NCBI RefSeq assembly: GCF_000975055.1
Contig: NZ_BBRB01000001.1
Coordinates: 310,001-374,000, forward strand
Length of the DNA: 64,000 bases
Origin: Demequina sediminicola
GTDB lineage: Bacteria; Actinomycetota; Actinomycetes; Actinomycetales; Demequinaceae
Direction: 5' to 3'
Shown piece after piece: positions 1 through 64,000 of this stretch (its first letter is position 1; the number at the start of each line of letters is the position of its first letter). The notes beneath the pieces are model-generated. The model ran no database searches, had not been told where the DNA came from, and saw nothing but the letters and a program-made list of their open reading frames with translations. The translations under genes were made by a program, and so were the position numbers.

Positions 1-927
1 GTGAGGGACCTTTCCCCACGCACTTTGCTCGTCGATGTGCCCCTCACCGGTGAACACCACATCAGCATCCGCCCACACGTGTGCGCCGGCATTCTCAAGG
101 ACCCATTCGGATCCGCTCGTGAGGTGCCCACTAAGGGCAAGCACTGCCGCCCCAAGTCCGCCGGCCGCACCTGCCCCCGGGGTCTCCCCCACTCCCGCGG
201 GGAGGGCCGCTTCCCATACCGCCATCGCGGCCTCGAGCTGCTCAACCATCGCGGCCTGTGCGCCCTTTTGTGGCCCGAACATCCGCGCAGCTCCCGCAGG
301 GCCACGCAACGGCGCACGCACGTCGGTCAGCCCCTGAACGGTGACCCCGCCCAGGTCAGGCAGCTCAACCGACGCGGCATTTCTGAGCAACGGATTTCCG
401 TCAGCCGGATCGATAGCGTGACCGTCAGCATCGCGCACCAGGCCACCCAGGCCCGCCAGCATGCCGGTGCCACCGTCGGTGGTGCCGGTGCCACCGAGCC
501 CGACCATGACAGTTCGGGGCGCGTGCTCCTTAATCACCGCGCGCATCAGCTGGCCCAACGGCAGGGATGTCGCGATCTCGGGGCTCGTTGGGTCGACGAC
601 GCCGTGCTCATCGTGGGCAAGGAGTGGCAGCCCGAGGACGGAGGCTGACTCCACGATCACGGTCTCGCCCCACAGGACATAGGGAATGTCACGCAGGGCT
701 CCGCGCATGTCGCGCACGGCACAGGTCAACGTCTGCACACCGGGGACGCTCGCGAGCGCAGCAACGGTCCCCTCTCCACCATCGGCCACGTCAAGCACCG
801 TGACGTCAGCATCTGCGCGGGCCGCCAGGACACCTCGTGCGACGGCGTTGCCTGCCTCAGTGCTGGTGACGGAACCCTTGAAGGAGTCCATGGCCACGAC
901 GACCCGCATCGGCTGCTTGTGCATCAT
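1..927 (-). CDS. Glycerate kinase, 3' end cut by window edge
   Basis: Phosphorylates D-glycerate with ATP to a phosphoglycerate that enters lower glycolysis. The reading frame opens with MMHKQPMRVVVAMDSFKGS, the typical N-terminus of the GarK/GlxK family, and contains GLGGTGTTDGGTGM, GAGAAGGLGAA and TGEGHIDEQS blocks, all characteristic of the family. 309 residues are visible; family members are about 370-380, so roughly the last 60-70 are outside the window. The ATG at 927 overlaps the TGA of the upstream phosphorylase by one base (TGATG), and GGAAGGG in the end of that gene serves as ribosome-binding site, so the two are translationally coupled. The coupling suggests that the kinase uses the glycerate released by the phosphorylase. 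The family assignment is firm; the product regiochemistry (2- or 3-phosphoglycerate) is not shown by the sequence. Confidence 0.9.
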   Translation of the reverse strand, partial: MMHKQPMRVVVAMDSFKGSVTSTEAGNAVARGVLAARADADVTVLDVADGGEGTVAALASVPGVQTLTCAVRDMRGALRDIPYVLWGETVIVESASVLGLPLLAHDEHGVVDPTSPEIATSLPLGQLMRAVIKEHAPRTVMVGLGGTGTTDGGTGMLAGLGGLVRDADGHAIDPADGNPLLRNAASVELPDLGGVTVQGLTDVRAPLRGPAGAARMFGPQKGAQAAMVEQLEAAMAVWEAALPAGVGETPGAGAAGGLGAAVLALSGHLTSGSEWVLENAGAHVWADADVVFTGEGHIDEQSAWGKVPH

Positions 928-2645
928 CACCCTTCCTTGAGCCACACCACACCATCGGGTTGCAGATCGATCGACCCGACGGAGTCGCCCGTCAGTACAT
1001 CGATGCGGTCGCGGCCTTCAATGCGTGCGGGTGTGCGTGACACGTTCACGACGACCGTCACCGCCTCGGCACCGGAGCCGCGCCGGATTGCGTAAACCTG
1101 GCTTCCCCAGTCAAGCACCTCTTGAGGCGACGTGGGAGCGAACGCCGCGTGGCGCCGGCGCACGGTCAGCATGTGAGAGAGCGCCTCAAACACGCCCCGC
1201 CGGCGAGCGTCGTGCTCAAGGCCTGACACGAGGGCGTCGGCATCGAGCTTCTCGCGGTTGATGCGCCGGTTGACCCCCGATTCCACCATTCCCGCAATGT
1301 CCGCGCGGGAACCGAACAGAGAGTGGACGTAGATCGCAGGAACTCCGATCTGGGCGAGCAGAATCGCATGTGCCGCGCGCGCACGGCTGGCAACCACAGC
1401 ATCGTCCTGGCGTTCGTTGTCATCCACCAGAGCGTCGAGGTAATTCACGTTGAGCTCGTAGACACTCTGGGAGCCGTCCGGCTCCGCCGCGTACGACGCC
1501 CGGCCACCGCTGCTGTGTGCACGGTCCGCGAGCGCTTCCTGCTCTTCGGCCGTCAGGATTCCGCGTGAGGGTCGCATCCCCACGCCGTCGTGGCTTGCCA
1601 GGAAGTTGAACCAGGTGGCGTGCTCGCCCAGGTCTTCCAGATGGCGTGACCATTCGCTCAGACGGCTCGCGGAGCCTGACAGGAAGGAGTGGAGCACAAG
1701 CGGCGGCAAGGCGAATTGGTAGACCATGTGCGCCTCATCGGTAAGGTCCCCGAAGTACGAGATGTTGTCCGGGTGCGGCACATTCGTTTCCGTGAGGAGT
1801 TTCACTCCCGGTGCTACGTGATCGAGGATCGCTCGCCATATCTTGACGATGGCGTGGGTGCCGGGCAGGTGGATGCAGGATGTTCCGGATTCCTTCCATA
1901 GGTATCCGATGGCGTCGAGCCGGATGGTGGTGGCTCCTTGTGCGACGTAGGCAAGCAGAACGTCGGTGAGCGCTTCAAGCGTCGCGGGATTGGCGGCGTT
2001 GACGTCAACCTGGTCTCGCCCAAAGGTGCTCCACGCGCGGACGATGGAGCCATCAGGACGCTCATAGCGGTGAGTCAAGGGGCTCGTCCGGGGCCGCACC
2101 ACCTGGCTGGTGTCGAAATCGTCAGCGGGCGTGACAAAGAAGTCGGCGTATTCGGGGTCGCGCTCAAGCCAGCCGCGGAACCAGCCGGCCTCCGATGACA
2201 TGTGATTGGCAACAAAGTCCAGGGCAATTCCGCGATTCTGGGCGAGGGCAGTGACGTCATCCCAGTCTCCGAGCGCCGGGTCAACCTGGTGGTAGTCCGT
2301 CACTGCGAAGCCGTCATCGGAGGTCCACGGGAAGATCGGCAGCAGGTGGACATCGGAGATCAACGGGCCGACGGTGGCGTCTAGCGTGTGGCGCAGGGTC
2401 GCCAGGGGTGCCTGGTCCGGGCGCCGTATGGAGTCGCCGTAGGTGATGAGGTAGGCCGTGCGTTCCGTCATGGACGCCGATGCCGGGGCTCCGCCCTGGG
2501 CGACAAACCGGGCTGTCGCTGCGAGCAGGCGCTCACGGATGTTGGCCGCTTGCGCAGTGTCGTCGGTGAGGACCGCGATGAGTGGCTCGAGGTTCTTGGA
2601 GAGATCGCCATTGATCGTAGGCACGGAAGTCATCCTTTGCTTCAT
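927..2645 (-). CDS. GH13 subfamily 18 sugar phosphorylase, probably glucosylglycerate phosphorylase
   Basis: A 572-residue cytosolic GH13 enzyme. Visible catalytic features are the nucleophile Asp in TIRLDAIGYLW (about residue 244), the acid/base Glu in LLTETNVPH (about 286) and the transition-state Asp in SHDGVGMRP (about 353). The DVHLLPIFPWTSDDGF block and the GVNRRINREKL segment are typical of GH13_18 phosphorylases. Sucrose phosphorylases are usually near 490-505 residues, while glucosylglycerate phosphorylases such as E. coli YcjM are near 555-570, so length favours the latter. The one-base overlap with glycerate kinase supports the same substrate: phosphorolysis would give alpha-glucose-1-phosphate and glycerate. 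Sucrose, sucrose-6-phosphate or glucosylglycerol phosphorylase remain possible. An alternative ATG lies at 2633; neither start has a strong ribosome-binding site. Confidence 0.85.
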   Translation of the reverse strand: MKQRMTSVPTINGDLSKNLEPLIAVLTDDTAQAANIRERLLAATARFVAQGGAPASASMTERTAYLITYGDSIRRPDQAPLATLRHTLDATVGPLISDVHLLPIFPWTSDDGFAVTDYHQVDPALGDWDDVTALAQNRGIALDFVANHMSSEAGWFRGWLERDPEYADFFVTPADDFDTSQVVRPRTSPLTHRYERPDGSIVRAWSTFGRDQVDVNAANPATLEALTDVLLAYVAQGATTIRLDAIGYLWKESGTSCIHLPGTHAIVKIWRAILDHVAPGVKLLTETNVPHPDNISYFGDLTDEAHMVYQFALPPLVLHSFLSGSASRLSEWSRHLEDLGEHATWFNFLASHDGVGMRPSRGILTAEEQEALADRAHSSGGRASYAAEPDGSQSVYELNVNYLDALVDDNERQDDAVVASRARAAHAILLAQIGVPAIYVHSLFGSRADIAGMVESGVNRRINREKLDADALVSGLEHDARRRGVFEALSHMLTVRRRHAAFAPTSPQEVLDWGSQVYAIRRGSGAEAVTVVVNVSRTPARIEGRDRIDVLTGDSVGSIDLQPDGVVWLKEG

Positions 2646-2674
2646 GTCATGAGTGGTGACGTGAGAGTCACGCT

Positions 2675-2716
2675 TTAGTAACAGTGTTGCACACCTTTTG
2701 TCTAACTGTTATACAT
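2675..2716. promoter_or_regulatory. Divergent promoter pair with inverted-repeat operator
   Basis: The gap between the phosphorylase and the binding-protein gene holds a perfect inverted repeat, TAACAGT (2679-2685) and ACTGTTA (2705-2711). A plus-strand promoter fits as TTGCAC (2687-2692), 17 bp, TATACA (2710-2715). A minus-strand promoter fits as TAGACA (2704-2699), 18 bp, TACTAA (2680-2675). The arms overlap both promoter candidates, so one bound repressor could silence both directions. The likely ligand is the ROK protein at 5973-7130 in the same locus. The repeat is seen directly; promoter and repressor assignments are inference. Confidence 0.5.
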
Positions 2717-2771
2717 ATCTCATGGCGCAGGTGCCAAGCCTCCGCCACCCACCAAAGTGAGGAAGCGAAAG

Positions 2772-4163
2772 ATGTCAACGAAGACACCCACCCGAATTCG
2801 TACGGTGGCCGTCGCCGGAGCCGCAGCACTGACGCTCGCGGCCTGCGGCAGCGGCGGAACCGTCAACGACGCCTCAGACGGCCTCCTGATGTGGACCCTC
2901 GAAGTCCAGCCAGACCGTCTCGAGACGCAACAATCAATCCTCGACAACTTCACCGAAGCGTCGGGCATCGACGTGGAACTCGTCCCCGTCGAGCAGGATC
3001 AACTCGCTCAGCTCATGGCCTCCGCGGCACTGTCGAGCGAAATGCCCGACGTCGTGGGCGGCACCACCTTGGGCCTCGTCCGGTCCTTCGACACGGAGGG
3101 TTACCTGAACCCCGACATCGCAGCGGACGTCGTTGAATCCCTCGGCGCCGACACCTTCACCGAGGCATCACTAGCACTCACCCAGGACGGCGATACCCAG
3201 TTGAGCGTCCCGGCCGATGCTTGGGCTCAGATTCTGGTCTACCGCACCGACCTCTTCGAGGAAGCAGGCCTCGAACCGCCAACGTCCTACGACGCCGTGA
3301 TGGCAGCCGCACAGGAACTCACCTCCGGCGACCAGTTCGGAATCACGCTCGCTACCGATCCCTCAGGAACGTTTACCCAAGAGACCTTCGAGTCACTGGC
3401 ACTGGGCAACAGTTGCGAACTCGTCGACGATGAGGGGGCGGTCACGCTCGACTCCGCCGCGTGCACCACGACCACGAGCCTCTACACCGACCTCGGCACT
3501 GACTACTCCCCCGCCGGAACCCAGACGGTCGAGTCGACCCGCGCATCGTACTTCTCCGGACAGTCCGCGATGATCCTGTGGTCGACCTTCCTCCTGGACG
3601 AGCTCGCTGGACTGCGCGACGACGCCGCACCAAGCTGCGACGAATGCACCACCAGCACGTGGCTCGCAGAGAACTCCGGCATCGTCCCCATGGTGTCCGG
3701 CCCCGACGCCACCGACGGTGGTGGCGCATTCGGTGAGATGACCTCCTTCGTGGCTTCCTCGGATGCCTCCCCTGAAGAGTCAACGCAACTCATCGAATAC
3801 CTCATGACCGACGGCTACGTGGACTGGATGTCCATGGCGCCCGAGGGCAAGATGCCGGTCCGTCACGGTGACACCGCAGGGTCCACCGAATACCTCGACG
3901 CATGGAGCGAGCTCGAAGCCGGCGTCGACACCAAGATGCCGCTCGGCGAGATCTACTCAGAAGAGACCATCGCCTCGCTGCTCGATGTGACCGAAAGCAT
4001 CTCCCGCTGGGCACTCACCGAAGGACAGGGCTCGATCATCGGCCCCCTGAACGCCGAACTGCCCATCTCGAAGGCCATCGCTGAATCCACGTCAGGATCC
4101 ATCGACGCGGCAACCGCACAGGCCGACATGGTCGACGCTGTCACGGAAATCGCTGACAACTGA
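2772..4163 (+). CDS. Carbohydrate ABC transporter solute-binding lipoprotein
   Basis: A family 1 extracellular sugar-binding protein of 463 residues. The N-terminus has a positively charged stretch, a hydrophobic segment and the lipobox LAAC, with Cys25 as the lipid-attachment site, so it is tethered outside the membrane. The ATG at 2772 is chosen over the GTG at 2757 because GAGGAAG sits six bases upstream of it. Two permease genes follow with a 2-bp gap, making a binding protein-permease-permease operon. No ATPase gene is present; in actinomycetes such systems commonly share an MsiK-type ATPase. The opposite-strand phosphorylase and kinase suggest the ligand is a small glucoside, possibly glucosylglycerate. 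Confidence 0.9.
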   Translation: MSTKTPTRIRTVAVAGAAALTLAACGSGGTVNDASDGLLMWTLEVQPDRLETQQSILDNFTEASGIDVELVPVEQDQLAQLMASAALSSEMPDVVGGTTLGLVRSFDTEGYLNPDIAADVVESLGADTFTEASLALTQDGDTQLSVPADAWAQILVYRTDLFEEAGLEPPTSYDAVMAAAQELTSGDQFGITLATDPSGTFTQETFESLALGNSCELVDDEGAVTLDSAACTTTTSLYTDLGTDYSPAGTQTVESTRASYFSGQSAMILWSTFLLDELAGLRDDAAPSCDECTTSTWLAENSGIVPMVSGPDATDGGGAFGEMTSFVASSDASPEESTQLIEYLMTDGYVDWMSMAPEGKMPVRHGDTAGSTEYLDAWSELEAGVDTKMPLGEIYSEETIASLLDVTESISRWALTEGQGSIIGPLNAELPISKAIAESTSGSIDAATAQADMVDAVTEIADN

Positions 4164-4165
4164 TC

Positions 4166-5104
4166 ATGACCACCACAGTCGACACTCGTCCGGCGGGGGC
4201 CCGTCGCTCCCGCCGGACCGAGTCCGAACGCCGGGACAATCGAGCCGGTTGGAGCATGGTCGGGCCACTCGTTGCCATCGTCACGATGGTCATCGTTATC
4301 CCGATCCTGTGGACCTTCATCCTGTCCTTTCAGGACGCGCGCTACTCCGACGTTGCACGCAACGGGCTCGCCAACCCCTTCACGCTCGACAACTACATTG
4401 ACACCCTCACCTCGTCCGGGTTCTGGGAGTCAATCTGGGTCACCGTCGTGTACACCGTGTGCACAACCATCGGATCGATCGCCCTGGGGTACATCGCGGC
4501 CCTCGCCATGCGAGACCGCTTCCGTGGCCGTGGAATTATGCGGGCCGCGTTCCTGCTCCCGTATGTGGCACCCGTCGTCGCCACTGCCTACGTATGGAAG
4601 ACGATGCTCAACCCCCAGTACGGCGTGATCAACGCCATGGGCGTCGAGTACCTCGGTTGGGACCAAGGCATCGACTTCCTCGGTCGCGAGCCCTACGCCC
4701 TCGCGACGGTCATTGTCTACGAGATCTGGCGTTACTTCCCATTCGCGTTCATCTTCTTCGCGGCAGCCCTCACCGGACTCAGCCGTGACGTCGAAGAAGC
4801 GGCGCTCGTCGATGGTGCGACCCCGTGGCAAAAGTTCTGGCACGTCATCACCCCGCAGATGATGCCGGTCATCGTGCTACTCACACTGCTGCGCATGGTC
4901 ATGACCTTCAACAAGTTCGACGACATCTACCTGCTCACCGGAGGTGCCGCAGGGACCGAAGTGGCGGCCGTCCGGGTCTATGACCAACTCACCGGTTCCT
5001 CGGACATCGGTGCAGCATCAGCCAACTCCGTCATCCTCGCCATCATTCTCGCCATCGGCCTGGGTGCATACATGAAGATCACCAAGAGGATGAGCGCATC
5101 ATGA
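4166..5104 (+). CDS. Sugar ABC transporter permease (first, MalF-type)
   Basis: A 312-residue inner-membrane permease with about six transmembrane segments after a charged cytosolic N-terminus (RRSRRTESERRDNRAG). The EAA loop that contacts the ATPase is visible as EEAALVDGATPWQKFWHVI. The gene begins 2 bp after the stop of the binding-protein gene and its TGA overlaps the ATG of the second permease, so all three are co-translated. Substrate is inferred only from the neighbouring phosphorylase locus. Confidence 0.92.
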   Translation: MTTTVDTRPAGARRSRRTESERRDNRAGWSMVGPLVAIVTMVIVIPILWTFILSFQDARYSDVARNGLANPFTLDNYIDTLTSSGFWESIWVTVVYTVCTTIGSIALGYIAALAMRDRFRGRGIMRAAFLLPYVAPVVATAYVWKTMLNPQYGVINAMGVEYLGWDQGIDFLGREPYALATVIVYEIWRYFPFAFIFFAAALTGLSRDVEEAALVDGATPWQKFWHVITPQMMPVIVLLTLLRMVMTFNKFDDIYLLTGGAAGTEVAAVRVYDQLTGSSDIGAASANSVILAIILAIGLGAYMKITKRMSAS

Positions 5105-5967
5105 CCATGATCTCGTTTCAGACCACCCTGTTCCGGGTCCTCAAATGGGTCTTCCTGGCACTGCTGGCCCTCACCGTCATCTTCCCGTTCTATTACATGG
5201 TCGTGATGAGTTTTGTGCCCATCCAGGACCTGCTGCGGGAACCCCTGACACTCGTACCCGAGATTCAGCAACTCACCGTGGAGACGTACCGCCAGGTTGT
5301 TGCCCCAGAGAGCGAAGGCGGCTTTGGCTTCGCCCGCTTCATGCGCAACTCCGCAGTCGTCGCCACGGCAGCCACCCTGCTCACCATGGTGCTGGCCATC
5401 CCCGCGTCCTACGCCATGACCCGTATGCGCTTCGCGGGAAGCAAGAAGATCGGCGCGCTGTTCATCGCCGTCTACATGTTCCCGCAGATCATCATCGCTG
5501 TGCCCGTGTTTGTCGGATTCCAGATCCTCGGACTGGGCACATCATTGGTGGGCCTCACCATCGCGTACATCGCGCTCACAGTGCCCGTCTCGGTGCACAT
5601 GCTGCGCTCATATCTGCGAGGCATCCCCGAGTCGATCGACGAGGCCGCCATGATTGACGGCGCCACCCGCTGGCAAATCATGCGCAAGATTACGGTGCCG
5701 CTGGCGATGCCCACCATCATCTCCACCGCCCTGTACTCGTTCATGATTGCGTGGAACGAGTTCCTCTTTGCACTGCTATTCCTGTCCGCAAAGCCCGAAC
5801 TGTGGACCGTGTCACTGGGTCTGACACGCCTGGCAGATGGACAGGAAGTGTCGCGCACAATTCTGATGGCCGGTAGCGTTCTCATCACAGCGCCGATCAT
5901 CCTGTTGTACGGACTCGTCGAACGCTGGCTGACCGAAGGCCTGACGGCGGGCGCGGAGAAGGGATAA
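5101..5967 (+). CDS. Sugar ABC transporter permease (second, MalG-type)
   Basis: A 288-residue permease with an N-terminal membrane segment (VFLALLALTVIFPFYYMVVM), further membrane spans and the EAA loop DEAAMIDGATRWQIMRKI. It overlaps the first permease gene by 4 bp (ATGA). It is MalG-like in size and would form the heterodimeric channel with the preceding gene product. The ROK regulator starts 5 bp after its stop, so the whole set reads as one operon. Confidence 0.92.
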   Translation: MTMISFQTTLFRVLKWVFLALLALTVIFPFYYMVVMSFVPIQDLLREPLTLVPEIQQLTVETYRQVVAPESEGGFGFARFMRNSAVVATAATLLTMVLAIPASYAMTRMRFAGSKKIGALFIAVYMFPQIIIAVPVFVGFQILGLGTSLVGLTIAYIALTVPVSVHMLRSYLRGIPESIDEAAMIDGATRWQIMRKITVPLAMPTIISTALYSFMIAWNEFLFALLFLSAKPELWTVSLGLTRLADGQEVSRTILMAGSVLITAPIILLYGLVERWLTEGLTAGAEKG

Positions 5968-5972
5968 CTGGC

Positions 5973-7130
5973 GTGAAGCAAGGACCAGGCGACCTTCTGC
6001 ACCTGATTCGCACAGGTGAAGCCACCACTCGCGGTGAGCTTCAAGCAGCGACTGGTTTGTCCCGGGTCACTGTAGCTAAACGGCTGGATGCTCTGGCCGA
6101 CGCCGGCATCATCAGCGAGGCGGGCACCGGTTCAGCGACCGGTGGCCGCCGCGCTGGCACCTTCTCCTTCGCCCCGGCGGGCATCGTCATGGTTGCCGCA
6201 CTCGACGCCGTCGGTGGCACCACCGCCGCTGTCGACTGCCACGGGACCGTGGTGATGCGCGGGAACATCAACACCTCTGTCGCACAAGGCCCCGAGGCCA
6301 CGCTTGACGCCGTCGTTGAGGCGCTCAGGGCGCTTGCAGCCGAGGCGGAATTCGCCTGGACAACCGTGGTGGCCATCGCCATCTCAGTCCCCGGCCCCAC
6401 GGACCCCACCGACCACCGCCTCAACGATCCGCCCATCATGCCCGGATGGTCGGGCTGGCCCATCATCGAATACGTCGGCGAAACCACCGGAGTTCCGGTG
6501 TACGTCGAGAACGATGCCGACGCGATGGCCTACGGAGAGGCCTTCGCTCACGGCACTCCCCCACGATCACTCGTGCTGGTGAAGGTCTCGGACTACATCG
6601 GTGCGGGTCTGGTGCTCGATCAACGAATCTTCCGCGGGGAGGATGGCAGCGCGGGAGACATCGGCCATATCCATGTGGGCGGCACTCGCACCTGCCGCTG
6701 TGGCCGGACGGGATGCCTTGCTGCCGAGGCATCGGGGGCTGCCATCGCCAAGGAAATGGCCGAGTCGGGATACGCCATCTCGCGCCCTGAGGCGATCGTG
6801 AATCTCGCGGCAGAGGGCGACACTCGCGTCACGCAGGAGTTGCGCCGCGCGGGCGAACTCATCGGGACTGTCGTGTCCTCGATGGTCAGCATGCTCAACC
6901 CGGCCACCCTTGTCATCGCGGGCCCGCTCGCGAGCCCTGACCTCATCGCGACCATTCGCTCCACGGTGTACGCACAGTCCCTCCCTCGCGCTACCCGTCA
7001 CCTGACGATCCGTCCGTCTGAACTCGGGGACGATGCGGGAGTCGTGGGACTGGCCACGGTCGCAGTCAATGACTTTTACTCGGCGGAGTCCGTCAATCTC
7101 CGTCTCGACACCGAAACCGCGCCTGCGTAG
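5973..7130 (+). CDS. ROK-family transcriptional regulator of the phosphorylase/ABC locus
   Basis: A 385-residue ROK repressor-type protein. Residues about 15-45 form a winged helix-turn-helix (TRGELQAATGLSRVTVAKRL), followed by a sugar-kinase-like domain with the zinc motif CRCGRTGCL preceded by GDIGHIHVGG. The GTG at 5973 is preceded by GAGAAGGGA. It is the last gene of the plus-strand operon and very likely controls the divergent promoter near 2679-2711, with release on binding the imported sugar or a metabolite. Its stop abuts, without a gap, the stop of the convergent PHP gene. Confidence 0.88.
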   Translation: MKQGPGDLLHLIRTGEATTRGELQAATGLSRVTVAKRLDALADAGIISEAGTGSATGGRRAGTFSFAPAGIVMVAALDAVGGTTAAVDCHGTVVMRGNINTSVAQGPEATLDAVVEALRALAAEAEFAWTTVVAIAISVPGPTDPTDHRLNDPPIMPGWSGWPIIEYVGETTGVPVYVENDADAMAYGEAFAHGTPPRSLVLVKVSDYIGAGLVLDQRIFRGEDGSAGDIGHIHVGGTRTCRCGRTGCLAAEASGAAIAKEMAESGYAISRPEAIVNLAAEGDTRVTQELRRAGELIGTVVSSMVSMLNPATLVIAGPLASPDLIATIRSTVYAQSLPRATRHLTIRPSELGDDAGVVGLATVAVNDFYSAESVNLRLDTETAPA

Positions 7131-7955
7131 TTAGCCGCGTGCCGCTTCGAGCCGCGCGAACTCCGCGGGTTCGGTGAGGTTCTCGCCGAGCACATTGGGC
7201 TTACCCGTGCCGTGGTAGTCCGAACTACCCGTCGGGACTAACACCAAGCGCGTCGCCAACTCGCGGAGCCGCCCCCGCTGCTCAGCAGTGTGGTCGCGGT
7301 GGTCGACCTCGATGCCCACCAACCCGGCATCACGCGCGCGCTCAATGACGCGGTCTGACAATTCAGCACCAGACCGCCCGGCATACGGGTGCGCAAGAAC
7401 CGGGACACCACCGGCGGCACGCATTGTGGTCACCGCCGCGGTCAGCTCGGGCGCATAGTGGGGAACGTAGTACGCGGATCCGGGGCGCAAGAGTTCGGTG
7501 AAGGCCGCAGAACGATCGGGCACCACTCCTGCCGCAACAAGAGCATCGGCCACGTGGGGCCGGCCAAAGGTCTGAGCCCCGCCCGCCTGCTCCACCACGC
7601 TCTCCCAAGTAATGGGGTAGTCCCGTGCGAGGAGTTCAACAATGGCCTGCGTCCGGCCCACTCGAGCGTCACGCGTTTTCTCGACCATGGCGACTACACC
7701 CGGATCGACGCGGCGGTGCCAGTAACTCAGCAGATGCACCGACGTGCCACGCACCCGGGTCGAGACTTCCATGCCCGGAATGAACTGCAGCCCGAACGCT
7801 TCGGCGGCGGCAGAAGCCTCATCCCACCCTGCCATCGAATCGTGGTCACACAATGCGACCACGTCCAGGCCAGCCTCGACGGCGCTGGCCATCACCTCAC
7901 GCGGCGCTTGGGTGCCGTCAGAAACTGACGAGTGGGTGTGGAGGTCGATGCGCAT
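7131..7955 (-). CDS. PHP-domain metal-dependent phosphoesterase (TrpH/YciV-like)
   Basis: A 274-residue PHP protein. Metal-binding motifs are in order: DLHTHSSVSDG at the N-terminus, LCDHDS near residue 38, PGMEVS near 61, LAHPYAG in the last third and GSSDYHG near the C-terminus. Characterised relatives hydrolyse 3',5'-bisphosphonucleotides or trim short RNA (RNase AM). Nothing in the sequence settles the substrate. It is transcribed alone and ends against the ROK gene. Confidence 0.85.
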   Translation of the reverse strand: MRIDLHTHSSVSDGTQAPREVMASAVEAGLDVVALCDHDSMAGWDEASAAAEAFGLQFIPGMEVSTRVRGTSVHLLSYWHRRVDPGVVAMVEKTRDARVGRTQAIVELLARDYPITWESVVEQAGGAQTFGRPHVADALVAAGVVPDRSAAFTELLRPGSAYYVPHYAPELTAAVTTMRAAGGVPVLAHPYAGRSGAELSDRVIERARDAGLVGIEVDHRDHTAEQRGRLRELATRLVLVPTGSSDYHGTGKPNVLGENLTEPAEFARLEAARG

Positions 7956-7990
7956 CGTTTCAGCCTAGTCTGCGGGATCTCCAGACATGA

Positions 7991-8033
7991 CGATGCCCTG
8001 GTCACCTGCGTAGCGCAGGTGACCAGGGCATCG
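7991..8033 (-). terminator. Hairpin terminator after the LAETG surface-protein gene
   Basis: A perfect 20-bp inverted repeat (7991-8010 with 8014-8033) around a TAG loop. It lies 14 bp beyond the stop of the minus-strand surface-protein gene and just upstream of the PHP gene. There is no clear T-tract, as is common for actinobacterial hairpin terminators. Confidence 0.75.
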
Positions 8034-8047
8034 GCGTTCAGCGGTCT

Positions 8048-9892
8048 TTAGACCTCCATGCGGCGGCGCGCGATGAGCAAAGCGCCACCGAGGGTGATCA
8101 GCAGGGCGGCCGGGAGAACCAGACCGAGGTCACCACCGGTCTCTGCGAGCGAGTCAGTGGCGGCGGCATCGTCTCCGGCGTCAGCTGCTGTCACGTCGGC
8201 GGCGGCCGCTTCCTGAGTCTGGATGACCGGCAACGCCTCAACATCGAAGCTCACGGCGTGCGAGGTTTCGATGAGCGTCCGGCCGCCTACATTCGTCGAG
8301 CGCGGGTTTCCCGGACCCAAGGGCAGGTAGCCGGCCAGACGCACCTCAAAGGTGACGGTGCCCGAGCTGACATCAGCCTCAGTGACTTCATAGGAGAGCG
8401 TGCAGTCCACAGACCCGTTGACGGGCACAGTGCCGTCAGCCGGGATGTCGCAGTCAGCGGCAAGGCCGGACGGCGAGTCCACGCTCACAGTCACATTCAG
8501 AAGCGGGTACAGCGATGATCCGGGAACGGTGAAGCTCACGGAAACGACGTCCCCAGGACGTGCCACACCGGGGTTGTCCCCAGCCTTCCACTGCACTTCG
8601 CTACGTACCGTGGCCAGGTCTTCCAGGTCGGCACGACGGTCTGCCACGTCCTCCTCAGCAGTAGCCAGGCCGTCCACGAGTGCGACAATCGCGCGGAACT
8701 GCTCGCGTGCTGCGTTGCGCACATCTCGCGCGTCGTTGCGTACATCCCGTGCGTCGTCGCGAGCATCACGTGCATCGATGCGGGCCTGAGTAGCGTCACG
8801 CTTGACCTGTGCCAAGCGAGCGCGCTCGTCCTTGGCATCAGCCAGCGCCGCGGCAGCATCCGCTGCGTCCTGTTGCGCAGTACCAAGTGCGGCTTGTGCC
8901 GCGTCCACTGCAGCGTGCGCATCGGCCGCAGAACCGTCAGCGGCATCAAACGCCACCTGTGCGGTTTCCAGGTTGGCGTTGGCATTCTCGTATGCGACCT
9001 TGCGATCGGTGGCGCCAATGCCGTTTGCTACTTCGTTCAATGTGGTGACCCAGGACTGCAAGCCAGAGAGTCTAATTTCGGCGATGCCGATCTCGATACC
9101 AAGCTCGGCGCGCTCGCCAGCGTTGCTCACAAGGCACCACCAGTCTCCGTTGCAACTCGCCCGGAGCGCGTCACGCTCGGCCTTGAGGTCCGCTACTTCG
9201 CTCTGCTGAGTGGTGACCGCGTCCTGTGCGCGGGTGATCTCATCGAAGAGTTCCGCGATGGTGGCGGGTGCAGTGTCCACGGTGTACCAGACAGCAGGAA
9301 CGTCGAACAGTTCCACGATGGGTGCGTTGTATGCACCTGCAGCGGTTTCCTGCGCGGTCTGTGCGGCAGTGAGATTGCCCTGCTCCGTGGCCTGAGTCGC
9401 CAACGCATCGGTCAATGCCGTCTGCGCGGCAGCCAGAACAGCCTCAAGTCGAAGCACCTCCGCCGCGGTGTCGCGCACTGCTGTGCGGGCCGCCGGAAGG
9501 ACGGTGTTGACCTGGTTGTCGAGCGCATCTTGAGCAGCATCTTCAGCGTCTTGGGCCGCGGTGAACGCGCTCTGCGCGGCAGTCAGCGCATCGTTGGCGG
9601 TGTCGAGTGCATCCTGTGCGGCGTCACGTTCATGACGTGCTGCGGCTGCCAGCATGGTCAGCGTGCCGAACTCTGCGTCGAACGCGTCTGCGTGCGTGGT
9701 GACAGCGTCCCAGTCTGCATCGATGAAAGCTTGGTTGGTGGCATCTGCCGCTGCCTGAGCGGCGCTTGCCACGGCAGCGGGATCGATTGGTGCGGGTGCG
9801 TCGTCGGCAAGAGCCGGCGTCGCCACCACAAAGGTCAGTGCAGTCACGGCGCTGGTGGCCGCAACGGACGCGCGAAAGCGTGTCATTTTCAT
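8048..9892 (-). CDS. Secreted alanine-rich coiled-coil surface protein with LAETG sortase signal
   Basis: A 614-residue cell-surface protein of unknown function. It starts with a signal peptide ending near TPALADD. A long Ala/Asp/Gln-rich region (about residues 35-420) follows, with heptad-like coiled coil and repeats such as DARDARDDARDVRNDARDVR. An Ig-like domain (about 435-545) contains PGDVVSVSFTVPG and a pair of Cys. The C-terminus is a sorting signal: LAETG at 582-586, a hydrophobic stretch and RRRMEV. LAXTG motifs are typical of class E sortases in high-GC Gram-positives. The ATG at 9892 follows GGGGAG at good spacing. No sortase gene is nearby. An adhesin or stalk role is inference. 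Confidence 0.85.
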   Translation of the reverse strand: MKMTRFRASVAATSAVTALTFVVATPALADDAPAPIDPAAVASAAQAAADATNQAFIDADWDAVTTHADAFDAEFGTLTMLAAAARHERDAAQDALDTANDALTAAQSAFTAAQDAEDAAQDALDNQVNTVLPAARTAVRDTAAEVLRLEAVLAAAQTALTDALATQATEQGNLTAAQTAQETAAGAYNAPIVELFDVPAVWYTVDTAPATIAELFDEITRAQDAVTTQQSEVADLKAERDALRASCNGDWWCLVSNAGERAELGIEIGIAEIRLSGLQSWVTTLNEVANGIGATDRKVAYENANANLETAQVAFDAADGSAADAHAAVDAAQAALGTAQQDAADAAAALADAKDERARLAQVKRDATQARIDARDARDDARDVRNDARDVRNAAREQFRAIVALVDGLATAEEDVADRRADLEDLATVRSEVQWKAGDNPGVARPGDVVSVSFTVPGSSLYPLLNVTVSVDSPSGLAADCDIPADGTVPVNGSVDCTLSYEVTEADVSSGTVTFEVRLAGYLPLGPGNPRSTNVGGRTLIETSHAVSFDVEALPVIQTQEAAAADVTAADAGDDAAATDSLAETGGDLGLVLPAALLITLGGALLIARRRMEV

Positions 9893-10073
9893 GTGTTTCT
9901 CCCCTCGATGGGGCAGCCCTCAGCGCATGCCCCTGGAGCACATTAGTCCGGAAACCGAGCCGACCACAAGCACAAAATCAGTCTTTTATCCAGGTAAACT
10001 GCAAATTCGTACGCGATAATATGTAAATGTCCGGTTCGCACTTTCCCGATATGAAGAATGAGACGATAGAAGC

Positions 10074-11444
<1,371 letters not shown>

Positions 11445-11486
11445 CACCCCGGCACGCACGAACGGCAGTCGCGCACGAACGGCCGC

Positions 11487-11524
11487 GCCGTTCTCCTTAC
11501 CTGACATCCGGTGAGAAGAACGGC
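11487..11524 (+). terminator. Hairpin terminator after pepP
   Basis: GCCGTTCT (11487-11494) pairs with AGAACGGC (11517-11524), and the inner CTTACC/GGTGAG arms extend the stem with one wobble and one mismatch. It sits about 40 bp after the pepP stop. A direct repeat GCACGAACGGC (11456-11466 and 11473-11483) precedes it and has no assigned role. Confidence 0.6.
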
Positions 11525-11605
11525 GGGCCGGCCAGGGACTTAAGCCCCGCGTGAAACTACGTTTGCGCTCATACTCTGCGGTCACGACCACCAGAGGAGA
11601 GCGCC

Positions 11606-13105
11606 GTGACTGCAGCCCGCCGAGCGACACCGTCGTCGTCCCCTGCTTCGCGCACCGGAAGCTTCATCGTCGGACTGCTGCTGGCACTGGTGCTCCTCGG
11701 TATCGCAGGCGCCAACGCCGCGAGCGCCTGGATGAGCGCTACCCACAGCGACGCGGACGGTGTCGCCATCACCGCATCGGCCGCACATGCCGCCGCGCTC
11801 ACCACCGATGCCACTCACGCCACCACGTCTGAAGCCACCACCTCCGACGTCACCCCCGGCATCGACCCCGATGCCGACATCGTCCTGTTTTGGGGAGACG
11901 GCTGCCCCAACTGCGAAAAGGAACGCGCCTGGCTTGAGAGCGTGGCAGATACCCACCCAGACCTGGTGATCGCCGAATACGAAGTGTGGAACAACGACAC
12001 CAACCGGGACCTCTTCGCTTCCGAGGCGCAGCGGCTCGGTTTCGAAGCAGGCTCCGTGCCCACCACGATCATTGACGAACGCGTCTGGGTTGGCTGGACA
12101 GATGCCATCGAACAGGACATGGCGGGCGCAATCGCCATCATTGAACGCGGCGCAACCCCCACTGCCGGGGTCTATGGCACCGCCGGCGCAGGCACCTGTG
12201 CCGAGGACGGCGCCCTCTGCACCGCTGATGCCCCCGAAACCGTCATCGATGTCCCCCTGTTCGGCGACGTCACCGTGTCCGCGGACTCGCTGCTGATGTC
12301 GACCATCGTGATCGGCTTCGTGGACGGCATCAACCCGTGCTCGCTCTGGGTGCTATCGGTACTGCTGACGATCGTGCTGCGCACCAACTCACGCAAGCGA
12401 GTCCTCGCGATCGGCACAACGTTCCTGACAGTCACCGCCATCATGTACGCGCTGTACATGGCCGCGTTCTACTCAGCGCTTGCCGTGGTGGGAATGCTGG
12501 GCTGGATACAGATCGTCGTCGCGCTCATCGCGGGAGTGTTTGGCGTGGTGTCCGTGAAGGACTACTTCGCGATGGGCAAAGGAGTGTCCTTCACCATCCG
12601 CAAAGAAGACAAGCCAGGAATCTACTCAAAGATGCGTGCGGCGGCCGGCAAGAAGGCGCTCCTGCCGGCGCTGGGCGCGACCATCGTGCTGGCCGTCGGA
12701 GTGTCCCTCCTCGAAACCCCGTGCACCGCCGGCTTCCCAGTGCTGTGGACAGGCATGCTTCACGCCAACGGCGTAGGGCCCGCAGAAACCGCCGGGCTCT
12801 TCATCGCTTACATGGTGCCGTTCCTCCTGGACGAACTCATCATCTTTGGCATCGCAGTGGCCACCATGAAGGCCACCAAGATGCAAGACAAGCACGGCGA
12901 ACTCCTCAAACTCTTCGCCGGCGTGACGATGCTGGTGCTCGCGGCCGTCATGGCCTTCGATCCCACGCTGATGGAGAACCCCTGGGCAGCATTGGGACTG
13001 TTCGCCGGCGCATTTGTGCTTGCGTTGCTGATCCACCTGATCACCGTGCGGGTCGTCGCGTCCAGACGAGTGAGAGCCGCATCACATGAAGGAATCTCCC
13101 AGTAG
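11606..13105 (+). CDS. Thioredoxin-fold/CcdA-like transmembrane fusion protein
   Basis: A 499-residue predicted thiol-redox membrane protein. A signal anchor (residues about 19-42) is followed by a Thr/Ala-rich linker and an extracytoplasmic thioredoxin-like domain with CPNC at 100-103 (VLFWGDGCPNCEKE) and a cis-Pro-like VPTT near 151. A linker with a second Cys pair (198, 205) leads to a CcdA/DsbD-type domain of about six membrane spans. Its two conserved Cys lie in INPCSLW (245) and ETPCTAG (373). The arrangement suggests electron transfer from cytosolic thioredoxin through the membrane to the exported CPNC. The GTG at 11606 is chosen for its AGAGGAGAG. No cytochrome c genes are adjacent. 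Confidence 0.8.
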   Translation: MTAARRATPSSSPASRTGSFIVGLLLALVLLGIAGANAASAWMSATHSDADGVAITASAAHAAALTTDATHATTSEATTSDVTPGIDPDADIVLFWGDGCPNCEKERAWLESVADTHPDLVIAEYEVWNNDTNRDLFASEAQRLGFEAGSVPTTIIDERVWVGWTDAIEQDMAGAIAIIERGATPTAGVYGTAGAGTCAEDGALCTADAPETVIDVPLFGDVTVSADSLLMSTIVIGFVDGINPCSLWVLSVLLTIVLRTNSRKRVLAIGTTFLTVTAIMYALYMAAFYSALAVVGMLGWIQIVVALIAGVFGVVSVKDYFAMGKGVSFTIRKEDKPGIYSKMRAAAGKKALLPALGATIVLAVGVSLLETPCTAGFPVLWTGMLHANGVGPAETAGLFIAYMVPFLLDELIIFGIAVATMKATKMQDKHGELLKLFAGVTMLVLAAVMAFDPTLMENPWAALGLFAGAFVLALLIHLITVRVVASRRVRAASHEGISQ

Positions 13106-13186
13106 TAAGTGTCGTTGACGTCCATGCAGGGTTCTCTCGGTGCAGAGATCCCCGCTCAGAGTCATCCACTACCCGCAGGAGTTCCC

Positions 13187-14179
13187 TTGCCCACTCACGT
13201 GCCGCTGTCCGTTCTCGACCTCGCCCCGATTGCGGACGGCCAAACCGCCAGCGATTCGCTCGCTCACTCGGTGGCGTTGGCGCAGGCGGCCGAGCGCGCA
13301 GGCTATGAGCGCGTCTGGTACGCCGAGCACCACAACATGGCACGCATCGCCTCCTCGGCTACCAGTGTGGTGATCGCCCATGTGGCCGCGAACACAGAGT
13401 CGATTCGCTTGGGCGCTGGGGGCGTGATGCTCCCCAATCACTCCCCGCTCACGATCGCCGAACAGTTCGGAACGCTGGAAGCGCTCCACACTGGCCGCAT
13501 TGACTTGGGACTTGGGCGGGCTCCCGGCGGCGACCGCGCAGTGTTTGCAGCTCTGCGTCGCACCCCAGAATCGTCCGACCGCTTCCCCCAAGATGTCCTG
13601 GAACTCCAGGGATACCTGGGCGACACCTCCCGCGTCGAAGGAGTAGACGCGACCCCCGGCAAGGGCTCTCATGTACCGCTGTACATTTTGGGTTCGTCAC
13701 TGTTCGGCGCCCAACTGGCCGCACAACTCGGACTCCCGTACGCCTTTGCCTCGCATTTTGCACCGGCCGCTATGACGGAAGCGATTGCCGCCTACCGCGA
13801 GGGTTTCACGCCGTCCGAGCAGTTGGCTGAGCCCTACGTGATCTTGGGAGCGAACGTGTTTACCGCCGACTCGACGGAGCGTGCCGAAGAGCAGTTCCTG
13901 TCCTCTCGCCGCTCACGTGTCCGGTGGATGATTAAGCGCGGGCCATCGACCCCGGACTATTCCGATGCGGACATTGATGCCTTCCTCACGACACCCCAGG
14001 GCGCTCAACTCGCGGACATGATGCGGTACACCGCGGTGGGCACTGGCGAAGAGAACTGCCAGTGGCTCGATGACTTCGCCGCGACACATGGCGCGGACGA
14101 GGTCATCACGGCACACGGCGCGGTGGAGGCCGACGCACGGGTCGAGTCAGTGCGGCTCATCGGCACCGGCGGCGCGTGA
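13187..14179 (+). CDS. LLM-class flavin-dependent oxidoreductase
   Basis: A luciferase-like monooxygenase family protein. Diagnostic features are [14 protein letters not shown] at the N-terminus, WYAEHHNM, the [20 protein letters not shown] block and [11 protein letters not shown]. Many actinobacterial members are annotated as alkanal monooxygenase alpha-like, with substrate unknown. The start is uncertain. TTG at 13187 gives the usual 330-residue length and follows AGGAG by four bases; GTG at 13109 and ATG at 13124 are in frame but have poor ribosome-binding sites. It begins shortly after the thiol-redox gene on the same strand. Confidence 0.85.
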
Positions 14180-14180
14180 A

Positions 14181-14266
14181 GTGGAAAGAAATGCCCGTTA
14201 TGCCTCGACAAAACAGCGGAATGGAGCCATTTCGCGAAAGAGGGAGGGGTGGGAGGGGTGGTTAGG
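14181..14266 (-). repeat. Intergenic repeat, copy A (AAATGGNNCCATTT family)
   Basis: Read on the minus strand, this begins at the mocR stop codon with TAACCACCCC. A C-rich stretch follows, then CGCGAAATGGCTCCATT and CGCTGTTTTG, and it ends with AACGGGCATTT and CCAC. The same order of blocks recurs after pcrA (55389-55482) and, in the opposite orientation and without the TAACCACCCC part, at 55099-55177. It could act as a transcription terminator or RNA-end structure for mocR, or be a mobile REP/MITE-type element. Confidence 0.7.
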
Positions 14267-15662
14267 CAGCGCGGTCGGCCAAGACCTTGACGCCCAAGCG
14301 CATATCTTCCGCTGGCAGATAAAACGGCAACCGGAAGTATGACGTCCCGCCCCCGGGAGCGACCTCGAAGGCGCTGCCGGGAGCGACGGGCACTCCCGCA
14401 TCCTCGGCCCGCGCCGCGAATCGATCCGTGTTAATGCCGGGAACCTCGACCCACAAGCTGGGACCGCCATCAGGCATGCGCACCTTCCACTCCGGCGCAT
14501 GCTCGCGCATGGCATCAACGGTGGCGTCGAGCGATTCGCGCAGTGCCTCGCGGCGCCAGGCCAGGGTCTCGTCGTAGCAATCAGCCATGAGTTCACGCGC
14601 AATGCGCTGCATGAACCCCGAACTACCCAAGTCCATCGCGGCCTTACGCTGCCGCAGATGTGCCGCCAACGTGGCATTGGTGAGCAGCCAGCCGATGCGC
14701 ATTCCACCCCAGAACACCTTCGACAGCCCGGAGATGGTGACGACGGACGCTCCCGTGCCAAGCGAGGCGAACGGCGGTGCCGCCTGTCCCCCCAGCGCGA
14801 GGTCAGCGGTGATGCGGTCGTCAATCAGCGTGGTCTCGGTGGCCGCGGCGGCTTCCGCAATCGCCTGCGCGCCAGCAGGTGTGAGAGTGGTGCCCGTGGG
14901 GTTGTGGAATGTCGTCACATACGCAACGCCAGGTCTGGCGGCGCGCAACAGTTTGACCGATGCCAGCACATCGAGTCCGTCGGGACCCATGGGAAGTGCC
15001 AGCGGGCGCGATCCGGCCGCAGAGATTGCGTCAAACACTCCGGGATACGTGACCGATTCGAGCGCGACCGGCGAGGTGGGCCCTGCGAGCGCGGTCAGCG
15101 CAAGCCACAGCGCCTGTTGTCCGCCGCTGGTAATCACCACTTCGTCAGGGTTCGCATCGATGCCGTCGGCGCGGAGCCGTTCCACCACGACCTCCACCAA
15201 CTCTGGGTCGCCGAGCGCGGCGTAGCCCGTTCCAAAGGTCGGTGACGACTCGAGCGTGGCGCGCGGATCAGCGAACGCTTCGACGACGGAAGGCGCGGGT
15301 GGCGGGCAGGCAGAGGACAGGCCCACGAGTGGGGCCTGCGCGCCGGGGAGGATCTTTGCGAAGCGGTCTTGGAGGCTCATGGCGTCGAGCCCCCGAGCAC
15401 GCGAGCCCAGCGTGGGTGCTGCTCCTGCGCGTACATCCAGCCAATCGTCATCTCGCAAGTGCTGATAGGCGGCCGTGACGGTATTGCGCGACAGGTGCAA
15501 AGACTCGGCGAGGGCTCGCTCGGAGGGAAGCCGGGTGCCGTGTTCGAGCGAGCCCGATTCCGCGAGCGAGACGATGGCGTCAGCAAGCTGGATGTACAGG
15601 GGCCCCGTACCGGAGCGCCAGTGGTCGAGGACGTCGCGAAGCTGATCTGCTGTGGTGCGCAT
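14262..15662 (-). CDS. MocR-type regulator (GntR HTH fused to aminotransferase fold)
   Basis: A 466-residue fusion regulator. The GntR winged helix covers residues about 20-88 (GTRLPSERALAESLHLSRNT), and a fold-type I aminotransferase domain follows. The PLP Lys is visible in SGLSKVFWGGMRIGW and the Asn-Pro-Thr-Gly motif in TTFHNPTGTT. MocR proteins sense PLP or amino-acid adducts and usually activate a divergent gene. Here the divergent partner is a PLP-dependent decarboxylase. The start ATG at 15662 faces the palindromes at 15682-15741. Confidence 0.9.
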   Translation of the reverse strand: MRTTADQLRDVLDHWRSGTGPLYIQLADAIVSLAESGSLEHGTRLPSERALAESLHLSRNTVTAAYQHLRDDDWLDVRAGAAPTLGSRARGLDAMSLQDRFAKILPGAQAPLVGLSSACPPPAPSVVEAFADPRATLESSPTFGTGYAALGDPELVEVVVERLRADGIDANPDEVVITSGGQQALWLALTALAGPTSPVALESVTYPGVFDAISAAGSRPLALPMGPDGLDVLASVKLLRAARPGVAYVTTFHNPTGTTLTPAGAQAIAEAAAATETTLIDDRITADLALGGQAAPPFASLGTGASVVTISGLSKVFWGGMRIGWLLTNATLAAHLRQRKAAMDLGSSGFMQRIARELMADCYDETLAWRREALRESLDATVDAMREHAPEWKVRMPDGGPSLWVEVPGINTDRFAARAEDAGVPVAPGSAFEVAPGGGTSYFRLPFYLPAEDMRLGVKVLADRAA

Positions 15663-15681
15663 GGGGCCATCTCACCGCAAA

Positions 15682-15741
15682 CTGGCCCCCTCTGACAAGG
15701 GCCAGACGCACGTTAACTGGCCCTGGCCTCAAGGGGCCAGT
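15682..15741. promoter_or_regulatory. Two identical-architecture palindromes between mocR and the decarboxylase gene
   Basis: CTGGCCC-N10-GGGCCAG occurs at 15682-15705 and again at 15717-15740; the second is extended by one base on each side (A...T). Centres are 35 bp apart. The identical half-sites and spacers in a divergent MocR/target gap make these the probable MocR binding sites. The palindromes are seen directly; the binding partner is inference. Confidence 0.65.
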
Positions 15742-15759
15742 CCCGGCACCATCGATGGC

Positions 15760-17163
15760 ATGACCACCACCCCGCTCACTCGCGTACAGACCAACCCCGC
15801 CTCCCGCGCGCGCCGCCGCGAGCGCATCGGCCTGATCACCGAGGCCTCGCGCCGAGCGGGTACTTACGCTGCCGGGGCGGGCGACCGCGCCATCTTTCCC
15901 CAGGCCGATGCTCTCGCTGGCCTCGACGCGTTCCGTCAACCCCTTCCCCAGGATGGCCGTCCCGCACGCGAAGTGCTGGCAGAACTCGACACCTTTGGGT
16001 CCCCCGCCACCACGGTGGTGAACGAAGGCCGATACTTCGGCTACGTCACCGGCGGCACTGACCCAGCAGCCCAAGCCGCTGCCATTCTGGCCGGTGCCTG
16101 GGACCAAAACGTCGGCAGTGGCTCCACCGCAGGCGAAGCAATTGACGCAGTTGCTTGCCAATGGATCGTTGACGCGCTCGGACTCCCCTCCCAGTCCGTA
16201 GCAGCATTCAACGGCGGAGCCACTGTCGCGAACCTCACCGGCATCATCGCCGCGCGAGACGCCCTCTACGCTCGCGCTGGCTGGTCAGTCGCGGAACAAG
16301 GACTCGTCGGCGCACGCCCTCTCCGAGTGATCGTGGGCGAAGAGGTGCACACCTCCGCTCTCAAGGCGCTACGGCTGGCAGGGTTCGGTGCGGCGCAGGT
16401 CGAGCGCGTCCCCACGGACGCCACTGGCGCAATCCGAGCCGATGCGTTTCCCCAGGACACCGACGATCACACCTTGGTGTTGCTCCAGGCAGGCAACGTC
16501 AATACCGGTGCGTCCGATCCGTTTGCCGACATCATCCCGGGCGTTCGCGAGCGCGGTGGATGGGTCCACATTGATGGCGCCTTCGGGCTCTGGGCGGCCG
16601 CGTCGCCGCAACTCGCCCACCAGGTAGCCGGAGTCGAACACGCCGACTCGTGGGCCACTGACGCGCACAAGTGGCTTTCCGTTCCCTACGACAGCGGCAT
16701 CGTCATCGTGCGCGACGGCAACGACCTGGCGCGTGCCATGTCAGCCGACGCAGCCTACCTTCACCCCACTGCGGAAGCTCCAATGAACAAGGGCATTCAG
16801 ATGTCGCAGCGCGCCCGCGCCATCGAGACCTGGGCGATGCTCGCCACCCACGGGCGCACCGGGCTGGCAGACCTGATCGAGCGCTCCTGCGCGCACGCTC
16901 GCCGGTTCGCTGCAGGGCTCGAGGAGGCCGGCGCGGAGATCTTGGCGCCAGTGGCGCTGAACCAAGTGCTGGTGGCCTTCGGTGACGCGGAACGTACCGC
17001 AGCCACCATCGCTGCGATCCAGGCCGAGGGCACATGCTGGGCTGGCTCAACCGTCTGGCACGGTAGGCCCGCCATGCGCATCTCCGTCTCCGACGCAGCC
17101 ACCACTGCCGACGACGTCGATGCCTCCGTCGAGGCCATCGTCCGCAGTTGGGCATCCATCTAA
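15760..17163 (+). CDS. PLP-dependent group II decarboxylase-like protein
   Basis: A 467-residue fold-type I PLP enzyme of the glutamate/DOPA/diaminobutyrate decarboxylase family. Visible are FGYVTGGTDPAAQAA and WDQNVGSGST, the PLP-binding GGATVANLTGI region, HIDGAFGLWA and the PLP Lys in TDAHKWLSVPYDSG. The ATG at 15760 is chosen because residues from there match the family; the frame is open further upstream, through the palindromes. Substrate is unknown: aromatic L-amino acid, diaminobutyrate or another amino acid is possible. Control by the divergent MocR protein is likely. Confidence 0.85.
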   Translation: MTTTPLTRVQTNPASRARRRERIGLITEASRRAGTYAAGAGDRAIFPQADALAGLDAFRQPLPQDGRPAREVLAELDTFGSPATTVVNEGRYFGYVTGGTDPAAQAAAILAGAWDQNVGSGSTAGEAIDAVACQWIVDALGLPSQSVAAFNGGATVANLTGIIAARDALYARAGWSVAEQGLVGARPLRVIVGEEVHTSALKALRLAGFGAAQVERVPTDATGAIRADAFPQDTDDHTLVLLQAGNVNTGASDPFADIIPGVRERGGWVHIDGAFGLWAAASPQLAHQVAGVEHADSWATDAHKWLSVPYDSGIVIVRDGNDLARAMSADAAYLHPTAEAPMNKGIQMSQRARAIETWAMLATHGRTGLADLIERSCAHARRFAAGLEEAGAEILAPVALNQVLVAFGDAERTAATIAAIQAEGTCWAGSTVWHGRPAMRISVSDAATTADDVDASVEAIVRSWASI

Positions 17164-17183
17164 CGGCCCCGCGAACTTTTTCT

Positions 17184-17247
17184 CCGTCAAATGGAACCAT
17201 TCTCGCGTCTAGGTCGAGCTAGACAGGCGAATGGTTCCATGTGACGG
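17184..17247. repeat. 64-bp hairpin repeat, copy D (AAATGGNNCCATTT family)
   Basis: Two inverted half-elements meet head to head. CCGTCA, ATGGAACCAT, CGC and GTCTAG (17184-17212) are mirrored by CTAGAC, GCG, ATGGTTCCAT and TGACGG (17219-17247) around a GTCGAG loop. It lies 20 bp after the decarboxylase stop and probably serves as its terminator. Half-elements resemble copies A-C, with AACC in place of CTCC in the palindrome centre. Confidence 0.7.
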
Positions 17248-17294
17248 GGCGGAGTGGGGGCACTGGCGCACGCCTCCCGGTTAGGCTAGCCACC

Positions 17295-18563
17295 ATGAGC
17301 CAGCCAGCCGAGCGCGTCTACCTTGCCCGTCTTGTCGGCACCGCTGTTTTCGACCCCATTGGCGACGCCGTGGGGCGTGTTCGCGACGTTGTCCTTCTCA
17401 TGCGTCGAGGGGCCGCACCGAGCGCGGTCGGACTCGTGGTGGAGGTACCAGGGCGCCGCCGCGTATTCCTGCCCCTGACGCGGGTGACGTCGATCGCACC
17501 CGGCCAGGTCATCTGCACTGGAGTGTTGAACCTGCGACGCTTCCAAGCGCGCGCATCCGAAACTCTGGCCATTGCGGAACTCTTGGAGCGTTCGGTCACC
17601 ATCAAGGATGGCAAGCACCCTGCGTTCATCGAAGACCTCGCGATGGAACCCAAACGTGGTGGGACGTGGCAGATCACCAAGCTCTGGGTTCGCAAAGCCG
17701 AGCGACGCAAGGGCGTCCTCGGTTTCTCACGCCGCGGCGAAGCACTCGTGGTGAACGTGGACGAGGTCACTGGCTTGCTCAGCCGCGACCAAGTTCAGGG
17801 CGCGCAACTGGTGATCCAATCGTTCGTTGACCACAAGCCTGCGGACCTCGCCGCAGCGCTGATGGAGATGTCGCCATCACGGTCAGCAGAGATTGCCGCT
17901 GCCCTTGACGACGAGCGCCTGGCCGATGTGCTGGAAGAGCTCCCCGAGGAAGATCAGGTCACTCTTCTGGGCACGTTGCGTTCGGAGCGCGCCGCCGACG
18001 TGCTCGAGGCGATGGACCCTGATGACGCTGCCGACTTGCTCGGTGACCTGCCTGAGGCACGCGCGCAACAACTGCTCGAACTCATGGAGCCCCAGGACGC
18101 AGACCAGGTCCGTCAGTTGCTTCACTACGAAGACGACACGGCTGGCGGTCTGATGACCACTGAGCCCGTGATCGTTGGCCCTGAGACTTCCGTAGCCGCG
18201 TGCTTGGCAATGGTGCGTAAGCAACAGTTGCCGCCGGCATTGGCATCAATGGTCTTCGTTGTTCGACCGCCGCTTGAGACCCCCACGGGACGCTTTATTG
18301 GCCTGGTGCACACACAGCGCCTCCTGCGTGAACCTCCCCACGACTCCGTGGGTGGCCACACCGACCCCGCAATTGAGCCCCTCGCGCCAGATGACTCCCT
18401 CCAAGAGGTGTCCCGCCGCATGGCGGCCTACGACATTCTCGCGATGCCCGTGGTCGACGACGACAACCGCTTCCTGGGCGCAGTCTCCATTGACGACGTG
18501 CTCGACCACATGCTGCCCAGCGACTGGCGCGAGCACATGGACGATGAGGAGGACGCACTATGA
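17295..18563 (+). CDS. MgtE N-terminal domain/CBS protein without a transport domain
   Basis: A 422-residue cytosolic protein. PRC-barrel-like segments (about residues 8-170) are followed by an MgtE_N domain with repeated acidic helices (LADVLEELPEEDQ, AADVLEAMDPDDAADLLGDL) and a CBS pair (GGLMTTEPVIV to the C-terminus). True MgtE continues into a membrane channel, which is absent here. The ATG at 17295 is taken as start; the frame is open from 17241. The DUF1003 gene overlaps its stop by 4 bp, so the two probably act together, perhaps as an Mg2+- or nucleotide-sensing regulator. This pair is common in actinomycetes but its role is not established. Confidence 0.85.
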   Translation: MSQPAERVYLARLVGTAVFDPIGDAVGRVRDVVLLMRRGAAPSAVGLVVEVPGRRRVFLPLTRVTSIAPGQVICTGVLNLRRFQARASETLAIAELLERSVTIKDGKHPAFIEDLAMEPKRGGTWQITKLWVRKAERRKGVLGFSRRGEALVVNVDEVTGLLSRDQVQGAQLVIQSFVDHKPADLAAALMEMSPSRSAEIAAALDDERLADVLEELPEEDQVTLLGTLRSERAADVLEAMDPDDAADLLGDLPEARAQQLLELMEPQDADQVRQLLHYEDDTAGGLMTTEPVIVGPETSVAACLAMVRKQQLPPALASMVFVVRPPLETPTGRFIGLVHTQRLLREPPHDSVGGHTDPAIEPLAPDDSLQEVSRRMAAYDILAMPVVDDDNRFLGAVSIDDVLDHMLPSDWREHMDDEEDAL

Positions 18564-19078
18564 GCGAACGCCTCGACCGGCCCAAGGCTGAACAGTCACG
18601 CCTGTCTCTCAAGCGTTTCAAAAAGAACCGTCCGAGTGACCCCGACCGCATGGGAGCGATGACTGAGGGCATCGCACGCTTTCTGGGCACCACCCGATTC
18701 TTGATCTACCTGACGGTCTTTGTGTTGGTGTGGCTCGTATGGAACACCTGGGGACCCGAGAACCTCCGCTTCGACTCAGCCGCGAACGGATACACCGCGC
18801 TCACGCTAATGCTGTCGCTGCAGGCCTCCTACGCGGCACCGCTGATTCTGCTGGCACAGAACCGCCAGGACGACCGCGACAGGGTTGCCGCGGAGCAGGA
18901 CCGTCAGCGCGCCGAACGCTCCCTCGCTGACACCGAGTATTTGGCACGTGAGGTAGCCGCTTTGCGTCAGGCCGTCAGCGAGACTGCCACGCGCGACTTC
19001 CTGCGCTCAGAACTGCGTGCGCTTCTGGATGAGCTCCAGCGCGACGACGAGAACGAGCAAGCCAAAAACGACGCTTAG
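18560..19078 (+). CDS. DUF1003 membrane protein
   Basis: A 172-residue protein with a basic N-terminus, two membrane spans (about residues 46-64 and 79-100) and a charged C-terminal helix rich in Arg/Asp/Glu. The FLGTTRFLIYLTVFVLVW and YAAPLILLAQNRQDDRDR blocks are diagnostic of DUF1003. It overlaps the MgtE_N/CBS gene by 4 bp (ATGA) and could anchor that partner at the membrane. Its stop overlaps the stop of the convergent gene by 4 bp. Confidence 0.88.
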   Translation: MSERLDRPKAEQSRLSLKRFKKNRPSDPDRMGAMTEGIARFLGTTRFLIYLTVFVLVWLVWNTWGPENLRFDSAANGYTALTLMLSLQASYAAPLILLAQNRQDDRDRVAAEQDRQRAERSLADTEYLAREVAALRQAVSETATRDFLRSELRALLDELQRDDENEQAKNDA

Positions 19079-19695
19079 AACACTTCTCGCTGCGATCGCC
19101 GACGCGCATACGTGTGAGTGGCGGTGGCAGCGCCGCACAGTGCAAGCATGACCGCCACGAGCGCAATCAAGGGCTCATCAAACAACCCTGCAGTCGTGCT
19201 CAGCGGATCTACCAAGGCGTCGTACAGCGCAACTCGAGGATCAGCGGCCGTGGCAACTGCAGCAGCCGACACTCGGCCCACGACGGCCCCGAGCCACAAG
19301 AACACCAACGCCAAGACCATCGAAACGGCCGACGCCGTGACACCGCGGCGCACTCCGCCGGAACGCAGTCCCGCACCAGCAAGAACACCAATCACCACTG
19401 CAGTGGGATATATCTCCCAGCCCACCAGAATGTGCAGGCTCACATAGAGCACAGCACCCAATGCACCCAAGGCCATCCCTGCCACCAGGCCACGAGCCCA
19501 CCGCACACCCCACCGAGCATCGTCCGTCTCCACGAGGGGTAGATCGCTTTGAGGCATGCCCGGAGGCGCGGGGAACCTTCCTGCCCAGTCAGGAATACGA
19601 GCGGTGACGGGATAGATGCCCTCGGGGTACTTCACGTCCGCGACATCCGCGCGCGCTGAATCCGCATCGCTGCGCGCGTCAGTCCCCTCAGTCAC
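19075..19695 (-). CDS. Hypothetical membrane protein
   Basis: About 206 residues, not recognised. A hydrophilic, acidic N-terminus contains YPEGIYPVTARIPDWAGRFP. About four membrane spans follow (GLVAGMALGALGAVLYVSLHI, YPTAVVIGVLAGAGL, ASAVSMVLALVFLWLGAVV, PLIALVAVMLALCGAA), and the tail is basic. GTG at 19695 is preferred for its upstream GGGG; a TTG at 19752 is in frame. It sits between DUF1003 and mrp on the opposite strand. Confidence 0.65.
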   Translation of the reverse strand: MTEGTDARSDADSARADVADVKYPEGIYPVTARIPDWAGRFPAPPGMPQSDLPLVETDDARWGVRWARGLVAGMALGALGAVLYVSLHILVGWEIYPTAVVIGVLAGAGLRSGGVRRGVTASAVSMVLALVFLWLGAVVGRVSAAAVATAADPRVALYDALVDPLSTTAGLFDEPLIALVAVMLALCGAATATHTYARRRSQREVF

Positions 19696-19867
19696 CGTGC
19701 CCCCATACACCTTGGCGTTCCCCTCACGATCGGCCCCACCGTTGCATGTCAACGGCTAGCCGACAATAGCCAACGGACCTGCTGTGACGCACCTCACAGC
19801 ACAAAACTGTGGATAACGGACAAGCCGCCCGTCGAAGAGGACTCCCTATAGCACCTACGATGGGGGC

Positions 19868-20992
19868 ATGCCTATCGTCGATCTAGTTCGCGACGCCCTA
19901 TCCACGGTCATCGACCCCGAGATCCGCCGCCCGATCACTGAGATCGGGATGGTGCGCTCCGTCGACGTCGAAGGATCCACCGCCCACGTTGGCATCGATC
20001 TGACCACCTCCGGTTGTCCCATGAAGGACCGCATCACCGGGGACGTGAAGGACGCCGCCATGCGCGTTGAGGGCATCGACGAGGTCACCGTCGAACTGGG
20101 CGCCATGAGCGAGGAGCAGCGCCTCGAATTGCGCTCCAAGCTCCGCGGCGGCAAGCCCGAACCCGTCATTCAATTCACTCAGCCCGGCAACATGACCCGC
20201 GTTTACGCGATCGCCTCCGGTAAGGGTGGAGTCGGCAAGTCCACGGTCACCGCGAACCTCGCTGCTGCCATGGCTGCCGATGGACTCAAGGTCGGCGTTC
20301 TCGATGCCGACATCTTTGGTTTCTCCATCCCCGGCATGCTTGGCGTTGAAGGACAGCCCACACGGCTCGACGACATGCTGCTGCCGCCCATCGCTCACGA
20401 AGTGAAGGCCGTCTCAATCGGCATGTTCGTGCCCGAAGGCCAGCCTGTGGTCTGGCGTGGACCGATGCTGCACCGCGCCATCGAACAATTCCTCGCGGAT
20501 GTGTACTGGGGAGACCTCGACGTCCTCCTCCTGGACCTGCCGCCTGGCACTGGAGACATCGCGATCTCCGTGGCGCAGCTGCTCCCCCACGCAGAACTCG
20601 TCGTGGTCACCACCCCGCAGTCGGCTGCATCCGGTGTGGCCGAGCGCGCTGGCTCCATCGCGACGCAAACATCGCAGAGTGTTGTGGGCGTCATCGAGAA
20701 CATGGCCTGGATGGAACAGCCCGACGGCTCCCGCTTGCATGTGTTCGGTGAAGGCGGCGGCCAAATTGTTGCTGACCGTCTCTCCAAGACACTCGGCACA
20801 GATGTTCCCGTCCTCGGACAGATTCCGCTCGACATCACGGCCCGTGAAGCCGGCGACGCGGGCACGCCTGTGGTCATCAGTGACCCGGACACGCCTGCGG
20901 CAGACGCCATGCGTGAGGTTGCGCGACGCCTCACTGGGCGTCAGCGTGGGCTTGCCGGGCGGTCGCTTGGCGTGACCCCGGTCAAGAAGTAG
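19868..20992 (+). CDS. mrp: Mrp/NBP35-type P-loop ATPase, Fe-S cluster carrier
   Basis: A 374-residue protein. A MIP18/DUF59 domain covers residues about 1-85, with the conserved TSGCPMKD. The MinD-like ATPase domain carries the deviant Walker A GKGGVGKSTVT, followed by DADIFGFSIPGMLG and LPPGTGD. Relatives carry or assemble Fe-S clusters. The CxxC usually found after VIENM in proteobacterial Mrp is replaced here by MAWMEQPDGS, as in many actinobacterial homologues. The C-terminus is basic. It is a single gene. Confidence 0.92.
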   Translation: MPIVDLVRDALSTVIDPEIRRPITEIGMVRSVDVEGSTAHVGIDLTTSGCPMKDRITGDVKDAAMRVEGIDEVTVELGAMSEEQRLELRSKLRGGKPEPVIQFTQPGNMTRVYAIASGKGGVGKSTVTANLAAAMAADGLKVGVLDADIFGFSIPGMLGVEGQPTRLDDMLLPPIAHEVKAVSIGMFVPEGQPVVWRGPMLHRAIEQFLADVYWGDLDVLLLDLPPGTGDIAISVAQLLPHAELVVVTTPQSAASGVAERAGSIATQTSQSVVGVIENMAWMEQPDGSRLHVFGEGGGQIVADRLSKTLGTDVPVLGQIPLDITAREAGDAGTPVVISDPDTPAADAMREVARRLTGRQRGLAGRSLGVTPVKK

Positions 20993-21060
20993 AGCGCACG
21001 TCTCGGTAGAGCGCACGGCTCAGTAGTACTGCGCCGTTCTCAGTGGGGAACTGAGTCACA

Positions 21061-21546
21061 TCACGCGGAGGTGTGACCGGACTCTCCTGCCGGCGCGGAT
21101 GGCTTTGCCCACCCAGCGATGATTGCTGCGACGAGGCCAGCCAGCAGTGTCCCTGCGCTGACCGGAGGCGTCGCCAGCGCAGTCTGCAACGCAGTGTCAA
21201 AGGACACCATTTCTACTCCGGTGAACCGTGCCAGTGGCAACACGGTCCCGGTCAACGTGCCTACCACTCCCATCAGGTGGACCCCAATGACGGCTGGAAC
21301 AAACGCGCTCAGTTGCGTCTTCCACCCGCGCGCGGACGTCAGGTAGCGCACTGTCACTCCCACGCCGGATGCGACGAGGGCACCGAGGACGATGAGCGCA
21401 AGTGACCCGGTGTCTGCGGGCACCAAGAACGACAGCAGCAGTCCCACCAGGACCGCAACGCCAAGAGCCGTCGCGAACGGACCCATCGCCGTCGAACGCA
21501 CGGAGTCCAGAATGGATGGGCGGGGCTGTGGCGACTGCTCGGTCAT
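21061..21546 (-). CDS. Hypothetical four-span membrane protein
   Basis: 161 residues, not recognised. A short Pro/Gln-rich N-terminus is followed by four predicted membrane segments (FATALGVAVLVGLLLSFLV, LALIVLGALVASGVGVTV, LSAFVPAVIGVHLMGVVGTL, AGTLLAGLVAAIIAGWA). The ATG at 21546 follows AGGAGAG. It lies 60 bp beyond the stop of the minus-strand xthA and may be read with the glyA operon. Confidence 0.7.
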   Translation of the reverse strand: MTEQSPQPRPSILDSVRSTAMGPFATALGVAVLVGLLLSFLVPADTGSLALIVLGALVASGVGVTVRYLTSARGWKTQLSAFVPAVIGVHLMGVVGTLTGTVLPLARFTGVEMVSFDTALQTALATPPVSAGTLLAGLVAAIIAGWAKPSAPAGESGHTSA

Positions 21547-21606
21547 ACGACTCTCCTGGTCTCAGATGAGGACTGGGTGCCTCACCATCGTACGGCGCAG
21601 ATTCCC

Positions 21607-22410
21607 CTAGAGGGTGTAGTCGACCACCAAGGGTGCGTGGTCCGACCAACGCGAGGCATAGTCGGCGGCACGGTCTACGCGGACGTCCGTCACCGCAGCA
21701 GCAAGCGCTTTCGTCGCCAATTGATAGTCGATGCGCCAGCCAGCGTCGTTGTCGAAGGCCTTACCGCGCATCGACCACCACGTGTAAGGACCTGGCTGGT
21801 CGCCTGCATGCACACGGTGCACGTCGACCCAGCCTGCCTCGAGCCAACGGGTCACGTATGCGCGCTCCTCGGGCAAGAACCCGGAGGACTTCAGGTTGCC
21901 CTTCCAGTTCTTGATGTCGTTGTTGCCGTGGGCGATGTTGATGTCCCCCATGACAACGACCCGCTCGTAGGTCTCGGCCAGTGCGTCCAGACGTGCGGTC
22001 ATGAGCTCCAGGAAGGCGTACTTGTCCGCCATCTTCACTGGGTCTTCGGCATTGCCTGAGTGAACGTAGACGCTCACCACGCGCACGTCGCCAGCGGGTG
22101 ACGGCACAGTGGCCTCCACCCAGCGTCCAGTGTGTGTCGCTGCTGTCGCATCGCTGCCCAGCGCTTCAGCACCCAGCACGATGTCCGTCAATGGCTCGCG
22201 AGAGAGGATCGCGACACCGTTGCGGCCCTTCTGCTCACTGATGTGGTCGGCCACATGCCAGGTCTCGCCCAGCTGCCCGGCCACCAAATCCTGCGGTGCG
22301 CGTACCTCCTGCAGGCACACGACATCGGCTTGGACCTGGTCCAACCAGTCGCCCATGCCCTTACGCATCGCTGCACGGACACCATTGACGTTGACAGAAG
22401 CAATACGCAT
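21607..22410 (-). CDS. xthA: Exodeoxyribonuclease III (AP endonuclease)
   Basis: A 267-residue EEP-fold nuclease of DNA base-excision repair. Motifs in order are [18 protein letters not shown] (catalytic Glu), SVYVHSGN, VVMGDINIAH (Asp/Asn), RIDYQLAT and WSDHAPLVVDY (His). The ATG overlaps the folD stop by one base (TAATG), so it is translationally coupled to the one-carbon genes. Confidence 0.93.
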   Translation of the reverse strand: MRIASVNVNGVRAAMRKGMGDWLDQVQADVVCLQEVRAPQDLVAGQLGETWHVADHISEQKGRNGVAILSREPLTDIVLGAEALGSDATAATHTGRWVEATVPSPAGDVRVVSVYVHSGNAEDPVKMADKYAFLELMTARLDALAETYERVVVMGDINIAHGNNDIKNWKGNLKSSGFLPEERAYVTRWLEAGWVDVHRVHAGDQPGPYTWWSMRGKAFDNDAGWRIDYQLATKALAAAVTDVRVDRAADYASRWSDHAPLVVDYTL

Positions 22411-23297
22411 TAGCGGATACCGGCCTGACGTTCACTGGCTTCCACCACGTTGGCAAGCAACATGGCGCGGGTCATTGGCCCCACTCCCCCAGGGTTGGGT
22501 GAGAACCATGCAGACTTGGCGACTGCATCGGCTGAGATGTCACCGGCGACCTTGGACTTGCCGGTCTCCGGGTCCGTGATGCGTGACACGCCCACGTCGA
22601 CCACCACGGCACCGTCCTTGACCATGTCCGCACCGATGATGTCGGGCACACCTGCGGCGGCAACAATGACGTCGGCGACGCGTGTGTGAGACGCAAGGTC
22701 CTCGGTGCCGGTGTGGCACAGGGTCACGGTGGCGTTGACGTCCTTACGGGTAAGCAACAGGCCGATGCTGCGGCCCACTGTCGTACCGCGGCCCACGACG
22801 ACCACGTGTTTGCCTCGCAAGTCGACACCGTGACGTTCGATCAGTTCGATGATCCCCTTTGGTGTGCACGGCAGGCTCGACTCGACCGGCTCGGACGTGC
22901 GCAACACGAGGCGCCCCAAGTTGGTGGGGTGAAGCCCGTCCGCGTCCTTGTCAGGGTCGACCAGTTCGAGCACACGGTTGGTGTCGATGCCGTCGGGCAA
23001 GGGCAACTGAACAATGAAGCCGGTGCAGGTCGGGTCATCGTTGAGACGCTGAACTGCCGCTTCGATCTCCTCCTGGGAGGCCGATGCGGGAAGGTCCTCG
23101 CGAACGGAGGTGATGCCCACTTCTGCGCAGTCGCGGTGTTTGCCGGCGACGTACCAGGTGGAACCTGGGTCCTCGCCGACGAGCAACGTGCCGAGGCCCG
23201 GAGTCACGCCGCGGTCCTGAAGGACCGCGACGCGCTCGGCAAGCTCGGACTTGATGGCTGCCGCAGTGGCCTTGCCGTCGAGTCGCTGGGGGGCCAT
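22410..23297 (-). CDS. folD: Bifunctional methylenetetrahydrofolate dehydrogenase/cyclohydrolase
   Basis: A 295-residue enzyme interconverting 5,10-methylene-, 5,10-methenyl- and 10-formyl-THF with NADP. Visible are [21 protein letters not shown] (catalytic Lys), [10 protein letters not shown], the Rossmann [14 protein letters not shown] and the C-terminal [13 protein letters not shown]. It is coupled to glyA upstream by TAATG and to xthA downstream. It supplies one-carbon units to PurN/PurH, which are encoded elsewhere in the window. Confidence 0.95.
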
Positions 23298-24589
23298 TAC
23301 TGCTGCAGGCCCGGGTACAGCGGGAAGTTGTCTGCGAGCTTCTTGATGCGTGCACGCAGTGCGTCGATGTCCGCGCCACCCTTAAGGGCGGTGGCGATCA
23401 CGTCGGCAACCTCGGTGAACTCTTCCGCGCCAAAGCCGCGGGACGCGAGTGCCGGGGTGCCCAGGCGCAGGCCGGAGGTCACCATCGGGGGACGTGGGTC
23501 GAAAGGCACCGCGTTGCGGTTGGAGGTGATGCCGACCTGGTGCAGGAGATCTTCGCCGTCCTGACCGGTGAGTTCGGAGTTGCGCAGGTCAACGAGGACC
23601 AGGTGAACATCGGTACCACCGGTGACGACGTTCACGCCAGCCTCAATGGCATCGGGCTGCGTGAGGCGTTCCGCGATGATGCGTGCACCCTCGAGGACGC
23701 GCTCCTGGCGCTGCTTGAACTCGGGAGCAGCGGCGGCCTTCAGCGCGGTGGCCTTGGCGGCAATCACGTGCATCAGCGGGCCACCCTGCTGGCCAGGGAA
23801 GACCGCAGAGTTAAGCTTCTTGGCGTATTCCGTGTCGCGCGACAGGATCATGCCGGAGCGTGGTCCGCCAATAGTCTTGTGGATGGTCGTGGACACAACG
23901 TCCGAGTGCGGCACGGGGCTGGGGTGCAGGCCCGCGGCGACGAGGCCCGCGAAGTGGGCCATGTCGGTCCACAGCTTGGCGCCCACCTCGTCCGCGATGG
24001 AGCGGAATGCTTCGAAGTCGATGTGGCGGGGGTATGCCGACCAACCGGCGATGATGACCTCAGGACGCTCGGCGAGAGCCTGCTCACGCACCTGCTCCAT
24101 TTCGATACGGTGCGACTGCTCGTCCAAACCATAGGCAGCAACTTCGTAGAGCTTGCCGGAGAAGTTCAGCTTCATGCCGTGCGTGAGGTGACCACCGTGA
24201 GCCAACGACAGGCCCATGATCTTGTCACCGGGGTTGATCAGCGCGTGCAGCACCGCAGCGTTAGCGGTGGCACCCGAGTGGGGCTGGACGTTCGCGTACT
24301 CAGCACCAAAGAGGCTCTTGGCGCGGTCGCGTGCGATGTTCTCCGCAACGTCGACCTCTTCGCAGCCACCGTAGTAGCGGCGGCCGGGGTACCCTTCCGC
24401 GTACTTGTTCGTCAGGACCGAACCCTGAGCCTGCAGCACCGAACGGGGAACGAAGTTCTCCGAGGCGATCATCTCAAGGTAGGTGCGCTGGCGGTCGAGT
24501 TCCCGGTCAAGTACCTGGGCAATCTCGGGGTCAAAATCCTGCAGCGTGGCGTTCATCACGTCTGCGGTGGCGCTGGAGTCGGTGCTCAT
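23297..24589 (-). CDS. glyA: Serine hydroxymethyltransferase
   Basis: A 430-residue PLP enzyme converting serine and THF to glycine and 5,10-methylene-THF. Visible are [49 protein letters not shown] and the PLP Lys in [16 protein letters not shown]. The ATG at 24589 is chosen for the upstream AAAGGG; the frame is open to 24655. It is the first gene of glyA-folD-xthA and is preceded by a ZTP riboswitch, so expression should respond to ZMP/ZTP when 10-formyl-THF runs short. Confidence 0.95.
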
Positions 24590-24636
24590 GCGTTCCCTTT
24601 CTGAAGGCGGCGGGCCGCCGTGTGTCCGGTGACTTC

Positions 24637-24709
24637 GGCCCAGGCGTACGACCAACAGTCTGAGAAAATGCCGCTCCCTCGTGGTGTCCCACTGCGCCAG
24701 TCACGACGC
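24637..24709 (-). promoter_or_regulatory. ZTP (pfl) riboswitch upstream of glyA
   Basis: Read on the minus strand, the leader has GCGTCGTGACTGGCG, a P2 hairpin GTGG-GACA-CCAC, GAGGGAGCGGC, a variable linker and the 3' block CGCCTGGGCC. These are the conserved blocks of the ZTP aptamer, in order and spacing. The aptamer ends about 48 nt before the glyA ATG. Between them are a GC-rich hairpin (about 24606-24620) and CCTTC, which could pair with the AAAGGG ribosome-binding site, so translational control is plausible. The downstream glyA-folD genes are classic targets of this class. Confidence 0.88.
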
Positions 24710-24714
24710 GCGCC

Positions 24715-24723
24715 AGTCTAGCA
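24715..24723 (-). promoter_or_regulatory. Extended -10 promoter candidate for glyA operon
   Basis: TGCTAGACT on the minus strand (24723-24715) matches an extended -10. It would place the transcript start right at the 5' edge of the ZTP aptamer, about 26 bp after the acyltransferase stop. No convincing -35 was found. Confidence 0.45.
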
Positions 24724-24748
24724 ACGTGAACGCACCCCCGCATCTACG

Positions 24749-25765
24749 TCAACGGCGCACCAGATCACGCCAAAACATGTAGTCCATGAGGGGACGCGTA
24801 GCTCGTACCACCGCCGGCCTCGACACCACGTAGGAGAATCCCGCAGCAAAGGCCATTAGTCCCAAGAGCATCAGCGATTCCGGCCAGTCGACGCCATAGC
24901 CGTCGAGGTGCGCGGGGTACAACACCAGGGGGTGGAGCAGGTAGACCGGCAGTGTCGCAGCCCCGATGGACGCCACCACGGTGTTGCTACCGCCACTGAG
25001 GGCGAGGATTGCCAGGGTCAGCACGGCACCCGCGACAAGTACGGCTGCACGTTGCGCCATCCCCTCCCCGTTGGTCTGGCCGATGTCGGCATAGCTTTCC
25101 GAAAGGAAAAAGATGGACCGAATCACGGTGTCCTCGCTAAACCAACTCCACACGAGCGCACCAGCCAAAGCGGCGACGGCGAGCACACGCATGCGGGCTG
25201 CCCGGATACGCGGCCACCACGAGTCACGCCACATCAGTCCAGCCGCGAAAAACGGAGCGAAGCACACGATGCGCTCCACAGAGAGTTCCTGTCCCACCAT
25301 TCCCACGGTTCCCAACGCGACACCCGCGATCGCGAGCCCCGGCACTACCCACCACGAGGAGCGCAACAGGGGCGCGCTCAGGCGCCAGGCTCCCAATGCC
25401 ACGAGGTACCACAGAGTCCACGAAGGGGTCAGGAAACTCACAGAAAGTGGCTCGCCCGTTAACGCTGCGTTGAAGACTGCTTGCGCCAACGTGAACACCA
25501 CATAAGGAAAAGCCAACTTTAGGAACGTGCGTCCCGGTGCCCATCGGCTGGAGTAACGGGTCACGTAGCCAGAGACAAAGACAAACGCCGGCATGTGAAA
25601 CATGAACAGCCATTGCGCGGCCGTTTCGGCGAACTGACCCTCCAGGGGCTCGATGGCATGGCTGAACACCACCAGGATGATGAGCACGCCAGCAAGGGAA
25701 TCGACCGAGCGATCACGCTCGGTACGGCGAACACCTGCCGTGTGCGAAGTAGATGCAGTCACCAC
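24749..25765 (-). CDS. Acyltransferase 3-family membrane protein
   Basis: A 338-residue integral membrane protein with about ten spans. The N-terminal RDRSVDSLAGVLIILVVFSHAI has the conserved Arg/Asp and His of the family, and FMFHMPAFVFVSGYVTRY follows. It resembles fucose-4-O-acetylase-type enzymes that O-acetylate surface polysaccharides. The start GTG at 25765 has no strong ribosome-binding site. No polysaccharide cluster is adjacent, so the substrate is unknown. Confidence 0.82.
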   Translation of the reverse strand: MVTASTSHTAGVRRTERDRSVDSLAGVLIILVVFSHAIEPLEGQFAETAAQWLFMFHMPAFVFVSGYVTRYSSRWAPGRTFLKLAFPYVVFTLAQAVFNAALTGEPLSVSFLTPSWTLWYLVALGAWRLSAPLLRSSWWVVPGLAIAGVALGTVGMVGQELSVERIVCFAPFFAAGLMWRDSWWPRIRAARMRVLAVAALAGALVWSWFSEDTVIRSIFFLSESYADIGQTNGEGMAQRAAVLVAGAVLTLAILALSGGSNTVVASIGAATLPVYLLHPLVLYPAHLDGYGVDWPESLMLLGLMAFAAGFSYVVSRPAVVRATRPLMDYMFWRDLVRR

Positions 25766-25798
25766 ACCAGTGTGCGATGGTGTCGTTCTCAGAGCGAC

Positions 25799-26332
25799 TC
25801 AGTTATCGCCGCGCACCGCATTCACATCGGCGTCATCGTCAACGATTGCGCCTGATTCGAGGACCTTTCGCAAGTATGCGTAGGTAAGGTCACCGTTCAC
25901 CTGGTCAAACTGGTAGTCGTACCCAGCCTTGTTGTACATCGAGATGTTGTGCTTCGAGTTCTGGCCTGTAAAGACCCATACTTCACGGGTCGACTCCGGC
26001 AAATAGCCCAGCACCGCAAACAGCAACTGCGTTCCGATGCCTTGGCCCTGCAGGTCAGGAACCACTGCGAGACGACCGATGGTGGCCTTGTCCCCCTCAA
26101 GCCCCACACGAATCGACCCAATGAGTCGATGCCCTTCCCAAGCACCCAAGGTGACGACGTCGTCGGACTCAAGGTCCACAATCAACTCGTCAAGGCTCTG
26201 CGTCAGCGCAGGAATGTTCGGATCGTTGTACAACTGCGCTTCAGTGACGAACGCGGCACGCCGCACCGTCAAGAGCTCACCTGCTTGGCTCGCACCAATC
26301 ACGTCAATTCGCACGCTGTCTGACTCGGTCAT
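25799..26332 (-). CDS. GNAT-family N-acetyltransferase
   Basis: A 177-residue acetyl-CoA-dependent transferase. The acetyl-CoA motif A is visible as RLAVVPDLQGQGIGTQLL, with VWVFTGQNSKHNISMYNKAGY in the C-terminal half. Start ATG at 26332 has a weak AGG upstream. The acidic tail (VDDDADVNAVRGDN) is unusual. The substrate cannot be inferred. It ends 33 bp upstream of the acyltransferase gene on the same strand. Confidence 0.85.
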   Translation of the reverse strand: MTESDSVRIDVIGASQAGELLTVRRAAFVTEAQLYNDPNIPALTQSLDELIVDLESDDVVTLGAWEGHRLIGSIRVGLEGDKATIGRLAVVPDLQGQGIGTQLLFAVLGYLPESTREVWVFTGQNSKHNISMYNKAGYDYQFDQVNGDLTYAYLRKVLESGAIVDDDADVNAVRGDN

Positions 26333-26453
26333 AGTCCTATCGTGGCACGTTTCCGCCCTCGGGTCAGACGCCACGCTTAGGTACCTCGTGCCTGCGACCA
26401 TGCACCGCACGCCCCCCGCGAACCACCTTGACGCGCGCCATTACTGTAGGGGC

Positions 26454-27266
26454 ATGAACGCCGTCCCCCTCGAGCCCCGCCTGGGCCGCCAGAACCCCAC
26501 AGTCGCTGAGGTAAAGCTTGAGGGACAGCCCGTCCATATCCGCACCCGCGCCAACGCAGAGCACTGGTCCGCTGATCTGTGGTGGCGCCACCTCTCCCCC
26601 TACATCTCAACCGCCGCAATCCGTGCAGGACTGAGCGCCAACAGCGTCTCCCTCATCATGGTGGCGTGTGGGTGGGCAGCCGCACTCAGCCTTCTCACTG
26701 GAAGTTGGTGGGGCGCACTACTGGCCGTATTCTTCGCTCACGCCCAGATGCTCATTGACGCAGCCGACGGCGAGGTCGCCCGATGGCGCCGCACCATGTC
26801 ACCGCGGGGAATCTTCATCGACCGGCTCGCCCACACCACCACCGAATCGTTCATGCCGCTGTGCTTCGGCATCGGATGGGGCCTCGCCCACCCTGACCAG
26901 GTGTGGCAGGGAGTCGCCGGCGGTGCAGTCCTGGCGATGTTTGTCCTCATCAACAAGTCCGTCAACGACGCCGTGGCAGTGTCCCGCGCATACGCCGGCC
27001 TCGGCAAGCTCCCCGACACCCAAGCGGCTGGAACCCCCAAGCCGGGCCTCGTGGCCACCGCACGCCGAGCAGCACGACTCCTGCCCCTGCATCGGCTCTA
27101 TCACTCCGTCGAGCAATCCCACCTGTACTTTGTCGCGATGCTCATCTCGCTTGCCGTTCCCGCAGTGTGGGGATGGACCCTCGTCGCGCTTGTGGCGATC
27201 ACGCCCCTCGTGGTGGTCGGACACGTCGCGTCGGTCTGGCAGTCGAGCCGCCTCACCGCGTCCTAG
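26454..27266 (+). CDS. CDP-alcohol phosphatidyltransferase-family protein with a D-to-H active-site change
   Basis: A 270-residue membrane protein. The family motif spans residues 102-126: D102, D105-G106, A108-R109, G118, D122, but His126 stands where the last Asp normally is. Several hydrophobic segments surround it. Such enzymes move a phospho-alcohol from a CDP-alcohol to an acceptor such as an inositol phosphate or diacylglycerol. The GIFIDRLAHT variant also occurs in uncharacterised bacterial relatives, so the enzyme may be altered rather than dead. The ATG at 26454 is chosen by family alignment and an upstream GGGG. purU follows by 32 bp. Confidence 0.82.
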   Translation: MNAVPLEPRLGRQNPTVAEVKLEGQPVHIRTRANAEHWSADLWWRHLSPYISTAAIRAGLSANSVSLIMVACGWAAALSLLTGSWWGALLAVFFAHAQMLIDAADGEVARWRRTMSPRGIFIDRLAHTTTESFMPLCFGIGWGLAHPDQVWQGVAGGAVLAMFVLINKSVNDAVAVSRAYAGLGKLPDTQAAGTPKPGLVATARRAARLLPLHRLYHSVEQSHLYFVAMLISLAVPAVWGWTLVALVAITPLVVVGHVASVWQSSRLTAS

Positions 27267-27298
27267 CCCACCGGCGCGAATCGTTACGCTGTAGCACT

Positions 27299-28153
27299 AT
27301 GAGCACCGCCGAGACCCGCTACGTCCTCGCACTGTCATGCCCCGACCAGCCCGGCATCGTCCACGCTGTCTCAGGCTTGCTTGCCGAGCACGGAGGAAAC
27401 ATCACCGAGTCTCAACAGTTCGGCGATCCCGACACTGGACTCTTCTTCATGCGGGTCGAGGTCATGACGGTCGCTGCAGATAGCGAACTGCGCGCCGCGG
27501 TCACCTCCCTCGCAGAGCGATTCTCGATGACGTTCAAACTCGACCGTGCGGGACGCCCCATGCGCACACTCGTCATGGGCTCGAAGTCCGAGCACTGCGC
27601 CAACGACCTCCTCTTCCGCGAACGCGCCGGAACTCTCCCCATCGACATCGTCGCCATGGTGGGCAACCACACCACGCTGAGCGATCTCGCGGGCTTCTAC
27701 GGGAAGAACTTCCACCACATCCCAGTCACCCCCGAGACCAAGGCCGACGCCGAAGCGGAGCTCCTCGCGCTCGTGGCAGAACTTGATGTGGAACTCGTTG
27801 TCCTCGCCCGCTACATGCAGATCCTCTCCCCCGAGCTCTCCGCAGCGCTGCACGGGAAGGCGATCAACATCCACCACTCGTTCCTGCCGTCATTCAAAGG
27901 CGCGCGCCCGTACTTCCAGGCCCACGATCGCGGCGTCAAACTCATTGGCGCCACCGCGCACTATGTGACGAGCGACCTCGACGAAGGTCCCATCATTGAG
28001 CAGGAAGTAGAACGCGTCGATCATTCGCACACGCCCCAGAGCCTCACCGCCGTGGGAGCCGACGTGGAACGCCGCGCACTCGCACGGGCCGTGCGCTGGC
28101 ACGCAGACCACCGCATCCTCCTCGACGGCCACCGCACCATCGTCTTCCGGTGA
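27299..28153 (+). CDS. purU: Formyltetrahydrofolate deformylase
   Basis: A 284-residue enzyme hydrolysing 10-formyl-THF to THF and formate. The N-terminal ACT domain (ALSCPDQPGIVHAVSGLLAEHGGNI) is followed by a formyltransferase-type catalytic domain with the conserved INIHHSFLPSFKGA and a downstream GATAHYVTSDLDEGPIIEQ. The Asn-His-Asp triad is intact. It balances the folate pool with glyA/folD, encoded 3 kb away. ATG at 27299. Confidence 0.95.
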   Translation: MSTAETRYVLALSCPDQPGIVHAVSGLLAEHGGNITESQQFGDPDTGLFFMRVEVMTVAADSELRAAVTSLAERFSMTFKLDRAGRPMRTLVMGSKSEHCANDLLFRERAGTLPIDIVAMVGNHTTLSDLAGFYGKNFHHIPVTPETKADAEAELLALVAELDVELVVLARYMQILSPELSAALHGKAINIHHSFLPSFKGARPYFQAHDRGVKLIGATAHYVTSDLDEGPIIEQEVERVDHSHTPQSLTAVGADVERRALARAVRWHADHRILLDGHRTIVFR

Positions 28154-28277
28154 CGAACGGGCCATTCACCCACGCCCGTCCCCGCTTCAGTAGCGAAGGC
28201 GCGGTTCACTAGCGAGCACAAAGTTTGGCAGCAACGACGGGCTGCGCTCATGCAACCGGACGGGAAGCCGCCTCACG

Positions 28278-29162
28278 CTAGAGGATCAGCAATCGACCGT
28301 TCTTGGCGCAGTAGCAAATCGTGTTCCACCCCATCTTGGGTTGCGATCGCGGACAATGACGCCATCCCTCGCGGAAGCCACCAAACCATGCGCTGATGGC
28401 CTCACGCTCCTTGGGTCCGCGGATCAGTTGGAGCAACGCCCACAACACGGTGTAGACCACGGCGAGCAGGCCAGGGAGGTTTCGCCGTGCAACCCACACC
28501 CGGTTTCGCGCCGAAAGGCGGTAGTAATCCTGGTGACGCGTAGGCGCCTTGACTGGGTGGTACACGTGCAGATCGGGGTCATAAATGACCTTGAGGCGTT
28601 GCTCCCACACCCGCCAGGCAAGTTCAATGCCCTCATGGGCGTAGAAGAAATCAGCTGGCCAACCGCCCGCCTCGATGAACGCCGACCGACGCACGGCGAC
28701 CGCGCCTTCCCACAGCGAAAACACTGAGAGCGGCTCGTCGGGAACTCGAGAGCCGATGCGTGGCACCCAGCGCGACGGAGGAGGATTGCCCTCCCGGTCA
28801 GAGACACGGCCCTGCAGCGCGCCATACTCGGGGTTCTCCTCGAAACGCGTACGCACATCCCTCAGGAAATGATCGTCGGCAAGCTCAGCGTCATCGTCCA
28901 AAAAGAACAACAGTTCGCCAGAGACGTGCTCGACACCCGCGTTACGCCCGGCCGGAATCCCCACGTTGTAGGGCAGAGCCAAAGTCCGCACCCCAGGGAA
29001 ACCGATCGCTTCCTTCGGATCCCAGCCATTTCCCACGACAAGGATGTCCATCGAGACATCCGTCTGGCGCATGACGGAACCAATCGCTTGGGCAAGCCCC
29101 TTTTTCCGCTTACCCATGGTGAGAATGATGACCCCAAAATCCGGTGCGGAGGTAGGGGACAT
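28278..29162 (-). CDS. Family 2 glycosyltransferase
   Basis: A 294-residue GT-A enzyme. Features are VIILTMGKRKKGLAQAI, LPYNVGIPAGRNAGV, the metal-binding LLFFLDDDAEL and the YAHEGIELAWRVWEQ region with the likely catalytic acidic residues. A hydrophobic stretch (LLAVVYTVLWALLQLI) near residue 235 may associate with the membrane. It probably builds a surface glycan or glycolipid. No sugar-nucleotide genes are adjacent. It converges on purU; the 124-bp gap between them shows no clear hairpin. Confidence 0.85.
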   Translation of the reverse strand: MSPTSAPDFGVIILTMGKRKKGLAQAIGSVMRQTDVSMDILVVGNGWDPKEAIGFPGVRTLALPYNVGIPAGRNAGVEHVSGELLFFLDDDAELADDHFLRDVRTRFEENPEYGALQGRVSDREGNPPPSRWVPRIGSRVPDEPLSVFSLWEGAVAVRRSAFIEAGGWPADFFYAHEGIELAWRVWEQRLKVIYDPDLHVYHPVKAPTRHQDYYRLSARNRVWVARRNLPGLLAVVYTVLWALLQLIRGPKEREAISAWFGGFREGWRHCPRSQPKMGWNTICYCAKNGRLLIL

Positions 29163-29207
29163 AAACAGAGTTTACTGGCCGTGGCGCTAGGTCAGGTGCG
29201 CCAGGAA

Positions 29208-30083
29208 CTACGCAAGGCCCAAAAGTGCGCGGGGAACGGTCGACGCGGCCGCCACGGCCTGGTCCCGCGGCACGCCTGCCTCGACACACACCTCAATCGC
29301 GCGCGTCAGCGTCAACGTTGAGCCCGCGATAGTGTCCGTCCCCTTCAGGACTGCTTTGCCGTTGCTCACGGTGACGTCAAACTTCCCGAGCCGGTACTCA
29401 CCCTCAGGTGCCGCCGCAGCGGCCATGGCATCAGTGACAAGCACAACCCGCCCAGGTGCAGCGCGGAACACCGCGGCAATGAGCGCCGGGTCAACATGAA
29501 TGCCGTCAGCGATGATTTCAATGTGGGCACGCTCATCGTCCATTGCAGCGCCCACAGGCCCGATTTCCCGACCAACGATGCCCTTCATCGCATTGAAACC
29601 GTGTGTGAGGAGGGTCGCACCGCGATCAAACGCCTTGCGCGTCAGTTCCGCGTCGGCCTCCGTATGTCCCACTGCGACAACGACGCCCGCGTCAACAAAA
29701 CGCTCGATCGCATCGAGGGCGCAGTCCCGCGCAGGATCCATCGTGATCTGCCGGATAGCGCCACCGCCGGCGGCAAGAATTCGCTCAACGACATCAGGCG
29801 TGGGATCGATCAAGTTCTCTGGAGCGTGAGCGCCCTTACGCTCCAGGGCCAAGAACGGCCCTTCAAGGTGGATTCCCTCAATCGACGCATCCTCAGACAT
29901 CGCCTCACGGACCACACCCATCGCGCGATCAGTCTCGTCCAAGGGCAACGAGACTAGCGACGCCACGACCGCTTCAGTACCGGTGGCGCGGTGCGCGGCT
30001 GCGGCGGCGAGAGTGTCCTCGACGGTGCCGCCGAAACTGTATCCGCCGCCACCGTGGTTGTGAATGTCTGTCAGGAGCGCCAT
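29208..30083 (-). CDS. nagA: N-acetylglucosamine-6-phosphate deacetylase, compact form
   Basis: A 291-residue amidohydrolase removing acetate from GlcNAc-6-phosphate. The first metal motif DIHNHG starts at residue 6, and HLEGPF, GHTEAD, LTHGFNAM, DGIHVD and the catalytic Asp in LVTDAM follow. Typical NagA is about 380 residues with a beta-sandwich made of both termini; here both halves are missing while the barrel is complete. ATG at 30083 follows GAGG; no upstream family-like sequence was seen in any frame. It is the last gene of the amino-sugar operon, 10 bp after nagB. Confidence 0.88.
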   Translation of the reverse strand: MALLTDIHNHGGGGYSFGGTVEDTLAAAAAHRATGTEAVVASLVSLPLDETDRAMGVVREAMSEDASIEGIHLEGPFLALERKGAHAPENLIDPTPDVVERILAAGGGAIRQITMDPARDCALDAIERFVDAGVVVAVGHTEADAELTRKAFDRGATLLTHGFNAMKGIVGREIGPVGAAMDDERAHIEIIADGIHVDPALIAAVFRAAPGRVVLVTDAMAAAAAPEGEYRLGKFDVTVSNGKAVLKGTDTIAGSTLTLTRAIEVCVEAGVPRDQAVAAASTVPRALLGLA

Positions 30084-30093
30084 CAGAATTACC

Positions 30094-30876
30094 TCAGATT
30101 CCTTGCCACGCCGGCTTGTTGCGCTGCGCGTGACGGTAGTAGTCAGCGAACTTGAGCTTCGAAGCCGCGGCCTCATCAATTACTACTGTCGCACGCGGGT
30201 GCAACTGAATTGCGGAACCGGGCATTGAGGCCGAGACTGCGCCTTCTACCGCACCGGCCACAGCCTCTGCCTTGCCCTCACCGAAGGCCAGCATCACCAG
30301 GTGTCCCGCGCGCAGAATGGTCCCCAGCCCCTGCGTCACACAGTGCATGGGGACATCGTCAATGGAGTCAAAGAACCGCGCGTTGTCCTCACGGGTCTGT
30401 TCCGTCAGAGTCTTCACGCGTGTCAGCGACCCGAAGCTCGAACCGGGCTCGTTGAAGGCAAGGTGGCCGTCAGTGCCAATCCCGAGGAGCTGCAAGTCGA
30501 CGCCACCGTGTGCACGGAGCGCTTCTTCGTAGCGTGCACCTGCGGTCTGAACTCCCTCGGCAGAGCCGTCGGGAACATTGACACGCTTGGGGTCGAGGCC
30601 CAAGGGCTCCGTCACCTCGCGGTCAACAACAGCGCGGTAGCTCTCAGGGTGGCCTGCGGGGAGACCCACATATTCATCGAGGGCAAAGCAGGTGATCTGG
30701 GTGAAGTCCACGCCCTGCTCAGATTGAGCTGCCAGAGCGCGGTACACGGGCAGCGGGGTGGATCCCGTCGCCACACCTAGCGTGAACTCAGCGTTCGCCT
30801 TCACCTGCGATGCGATGTGCTCGGCAACCAACGCACCGGCCTCGTCTTTGTCCTTAACAATCAGTACTTCAGCCAT
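30094..30876 (-). CDS. nagB: Glucosamine-6-phosphate deaminase
   Basis: A 260-residue enzyme converting glucosamine-6-phosphate to fructose-6-phosphate and ammonia. Visible are LGVATGSTPLPVYRAL, the catalytic Asp in CFALDEYVGL, LLGIGTDGHLAFNEPGSSF and the C-terminal Lys-rich YYRHAQRNKPAW. ATG at 30876 follows GGGAG, and the gene overlaps the end of the ROK kinase gene by 8 bp. Confidence 0.95.
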   Translation of the reverse strand: MAEVLIVKDKDEAGALVAEHIASQVKANAEFTLGVATGSTPLPVYRALAAQSEQGVDFTQITCFALDEYVGLPAGHPESYRAVVDREVTEPLGLDPKRVNVPDGSAEGVQTAGARYEEALRAHGGVDLQLLGIGTDGHLAFNEPGSSFGSLTRVKTLTEQTREDNARFFDSIDDVPMHCVTQGLGTILRAGHLVMLAFGEGKAEAVAGAVEGAVSASMPGSAIQLHPRATVVIDEAAASKLKFADYYRHAQRNKPAWQGI

Positions 30877-31774
30877 GTTCGACTCCCAACAGAGCCGCAC
30901 CAATAGCAGGCACATGCCTGTGTCCACTCAGGGTGCGCGTGCGCTCAACTAGTTTCAGTGAATTTACGAATGCAGACTGCGAGGCCCAGTCGTTGAGCAC
31001 GCGTGAGGTGCCCTCCATGAGGCTATCTCCCAGTCCAGTGAGGCCACCGCCGAGGATCACTTCCTCGACGTCGTAGGCCAAGACAAGAGCGCGGATCGCC
31101 GATGCGACACCAAAGTAGAGACGTTCCTGGATCTCGACGGCGCGGGCATCACCCTGGGCCGCGAGGAGCAGGATGGATCGCGCATCAACTCCGGGCTCGG
31201 GCCACTGCGACACAATGCCCGATCCCGACGCATACGTTTCAAGGTTGCCAGGGCAGCCTTCAAAGTCCTTGGGACCCATGGGGTCCACGCTGAGGTACCC
31301 GATTTCACCGGCAGCGCCATAGGCGCCGCGCCACAGCTCACCGTTGAGAATGATGCCAGCAGCCAGGCCCGTGCCAAGGTTCAGGTAGGCGACGGAACGT
31401 GCGTCCCCACCCACAAGCTTCCAGGCACCCACAGCGGCGGCCGAGACATCGTTCTCGACGTAGACCTTGCGTCCCCAGACCTCGCGCAACGCGGAGGCGA
31501 GGTCGAGTTCGTTCAACTCCAGGTTCTGTGCGTATCGCACCACACCGTCGGTGACGGTGCCCGGAATGCCGATGCCTACCGTGACTGCGTCGGCCACCGA
31601 GATACCGGCTTCCTGCGTCAGCGTGCCGACGGCCTCGACCGCTGCGGAGACCACACCTTCCGCGCCCTTGCGTACGGGAATGCGGTGACGCCCCAAAACT
31701 TCCGCGTTCTCGTCAACTACCACTGCGTCAATTTTGGTGCCGCCAATATCGACACCAATGTGCACGCCGCTCAC
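30869..31774 (-). CDS. ROK-family sugar kinase, probably N-acetylglucosamine kinase
   Basis: A 301-residue kinase. ATP-binding GVDIGGTKIDAVVVD opens the protein, the sugar-binding YVENDVSAAAVGAW region contains the catalytic Asp, and GAAGEIGYLSVDP precedes a reduced metal motif (EGCPGNLE) lacking the full CxCGxxGC. It has no N-terminal DNA-binding domain, so it is an enzyme rather than a repressor. Operon position between hexosaminidase and nagB suggests GlcNAc to GlcNAc-6-phosphate; glucose is an alternative. It overlaps the GH3 gene by 4 bp. Confidence 0.88.
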   Translation of the reverse strand: MSGVHIGVDIGGTKIDAVVVDENAEVLGRHRIPVRKGAEGVVSAAVEAVGTLTQEAGISVADAVTVGIGIPGTVTDGVVRYAQNLELNELDLASALREVWGRKVYVENDVSAAAVGAWKLVGGDARSVAYLNLGTGLAAGIILNGELWRGAYGAAGEIGYLSVDPMGPKDFEGCPGNLETYASGSGIVSQWPEPGVDARSILLLAAQGDARAVEIQERLYFGVASAIRALVLAYDVEEVILGGGLTGLGDSLMEGTSRVLNDWASQSAFVNSLKLVERTRTLSGHRHVPAIGAALLGVEHG

Positions 31775-33210
31775 GCGAGCACCTCCTTAAGGGCCTCGCC
31801 TACAGCACGCGAAGCGCCGTAGGTTGCAATGTCTACATACGGCTCAGTCAGGTCTGGCCAGCCCATGTCAACAATCACCGCGCCGTGGCCACGAAGCTCA
31901 TCAATCGCTTCACGTGCCCAGGGGTGACGGTGGTTGTCTTTGCCCACCACGACGACAACACAGTCGGGGTTCGGCACAAAGTTCTTCAGAGGGGTCTCGG
32001 GGGAAACGACGAGATCCGCGACGACACCGGAGGCAAAAGGACCCCAAGGACTGTCGCCGACTGCCATGTTGGCGGCAGGTTCGAGGCGCACCCACTGCAC
32101 GCCCTTGACTGCGCCCCGCGCCGCGAGCCGCGTGCGTGCCGTCTCGGAGACGGAGAACGCGCTCTTCAGTTGCTCGAATCCCATGCCGGGCACTGCGCCG
32201 TGGGTGAGATCCTCGGGGATTAAGGCCTCAGCGGCGCGCTTCGCGGATGCCTTGACCATGGCGAGAATGCGCGTGTGGGCCTCGCTGACGCGGGCCTCCG
32301 TGAGCTCACCGGCCTTGATCGCATCCTCGATAGCCGTCACGATCTGCTCAATCTCTTCTTCAGTGTTGGAGTACCCCACGCAAAGAAGGTCAACGCCTGC
32401 GGCAAGTGCTTTCACCGACGCACCGGTGTAGCCACCGTAAGCCTGCGCCCCGGCCATATTGAGTGCGTCAGACACCACAACGCCAGTGAAGCCCAACTCG
32501 TCTCGCAGGAGGTCAGTCATGATCGGCTTCGAGAAGGTTCCTGCGTTCTCTGCGTCAAGTGCGGGAACATCGATGTGAGCGCTCATGAGGGAGGCGACAC
32601 CCACCGCGATGTTCGCCTCGAACGGCACCAGTTCCCGGGTACGCAATTCGGGTTCTGATGCATTTACCACGGGGGCATCGTGGTGAGAGTCGAGCTCCGT
32701 GTCACCATGCCCTGGAAAGTGTTTGGCGCATGCAGCGACACCAGTCGACTGCAGTCCTTGGGTCCACGCCGCACCGTGTCGCGCGACGAGCTCGGTGTCC
32801 GCGCCAAAGGCACGGACGCCGATCACCGGGTTGAGGGGGTTGGAGTTCACGTCAACGTCAGGCGCGAGAGTGAGATTCACACCCGCCTTGCGGAGTTCCC
32901 ACCCCACTTGAGCCCCTGCGGCCCGGGTGAGATCGACATCGTCCAGGATGCCCAAAATCGCGCTGCCTGGGTACGGAGACCCCTCACGCTGGTAGAGCCG
33001 CGAGACGTCTCCGCCCTCTTCGTCGATTGCAATAACTGCATCAGGGTTAGCAGCATAGATGCTGTCTGTGAGGGAACGGAGTTGCGCCGGAGATTCAACG
33101 TTGGTGCCGAAGAGGCACACACCGCCCATCCCCTGGCGCAACTTCCGCTCCACCCACCTCGGCAACTCAGGGCCGAGGAACCCCGGCATGAGTACCGAGA
33201 GGGGATTCAT
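31771..33210 (-). CDS. Glycoside hydrolase family 3 beta-N-acetylhexosaminidase
   Basis: A 479-residue GH3 enzyme with no signal peptide, so probably cytosolic. IDEEGGDVSRL, KHFPGHGDTELDSHHD (catalytic Asp/His dyad of the NagZ type) and the nucleophile Asp in VVSDALNMAGA are visible. It would split imported chitobiose or muropeptide sugars to monomers for the kinase/nagB/nagA genes downstream. A C-terminal domain (about 350-479) is present beyond the NagZ core. It overlaps the permease gene by 4 bp. Confidence 0.93.
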   Translation of the reverse strand: MNPLSVLMPGFLGPELPRWVERKLRQGMGGVCLFGTNVESPAQLRSLTDSIYAANPDAVIAIDEEGGDVSRLYQREGSPYPGSAILGILDDVDLTRAAGAQVGWELRKAGVNLTLAPDVDVNSNPLNPVIGVRAFGADTELVARHGAAWTQGLQSTGVAACAKHFPGHGDTELDSHHDAPVVNASEPELRTRELVPFEANIAVGVASLMSAHIDVPALDAENAGTFSKPIMTDLLRDELGFTGVVVSDALNMAGAQAYGGYTGASVKALAAGVDLLCVGYSNTEEEIEQIVTAIEDAIKAGELTEARVSEAHTRILAMVKASAKRAAEALIPEDLTHGAVPGMGFEQLKSAFSVSETARTRLAARGAVKGVQWVRLEPAANMAVGDSPWGPFASGVVADLVVSPETPLKNFVPNPDCVVVVVGKDNHRHPWAREAIDELRGHGAVIVDMGWPDLTEPYVDIATYGASRAVGEALKEVLA

Positions 33211-34055
33211 CCCTTAACCGCCCCGCCAACCAGACCCTGGGTCATACGGCCCTGAACGATCAGGAAGAAGATCATCACGGGGATAGCAACCAGCACCGAG
33301 CCTGCCATGACCTGTCCCCACGGGACAGGGCCAGAGAGCGAGGGTTCCGAGAAGCCAGCCAGCCAGAGCGGTAGCGTCTCAGCACTGTCCTTCTGGAGCA
33401 GCACGGAAGCCAACGCATACTCGTTCCACACCTGGATCAACGCGAAGACCGACGAGGCGACAAGGCCCGGAGCCAGCAGCGGGAAGGTCACCCGCATGAA
33501 CGCGCCGAAGCGGGTGCAACCGTCAACCATGGCTGCCTCTTCGAGGTCTGCCGGGATACCGGCCACGAATCCACGGAGCATCCACGCCGTAAACGGAATC
33601 ACCGTCGCAACGTAGATGATCGAGACACCAAGAACGGTGTTGAGCAGGTCCATAGCGGCGATCATCTTGTACTGAGCGATGAACATTGCTTCCGCAGGAA
33701 GCATCTGCACCAGAATGATGGCCACCACAAAGGACTTGCGTCCGCGGAACTTGAACCGCGAGATTGCCACCGCTGCGAGGAAGGCAAACACCAGGCAGAC
33801 AACGATTGAGAGCGCCGTCACCATGATCGACATGCGGAACGCGCTGCCGAAACCGGTCTGCGGGTCGAGCACTGCGGTGTAGTTGTTCAGCGTTCCACCC
33901 GGGAACGGGAACCATGTCGGCGTCAGCGCGTTGATGTCTGTCGAGGACTGGAACGACGAGTTGATCATCCAGTAGACGGGGAAGACCCAGAGGGCCGCCA
34001 CGAGAACGGTGAGAATATTCCTGATCGTGTGTGAAGACTTGGTCTTAGTAGCCAT
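33207..34055 (-). CDS. Amino-sugar ABC transporter permease (MalG-type)
   Basis: A 282-residue permease with about six spans and the EAA loop LEEAAMVDGCTRFGAFMRVTF. It overlaps the first permease gene by one base (TGATG) and the GH3 gene by 4 bp. Substrate, probably chitobiose or GlcNAc, is inferred from the operon. Confidence 0.92.
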   Translation of the reverse strand: MATKTKSSHTIRNILTVLVAALWVFPVYWMINSSFQSSTDINALTPTWFPFPGGTLNNYTAVLDPQTGFGSAFRMSIMVTALSIVVCLVFAFLAAVAISRFKFRGRKSFVVAIILVQMLPAEAMFIAQYKMIAAMDLLNTVLGVSIIYVATVIPFTAWMLRGFVAGIPADLEEAAMVDGCTRFGAFMRVTFPLLAPGLVASSVFALIQVWNEYALASVLLQKDSAETLPLWLAGFSEPSLSGPVPWGQVMAGSVLVAIPVMIFFLIVQGRMTQGLVGGAVKG

Positions 34056-35002
34056 CAGTTGTCCTCCTTCAGGAGCTCACGTACGTAGAACCAGCTCAGT
34101 GCAACGGTGAAGAACATCACGAGCATTGCCGCTGCGGAAGCCATACCGAAGCTTCCCTGACCAACACCGAGGCTGTAGATGTACGTTCCGAGCAGGTCGT
34201 ATTGGTCACCGGCGGACCCGAAGCCTTGCAGAAGGTCGATCTGCGCGTACACACGCAGGTCCCAGATCATCTGAAGCAGGATCAGGATGACGAGAATCGG
34301 GCGGATAATCGGCAACGTAATGCGCCAGAGCATCTGGAAACCGCCTGCACCGTCGAGTGCGGCGGCCTCCTTGACTTCGCCCGACACCTGCGTGAGCGCG
34401 GCGTAGACCGAAATCGCGACGAAGGGCACTGCGGCCCAGGTGATGATGACCGATGCAACGGCGAAGAACGACAGCGGCGAGACGAGCCAGTTGTGGCCGA
34501 GCATGTCAACGCCGGGGATCCAACTCAGCACATAGTTGAAGAGACCATTGCGCTGGTCGATCATCCAGTTCCACACCGTCATCTGAGCGACGATCGGCAT
34601 TGCCCACGCAAGAAGCAACGCAACCTGAAGGCAAATACGCGCGAAGTTACCGACCGACTTCATCAGCAGCGCGAGGCAGACACCAAGCACCACGGTGACA
34701 GCTGCGGTGACAAACATAAAGACGACGGAACGTCCGAGGACTGCCCAGAAGTGGCTGTCCGTCAGGAGGGCCGTGTAGTTTTCCAGGCCAATCCAGGCCG
34801 GCGGTGCGCCGAACTGTTGCTGGAGTCCGTATTCACGGAAAGAGTTAACGACCTGCCAGAGAAGGGGGTAGCCCATTCCCACCACCAGCGCAACAACTGC
34901 GGGGGCGAGGAGGATGTATGGCAGGAGCCGCTTGCCACGGGGTTTCTTTGGCGAGACCGGCGAGTCGTCGAGCCGACTGGGCGCGACCGCGGGGGTAGTC
35001 AT
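34055..35002 (-). CDS. Amino-sugar ABC transporter permease (MalF-type)
   Basis: A 315-residue permease with a basic cytosolic N-terminus (KKPRGKRLLPYI), about six spans and the EAA loop VKEAAALDGAGGFQMLWRITL. It is separated from the binding-protein gene by 131 bp containing a hairpin. There is no ATPase gene in the operon. Confidence 0.92.
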   Translation of the reverse strand: MTTPAVAPSRLDDSPVSPKKPRGKRLLPYILLAPAVVALVVGMGYPLLWQVVNSFREYGLQQQFGAPPAWIGLENYTALLTDSHFWAVLGRSVVFMFVTAAVTVVLGVCLALLMKSVGNFARICLQVALLLAWAMPIVAQMTVWNWMIDQRNGLFNYVLSWIPGVDMLGHNWLVSPLSFFAVASVIITWAAVPFVAISVYAALTQVSGEVKEAAALDGAGGFQMLWRITLPIIRPILVILILLQMIWDLRVYAQIDLLQGFGSAGDQYDLLGTYIYSLGVGQGSFGMASAAAMLVMFFTVALSWFYVRELLKEDN

Positions 35003-35059
35003 GGTGTGCCTCTCAATGGTGCTGAGAATATTTGAGGAGGGGCGGGGAAACCCCCGAAA

Positions 35060-35098
35060 CGTGGGGCCCAGTCCAGTGCGGACGGACCGGGCCCCACG
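35060..35098 (-). terminator. Hairpin between binding protein and permease genes
   Basis: CGTGGGGCCC (35060-35069) pairs with GGGCCCCACG (35089-35098), with an inner GTCC/GGAC. It sits between the binding-protein stop and the first permease start inside one operon. A partial terminator or 3'-protecting stem would give more binding protein than permease, a common arrangement in sugar ABC operons. Confidence 0.65.
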
Positions 35099-35133
35099 CG
35101 GGGTGACGACGCTAGGTCGCCACGGGGAGTGCT

Positions 35134-36465
35134 TTAGCCGTTGATCAGAGCGTTGATCTTGTCGTCGTACTCAACTGCGAGCGACGCAACATCTCCACCC
35201 TCAGCAACTGCGGTGAAGTACTGCTCCAGGATCTGCTGCTCTTCGATTGCTGCCCAGCCCGGTGCGGCAGGGGTCAGCTTGGCTGCTTCTGCAGTCTCGA
35301 GTGCAACTTCGTTCTGCGGAGCAAGGCCCGCGTAGATCTCACCGAACTCAGAGTTGGCAGGACCCCAGCCGGACTCGGCAAGAAGGGTCTGGTACTCGTC
35401 GGAGAAGATGATCTCGAGGAGCTGCTTAGCACCCTCGATGTTCTGCGAAGCTGCCGAGATGGCGATGTTCGAACCACCAGCGAACACGGGGGCGATGCCA
35501 CCGTCGACGCCAGGCAGTGCGTAGAAGCCGTTGACGGCGTCATCCCACACGGGTGCAGGGTTGCCCTCGTCGTCTTCACCGGTCAGCGGGCCAATGCAGC
35601 ATGCTGCCCAGTTCGGTGCCATCTGAGCTGCGGCAGGGGTGCCCTGCAGCGAGCCGTCGTTGATTGCGTTGAACAGTTCGTCAGTGTCCGTGACCTGAGC
35701 AACGCTCGCGGTCGTGAACAGTTCCTGCCACTGCTCCATACCGGCAACCGACGCGTCGGAGGACAGTGCGGAGGTCCAGGTGTCACCCTCGAACGTAGCG
35801 ATGTCACCACCGTTAGCGAAGATCCAGGAGATACCGTTACGCCAGTCCTGGCCACCCATGTAGAAACCAGCAATGTCCTGGTCCTTCAGCGAAGCGTGCA
35901 CCGTGGTGACCTCTTCGAGGGTGGTGGGAACCTCAACGCCGCCCTGTTCGTACAGGTCCTTGCGGTACCAGGCGAAGCGCGAACCGAAGTAGTAAGGCAG
36001 TGCGTAGATGGTGTCACCCACGGAACCGGCCTCAACGAATCCCTGCAGCAGGTTGTCGCCGCCGAGGTCTTCGTACATGTCGGTGACGTCCAGGAACGCG
36101 CCCACCGTGGTGAACGTAGCAGCCTGGGTGTTACCGACCTCAGTCACGTCAGGAGTGTTGGACGAGTCCGGGAGAGCGGTGGTCAGAGCCGAGATAGCGT
36201 CGCCCCAGCCCACGTACTCAACGGTGAGCTCGCCACCGTTTTCAGCAGCATAGGTCTCCTGCAGGTACTCACGGTATGCGGCGGTGGTGTCGTCTTCCTG
36301 ACCCATCCACCACATGGTGAGGTCCTGAGCAACAACTTCAGTCTCTTCGCCGGATCCGGCGGTGTTGCTCTCTTCTGCGTCGGAGTCGTCGGACGAGGAG
36401 CATCCGGCGAGGACGACGGCTGAGGCTGCAGCGAATGCTGCGATGCCACGAGTCATCTTCTTCAT
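35134..36465 (-). CDS. Amino-sugar ABC transporter solute-binding lipoprotein
   Basis: A 443-residue family 1 extracellular binding protein. The signal peptide ends in the lipobox VLAGC followed by an acidic Ser-rich linker (SSSDDSDAEES). The mature part has WWMGQEDDTTAAYREY and a C-terminal SDEYQTLLAESGWGP-like block seen in sugar-binding proteins. ATG at 36465 follows AAGGA; the frame is open to 36516. Operon context points to chitobiose/GlcNAc as ligand. It follows the ROK repressor gene by 71 bp. Confidence 0.9.
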   Translation of the reverse strand: MKKMTRGIAAFAAASAVVLAGCSSSDDSDAEESNTAGSGEETEVVAQDLTMWWMGQEDDTTAAYREYLQETYAAENGGELTVEYVGWGDAISALTTALPDSSNTPDVTEVGNTQAATFTTVGAFLDVTDMYEDLGGDNLLQGFVEAGSVGDTIYALPYYFGSRFAWYRKDLYEQGGVEVPTTLEEVTTVHASLKDQDIAGFYMGGQDWRNGISWIFANGGDIATFEGDTWTSALSSDASVAGMEQWQELFTTASVAQVTDTDELFNAINDGSLQGTPAAAQMAPNWAACCIGPLTGEDDEGNPAPVWDDAVNGFYALPGVDGGIAPVFAGGSNIAISAASQNIEGAKQLLEIIFSDEYQTLLAESGWGPANSEFGEIYAGLAPQNEVALETAEAAKLTPAAPGWAAIEEQQILEQYFTAVAEGGDVASLAVEYDDKINALING

Positions 36466-36536
36466 TGTGCTATTCCTTCTTTGTTGTGTGTGCCGTCCGT
36501 GACTAATTCGGGCCACGACGTTGTGGGTTGCGGGAG

Positions 36537-37757
36537 TTAAGAAACCCCCAGTTGTCCGGTAAGGACCATGACCACGGCTCCCAGCACGACAATGTCGCGC
36601 CCAAGTGTGGTCATCCGCAGTGTGAGATTGCCGTGGAGTTCGGCCATCGTCCTACTGCGGAGCGTCTCGGCAGTTCCCTCCAAGAGGGGTCCAGCGAGAA
36701 GATTGTGAGGCCCGGCGAGAACGACCTCGCCGAGGTTGAGGGCTGCAACGATGGGTGCCAGCGAGATGCCGAGGCGTTCGCCGGCCTCGCGCAGCGCCGC
36801 TTCGCGCGCTTCGTCACCGTGCTCTGCCACGACCTGTTCGAGTCGCGGCGACGAAAGCCACACTTCGAGGCAGCCGGACTTGCCGCAGGCGCACTTTTCG
36901 CCACCGTCGGTTCCTACGACGACGTGGCCGATTTCCCCTGCCGCGAAGCCTGAGCCGTACACCAGGTTGCCGCCGACAACGACGCCCGAACCGACACCTC
37001 GGCCGACGCGGATGAGCATCATGTCGGTGCTCGCGCCGCCAAAGCTGCGCTCGCCTTGTGCGGCCATGTTGGCGTCGTTCGCGACCTGGGTGGGAAGCTT
37101 GAAGCGTTCTGCAACGAGGTGCTGAAGCGGCACTTCGGTCCACCCAAGGTTGGGGGCGGAGACCACGGTGCCGTCAAGGTCGACGATGCCGGGGCTTCCG
37201 ATGCCCACGCCGATGATGGGGGCCGTGGCCCGTCCGATGAGGTCCTCGAGAAGGGCGAAGACAGCGTCGACAGCCTCTTGGCCTCGTGTCCCACCGACGG
37301 AAACTTCGGCCCGCTCGACCACGACTCCGTCGAGGTCGGTGACCACACCGCGGAATACGGCGCTGTTGGACAGGTCGAGGCCGACGATGGAAAAACCAGT
37401 GCGGTTGATGTCCAAGAGCGTGGCGGGCTTGCCCGGGCGTGCGTCGGGGCGGATGCCGAGGTCGATGACCAAGCCCTCATCGAGGAAATCGGAGACCAAG
37501 TCAGAAATCGTGACGCGAGTGAGTCCGACTTCGCGCGCCAGATCCGCACGAGAAAGTCCGTTTGCGCGATACAGGGTCTGAAGGACGAGTGCGCGATTGT
37601 GGCGGCGAGCATGCTCGGGACGGACGCGCGCGCCAGCAGGCACAGCACCAGCAAGCGCTGTGTTGCGCTGCTGTGCAACGGTGCTGTCCACTCCGGTTTC
37701 AGCGACTGTGTCAACTGTGGCACCGGAGGAACGCCGTTGAGCGTCCTCGATCGTCAT
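36537..37757 (-). CDS. ROK-family repressor of the amino-sugar operon
   Basis: A 406-residue regulator. A winged helix-turn-helix occupies residues about 55-110 (NGLSRADLAREVGLTRVTIS), followed by a ROK domain with GVGIGSPGIVD, AAGEIGHVVVGTDGG and the full zinc motif CACGKSGCLE. It is the first gene of an eight-gene minus-strand operon reaching nagA. The palindrome at 37756-37789 abuts its ATG, suggesting autoregulation and control of the whole operon, with an amino sugar or its phosphate as inducer. Confidence 0.9.
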   Translation of the reverse strand: MTIEDAQRRSSGATVDTVAETGVDSTVAQQRNTALAGAVPAGARVRPEHARRHNRALVLQTLYRANGLSRADLAREVGLTRVTISDLVSDFLDEGLVIDLGIRPDARPGKPATLLDINRTGFSIVGLDLSNSAVFRGVVTDLDGVVVERAEVSVGGTRGQEAVDAVFALLEDLIGRATAPIIGVGIGSPGIVDLDGTVVSAPNLGWTEVPLQHLVAERFKLPTQVANDANMAAQGERSFGGASTDMMLIRVGRGVGSGVVVGGNLVYGSGFAAGEIGHVVVGTDGGEKCACGKSGCLEVWLSSPRLEQVVAEHGDEAREAALREAGERLGISLAPIVAALNLGEVVLAGPHNLLAGPLLEGTAETLRSRTMAELHGNLTLRMTTLGRDIVVLGAVVMVLTGQLGVS

Positions 37758-37789
37758 AGTTAGTTAGTAAAGGTTACTAACGAACTAAT
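37756..37789. promoter_or_regulatory. ROK operator palindrome at the head of the amino-sugar operon
   Basis: TTAGTAA-AGG-TTACTAA (37764-37780) is a perfect palindrome. With outer arms (ATAGTTAG and CGAACTAAT) it forms a near-perfect 34-bp inverted repeat. It starts at the repressor ATG, so a bound protein would block transcription and initiation. TTAGT/ACTAA half-sites are typical of ROK repressor operators. The identity of the binding protein is inference. Confidence 0.75.
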
Positions 37790-37892
37790 TGCAAGCCCGT
37801 CGAATCGATTTGATGAGAACTGTTACGTTCTCGTGACCGAGCATCGTGGTGTCCAGTACGGTTGCCCCCTCTCAAGCCCAATGCACAAGCAA

Positions 37893-37928
37893 AAGGAGGG
37901 TGCAACCGTCGCCGGTTGCACCCTCCTT
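37893..37928 (-). terminator. Intrinsic terminator after mdh
   Basis: A 16-bp perfect stem (37893-37908 with 37913-37928) with a TCGC loop, followed on the minus strand by TTTTGCTT. It lies 18 bp beyond the mdh stop. Confidence 0.9.
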
Positions 37929-37945
37929 CAGAGAAATCAGTCGGA

Positions 37946-38956
<1,011 letters not shown>

Positions 38957-38969
38957 CTAGACCCGGGCG

Positions 38970-40187
38970 TTACGCCAGGCGAGCGGAAAGGTTCGCGTCG
39001 AGCGCGGCGAGGAAGTCCTCGGTGGTCAGCCATTCCTGCTCAGGGCCAACCAGCAGTGCGAGATCCTTGGTCATCTTGCCGCTCTCAACGGTCTTGATGA
39101 CAACATCCTCAAGGGTCTCCGCGAACTCGGTGACAGCAGGAGTGCCGTCGAGCTTTCCGCGGTGCTTCAGGCCACCGGTCCACGCAAAGATCGACGCGAT
39201 CGGGTTGGTCGAGGTGGGCTTGCCCTCCTGGTGCTGGCGGTAGTGCCGCGTCACCGTGCCGTGCGCAGCTTCTGCCTCGACGGTCTGGCCGTCCGGCGTC
39301 ATCAGCACGGAGGTCATCAGACCAAGCGAACCGAAGCCCTGAGCCACGGTGTCTGACTGCACGTCGCCGTCGTAGTTCTTGCAGGCCCAGACGTAGCCGC
39401 CTTCCCACTTCATCGCTGCGGCGACCATGTCGTCGATCAGGCGGTGCTCGTAGGTGAGACCGGCCTCAGCGAAAGCCTCGGCATACTCGTTGTCGAAGAC
39501 CTCCTGGAACAGGTCCTTGAACTGGCCGTCGTAGGCCTTGAGGATCGTGTTCTTGGTCGACAGGTACACGGGATAGTTGCGCTTCAGACCGTAGGCGAAG
39601 GATGCGCGGGCGAAGTCCTTGATGGACTCGTTGAAGTTGTACATACCCATCGCGACACCGCCGCCCTCGGGATATGCCACGACCTGCTGGTGGATGGGCT
39701 CGGAACCGTCATCCGGGGTGTACGTCATGGTCAGCGTGCCAGCGCCGGGCACCTTGAAGTTGGTGGCCTTGTACTGGTCACCGTGTGCGTGGCGCCCGAT
39801 GATGATGGGCTTGTTCCAGCCCGGCACCAGACGCGGAATGTTGGAAATGATGATGGGCTCACGGAAGACCACGCCACCGAGGATGTTGCGGATGGTGCCG
39901 TTAGGGCTCACCCACATCTTCTTCAGGCCGAACTCCTCGACGCGCGCCTCGTCGGGCGTGATGGTCGCGCACTTGACACCAACACCGTGCTTCTTGATGG
40001 CGTGTGCAGCGTCGATGGTGATCTGGTCGTCAGTCGCGTCGCGGGACTCGATCCCCAAGTCGTAGTACTCGAGATCGATGTCCAGGTAGGGGTGAATCAG
40101 GCGGTCCTTAATGAACTGCCAGATGATTCGCGTCATCTCGTCGCCGTCGAGTTCGACGACCGTGCCTTCGACCTTGATCTTCGCCAT
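38970..40187 (-). CDS. icd: NADP-dependent isocitrate dehydrogenase (dimeric, eukaryote-like type)
   Basis: A 405-residue TCA-cycle enzyme. [19 protein letters not shown] at the N-terminus, [35 protein letters not shown] (isocitrate-binding Ser/Asn/Arg) and [15 protein letters not shown] (NADP specificity region) identify the type II dimeric NADP-IDH rather than the monomeric form common in many actinomycetes. It is read ahead of mdh. Confidence 0.95.
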
Positions 40188-40376
40188 TGAGTGTGCCTCG
40201 TTACGTCTATTTGGGGGCTAATACAACGCACTTAGGCTAGTCCACATTGGGCCTGAGGAGAACTCAGCAAATACGACTGTGTGCGTCGCGTCACCCGGCA
40301 CGCGACGGCAAGACGTGCCACGATGCCTACGGGACGCCGGGGAGCGTCCCCAGAATCAGTGAAAGGCACAGTCACT

Positions 40377-41240
40377 ATGACCACTCAAGATGCACCCGTC
40401 GAGGACACCCCTGACCCCGACCTCCACGGAATCCTCGCTGAGGATCAAGCTGAGGTCGACGAATGGGTGGAGGACACCTCTGGCCCAGGGCTCTTGCCTC
40501 GCATGGCCGCCGAGTTGGTAGGAACCTTCATCCTGGTATTCATGGGCGTTGGAACCGCTCTCTACTTCTCCACCGGTGACAACGGCACGCTCGCCGTGGC
40601 ATTCGGGTTCGCCCTAGGTGTGCTGATTGCAGCGCTCATCTTCGGGGGCGTCTCCGGGGCTCACCTCAACCCGGCCGTCACATTCGGTCTCTGGGTAGCC
40701 GGCCGATTCCCTGGCCGCGACGTGGCTTCATATTGGCTTGCCCAGGTCGTCGGAGCGGCATGTGCCGCTGGCATTCTCTTCTTGACCGCATCGATGCACC
40801 CCGAGTCCGGCGACGCAGCACGCGCCTTGATCTCTACGGCGTCCAACGGCTACGGCGATCACTCACCTACCGGGTTTGGCTGGGGTGCGGGCATGATCAT
40901 CGAGATCATCATCGCTACCCTGTTGGTCGGTGTGGTCCTTGCGGTCACATCGGTCTTCGCCAAGGACGGCGCGGCCGCCGCACCGTTCGCGATCGGCCTG
41001 ACGGTGGGCTTCCTTGTCCTCATCGCCATTCCCTTCACGAACGGCGCACTCAACCCGGCTCGTGCCCTGGGAACAGCGCTCTGGTCTGACACCTGGGCGC
41101 TGCAGCAGGTGTGGTTGTTCTGGATTGCTCCGCTGATCGGTGCGGCCATTGCTGGCCTGCTTTATCGTGCGTTGGGCCCGACCGAGGATCTCATCGCGGT
41201 TGAACGTATCGAAGAGACGGTTGTCGTCGTCGAGAACTAA
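40377..41240 (+). CDS. MIP-family aquaporin/glycerol channel
   Basis: A 287-residue six-span channel. The two half-helix motifs are intact: SGAHLNPAVTFG and NGALNPARALG. An acidic N-terminal extension of about 45 residues (EDTPDPDLHGILAEDQAEVDE) precedes the first span, and the C-terminus is acidic too. Water versus glycerol selectivity cannot be fixed by eye. ATG at 40377 follows GAAAGG; the open frame extends to 40281. Confidence 0.9.
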   Translation: MTTQDAPVEDTPDPDLHGILAEDQAEVDEWVEDTSGPGLLPRMAAELVGTFILVFMGVGTALYFSTGDNGTLAVAFGFALGVLIAALIFGGVSGAHLNPAVTFGLWVAGRFPGRDVASYWLAQVVGAACAAGILFLTASMHPESGDAARALISTASNGYGDHSPTGFGWGAGMIIEIIIATLLVGVVLAVTSVFAKDGAAAAPFAIGLTVGFLVLIAIPFTNGALNPARALGTALWSDTWALQQVWLFWIAPLIGAAIAGLLYRALGPTEDLIAVERIEETVVVVEN

Positions 41241-41252
41241 GTCCCCAGCCTC

Positions 41253-41302
41253 ACGCTAGAAGGGCCCTGGCAACGCGAAAGTTGCCAGGGCCCTTCTAGC
41301 GT
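41253..41302. terminator. Bidirectional hairpin terminator
   Basis: A perfect 22-bp stem (41253-41274 with 41281-41302) and GCGAAA loop between the convergent aquaporin and CMD-family genes. Confidence 0.85.
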
Positions 41303-41323
41303 CTTAAAGCGTCTGCGAGTCCA

Positions 41324-41890
41324 TCACACGGGCGAGACGATTGTGCCCTCCCAGGCATACTTCTGGTTGGCCTCGTCGATCGGGGTCTGCGCGAGGTGGT
41401 TGGTGTAGTTGGACATCACCTTCTGTGCGATGGCAAGGACCACCTCGAGCACCTGCTGCTTCGTATAGCCGGCGTCGAGGAATGCCTGAACGGTGGTGTC
41501 CGAGACTTCTCCGCGCTCACGCACCATCTCAAGCGTGAAGGTCCGCAACGCTTCCAGGTGCTCCGTAGGCAACAGGGTGCCGTCGCGCAACGCATCGATG
41601 ATCGCGTCATCCACCTTCATCTTCTTTGCGATGCCCGTGTGCGCGGGCACGCAGTAATGGCACTTGTGCTCGACATTGATCGTCTGCCACACGACTGTGA
41701 GCTCGTCCTTGTCGAAGCTGGAGTTGAGGAGGAGCTCATGGAGCTTCTTGTAGCCCTCGAGTAGTCCCGGCGCTTCGGCCATCGTCGCGTGGAGTCCGGG
41801 AATGCGGCCAAAACTCTTCTTGGAGTCCGCCAGGAACGGCACGCTCTGCTCCGGCGCAGTGGTCTCGTCGTGCAATGTGAAATCAGTCAT
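41324..41890 (-). CDS. Carboxymuconolactone decarboxylase (AhpD-like) family protein
   Basis: A 188-residue helical protein with the AhpD-type active site EHKCHYCVPAHTG (Glu, CxxC, His). This motif supports a thiol-dependent peroxidase or related redox role rather than true carboxymuconolactone decarboxylation. It is transcribed after the SDR gene with a 71-bp gap, and both diverge from a TetR gene. Confidence 0.88.
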   Translation of the reverse strand: MTDFTLHDETTAPEQSVPFLADSKKSFGRIPGLHATMAEAPGLLEGYKKLHELLLNSSFDKDELTVVWQTINVEHKCHYCVPAHTGIAKKMKVDDAIIDALRDGTLLPTEHLEALRTFTLEMVRERGEVSDTTVQAFLDAGYTKQQVLEVVLAIAQKVMSNYTNHLAQTPIDEANQKYAWEGTIVSPV

Positions 41891-41961
41891 GAGGTGTCCT
41901 CTCTGTGTGCGGTTGGTGGGGCCTTAGGCGCAAACGCGTCGCGCGGGCCGGATCTTCCGAC

Positions 41962-42762
41962 TCAGATGCTGCGGTGGTCCTTCACGGCGGCTTCGAGGTC
42001 GTCCAGACCCGGAACGATGGCCGCATCAACCTTGAGCGGGTCGGTGGCATTCAGCCGATGCGTGTCGTGGGCCTCGGGCGCGGTGGCCGTGATCTCGTGT
42101 TCGTCTGCGGCCAGGCCTGCGAGCACATCGGCCACGACTGCCGAGACTGGCCGGCGCTCCCAGTCCGCGTTCTGGCTGGCCATCATGTCCGTGTCAGTTG
42201 CGCCGGGATAAACGGTCGCGACGTGGACACCGGTGCCCGACAGTTCTCGACGCATCGCCTCACCGAAGGCCGCGACTCCGGACTTCGTCGCCGCGTAGAC
42301 GGCGTAGAACGGCATGGCGACCAGCGCGATCTCGCTGGAAATGTTGAGGATCAGGCTGCCGGACTCGCCGGTGGAGGCACGAAGCTTTGGCAACAGCGCA
42401 CGCGTCAACTGCAGTGGTGCCACCAGGTTGAGGTCAATCATGGACTGGACGTCTGCGGCCGTGGTCTCTTCCAAGCGGCCTGCGCGCACGTTGCCCGCAT
42501 TGTTGACGAGGGTGTCCACGGTGTCCCAGGGCTCGACTGCGGCAAGTACGGCGTCGATGGCCTCGGGACGGCCGAGGTCCTGAACCAAGATTTCGGCGGT
42601 GCCGCCTGCGGCCTCCACTCGCTTGGCCGTCTCCGTCAGAGTCTCCTCGGTACGGCCCACCAGAAGCAGGTGACCACCCTGGCCCGCCAGTTCCACGGCG
42701 AGCGCTCGTCCAATGCCCTGCCCGGCTCCGGTCACGATGCCGTGTCGATTGTTGAGATCCAT
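41962..42762 (-). CDS. Short-chain dehydrogenase/reductase
   Basis: A 266-residue NAD(P)-dependent oxidoreductase. TGAGQGIGRALA is the cofactor motif, NNAG follows at about residue 86, Ser in LNISSEIAL and Tyr/Lys in YAATKSG complete the catalytic set. ATG at 42762 is chosen by family alignment. Substrate unknown. Its promoter region is shared with the divergent TetR gene. Confidence 0.9.
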   Translation of the reverse strand: MDLNNRHGIVTGAGQGIGRALAVELAGQGGHLLLVGRTEETLTETAKRVEAAGGTAEILVQDLGRPEAIDAVLAAVEPWDTVDTLVNNAGNVRAGRLEETTAADVQSMIDLNLVAPLQLTRALLPKLRASTGESGSLILNISSEIALVAMPFYAVYAATKSGVAAFGEAMRRELSGTGVHVATVYPGATDTDMMASQNADWERRPVSAVVADVLAGLAADEHEITATAPEAHDTHRLNATDPLKVDAAIVPGLDDLEAAVKDHRSI

Positions 42763-42826
42763 AGGGAATGCTCTCCTTTCGTGGGGCCCCGGGGTTCCCG
42801 GGACGAACTCAGACAAGTTCTGTACC

Positions 42827-42853
42827 AAACGGTAACATAGTGGCTTTCCGTTT
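42827..42853. promoter_or_regulatory. Candidate TetR operator
   Basis: AAACGG (42827-42832) and CCGTTT (42848-42853) form an inverted repeat in the 138-bp gap between SDR and the TetR gene. GTACC also occurs on both sides (42822 and 42865). Only the repeats are seen; binding is inference. Confidence 0.4.
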
Positions 42854-42900
42854 GCTAACGGTCAGTACCAAAGCCTCCGATTGCGCGATATCGTGGTCGC

Positions 42901-43506
42901 ATGACCACACGCGAGAAGGCGGCAACTGGCCGCCCCCGACTCTTCGACGAGGAGGCCGTACTCGCCACGCTCACCGCCCTGTTCTGGAAACAGGGCTACG
43001 GCCAGACGTCCATGTCAGACATCGTGGAGAGCAGCGGCGTGCACAAGCCGAGCCTCTACCGCACCTTCGGCAGCAAGGAACAGCTCTTTGCCCTAGTACT
43101 GCGGCGCTATCTGACCGAACGCATGGCGATGTTCGACGCACTGATCGACCGGGCCGGGCCTGGCGTCGAAGGCGTCCACACCTTCCTGGAGCTTTTTGAG
43201 CGCGACGCGCTGTCCGCGCGTGGCCGCGACGGCTGCCTCATGGTGATGGCCTCCAACGAACTGAGGGGCTCGATCGCTGACTTCGACTTTGCGAAGGCGT
43301 ACCGCACCGAGATGCGCGCTCGCATCAGCCGGCTGATCGCTCGGACTGTTCCGGCAGGCGGCGAGAACGCGGAGTTAGCCGATGCGCGGACAGACCTGTT
43401 CACGACGTACCTGTTGGGGCTGCATGTGATCATGCGGTCGGACGCGGACGCCGACGAGATCCACCGCTACCTGAACGCGATGCACGCCACCGCCGAGCAG
43501 TGGTGA
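42901..43506 (+). CDS. TetR-family transcriptional regulator
   Basis: A 201-residue repressor. The N-terminal HTH covers residues about 15-60 (LFWKQGYGQTSMSDIVESSGVHKPSLYRTFGSKEQLF). The remainder is a ligand-binding helical domain. It is divergent from the SDR and CMD genes and probably represses them; the inducer is unknown. Confidence 0.92.
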   Translation: MTTREKAATGRPRLFDEEAVLATLTALFWKQGYGQTSMSDIVESSGVHKPSLYRTFGSKEQLFALVLRRYLTERMAMFDALIDRAGPGVEGVHTFLELFERDALSARGRDGCLMVMASNELRGSIADFDFAKAYRTEMRARISRLIARTVPAGGENAELADARTDLFTTYLLGLHVIMRSDADADEIHRYLNAMHATAEQW

Positions 43507-43645
43507 CGAACCGCTACCCGGCGACCGGGGCGAGCGACGCCCAGTGTGGCATCGCCGTCACCTAGCCACCAGCCGCGATCACTCAAATCCCTGGTATCGC
43601 AGCAATGCCGCGCCCTCACCATTGTTCGCTTCCGGTAACATCCGG

Positions 43646-45988
43646 ATGTTCCGTGATTCACGTGCCGCAAGGGAGTGTGCCGCCATCGCCACCGCCGCCG
43701 CTGGACCCCACAAGCCCGACTCTGACGAGGCCGGCCACGAATCAAGGAGCGGCACCCCCGAGACCTGGCTCTCCCCAGGGTCGCGCGCCTACTTGCCAGC
43801 GATCCACGGAGTTCGCGGGCTCGCCCTCGCGCTCGTGGTGGCCTTCCACCTCTTTGGCCAAGGCCGCGTCTCCGGCGGAGTCGATGTCTTCCTCGTCATC
43901 TCCGCGTTCCTGATCACCCGGTCACTGAGACACACGCGAACAGGACGGCCGATGCATCGGCTTGGCCAACGCCTCGCACGCACCTTCAGTCGGCTCACCC
44001 CGGCCGCGCTCCTGACGCTCATCGTGGTCGGAGTCAGCGCCCCCTTCATCTTCGTTGACACCACTCTCGAGGCCGTGTACCGCCAGGTCACCGCATCAGC
44101 GCTGTACGTCGAGAACGTCGAGCTCGCGCACAGCCAATCGGCATACGATGCCGCCAGCATCACCACTAGCCCGCTCCAACACTTCTGGTCCCTCTCAATG
44201 CAAGGCCAGTTCTTCCTCCTGTGGCCGCTCGCGCTGGCCTTGTTCGTCGTAGTTGCCCGCGCCCTCACCCTGCGGCAGCGCCACAGCATCGTGGTGGGCG
44301 TCGTTGCCCTCGCGACTGTGGCATCGTTCCTCTACGCCCTCAAGGCTGTCTCCGTCGACCAACCGAGCGCCTACTTCTCCCTCGCCGCACGCGGCTGGGA
44401 ATTTGGCCTCGGAGCACTCGCCGCGCTGGTCCCCAGCCGCTGGACCGTGCGCGGCCGCGGAGCGAACGTCACCGCATGGGCCGGCACCGTCATCATCATC
44501 AGTTCCGGGTTCCTCATCGACGGCGCAACCGCGTACCCCGGCGCCGCAACCCTGGTTCCCGTTGCGGGCGCTATCGCCATCCTGATGAGCATCGACACTG
44601 GAGCTCGCGGCACCCTTTCCCGAGTGTTGTCCGCACGCCCCATCACGCACATCGCAGACATCTCCTACGGCCTCTACCTCTGGCACTGGCCCGTGCTGAT
44701 CGCATTCCTAACACTCTCCGGAAACGCCACCATCGGCGCGACAGCGGCCATCGCCGTCCTCGCAATCTCCTATCCGCTGGCGCTCCTCACACGCACGTTC
44801 TCCACCACAGCTAGCGCATGGCTACTCGCCGTCCGTCGACCGCCGCGAGTCACCATCGCAATGATCGTTGGCGGGATTCTCGTGGTTGCCGCCCCCAGCG
44901 CGGCGTACGCGCAACACCTGTCCACCGCGTCAGAGCGCGAACTCAACCAAAGCCAACAACCCACCGGCACAGCCACCAGCACCCCATCGCCCGACGGCTC
45001 AGCAGCACCAGGCACAGGCATCGAGGTGTCCGGCAACCCTGGCGCTAGCGCATGGGAAGCGCACCAACCGCCCCAGGCAGACATCACCTACGCCGACCCC
45101 ACGCTCCCCTCGGCACGAGCCGCCATCGACGACCTACCGCCGGATCTCTACTTCCGCGGCTGCGTTCAAAACTGGCAAGACCAACCAAGCTTCACCGACG
45201 TCCTCGTCTGCGACGACCCCATCGCGCCAACAGAACCCACCCGCACCATCGTCATGTCTGGCGGCTCCCACACGCTGCAGTGGTACACGGCGCTGCAGGT
45301 CGTGGCAGAGCAACAGCAGTGGGAACTCATCGTCATCGACAAGGACGGTTGCCGCCTGCAAGACCCCGGCGCCACGTTCTACGGCAGCGACTCATGCCGC
45401 ACCTGGAACGACAACGCCGAAGACGTCATCACTTCATACAGCCCCGATGCCGTGGTCACAGTGGGAACACTCACGCCACCGGAACTGTCGTCCGAAGCCG
45501 TCCTCGCATCACAGGCCGAACTCTGGCAACGCTTCATCGACGAGGGCATCGACGTCATCACCATTCGCGACACCCCGCGCTTCGGGTTCGACGTGCCGAC
45601 ATGCGTCAGCCAAACCTCCGCCACCGAAGCGGAACAGGCCGACTGCACTCAGCACCGCTCCACGGCACTCGCAGACACCAGTCCCCTCTCCCCCGGCGCA
45701 GGCACCACCAACGGCGCCGACGTGCCTGGCGGCGGGTCAAATCCCGATGCGACCGACCCAGACGCCGCCCAGACCGAAATAGCGGTCACCGACGACGTCA
45801 TCATTCCCCACGACATCACCGCAATCGATCTCTCACCCTGGATCTGCAGCGACACCACGTGCCCAGTGATCTCCGGAAACGTCCTGATGTACAGGGACGA
45901 TGACCACCTCACCGCCACCTATGTCCGCACCTTGGTGCCGTGGTTCGAGCAGGAACTCCGCGCGGAGGCACCCGCCCTGTTCGACTAG
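43646..45988 (+). CDS. Acyltransferase 3-SGNH fusion protein (OafA/OatA-like)
   Basis: About 780 residues. The N-terminal acyltransferase 3 domain has about ten spans (PAIHGVRGLALALVVAFHLF with conserved Arg and His, GGVDVFLVISAFLIT, ADISYGLYLWHWPVLI). A Ser/Thr/Pro-rich linker leads to an exported SGNH-like domain. There block I is SGGSHTLQW with Gly in place of the usual Asp before Ser, and the C-terminal DDDHLTATYV carries the Asp/His pair. Such proteins O-acetylate surface polysaccharides or peptidoglycan. ATG at 43646 is preferred; the frame is open from 43544. Confidence 0.85.
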   Translation: MFRDSRAARECAAIATAAAGPHKPDSDEAGHESRSGTPETWLSPGSRAYLPAIHGVRGLALALVVAFHLFGQGRVSGGVDVFLVISAFLITRSLRHTRTGRPMHRLGQRLARTFSRLTPAALLTLIVVGVSAPFIFVDTTLEAVYRQVTASALYVENVELAHSQSAYDAASITTSPLQHFWSLSMQGQFFLLWPLALALFVVVARALTLRQRHSIVVGVVALATVASFLYALKAVSVDQPSAYFSLAARGWEFGLGALAALVPSRWTVRGRGANVTAWAGTVIIISSGFLIDGATAYPGAATLVPVAGAIAILMSIDTGARGTLSRVLSARPITHIADISYGLYLWHWPVLIAFLTLSGNATIGATAAIAVLAISYPLALLTRTFSTTASAWLLAVRRPPRVTIAMIVGGILVVAAPSAAYAQHLSTASERELNQSQQPTGTATSTPSPDGSAAPGTGIEVSGNPGASAWEAHQPPQADITYADPTLPSARAAIDDLPPDLYFRGCVQNWQDQPSFTDVLVCDDPIAPTEPTRTIVMSGGSHTLQWYTALQVVAEQQQWELIVIDKDGCRLQDPGATFYGSDSCRTWNDNAEDVITSYSPDAVVTVGTLTPPELSSEAVLASQAELWQRFIDEGIDVITIRDTPRFGFDVPTCVSQTSATEAEQADCTQHRSTALADTSPLSPGAGTTNGADVPGGGSNPDATDPDAAQTEIAVTDDVIIPHDITAIDLSPWICSDTTCPVISGNVLMYRDDDHLTATYVRTLVPWFEQELRAEAPALFD

Positions 45989-46016
45989 TGCCCCGTAGCG
46001 CCGATGCTCGGCCCTG

Positions 46017-46060
46017 TGCACCTCAACCAATGCGCACCTCAACCAGTGTGCGCCTCAACC
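46017..46060. repeat. Three 16-bp direct repeats
   Basis: CCTCAACC recurs at 46021, 46037 and 46053 with a period of 16 bp and similar flanks (TGCAC/TGCGCA/TGTGCG before each). The last unit runs into the end of the DUF3017 gene. It has no assigned function. Confidence 0.6.
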
Positions 46061-46321
46061 GAGCGGCGTCGTCAGCCCCAAGAACGCCAACGCCACCCCA
46101 AAAGTCACCATGATGGTCACATCAACGGCCCGCCGGCGCACCGTGAACGCCACTCCAGCAGGCAGCACCAGCCGGAGAGCCGCACCGCAGAAGGCCACCG
46201 CCGCCAACAGCAGCGTGGCGACCTGAGCACTGGCCAACACCCCTACCGCGACACACACAGACACAGCAAGAAGAGCACTCACCGCAGCGAGCAACTTGGT
46301 CTGAGGGGTATTGGATTCCAT
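46055..46321 (-). CDS. DUF3017-type small membrane protein
   Basis: An 88-residue protein with three membrane spans and RLVLPAGVAFTVRRRAVDV between spans two and three, matching DUF3017 proteins found beside purH/folD/mdh in many actinomycetes. It starts 4 bp after the purH stop, so it is the last gene of purN-purH-DUF3017. Function unknown. Confidence 0.65.
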   Translation of the reverse strand: MESNTPQTKLLAAVSALLAVSVCVAVGVLASAQVATLLLAAVAFCGAALRLVLPAGVAFTVRRRAVDVTIMVTFGVALAFLGLTTPLG

Positions 46322-46325
46322 GGGC

Positions 46326-47882
46326 CTAGTGGAAGAAGTGCCTGGTGCCCGTGTGATAGAGCGTGATACCGGCAGAGTTCGCAGCCTCGATCACCTCTGC
46401 ATCGCGGACCGAACCACCAGGGGAAACGACCGCGGTCACACCGGCATCGATCAGAGTCTGCAAGCCATCCGCGAACGGGAAGAACGCATCCGAAGCCGCG
46501 ACTGCACCAGCCGCACGCTCCTCACCAGCGCGGGAGACTGCGAGCCCGCACGAGTCCACACGATTGACCTGGCCCATGCCGATGCCAACCGCCGCGCCAT
46601 CCTTGGCTAGCAAGATCGCGTTGGACTTCACCGCACGGCAAGCGCGCCAAGCAAAGTCGAGGTCAGCCAGCGTCGCGTCGTCGGCCGCAGTACCCGCGAC
46701 CAACTCCCAGGTGTCCACGGGGTCTCCCGGGGCGTCGATGGCATCGGCCTGCTGAACAAGCAAGCCACCCGTGATGCGGCGCCACTCCTCCGTGATCGGT
46801 GCGGGGTCAACCACAAGAAGGCGGATGTTCTTCTTAGCCTGGAGAACCTCAGCCGCGCCGTCTTCGAATGCAGGAGCCACCACCACTTCGGTGAAGATCT
46901 CCTTGATCTGCTCAGCAGCCTCCACCGTGATGGGGCGGTTCGCAGCAATCACGCCACCGAAAGCCGAGACCGGGTCGGTCGCGTGAGCCTTTGCATGCGC
47001 CTCAGCAATGGTCCCCGCAGTCGCAATCCCACAAGGATTCGCGTGCTTAATGATGGCAACGGCAGGACCCTCAAAGTCATACGCGGCACGCAAAGCGGCA
47101 TCAGCGTCCACGTAGTTGTTGAAGCTCATCTCCTTGCCGTGCAACTGGTGAGCCTGAGCGAGGCCGCCACGAGCAGAAGGGTCCACGTACACCGCAGCCG
47201 ACTGGTGCGGGTTCTCGCCATAACGGAGCGACTGAGTGCGGTCGAAGGACGATGCAACCCAGCCAGGAAGGTCCGCAAACGGGTCAGGAGCGACCTCGGA
47301 ACTCATCCACGACGCCACCGCGATGTCATAGTCGGCAGTGTGGCGGAACGCCTCCGCAGCCAACTCACGACGCTCGTCAAGCGTGAAGCCACCCTCAGCC
47401 AACGCATCGGTGACATCCGCGTAATAGGCAGGATCCACGACCACGGCCACTGACGGGTGGTTCTTGGCAGCAGCACGCACCATCGACGGACCACCAATGT
47501 CGATCTGCTCAATGATCTCGTCCTGCGCGGCGCCCGAGGCAACCGTCTCAACGAACGGATACAAGTTCACCACCACGAGATCAAACGGCGCGATCTCAAG
47601 CTCGTCCAACTGCGAACGGTGCGACTCGAGGCGACGGTCAGCCAAAATTCCGGCATGCACCCGCGGATGCAACGTCTTCACACGGCCATCGAGGCACTCT
47701 GGGAAACCCGTGATCTCCTCCACCGGCGTCACCGGTACGCCTGCGGCAGCAATGCGCGTCGCCGTCGACCCCGTTGAGACAATCTCAACCCCAGCATCGG
47801 CTAGGCCCCGAGCCAGATCCTCGATGCCAGTCTTGTCATACACCGAGATCAATGCCCTGCGCAGTGGCAGCCGTTCCGTCAT
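46326..47882 (-). CDS. purH: Bifunctional AICAR formyltransferase/IMP cyclohydrolase
   Basis: A 518-residue enzyme for the last two purine steps. The N-terminal IMP cyclohydrolase domain ([50 protein letters not shown]) is followed by the AICAR transformylase domain ([33 protein letters not shown]). ATG at 47882 overlaps the purN stop by 4 bp. Its substrate ZMP (AICAR) is the ligand of the riboswitch upstream of glyA. Confidence 0.96.
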
Positions 47883-48517
47883 GCTGTGCCTTCCGTTGAG
47901 CCGATGGTCACTCGGCGTCCGACAATCGTCCATCCTTCGCGCGCCATACGACCCACCGTCTGGGCCACCAACGCGCGCTCCACGACCTTGATGCGTTCGT
48001 GGAGGGAATCTTCCGTGTCATTGTCCCAGACCTCAACCGCGCTCTGAGAAAGAATCGGCCCGGTGTCGACGCCCTTGTCGACCAACATGACCGTGCACCC
48101 CGTGATCTTGGCGCCATTGGCAAGCGCATCACGCACTCCATGCGCACCCGGATACGAAGGCAAGAGCGCAGGGTGCGTGTTCACAATGCGACCGCCATAC
48201 GCACTCAACGTGGGCTCGCCCAGGAGCTTCATGAACCCCGCGCACAACACCAGATCCGGCTCAAAAACCTCAATCGCCCTGACCAATGCCTCATCCCAAG
48301 CAACGCGGTCCGGGAAGTCACTCAGATCCACCACCGCCGTGGGAATCGAGGCCTCACGCGCAATGTCCAGACCAGCAGCATCGGCCCGATCCGAGACAAC
48401 GCCAACGACACGCGCACCGTAACCCTCGGCTACGCTCGCCTCAAGCACCGCCCGCATTGTGGATCCGGCGCCAGAAATGAGCACCACGAGTCGCTGAGTA
48501 TCACTCCGGTTTGTCAC
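47879..48517 (-). CDS. purN: Phosphoribosylglycinamide formyltransferase
   Basis: A 212-residue enzyme using 10-formyl-THF to formylate [20 protein letters not shown], the catalytic [19 protein letters not shown] block and [11 protein letters not shown] are visible. GTG start at 48517 with no strong ribosome-binding site. It leads purN-purH-DUF3017. Confidence 0.94.
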
Positions 48518-48567
48518 GAGGGCGAGCCTATCGGCATGCTGGTGTCACCACCTACCTCTGGAGCACC

Positions 48568-49059
48568 GTGGACGACAAAGAACCCACACGTCCTGCCGTA
48601 CCTGACAACGCACGCAAGTACCTCAACGGATTCATGCTCGCTTTGGCGCTCACGGTAGTGCTGTACCTGTTCTCCGTCCCCCTCGCCTATGGCATGTTCC
48701 TCACGGCACCCATCGCAATCGTGCTCGGAATCATCGTCCTCATCCGCACCAACGGCATCAAAGAACTCAGCGCCATGCGCCTCGCCGTTGTGTTCGGCCT
48801 CGCAATGTCAGGCTTCGCCATGTTCGTAGGCGCCGGCCTCGCACTCTTTCACGACACCATCGATGAACTGAGCACCTGCATGGCCCGCGCAGTCACCAAC
48901 TCAGCAGTCCAAACCTGTGAGAGCAATTACGAAGAAGGACTCAATGACACCATCGACGGCCTGTACGACCGCTTTGGCATCCCCAACCCCAACGACTCAT
49001 CATCGCCATCCGCCACGCCCTCACCCTCAGCGTCGGCTACCGCATCCGCGAGTAACTAA
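48568..49059 (+). CDS. Small membrane protein with Ser/Ala/Pro tail
   Basis: About 163 residues, not recognised. A charged N-terminus (DDKEPTRPAVPDNARKY) precedes three membrane spans (LNGFMLALALTVVLYLFSV, TAPIAIVLGIIVLI, MRLAVVFGLAMSGFAMFVG). An extracytoplasmic part contains two Cys (STCMA and QTCES), and the low-complexity tail reads SSSPSATPSPSASATASA. GTG at 48568 follows GGAG. Its stop overlaps the stop of the convergent DUF6350 gene by a few bases. Confidence 0.7.
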   Translation: MDDKEPTRPAVPDNARKYLNGFMLALALTVVLYLFSVPLAYGMFLTAPIAIVLGIIVLIRTNGIKELSAMRLAVVFGLAMSGFAMFVGAGLALFHDTIDELSTCMARAVTNSAVQTCESNYEEGLNDTIDGLYDRFGIPNPNDSSSPSATPSPSASATASASN

Positions 49060-50510
49060 GAGCGCTTCTCCGCTTTCGGAGCCGTGCGCGGTGCAGTGCG
49101 CGGTGCCTTACTCGGTGAGTTGCCGCGCGCGCTGCTCGGTGCCGAGGGCGTCGCGCGGGAACCCACCTGTGCGCCCTGAGTCACTGGCGACTCAGCAGAC
49201 GTCGCATCGCCGCTGGTTGCGCGACTGGTGGCTACCGGGCTGGGAGGTGCTGGACCGGCGGCTGGACTGGCGGGCACCGCAGCTGTGCGCATCGTGGATC
49301 TGCGAGATTCACCCTCTCGCTGCGATTGCCGCCCTTGCCACCACAACCACGCCGCAAGCACACCCGTCGCGATCACATACCCCGCGAAGACAAGCATGCC
49401 CATCGCAGCCATCAACGAGACAATGTCAGGCCCCGTCGTCTCCAAACGCCCCGGCCCGATAGCGCCCGACGCCATCGCCGCCAACCCCGCCGTCACCACG
49501 ATCACCACCACCAGTGCAACAGCATCGGCCGCGGCATCGGCCCACTCCAATGGTTTCCCTGTCCGCGTCAACCCGCGTGCGACACCCGCCACTACGACCA
49601 CGAGCAGCGGAAGCCACACCAACCACGACGCCTCCGCCGTAGGAAGAGCCGCGAACAACGGCAAATCCGGAAGCGCATCGGCCTGAACAACTCCCGGCGC
49701 ATACGCCGTTCCCTCACCCACCGAGAAACCCGGCCCCGCAATGTACGCCAACATCCACACCATGAACGTGGGCACGAACGCGAGCTGCCCCACAGCAAGC
49801 ACCACGCCACCCACCACATCCACACCCAGACCCGTCGCCGATGCAGCAACCTCATCGCCGTGCATCACCACAGTGACCACAGACGCCACCCCAGCCGCAG
49901 CCATGAGCCACGCCAGCGTTCCCGCGCCGCGGCGAAGACCCCGCACAAACCAATCTGACAGATCGAGCAGCCACTCAAAAGTCGCACCATGCGCACGCCA
50001 AATACCCCACGCCGCAGACGCCCCCGCCATCAGCGCGGCCACCGTCGCAGCGCGCACCACCTGACCGCCCCCCTCGGGCGTCGATCCCAACGAGATAGAG
50101 CCAATCACCACCACCCACGCCACATACGTGCCCGTCGCTAGGCCCCAACTCATCCAACTGCGAGTCGCAAACCGGCGCGCGCATGCCGCCACTACTGCGC
50201 AGCACAGCACCGTGAGGCCCGCAGGAAGCAAGGTGAACGTCACTCCCCCTGCGGTCGCTGGCAGCCCATGAGCCATCAACCAGATCATGCTTGCTGCGCT
50301 GAAGGCCGAGTTCCATTCCACGCCAGCGCTAGTCGACGCTCCAGGATCAGAAACAATCACCGCGAGCGACAGCACCACCACCGTGAGGTACGGGATGAGC
50401 GCGCCCTGCAAACCAGTCAACACTCCGCCAACCCAACCGGGGTAGCCCTCCAAGAAAGTGCGGGCCTTGCCAACGAAGGCACGCACGCGATGCTGGGAGG
50501 AATAAGGCAT
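49056..50510 (-). CDS. DUF6350-type polytopic membrane protein
   Basis: A 484-residue protein with about ten spans and a long, basic, Ala/Pro/Ser-rich cytosolic tail (about the last 80 residues, with APRTAPRTAPK). The segment WLMAHGLPATAGGVTFTLLPAGLT and the location between sucCD and purN-purH match DUF6350 (PerM-like cell-division-associated) proteins of actinomycetes. ATG at 50510; the frame is open to 50561. Function unproven. Confidence 0.75.
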   Translation of the reverse strand: MPYSSQHRVRAFVGKARTFLEGYPGWVGGVLTGLQGALIPYLTVVVLSLAVIVSDPGASTSAGVEWNSAFSAASMIWLMAHGLPATAGGVTFTLLPAGLTVLCCAVVAACARRFATRSWMSWGLATGTYVAWVVVIGSISLGSTPEGGGQVVRAATVAALMAGASAAWGIWRAHGATFEWLLDLSDWFVRGLRRGAGTLAWLMAAAGVASVVTVVMHGDEVAASATGLGVDVVGGVVLAVGQLAFVPTFMVWMLAYIAGPGFSVGEGTAYAPGVVQADALPDLPLFAALPTAEASWLVWLPLLVVVVAGVARGLTRTGKPLEWADAAADAVALVVVIVVTAGLAAMASGAIGPGRLETTGPDIVSLMAAMGMLVFAGYVIATGVLAAWLWWQGRQSQREGESRRSTMRTAAVPASPAAGPAPPSPVATSRATSGDATSAESPVTQGAQVGSRATPSAPSSARGNSPSKAPRTAPRTAPKAEKRS

Positions 50511-50844
50511 GGATCTATGGTCGCTCACTGCGCCACGGTTCCTGGGGAGCGGCTCGCGCACGGGTGTCGTCAGGGTGCTGATCGCGCGCTATGGGCAACG
50601 CGCGCCCGCGCACAGCGCTCGCACCCGCACTGCACCCGCACCCGCACCCGCACCCGCACCCGCACCGAAGCCGAAATGGTGCAGAACATGTCATTCCGGC
50701 CCGTTTTTGGCACATTTCGCACCACTTCGCGGGGAGGTGGCGCGGAGTGGCGTGGAGTGGCGCGGAGCGGGCGGGGAGGTGGCGGGGAGGTGGCGCGGAG
50801 CGGGCGGGGAGGTGGCGCGGCGCGGGCTCAAGCAGAAACGCCAA
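50511..50844. repeat. Gene-free stretch with two low-complexity repeats
   Basis: The 386-bp gap between DUF6350 and sucD holds no credible gene. A CCCGCA hexamer array runs from about 50633 to 50666. A G-rich purine-biased tract at about 50730-50820 contains a 27-bp sequence present twice with a 33-bp period (50758-50784 and 50791-50817). The tract has runs of GGGG compatible with G-quadruplex formation on the plus strand. The sucD terminator follows at 50845. Confidence 0.7.
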
Positions 50845-50878
50845 CGGCCCGCCACCCAGAGCGCTGGGTGGCGGGCCG
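50845..50878 (-). terminator. Terminator after sucD
   Basis: A perfect 15-bp GC-rich stem (50845-50859 with 50864-50878) and AGCG loop, 19 bp beyond the sucD stop. No T-tract. Confidence 0.8.
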
Positions 50879-50896
50879 CGTCAGACTGTACGGGAG

Positions 50897-51775
50897 TTAG
50901 CCGTTGATGATGGCTCGCATCAGGTCGGCCGTCTCAGTGGGCGTCTTACCCACCTTGACGCCGGCAGCCTCAAGGGCTTCCTTCTTGGCCTGCGCGGTGC
51001 CAGCGGAGCCCGACACGATGGCGCCAGCGTGGCCCATGGTCTTACCCTCGGGCGCCTCGAAGCCAGCAACGTAACCCACGACGGGCTTCGTGACGTGCTC
51101 CTTGATGTACGCCGCGGCGCGCTCCTCAGCGTCTCCACCGATTTCACCGATCATGACGATCGCCTCGGTCTCGGGGTCGTTCTGGAACGCCTCAAGGCAG
51201 TCGATGTGCGTGGTGCCGATGACGGGGTCGCCACCAATACCTACAGCCGTGGTGAAGCCGATGTCGCGCAGCTCGAACATCATCTGATAGGTCAGCGTGC
51301 CGGACTTGGACACGAGGCCGATCTTGCCCGAGCCCGTGATGTTGGCGGGGGTAATGCCGACGTTGGACTGCCCGGGAGTGATGAGGCCGGGGCAGTTGGG
51401 GCCGATGAGGCGAACGCCCTTGGACTGCGCGTATGCGAAGAACTCAGCGGTGTCCGCGACGGGCACGCCCTCGGTGATGATGACGGCCAGTTCGATGCCG
51501 GCGTCAACAGCTTCGATGACGGCGGCCTTGGTGAAGGCCGGGGGCACGAACAGCACGGTGACGTTAGCGCCGGTCTCGGCCATGGCATCAGCCACGGATC
51601 CGAACACGGGGATGTCTGTGCCATCGAAGTCAACGGAGGTGCCGGCCTTGCGGGGGTTCACGCCGCCGACGATGTTGGTGCCGGAGGCGAGCATGCGCGC
51701 GGTGTGCTTCTGCCCCTCCGAACCCGTCATGCCCTGGACAATGACCTTGGAGTCAGAGTTGATGAAAATCGCCAT
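50897..51775 (-). CDS. sucD: Succinyl-CoA synthetase alpha subunit
   Basis: A 292-residue TCA-cycle subunit that carries the phospho-His. [15 protein letters not shown] (CoA site), [12 protein letters not shown] and the active-site His in [17 protein letters not shown] are visible. ATG at 51775 follows AGGAG. It is 12 bp after sucC. Confidence 0.96.
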
Positions 51776-51787
51776 GTCAGTTGCTCC

Positions 51788-52954
51788 TTAGGCGTTGGCC
51801 AGCTCGGCGGCCTTGGCCGCTGCGCCGTCCATGGTCTCGACGATGGTCACGAGCGGGTGGTTGGCGGCTGCGAGGATCTCGCGGCCCTCGTCCACAGCGT
51901 TGCCGTCCAGGCGGACAACCAGCGGCTTGGTCGCCGAAACGCCCAGCTGCTGCAACGCACCCACGATGCCCTTGGCAACCTCGACGCAGGACGTGATGCC
52001 ACCAAAGACGTTGACGAAGACGCTCTTGACCTGCGGGTCGTTGAGGATGACATCGAGGCCGTTAGCCATGACGGCGGCCGATGCGCCACCACCGATGTCG
52101 AGGAAGTTCGCAGGCTTGACGTTGCCGTGCTGCTCGCCTGCATAGGCGACGACGTCGAGGGTCGACATGACCAGGCCGGCGCCGTTTCCGATGATGCCGA
52201 CGGAGCCGTCGAGCTTCACGTAGTTGAGGTCGAGTGCCTTGGCCTTCGCTTCGAGCGGGTCGGCGGCGTCCTTGTCTTCGAGACCTGCGTGGTCTGCGTG
52301 ACGGAAGTATGCGTTCTCGTCGAGCGTGACCTTGCCATCAAGCGCGATGATGTCGCCGTCCTCGGTGCGGACCAGGGGGTTCACCTCGACGAGCGTGGCG
52401 TCCTCTTCGGCGTAGACGGTCCAGAGCTTGATGATCGACTCGGCGACAGCGTCCTTGAGGTCTTCTGGGAAGCCAGCTGCATCGACGATTTCCTTGGCCT
52501 TGGCCGCGTCGATGCCGACCAGCGGATCAACCGCCACGCGGGCAAGCGCGTCGGGGCGCTCGACGGCCAGTTGCTCGATCTCCATGCCGCCTTCAACAGA
52601 GCACATAGCGAGGTACTGACGTTGTGCGCGGTCGAGCAGGACGGAGAAGTAGAACTCCTCGGCGATCTTGGCGCCAGCGGCAATCATCACGCGGTGCACC
52701 GTGTGGCCCTTGATGTCCAGACCGAGGATTTCCTCGGCAGCAGCCTCTGCCTCAGCAGGCGAGTGTGCCAGCTTCACGCCACCGGCCTTGCCGCGGCCGC
52801 CGGTCTTCACCTGAGCCTTCACGACGACGGTGCCGCCGCCCAGTTTTTCTGCGGCAGCTTTTGCTTCCGCGGGGGTTTCGGCGACGATGCCGGGAAGCAC
52901 GGGAACACCGTGCTTTTCGAACATATCGCGCGCTTGGTACTCGTAGAGATCCAT
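51788..52954 (-). CDS. sucC: Succinyl-CoA synthetase beta subunit
   Basis: A 388-residue ATP-grasp subunit. It begins [19 protein letters not shown] and shows [37 protein letters not shown] and the C-terminal [18 protein letters not shown] and [15 protein letters not shown]. The ATG at 52954 fits the family; the frame is open to 53014. A long overlapping open frame on the plus strand is a composition artefact. Confidence 0.96.
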
Positions 52955-53059
52955 GTGCGTCCTTGCTTGTCGCGAACGGCACGCAGGTTTTGCGCGCCGC
53001 GGTTCGTGGGCCACAGCCTAATGCCTGCCACTGAATGATGAGTAACTGACGGCAGCTAC

Positions 53060-53410
53060 TCAGGACTCATAGTTTGGCGCTGTCCCCGCCTTCACAAATC
53101 CGGATTCGGACGCCACGATTACCAAGGGGGTACGATCGCCAACCTCCAGCTTGGTGAGAATTGATGCCACCTGGGATTTCACCGTCTCTAGAGAGGCAAC
53201 CAGCCCCGTCGCGATCTCTTGGTGAGAGCGCCCTTGAGCCAGCGCCGCGCCACCGAAGAAGGCCTCGTGCCCGCGTATCCCAGGAACACTGCGTCCACGG
53301 TGAGCGTCGTGCCGGCTTCTGCTGCGCTTGCGGGCTCGGCGCTCGCCAGGTAATCCAGGCATCCCATTTATCCCATTTTGTACCTTTTCACAAAGTTCGT
53401 TCACACTCAC
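53060..53410 (-). pseudogene. Degenerate LuxR/NarL-type response regulator remnant
   Basis: The minus-strand frame ends with a recognisable LuxR helix-turn-helix tail: GRSHQEIATGLVASLETVKS followed by QVASILTKLEVGDRT and an IVASESGFV-like end. The normal LTxREREVL start of the HTH is missing, and only a scrap resembling a receiver (VPGIRGHEAFF) precedes it, with a phosphorylatable Asp not visible. Together this looks like a response regulator reduced by internal deletion, possibly with a frameshift. An intact histidine kinase partner is not adjacent. A short functional HTH protein is a weaker alternative. Confidence 0.6.
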
Positions 53411-53602
53411 TTCGACAACCCCTCGTGGCCCAATAGTGTCAATTCACGGTCAAGACAAGGTCTGGCCGTGCGTTGGGCGCGATCGCTGCAGGGGGGATAG
53501 AACCTCGAACGCTATCGCGTGAACCGAACTCGGCACTGGTCATATGGAGTTGCGGTCCACCGATGCAACTGGAAAACCTCGAACCGTTACAAGGGTCACG
53601 AA

Positions 53603-53995
53603 ATGAAGATAACTCAGGACAAGACACTCCGGAACGTGCTCATCGGCTTCGGGGTAGCAGTCCTCGTAGCAATCCTCGCTGCCATGGCGTGGTTTGCGAC
53701 CGCGGGCTTTGCTGGATCACTGACCGTGGCGGATCTTCTCACCAATGAGGAAGAACTCAACCCCGTCGAGGACACTGCGGCGCTGTGCGGTGACCTCGGA
53801 TGCGTAGAAGCCTGGCGCACCGATTCCGGGAACTTTCTCGAATTCGCCTCAGAAGAGTCTGCTGAGCATTGGGCCCTCGTCCTCGGAGATGAAGGCAGGC
53901 GATGGGAGCAATTCGTACTCGACATGAGGGAAGTAGACCTCAGTTTCGAGGAGCGCGAAAACGTCATTGCCGTGCTCTACAACTACGACTCCTAG
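53603..53995 (+). CDS. Small single-span membrane protein
   Basis: 130 residues, not recognised. A short basic N-terminus (KITQDKTLRN) and one membrane span (VLIGFGVAVLVAILAAMAWFA) are followed by an acidic extracytoplasmic domain with a Cys pair (LCGDLGCVEAW) and several Trp. ATG at 53603 has an AGGG upstream. About 190 bp before it show no gene. It lies between the LuxR remnant and ldh, with nothing suggesting function. Confidence 0.65.
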   Translation: MKITQDKTLRNVLIGFGVAVLVAILAAMAWFATAGFAGSLTVADLLTNEEELNPVEDTAALCGDLGCVEAWRTDSGNFLEFASEESAEHWALVLGDEGRRWEQFVLDMREVDLSFEERENVIAVLYNYDS

Positions 53996-54005
53996 CGAGA
54001 CACAA

Positions 54006-54050
54006 AGAGTCCGGGATGTGGGCGCCGAACGCACCCATGTCCCGGACTCT
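54006..54050. terminator. Bidirectional hairpin between the small membrane gene and ldh
   Basis: AGAGTCCGGGA (54006-54016) pairs with TCCCGGACTCT (54040-54050), with weaker pairing of the inner GGGCG/CGCACCC. It serves the convergent genes ending at 53995 and 54063. Confidence 0.75.
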
Positions 54051-54062
54051 GCCGGCAGGAAG

Positions 54063-55013
54063 TTAGACGCCAAACTTGTCTGCGGTCTCCCGAATGGAGC
54101 GGGCCGAGGCTTCGAGCGCGGCGCGTTCGGCCTCGTTCATGGGGACGTCTGCATGGTGTTCGATGCCGTTGCGGCCGATGACGGCAGGCATGGACATGCA
54201 GACCTCGCCTACGTTGGGATAGTTCAGGAGCGTCGAGACGGGCATGATGCGGCGTTGGTCGCCCAGGATGGCTTCAACAATGCGTGCGCCAGCAGCGCCG
54301 ACGGCGTAGTTGGTCGCGCCTTTGCCCTCGATGATGGTGTACGCGGACCGCATGACGTCGTGATGGATCTGCTCGCGTGCTGCGTCGTCCATGACAATGT
54401 TGCCGTCGCGGTCGCGCCACTCGGTGAGCGGCTGTCCACCGATCGAGGCGGAGGACCAGAGCGCGACCTCGGAGTCTCCGTGTTCACCTGCGATGTAGGC
54501 GTGCACATTGCCGACGGCAACATCGCATTTGGCGGCCACTTGGTGGCGCAAGCGGGACGTGTCCAGTGCCGTGCCGGATCCGAACATCTGTTGGGGGTCC
54601 ATGCCGGACTTCTTGATAGCAGCAAGGGTGACCACGTCGACGGGGTTCGTCACGAGCAGGTAGATCGCGTTGGGTGCCACGTTGAGGAGCGGGGGGAGGA
54701 CTTTGTCCATCAGGCCGATGGTTGCGCCGGCGAGATCCATTCGGGTTTGGCCCGGCTGCTGCTTGGCGCCGGCAGTGACGACGATGACGTCGGAGTCGCG
54801 GCAGACCTCGACATCATCGGACCCCAGCACGGTGGCCTCGGGCATGAACTGGATGCCCTGTGCGAGGTCAAGTGCTTCTGCTTCGACCTTCGCCTTGTTG
54901 ATATCGTATAACGCTACGGTGCGCGCGAACCCGCGCATCAGCCCTGCGTAGGCGAGGGTGGACCCCACCGCTCCCGCACCAATGATTGAAACTTTTGAGG
55001 TCCTGGTTTCCAC
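54063..55013 (-). CDS. ldh: L-lactate dehydrogenase
   Basis: A 316-residue NAD-dependent enzyme reducing pyruvate to L-lactate. GAGAVGSTLAYAGLMRG is the Rossmann motif. The loop reads AKQQPGQTRMDL with Gln at the position that is Arg in malate dehydrogenase, favouring lactate. NPVDVVT, DTSRLR and the catalytic His in GEHGDSE follow. It is a single gene, so the organism can probably ferment sugars to lactate. Confidence 0.94.
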   Translation of the reverse strand: METRTSKVSIIGAGAVGSTLAYAGLMRGFARTVALYDINKAKVEAEALDLAQGIQFMPEATVLGSDDVEVCRDSDVIVVTAGAKQQPGQTRMDLAGATIGLMDKVLPPLLNVAPNAIYLLVTNPVDVVTLAAIKKSGMDPQQMFGSGTALDTSRLRHQVAAKCDVAVGNVHAYIAGEHGDSEVALWSSASIGGQPLTEWRDRDGNIVMDDAAREQIHHDVMRSAYTIIEGKGATNYAVGAAGARIVEAILGDQRRIMPVSTLLNYPNVGEVCMSMPAVIGRNGIEHHADVPMNEAERAALEASARSIRETADKFGV

Positions 55014-55098
55014 GACATTCCTCCTGGGTACGAACGACTAGAACAGCAACGCCGCCAGCCTAGCGCCACACTCGTCCCGGCGTGGGCCCCGCTCTCCT

Positions 55099-55463
55099 CC
55101 GCGAAATGGCTCCATTTCGCTGTTGTGCGAGCCCATAGGGGGCAAATCCTTCCACTAGAGCCGATGCTCCGGCCGGGGCGTGGCTGCGCAGCCAGCGAGA
55201 CTGGGCAGACCAGCAGTGCGAAGCCAGTCAGCACCGCGAGGCACGTCAGTCTGGGGACGCCATCCGGCAAGGCGAGGCACGTCAGCATGACGAGGCGGTC
55301 CGGCAAGGCGAGGCAGACCCGCCAAACACCGCCGAGGCAGCACTACGGAGAGGCGTCGCGTACAGGGAGATGTGCACGCGACGCCTCTCCCCGGCATCGG
55401 CCCTAGTGGCTAAAAATGCCCGTTAGGTGGCGCCTAGACAGCGAAATGGAGCCATTTGGCGGG
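55099..55463. mobile_element. MITE-like element with long inverted ends
   Basis: The left end (55099-55177, copy B) and right end (55389-55463, copy C, inverted) share the order CCGCSAAATGGCTCCATTT, CGCTGT, a variable stretch, GGGCA, CCACTAGRGCCGATG and a GGGG end. About 210 bp lie between, with no open frame of note. The interior contains three 36-bp-period units and a 15-bp perfect hairpin (55347-55361 with 55376-55390) that could end pcrA transcription. No transposase or clear target-site duplication was found, so mobility is inference. Confidence 0.55.
55224..55315. repeat. 36-bp-period tandem repeat inside the MITE-like element
   Basis: GCGAGGCA recurs at 55236, 55272 and 55308, exactly 36 bp apart. 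The first two share GCGAGGCACGTCAG and the last two share TCCGGCAAGGCGAGGCA (55263 and 55299). It is not CRISPR-like, since there are no distinct spacers. Confidence 0.65.
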
Positions 55464-55482
55464 GAAGAACGGGGGGTGGTTA
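55389..55482 (-). repeat. Intergenic repeat, copy C, at the pcrA stop
   Basis: Read on the minus strand it starts with the pcrA stop codon, TAACCACCCC, then GCCAAATGGCTCCATTT, CGCTGTCTAGG, AACGGGCATTT and CCACTAGGGCCG. Similarity to copy A includes the stop codon of the preceding gene in both cases. It also forms the right end of the MITE-like segment. Confidence 0.7.
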
Positions 55483-58047
55483 GAGCTTCTCGACGTTGTT
55501 GAAGCGCAGGACCAGACGCTTGACACCTTCCGAGCCAAAGTCGACCTTGACGACAGCGTTGCGCCCAGCGCCTTCAGTGCCGACCACCTTGCCCATGCCG
55601 AACTTGTCGCTCATGACTCGGTCTCCCACCTCAAAGCCAACATCACCGGCACCGCCGCCTGGAGGGCTCGGCGGCACCCGCCGCGTCGTGACGGCTCCTG
55701 CACGGCCATACGTGTTGCCATCGGCCCGGTCCTGCGAGCCGCCATAGCCACCTGATCCATAACCCATGCCGGTCCACGAACTGGAACGACTAGTGCCGCG
55801 ATCCGATTGGGCACGTAGTTGCTGCATCGAGGTCTGCGCGATCTCCCATTCGACAAGCTCCGCGGGGATTTCCTCCGCGAAGCGTGAAGGCCCAAAGTAC
55901 TGGGGCGTGCCCCAGCTTGAGCGGACTTGTGCGCGCGTCAGATAGAGCTTCTGGCGTGCACGCGTCAGCCCCACATACGCGAGCCGGCGCTCCTCTTCCA
56001 TGTCCTTGGTGACGCCGGATTCGATTGACCGCATGTGCGGGAACGTGCCGTCTTCCATTCCGGTGAGGAACACCACGGGGAACTCGAGTCCCTTGGCGGT
56101 GTGAAGCGTCATCATTGTGACGACGCCGCCGCCTCCGTCGTCGTCAGGGAGCTGGTCGGCGTCTGCCACCAGGGCAACCTTCTCGAGGAAGTCCTCGAGG
56201 GTGCCATCGGGGTTCTCTTCCGAGAACTCGCGGCCCACGGCCACCAACTCCATGATGTTCTCGACTCGCGACGCATCCTGAGGATCGTCCGACGCACGGT
56301 ATGCGGTCAGCATGCCGGAGCGGTCAGCGATGGCATCGAGCACACCGGCAGGGCCGTTGTCGACGGCCAGGGCACGCAGATCGTCCATCAGCGAGGTGAA
56401 GTCCCCGAGCGCACGCACGGCACGGTTCTGGAGCCCCGCCTCGTCCGCACGGCGAAGCGCGACACCGAAACTCACCGAGGCATCGGCCGTGGTCAATGAC
56501 CGACGCAGGTCGTCAATACCTTGAACAGCGGTGTCGCCGATGCCCCGCTTGGGGACGTTGATAATGCGCCGCGTAGCGATGTCGTCGTCTTCATTCACGA
56601 CGGCCGCGAGGTAGGCCATCATGTCTTTGATTTCCTTGCGCTCATAGAAGCGCGTGCCGCCGATGACCTTGTAGGGGATGTCGGCGCGCATGAAGCGCTC
56701 TTCCAGTGCACGCGACTGTGCGTTGGCGCGGTACATGATGGCCATGTCGCCAGGCGCATAGTCGCCGCTGTCACGCAGTGCGTTGATCTGGTCGGCAATC
56801 CACTTGGCCTCGTCTTGCTCGCTTTCCGCGGCATAGCCCGTGATGATCGCACCCGCACCAGAGTCGGTCCATAGGTTCTTTGGACGGCGATCCGAGTTGT
56901 TCTTGATGACCGTGTTGGCGGCCGTCAGGATGTTCTGCGTCGAGCGATAGTTCTGCTCCAACCGGACGATGTGGGCGTTCGGGTAGTCCTTCTCGAACTC
57001 CATGATGTTGCGGATAGTCGCGCCACGGAAGGCATAAATGGACTGGTCCGCGTCACCGACGACGGTGAGTTCACCGGGAGGCAACGAAGCGTCGCCTTCG
57101 CGACCGATCAGTTCACGCACCAACGTGTACTGAGCGTGGTTGGTGTCCTGGTACTCGTCGACAAGCACGTGGCGGAAACGTTCGCGGTAGCGGCGTGCGA
57201 CGTCCTCGTTGTTCTGGAGCAGGCGCACTGTCCGCACAATGATGTCGTCAAAGTCCACGGCGTTGGCGGCCTCAAGGCGCTTCTGATACTCGCCGTACGC
57301 GCGCCCGGCGGCGTGCTCAATGGAGAACTTGGAGGCTTTCTCGGTGGCAATGAGTGCTTCCTGAGGCGTGATCAGCTCGTCCTTGAACTTGCCGATCCGG
57401 TTCAACAGCGCCTTGGCGTTGAACTTCTTAGGGTCGATGTCCAGTTCCTTGGCCACCAACTTCATCAGGTTCGCTGAGTCGGACGAATCGTAGATCGAGA
57501 AGGTCGACTTCAGACCTGCCGCCTCGTAGTCGGCGCGCAACATGCGAACACACGCCGAGTGGAAGGTCGAGACCCACATGCGGCGGGCTTCAGGCCCCAC
57601 CAAATCCTCGACGCGCTCGCGCATCTCGCCAGCTGCCTTGTTGGTAAACGTAATCGCCAGGACCTCATGAGGGCGCGCACGGCCAGACTCCAACAGGTAG
57701 GCGATGCGGTGCGTCAGCACACGGGTCTTTCCGGAGCCAGCACCGGCCATGATGAGCAGCGCTTCACCGTGGTGCATCACTGCCTCTGCCTGCGCGGGGT
57801 TTAGCCCTTGGACAAGCGGTGACTCTGTTCCCAACGCCCGTGCAGCCGGCGCTGGCGCTGGCGCTGGCGCAACAGGCTCTGATGCCGGCGGAGTCCACGC
57901 CTCCTCGGGCATCGGCTCTTCTTCGGGCTCAGGCCACGGCTCAGGCTCGGGGCCGGGATCGGGTTCAGGCGTGGCGCCCGTGACGTTCGGGCGTGCGGGC
58001 TGGGGCTTCGAGGAGTCGGAGCCGTCGAGTTCAAAAAGCGCATCCAT
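55480..58047 (-). CDS. pcrA: UvrD/PcrA superfamily 1 DNA helicase
   Basis: An 855-residue 3'-5' helicase for DNA repair and replication restart. An acidic Pro-rich N-terminal extension (about 60 residues) precedes the Q motif and Walker A AGAGSGKTRVLTHR. DEYQDTN, VGDADQSIYAFRGA, LEQNYRSTQNI, TLHTAKGLEFPVVFLTG and YVGLTRARQKLYL follow. The C-terminal GDRVMSDKFGMGKVVGTEG module is the RNA-polymerase-binding Tudor-like domain of PcrA. ATG at 58047; an in-frame GTG at 58056 is possible. Confidence 0.95.
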   Translation of the reverse strand: MDALFELDGSDSSKPQPARPNVTGATPEPDPGPEPEPWPEPEEEPMPEEAWTPPASEPVAPAPAPAPAARALGTESPLVQGLNPAQAEAVMHHGEALLIMAGAGSGKTRVLTHRIAYLLESGRARPHEVLAITFTNKAAGEMRERVEDLVGPEARRMWVSTFHSACVRMLRADYEAAGLKSTFSIYDSSDSANLMKLVAKELDIDPKKFNAKALLNRIGKFKDELITPQEALIATEKASKFSIEHAAGRAYGEYQKRLEAANAVDFDDIIVRTVRLLQNNEDVARRYRERFRHVLVDEYQDTNHAQYTLVRELIGREGDASLPPGELTVVGDADQSIYAFRGATIRNIMEFEKDYPNAHIVRLEQNYRSTQNILTAANTVIKNNSDRRPKNLWTDSGAGAIITGYAAESEQDEAKWIADQINALRDSGDYAPGDMAIMYRANAQSRALEERFMRADIPYKVIGGTRFYERKEIKDMMAYLAAVVNEDDDIATRRIINVPKRGIGDTAVQGIDDLRRSLTTADASVSFGVALRRADEAGLQNRAVRALGDFTSLMDDLRALAVDNGPAGVLDAIADRSGMLTAYRASDDPQDASRVENIMELVAVGREFSEENPDGTLEDFLEKVALVADADQLPDDDGGGGVVTMMTLHTAKGLEFPVVFLTGMEDGTFPHMRSIESGVTKDMEEERRLAYVGLTRARQKLYLTRAQVRSSWGTPQYFGPSRFAEEIPAELVEWEIAQTSMQQLRAQSDRGTSRSSSWTGMGYGSGGYGGSQDRADGNTYGRAGAVTTRRVPPSPPGGGAGDVGFEVGDRVMSDKFGMGKVVGTEGAGRNAVVKVDFGSEGVKRLVLRFNNVEKL

Positions 58048-58125
58048 GACGGCCACGAGTCTAGGCGCTCACGCCGACATCAGACACTCGCTGTGGACTG
58101 ACCGGCACAGCGATGCGGGACGGCC

Positions 58126-58542
58126 CTAGCGCGAACGGCGTGCGAGGGAACCGTACTGCTCGAATGCTCCGAGGGCCTCGTCTGCGGCAGCGCGCACCAC
58201 CGGATCGTTGTCATATCTCGACATGTCGAGGAGCACTCGCCACACTTCGCGATCGGCGGGACCACGACCTGCCTGGGCCAACATGGCAAAACCCTTGGCG
58301 ACCGTGGTTCTCACCTGAACGCGGCGGTCCGAGGCCAAGCGTTTGAGCTCGGGCACCATCGACTCGAGCTCGCTGATGCGTCGCGAGATGGCCTCTTCAC
58401 GAGCCTTCCACTCGCTGGTGCGAGACTCCACAGGTGGTGCCGGCTCGGAAGCCTGGTGGTGTCCCACCCAGAAGGCGAGGGCGCGCAGTCGCTCGTGGCT
58501 GTCATCGTGACGCGTGGGCGCGCCTGGCATGAGTACCGTCAT
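58126..58542 (-). CDS. HEAT-repeat-like hypothetical protein
   Basis: 138 residues of unknown function. A charged coiled stretch (EWKAREEAISRRISELESM) is followed by two HEAT-like helical pairs (PELKRLASDRRVQVRTTVAKGFAML and VLLDMSRYDNDPVVRAAADEALGAF). The tail is basic. ATG at 58542 is taken as start; a longer frame exists to 58599. It ends 79 bp upstream of pcrA. Confidence 0.6.
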   Translation of the reverse strand: MTVLMPGAPTRHDDSHERLRALAFWVGHHQASEPAPPVESRTSEWKAREEAISRRISELESMVPELKRLASDRRVQVRTTVAKGFAMLAQAGRGPADREVWRVLLDMSRYDNDPVVRAAADEALGAFEQYGSLARRSR

Positions 58543-58644
58543 GGTCTTTGCACCTGTTCTGGAAGACCCCCGGCCCATCCACCGGGGTGCTACGCGCAAA
58601 AATAGCGAGATCGTGACTCAGGTACCTGTGAGCCGCTGCAGCGT

Positions 58645-59295
58645 CTAAACGATGCGCCTCTGCGCCGCCCAATGCGCCAGTTCATGCCGGTTGGAGAGTT
58701 GCAGTTTGTGTAGCACCTTCCCCACGTGGGTTTCCACGGTCTTGATAGAGATAAAGAGCTTCTCCCCCACCTCTCGGTAGGTGTATCCGCGTGCGATGAG
58801 TCGCATGACTTCTTGTTCGCGGGCTGTCAGTTGATCGAGTTCGTCATCTGCGGCTGCCACCTCACCGCCAGCGGCGCCAAACGCATCGAGAACAAAACCG
58901 GCCAGGCGTGGGGAGAACACGGCATCTCCTTGCGCTACGCGTCGCACGGCGTCGGAGAGGTCGGGGCCGGAGATCGATTTGGTGACATAGCCGCGAGCGC
59001 CTGCTCGGATCACGGACACCACGTCTTCGGCGGAATCGGACACGCTCAGTGCCAACACGCGGGTGCCATCGATGCGGCCGCGTGTGTGGGAGAGCACGTC
59101 GAGTGCGCCGGCACCAGTACCGCCGGGGAGGTGCACATCGAGGATGACGACATCGGGCCTGAGGTCAAGGATTTCCGCCACCGCTGACTCGACGTCTCGT
59201 GCCTCGCCAATCACCTCGATGGCGTCGTCAAGGCTCTCCCGCACACCTACGCGAATCACGTCATGGTCGTCGACGATCACTACGGATACCGACAT
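58645..59295 (-). CDS. NarL/LuxR-family response regulator
   Basis: A 216-residue DNA-binding regulator. The receiver has acidic DDHD near the N-terminus, the phosphorylatable Asp in DVVILDVHLPGG, and Ser/Lys switch residues (ALSVSDS, TKSISG). The HTH reads LTAREQEVMRLIARGYTYRE and KTVETHVGKVLHKL. Its ATG overlaps the stop of the kinase gene by one base. Confidence 0.93.
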   Translation of the reverse strand: MSVSVVIVDDHDVIRVGVRESLDDAIEVIGEARDVESAVAEILDLRPDVVILDVHLPGGTGAGALDVLSHTRGRIDGTRVLALSVSDSAEDVVSVIRAGARGYVTKSISGPDLSDAVRRVAQGDAVFSPRLAGFVLDAFGAAGGEVAAADDELDQLTAREQEVMRLIARGYTYREVGEKLFISIKTVETHVGKVLHKLQLSNRHELAHWAAQRRIV

Positions 59296-60332
59296 CAGTT
59301 CTCCTCTCGCGGCACGGAAATGGTGACTTCCGTGCGACTTCCTGGGGCAGAATTCACCGTTGCACGGCCACCGTAGCGTTGCACTCGGCCCACGATGGAA
59401 TGGCGGATTCCAGCGCGGTCTTCTTCAATGCTGGCAGGGTCAAACCCTGGGCCTGCGTCGCGCACAAAAACCTCGAACCCTGTGGCCGTGAGTTCCGCAT
59501 ACACAGAAATCGGGCCGATGCCGTGACGAGCAGCATTGGCTGTCGCCTCGCGTGTGGCGGCCACGGCCGCAGCCAACGTATCGCTCAGCGGTGCGTCGCC
59601 CACCGTCACTGTGTCGACGACGACGCCGTACGCGTCTTCAATGTCCGCAACGGCATCGGCGATAGCGGTAGCAACCGACTGTGAGGGGTCGGCGCGCCCT
59701 GCGTACAGGTATGCGCGGAGGTCGCGCTCCTGGGCGCGCGCTAAACGCGCCACGGTGTCTGGGTCGTCGGCGCGGGCACGGATCAGTGTGAGTGTTTGCA
59801 GGACTGAATCGTGCAGGTGGGCAGCGATCTCTGCGCGCTCGTGTTCCCGCACACGTTCCGTACGCTCAATCGACACTTGCCGAATCAGGCGCATCCACCA
59901 CGGCGCAAGCATGAGCGCCAGCCCCAGCACCACCACGAGCGACGCGACCGTGGAACGCACCACCACCGACTCGGTGAACTCCCACGTCGCAAACCATCCA
60001 AGCGCGGCAAGCCCCACCACAAAACCGACAAGCAGTCGCACCCAATCGGCACGCTGGAAAAGTCCATGCATGTCGAGGCGCCGCGCATCCTGACCAAAGG
60101 CGCCGTCGAGTGGGCTCCACATCAGACCAAGCGACACGATGAAGAGGAGAGCGGGAAACACCCACGGCGGAAGGTCCTCTGCACCCCACCGCTGAACCGC
60201 GAGCGCACCAGCACCACTGAGCGCGGCAAGCCCTAAGAGTGCGCGCCACCACGCGGGCGCACTCCGGCGTTGCTCAAGGGGTGTGGCGATGCGGGTCGCC
60301 TGCGGGGTGCTCACGGGAACATCGTCACACAC
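59295..60332 (-). CDS. Sensor histidine kinase (HisKA_3 type)
   Basis: A 345-residue membrane kinase. About four N-terminal spans (within residues 30-150) are followed by the dimerisation/phosphoacceptor helix ERAEIAAHLHDSVLQTLTLI (phospho-His in HLHDS) and an ATPase domain with ATREATANAARHG and DAGPGFDP. There is no large extracellular sensor, so it is probably an intramembrane-sensing envelope-stress kinase. Start is GTG at 60332, or GTG at 60314. It is divergent from the PspC-type gene. Confidence 0.9.
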   Translation of the reverse strand: MCDDVPVSTPQATRIATPLEQRRSAPAWWRALLGLAALSGAGALAVQRWGAEDLPPWVFPALLFIVSLGLMWSPLDGAFGQDARRLDMHGLFQRADWVRLLVGFVVGLAALGWFATWEFTESVVVRSTVASLVVVLGLALMLAPWWMRLIRQVSIERTERVREHERAEIAAHLHDSVLQTLTLIRARADDPDTVARLARAQERDLRAYLYAGRADPSQSVATAIADAVADIEDAYGVVVDTVTVGDAPLSDTLAAAVAATREATANAARHGIGPISVYAELTATGFEVFVRDAGPGFDPASIEEDRAGIRHSIVGRVQRYGGRATVNSAPGSRTEVTISVPREEN

Positions 60333-60485
60333 GCACCACCACGGTTGGCCCCGCTCTGGTGAATCTCAGGGTGTGCTGCGCCTCAGGGTCAGGGCACAAA
60401 TCAGGGTGTCCCCTCATAGCGTGACCCGGCGGCCGAGCGTGAGACTTGAAACAGACCCCGGCCCTACGACGTTGCAAGGAGCATC

Positions 60486-61979
60486 ATGAGCGACAACCCG
60501 CAGCCCCCTCAGGAGGCCGCATTTTTCACTGCCATTCGAGAGTGGGGACTCGTCCGCGAGACAGGTGGCATGGGAGGTGTGACATCCGGCCTTGGTTCAA
60601 GGATTGGCTTGGCACCAGCTCCCGCACGGCTACTGACGGTGCTCGCAGCTGTGGTCCTGACAGGGCCTGTGCTCTTGGCCTATGGTGCCGCGTGGGGCCT
60701 GTTGCCTGACCGCCATGGACGCATCATCATCCAGGACTTTGGACGTGGCATCACGAATGTTGGAGCGCTTCTCGGTATCGCGATCTTGTCGATCGTGGGT
60801 CTGATCTTTATCGATGACAGCCCACTTCTGGGAATCCCCGGAGTGAATTGGGCTGGTGGAGCATGGGGACACATCGGAGACACCTTCGGGTTCTTTGCAG
60901 TGCTTGCTCCGCTCGCACTCCTGATTGGCGCCACCGTGATTGTGGTGACATTGATTCGTCGCAAACGCGACAACGCCACAGACTTCGAGCCCACCCGCTA
61001 CTCGTCGGCCGACACCGATGCCCCAGCTCCTGCATCAGCCGCCCACGCGACCTCCACCCCAGCCGACTCGGGTGCTGCGTCGCATTCCACATCACCTCAG
61101 TACGCCCAGCCTCCGGTCACGCGAACGGCAGCCGCCACCGCGCCGCCGGCATCGGCCGGGCCACGCCCTCCCGCATACGACTACCACTACAAGCCCAAGC
61201 CACCCGGCCCAGGTAAGCCCGGATGGCTTGGATTCCTCGGGGTTCTCGTAGTCAGCGCCGCCATTGTCTTGTGGCTCGACCGCAACGGCGAACTTGGCGT
61301 GGCACCGCTAGTCGCGTGGGGAGCTGCTATCACCATCGGCCTGGGAGCAGTCCTTGTCGTGGTGGCACTGTCCGGCCGTCGGCTCGGGTTCTTGGGATTT
61401 GTTTCCGTGTGTGCCGTCCTCCTGGCGGGGCTCTTCACCGTGAATGCTGACAGCGTCCGCGATCACTACAGCAGTGACTGGTACGGCTGGGCAATCCTGG
61501 GAGACGGCAGCGTCCACGTCGAATATGGAAGCTCCGACGAGTCTTCAACCTCGACATCAATCTCAGCCGAGCCGTTTGACCCTGCCGAGTCCACGGACGC
61601 CACGGTCGACGCCTTCACTGACGACTACTCGCGCGTGGTCTTGCCGGAGTACTGCATGGCTGGCGACGCGGGCCACGGCACTGGTGAGCCGAGCAGTGCC
61701 CTCGCTGTGACCGACCTCACGGCCGACGAGACCATCGGCGTGGGTCCAGGCCTCACCCGCATCACGGTCGCCGCTGGCACCAACCTCGTCATCGAAGGCA
61801 CTGGGACCGGCATGGTGATCTGGGAGGATCGCGATGTTTCATGCGAACTCTGGGAACACGACGGCGTTGATAACTGGCTCGGCGACACATGGATTTCCCT
61901 TGTCAATCCCGGAGAACCCACGCTGACCATCAACTCCTCCAACGGAGGCACCATCTACATCGAGGAGGTCGCCAAATGA
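60486..61979 (+). CDS. PspC-domain membrane protein with LiaF-like C-terminus
   Basis: A 497-residue membrane protein. The PspC domain covers residues about 15-80 (GGVTSGLGSRIGLAPAPARL and WGLLPDRHG), with further spans, a cytosolic Pro/Ala-rich linker and a second membrane block (about 240-315). The exported C-terminus reads TNLVIEGTGTGMVIWEDRDV and SSNGGTIYIEE, similar to LiaF/DUF2154 beta-structures. The ATG follows AAGGAG. Its position, divergent from a kinase-regulator pair, suggests a cell-envelope stress module analogous to LiaFSR. Confidence 0.85.
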   Translation: MSDNPQPPQEAAFFTAIREWGLVRETGGMGGVTSGLGSRIGLAPAPARLLTVLAAVVLTGPVLLAYGAAWGLLPDRHGRIIIQDFGRGITNVGALLGIAILSIVGLIFIDDSPLLGIPGVNWAGGAWGHIGDTFGFFAVLAPLALLIGATVIVVTLIRRKRDNATDFEPTRYSSADTDAPAPASAAHATSTPADSGAASHSTSPQYAQPPVTRTAAATAPPASAGPRPPAYDYHYKPKPPGPGKPGWLGFLGVLVVSAAIVLWLDRNGELGVAPLVAWGAAITIGLGAVLVVVALSGRRLGFLGFVSVCAVLLAGLFTVNADSVRDHYSSDWYGWAILGDGSVHVEYGSSDESSTSTSISAEPFDPAESTDATVDAFTDDYSRVVLPEYCMAGDAGHGTGEPSSALAVTDLTADETIGVGPGLTRITVAAGTNLVIEGTGTGMVIWEDRDVSCELWEHDGVDNWLGDTWISLVNPGEPTLTINSSNGGTIYIEEVAK

Positions 61980-62494
61980 GTACCGCAACCACCATGGGGC
62001 GCCCACGCCGGCGCATTGGTCAGCGCATCTCTAGTGCGCTGTGGGGCCTGGTCGTGATGACCGCTGGCGCTGTGATGGCGCTTTCACTGTCCGGCTACGA
62101 GATCGATTTTGAACTCGCCATCATTATTGGGCTCGCGGTCTTTGGCACGTGGATGCTGTTGTCCGCTGCGGTGTCGGGTCTCGGGCGCAAGCGTGAGACC
62201 CGGCAAGCAACAGCTCCGGTCGTGGAAGAGCCGGCGGAGCCAGACGCCTCAAAGCCTGACACTTTGAACCAAAGGTGGCCGGGACACGCCGGCGATACGG
62301 CCGATGCTGATGCAGTTGACGGCGAGTCGGCCCCTTCACCGGTTCGTAGTGATGAGGGAAGCGCCGGAATCGACGGCGGCACGGTCGCTCTTGACGCGGC
62401 TGACTCCGAGACGGCCGATGCTGGCGCAGGCGACATCCCGACAGCGGATGCTGACGCAGCTAACTCTGAGACGGCCAACACAACCGACAAGTAG
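61976..62494 (+). CDS. Two-span membrane protein with acidic Ala/Asp-rich tail
   Basis: 172 residues, not recognised. A basic N-terminus (GRPRRRIGQR), two membrane spans (ALWGLVVMTAGAVMALSLS, FELAIIIGLAVFGTWMLLS) and a low-complexity acidic tail with repeats such as DAADSETADAGAGD and DADAANSETANTT. ATG overlaps the PspC gene stop by 4 bp, so it is a partner in the envelope-stress module. Confidence 0.8.
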   Translation: MSTATTMGRPRRRIGQRISSALWGLVVMTAGAVMALSLSGYEIDFELAIIIGLAVFGTWMLLSAAVSGLGRKRETRQATAPVVEEPAEPDASKPDTLNQRWPGHAGDTADADAVDGESAPSPVRSDEGSAGIDGGTVALDAADSETADAGAGDIPTADADAANSETANTTDK

Positions 62495-62534
62495 CGTCGC
62501 AGCGCCCACCGATCGGGGTACTCCACGTTGACAT

Positions 62535-62570
62535 AGCAATGGCGGCCAGGATCACCTGGCCGCCATTGCT
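62535..62570. terminator. Bidirectional terminator before guaA end
   Basis: A perfect 16-bp stem (62535-62550 with 62555-62570) and ATCA loop between convergent genes ending at 62494 and 62596. Confidence 0.85.
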
Positions 62571-62595
62571 GTATGCCGCTGTGACGCGACTCGCC

Positions 62596-64000
62596 TTACT
62601 CCCACTCGATGGTGCCTGGCGGCTTGCTGGTGACATCAAGCGTGACGCGGTTAACCTCAGGGACCTCATTGGTAATGCGGTTCGAGATGTGCGCGAGGGT
62701 CTCATAGGGCAGACGGGACCAGTCGGCTGTCATCGCATCCTCGGAAGAGACCGGACGCAGCACGATGGGGTGACCATAGGTACGGCCGTCCCCTTGGACA
62801 CCGACAGAGCGGACATCCGCCAAGAGCACCACGGGGCACTGCCAAATCTCGTTGTCCAAACCGGCACGTGTGAGCTCTTCGCGAGCGATCGCATCGGCCC
62901 GGCGAAGGATCTCCAGACGTTCCCAGGTCACTTCACCGATGATGCGGATGCCCAATCCAGGCCCCGGGAACGGCTGGCGTCCCACGATCTCCTCAGGGAT
63001 GCCGAGTTCACGGCCCACTGCGCGAACCTCGTCCTTGAACAGCGTCCGTAGCGGCTCCACAAGGGAGAACTGCAGGTCATCTGGGAGGCCTCCCACGTTG
63101 TGGTGGCTCTTGATGTTCGCAGCACCTTCGCCGCCGCCGGACTCAACAACGTCGGGGTATAGCGTTCCCTGCACGAGGAACTCGACGTCCTCGCCGTCGG
63201 CCCCTGCTTCCTCAACAACCTGGCGCGCAGCGTCCTCGAAGACACGGATAAATTCGCGGCCAATGATCTTGCGCTTGGTTTCCGGGTCAGACACGCCTGC
63301 GAGCGCGCTGAGGAAGCGCTCCTTCTCGTCACGGATGATGAGGCGCACACCGGTGGAGTCGACGAAGTCCTTCTCGATCTGCTCCACTTCCCCGGCTCGC
63401 ATGAGCCCATGGTCGACGTGGATGCAGGTGAGCTGATCCCCGACCGCCTTCTGCACGATGGCCGCAGCAACGGCGGAGTCCACACCACCGGACAGTGCAC
63501 AGATCACACGCTTGTCCCCGATCTGGGCGCGAATGCGCTCGACCTGTTCGTCGATGACGTTCTCACTGGTCCAGTCAGGCTTGAGGCCCGCGACGCGGAA
63601 CAGGAAGTTCTCGATGGATTCCTGACCCAGCGGCGAGTGCTTGACCTCGGGGTGCCACTGCACGCCACACATCTTGCGCTCGAGGTTTTCGAAGGCCGCG
63701 ACGGGGGCGCCCTCGGTCTGGGCCAGCACCGTGAAGCCTTCGGGCGCAGCGTGAACGGCGTCGCCGTGGCTCATCCACACGGTCTGCTCGACCGGGCTGC
63801 CTGCGAGCGCGGCACCCTGTTCCGCGACCTGCGCGGTGGTGCGGCCGTACTCACGGTTTCCGGTGTTGGCGACGTGGCCGCCCAGCACCTGTGCCATGGC
63901 CTGGAAGCCGTAGCAAATACCCATGACGGGCACGCCTGCGTCAAAGATCGCGGGGTCGATGTGCGGGGCGCCCTCGGCGTACACGGAGGACGGTCCGCCC
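62596..64000 (-). CDS. guaA: GMP synthase, N-terminus cut by window edge
   Basis: Converts XMP, glutamine and ATP to GMP. 468 residues are visible and the frame runs off the window, so roughly 55-60 N-terminal residues are missing. The class I amidotransferase domain shows the nucleophile Cys in [16 protein letters not shown] and His/Glu in [11 protein letters not shown]. The PP-motif SGGVDSAV marks the ATP pyrophosphatase domain, and the C-terminus reads [26 protein letters not shown]. It adds a further purine gene to the window. Confidence 0.96.

Follow-up and report, generated by a model that had tools for sequence, protein, structure and literature searches.

A predicted ZMP/ZTP riboswitch upstream of glyA-folD-xthA in Demequina sediminicola

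Introduction

In the ZMP/ZTP riboswitch class (pfl motif, Rfam family RF01750), glyA and folD are among the usual targets, according to the portion of PMC2864571 that was available. From what is known of the class, ZMP/ZTP would accumulate when 10-formyl-THF is short, and binding of ZMP/ZTP would stabilise helix P3 together with the pseudoknot and so raise the expression of glyA and folD. The ligand work is recounted in an excerpt of PMC7266159. Covariation models that join the ZTP aptamer with a terminator are covered by an excerpt of PMC13273304, which also describes Actinomycetota as having nearly no transcriptional variants, a statement that apparently concerns the fluoride riboswitch. Among the open-licence papers searched, none linked this riboswitch class to xthA or to Actinobacteria.

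The locus described here lies in a stretch of 64,000 nucleotides of the Demequina sediminicola genome (hereafter, the window). It shares with the class a full-length model match above the gathering threshold, helices P1 and P3, the GGCG:CGCC pseudoknot and the targets glyA and folD. It differs in that its leader has no U-tract terminator 3' of the aptamer, and in that the unit is closed by xthA, a gene absent from the targets named in the available text of PMC2864571.

Results

A search of the window with cmscan detected RF01750 over the entire model (1–86 of 86; table 1). The E-value was 2.8e-4 for the 64 kb searched with the whole Rfam library, 4.8e-5 when positions 19000–30000 were scanned, and 2.5e-6 when this family alone was run against the 2.46-Mb genome. 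This was the sole Rfam match in the window at the gathering threshold. No further Rfam match was found in 19000–30000 at E-values up to 1, and no second RF01750 match in the genome at E≤1. In 14 control genomes, RF01750 matched in five at E≤1 and exceeded the cut-off in two. The P1 helix of the window contains three non-standard pairs in the cmscan alignment. Purine or one-carbon genes follow the aptamer in the form of glyA and folD. Judged by its sequence, the element is an ordinary member of the known ZTP riboswitch class, and is predicted to bind ZMP/ZTP. The initial annotation, which had proposed a ZTP riboswitch before glyA-folD-xthA, was thus borne out by the covariance model; the limits of the span it gave (24637–24723) were a few bases off and took in the -10-like element.

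Table 1. Positions of the predicted features in the window (all on the minus strand).
Feature	Position	Strand	Evidence
Extended -10-like element: TG (24723–24722) and TAGACT (24720–24715)	24715–24723	minus	sequence; leader comparison
ZMP/ZTP riboswitch aptamer, RF01750	24631–24714	minus	45.8 bits (gathering threshold 39)
Strand A1 (AGTCACCGG), just 3' of helix P3	24626–24634	minus	GTCACCGG nearly invariant in 36 leaders
Strand A2 (ACGGCGGCC), pairs with A1 or B2	24613–24621	minus	leader comparison
Strand B2 (CCGCC), pairs with GGCGG of A2	24606–24610	minus	leader comparison
CCTTC, earlier proposed as anti-Shine-Dalgarno	24603–24607	minus	not conserved
AAAGGG, likely glyA ribosome-binding site	24595–24600	minus	sequence
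glyA, serine hydroxymethyltransferase	23297–24589	minus	NF000586, PF00464
folD, methylene-THF dehydrogenase/cyclohydrolase	22410–23297	minus	NF010789 above cut-off
xthA, exodeoxyribonuclease III	21607–22410	minus	TIGR00633 and TIGR00195 above cut-offs

RF01750 was detected at E≤0.1 in 46 of 47 genomes of the family, including that of the window, and 42 of these matches were above the cut-off. The best locus was fetched for each of the other 45 genomes; one (L075) stops at the end of its contig, leaving 44 testable relatives. Secondary structure was compared in 36 leaders, comprising the window and 35 relatives (L066, L068, L069, L070, L072, L073 and L074 were left out). The helices and the pseudoknot of RF01750 were conserved across these relatives, the proportion of paired cells being 75.3% in P1, 81.3% in P2, 93.9% in P3 and 100% in the pairs that we take to form the pseudoknot. 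All pseudoknot pairs and four of the five P3 pairs were invariant, while two-sided changes were found in six of the 12 P1 pairs.

The covariation score exceeded all 500 shuffles; the number of paired cells exceeded all but two, and the number of cells with a two-sided change all but 12. The remaining two of the five measures did not exceed the shuffles, as the count of pairs with two-sided changes was reached by 222 of the 500 and that of further pair types by 285. The outer part of P1 is weak, with five positions unpaired in 13–28 of the 36 rows. In P2, two pairs do not form in 13 rows, for which misalignment is the probable cause. In four loci (L069, L072, L073 and L074) the linker that joins P1 to P3 is longer, with the match spanning about 103–109 nt, and all but one of these loci score below the cut-off. 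Six weak second matches under the cut-off (L076–L081) occurred in family genomes, and searches with nine window proteins placed none of these next to them.

The extended -10 element noted earlier at the edge of the aptamer was compared in 44 leaders including that of the window (L050 and L062 were dropped, as their leaders are identical to L049 and L061). A -10-like hexamer ending 13–14 nt before the CTGGC block was present in 43 of the 44 leaders, L072 being the exception; the hexamer is TAGACT in 39 leaders and is preceded by TG in 34. No leader column upstream of -6 carried more than 0.9 bits. Against this stands a standard -35/-10 scan of positions 20900–25000, in which no promoter-like site was found (0.4 expected) and no -35 consensus appeared. 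The conserved -10 element suggests that the transcript probably starts at the edge of the aptamer.

The gene names glyA, folD and xthA were confirmed by NCBIfam and Pfam. One base is shared at each of the glyA/folD and folD/xthA junctions, and since neighbouring genes overlap in this way the three very likely form a single transcript. In all 44 testable relatives the aptamer is followed by glyA and then folD. In these 44 loci, xthA was found within the fetched stretch in 39 and lay no more than about 350 nt from folD in 36, in agreement with the gene order first described for the window. The gap was longer in L032, L033 and L040; no xthA was found within the fetched stretch of L051, L053 and L058, and the stretches of L043 and L074 were cut short. 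Among the best 80 of 587 matches, the closest named XthA was that of Demequina globuliformis (89%).

A frame of 161 aa (21061–21546) lies 60 nt beyond xthA. It matched no Pfam or NCBIfam family at E≤0.001, and at E≤10 only Pfam matches under the cut-off appeared. In many relatives this frame is 1.3 kb or more past xthA, and in many Demequina relatives it is kept near mrp. In L037 it is separated from xthA by a 413-aa frame on the minus strand, presumably a galactokinase to judge by eye, without a database hit. Because the 161-aa frame stands apart in this manner, the transcription unit may well end at xthA. Another one-carbon gene, purU (27299–28153), lies upstream on the opposite strand, beyond three intervening genes; several other genera have purU nearer to glyA and likewise divergent.

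Downstream of P3 the leaders carry GGTCACCGG (strand A1) and CCGGCGRCC (strand A2), conserved at about the level of the aptamer. In the 36 leaders 98.6% of the A1:A2 cells are paired around a standing A.C mismatch, with little variation and no two-sided change. Helix A (A1:A2) is shorter in the window than in the other leaders, and was not better than shuffles when leaders were tested singly. Diverged versions of A1, A2 and B2 were seen in L069, L072, L073 and L074, where the last A1:A2 pair is A-T for G-C and the mismatch has become G-C, a single event in one clade.

Of 43 leaders (the window and 42 relatives), 41 can form a hairpin B (A2:B2) of at least five uninterrupted pairs, which ends 15–22 nt before the start codon. 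By a looser rule, 17 different arm pairs were found, the stem chosen in three rows was an inner one (at 34, 37 and 54 nt), and the 6-pair stem of the window would close a loop of two bases. In L066, L068 and L070 the loop contains inserts, and the outer GGCGGC/GCCGCC stem is kept. Tested singly, hairpin B had only a modest advantage over shuffles, with a median fraction of 0.07 and 14 of the 43 leaders falling below 0.05. The nearly invariant sequence of A1 and A2 downstream of the aptamer can thus take part in either of two hairpins, A or B, which are mutually exclusive and end just 5' of the ribosome-binding site. As the leaders are related to each other, their comparison is suggestive of an exchange between the two.

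Partition-function folding gave no consistent change in Shine-Dalgarno (SD) access between the bound and the free state, with 25 of the 45 rows showing a more open site when bound. The stretch from the SD sequence to the AUG was more open when bound in 30 of the 45 rows, at very low probabilities. These folding models of SD access neither support nor refute translational control.

Discussion

A ZTP riboswitch can now be placed on glyA-folD in a Demequina-like genome. The riboswitch identity, the start site and the operon layout given in the initial annotation have stood up to the covariance model and to comparison with relatives; the anti-SD pairing and a regulatory purpose for xthA have not. 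It is fairly likely that a ZTP riboswitch occupies the 5' leader of the glyA-folD-xthA transcript, and that control is exerted at translation initiation rather than at an intrinsic terminator. In this leader the 3' strand of P3 would run almost straight into A1, and A1 and B2 would compete for A2; because of this arrangement, the ligand would most likely shift which of the two hairpins, A or B, predominates immediately 5' of the ribosome-binding site. From the leader sequences we therefore favour translational control relayed by the two hairpins. We further suggest, tentatively and with considerable doubt, that the Demequinaceae ZTP leader represents a platform undescribed for the class. In such a platform, A1:A2 would exchange with A2:B2 without a U-tract terminator or direct masking of the SD sequence, a hairpin would be put at or removed from the upstream edge of the ribosome landing site, and P3 stacked on A1 would act as a ligand-dependent clamp.

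Two other readings of the leader were weighed against exchange between hairpins A and B. Masking of the glyA AAAGGG by CCTTC, the translational control envisaged earlier, begins from letters that are indeed present in the window, where CCTT:AAGG pairing is possible and would compete with hairpin B. Yet an SD complement of at least 4 nt occurs in the spacer of only six of 43 leaders and anywhere after P3 in 12, and none of the 43 did better than shuffles (median fraction 0.89, none below 0.05). CCTTC was consequently rejected as an anti-SD platform for want of conservation, and masking by this segment is highly improbable. Action on transcription, through a hairpin terminator lacking a U-tract or through Rho entry gated by hairpins A and B, is unlikely to a lesser degree. 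Many pfl/ZTP RNAs overlap terminators, according to the available part of PMC2864571, and folding of the window sequence indicates that GGGCC of P3 can pair with GGCCC of A2, as in terminator-type members. However, in no leader of the 43 do the 8 nt that follow hairpin B contain five or more U (the mean is 0.72 and the maximum 3), for which reason a conventional intrinsic terminator was rejected. Moreover, the two terminator-like sites in 20900–25000 (1.7 expected) are both on the plus strand, and the near-constant position of hairpin B, 15–22 nt before the start codon, also speaks against action on transcription. With no U-tract terminator among them, the 43 distinct leaders offer material for working out how actinobacterial ZTP riboswitches act.

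The initial annotation had also drawn attention to xthA, a DNA-repair gene, as coming under ZMP/ZTP control. The overlap between the genes makes this control likely. When 38 relatives and the window were searched (L038 was left out, as the start of its match is partial), none of these 39 loci had the extended -10 pattern within 200 nt upstream of xthA, which is weak evidence because control stretches of 400 nt also lacked the pattern. It is a different matter whether the control of xthA is a selected purpose. Folate shortage would lead to more uracil in DNA and to abasic sites, so that ZTP might raise glyA and folD and, with them, a nuclease acting at abasic sites; as a bolder addition, the ZTP leader could be seen as making abasic-site repair respond, through xthA, to a folate alarmone. 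Such a purpose would fit the folD-xthA overlap in the window, the lack of a similar -10 before xthA and the finding that 17 of the 19 family genomes in an order-wide sample have, among the matches listed, xthA no more than 350 nt from folD. This sample contained 248 genomes, 173 of them with RF01750 at E≤0.01, and outside the family both genes were present among the matches listed (the higher-scoring folD and xthA matches) in 87 of 229 genomes, 24 genomes being left unassigned ("other"). Among these matches, however, xthA lay within 350 nt of folD in three of 32 genomes with an aptamer before glyA-folD and in five of 31 without any RF01750 match; within 5 kb the figures were 25 of 32 and 26 of 31. 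Three Brachybacterium loci (L127, L128 and L130) keep glyA-folD-xthA but lack RF01750 at the gathering threshold, and the motif GCCTGGRC is likewise missing from the 320 nt upstream of glyA. In L168, xthA and folD-glyA converge. Within the family itself xthA is not seen within 350 nt of folD in eight of 44 loci, two of them cut short. Since adjacency to folD outside the family is no commoner with an upstream aptamer than without any match, xthA looks like a passenger, and the linkage of folD and xthA, being independent of the riboswitch in the rest of the order, belongs to a wider neighbourhood. A selected purpose is accordingly quite improbable. From the gene arrangement, xthA is probably co-transcribed as a passenger in the riboswitch operon, and gene neighbourhood accounts for this link to DNA repair more plausibly than designed regulation does. 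A regular-expression match had suggested a ZTP aptamer immediately upstream of xthA in L168; it was discarded, as by eye the aptamer-like blocks precede glyA on the other strand, and L168 has no RF01750 at the gathering threshold.

In other families of the order, many of the loci sampled have the aptamer followed by glyA and then folD, a GGTCAC-like stretch being frequent 3' of P3, and xthA is usually further off than in the family of the window among the matches listed. Several genomes of these families have an additional aptamer behind a PurN-like frame. In L088, L089, L091, L092, L094 and L102 this frame, probably purN, matches the formyltransferase part of PurU at 31–39%, and from its position the second aptamer may control purH. 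In an uncultured Cellulomonas (L138), a guanidine-III riboswitch (RF01763, 61.5 bits) was found between folD and xthA at positions 5119–5181.
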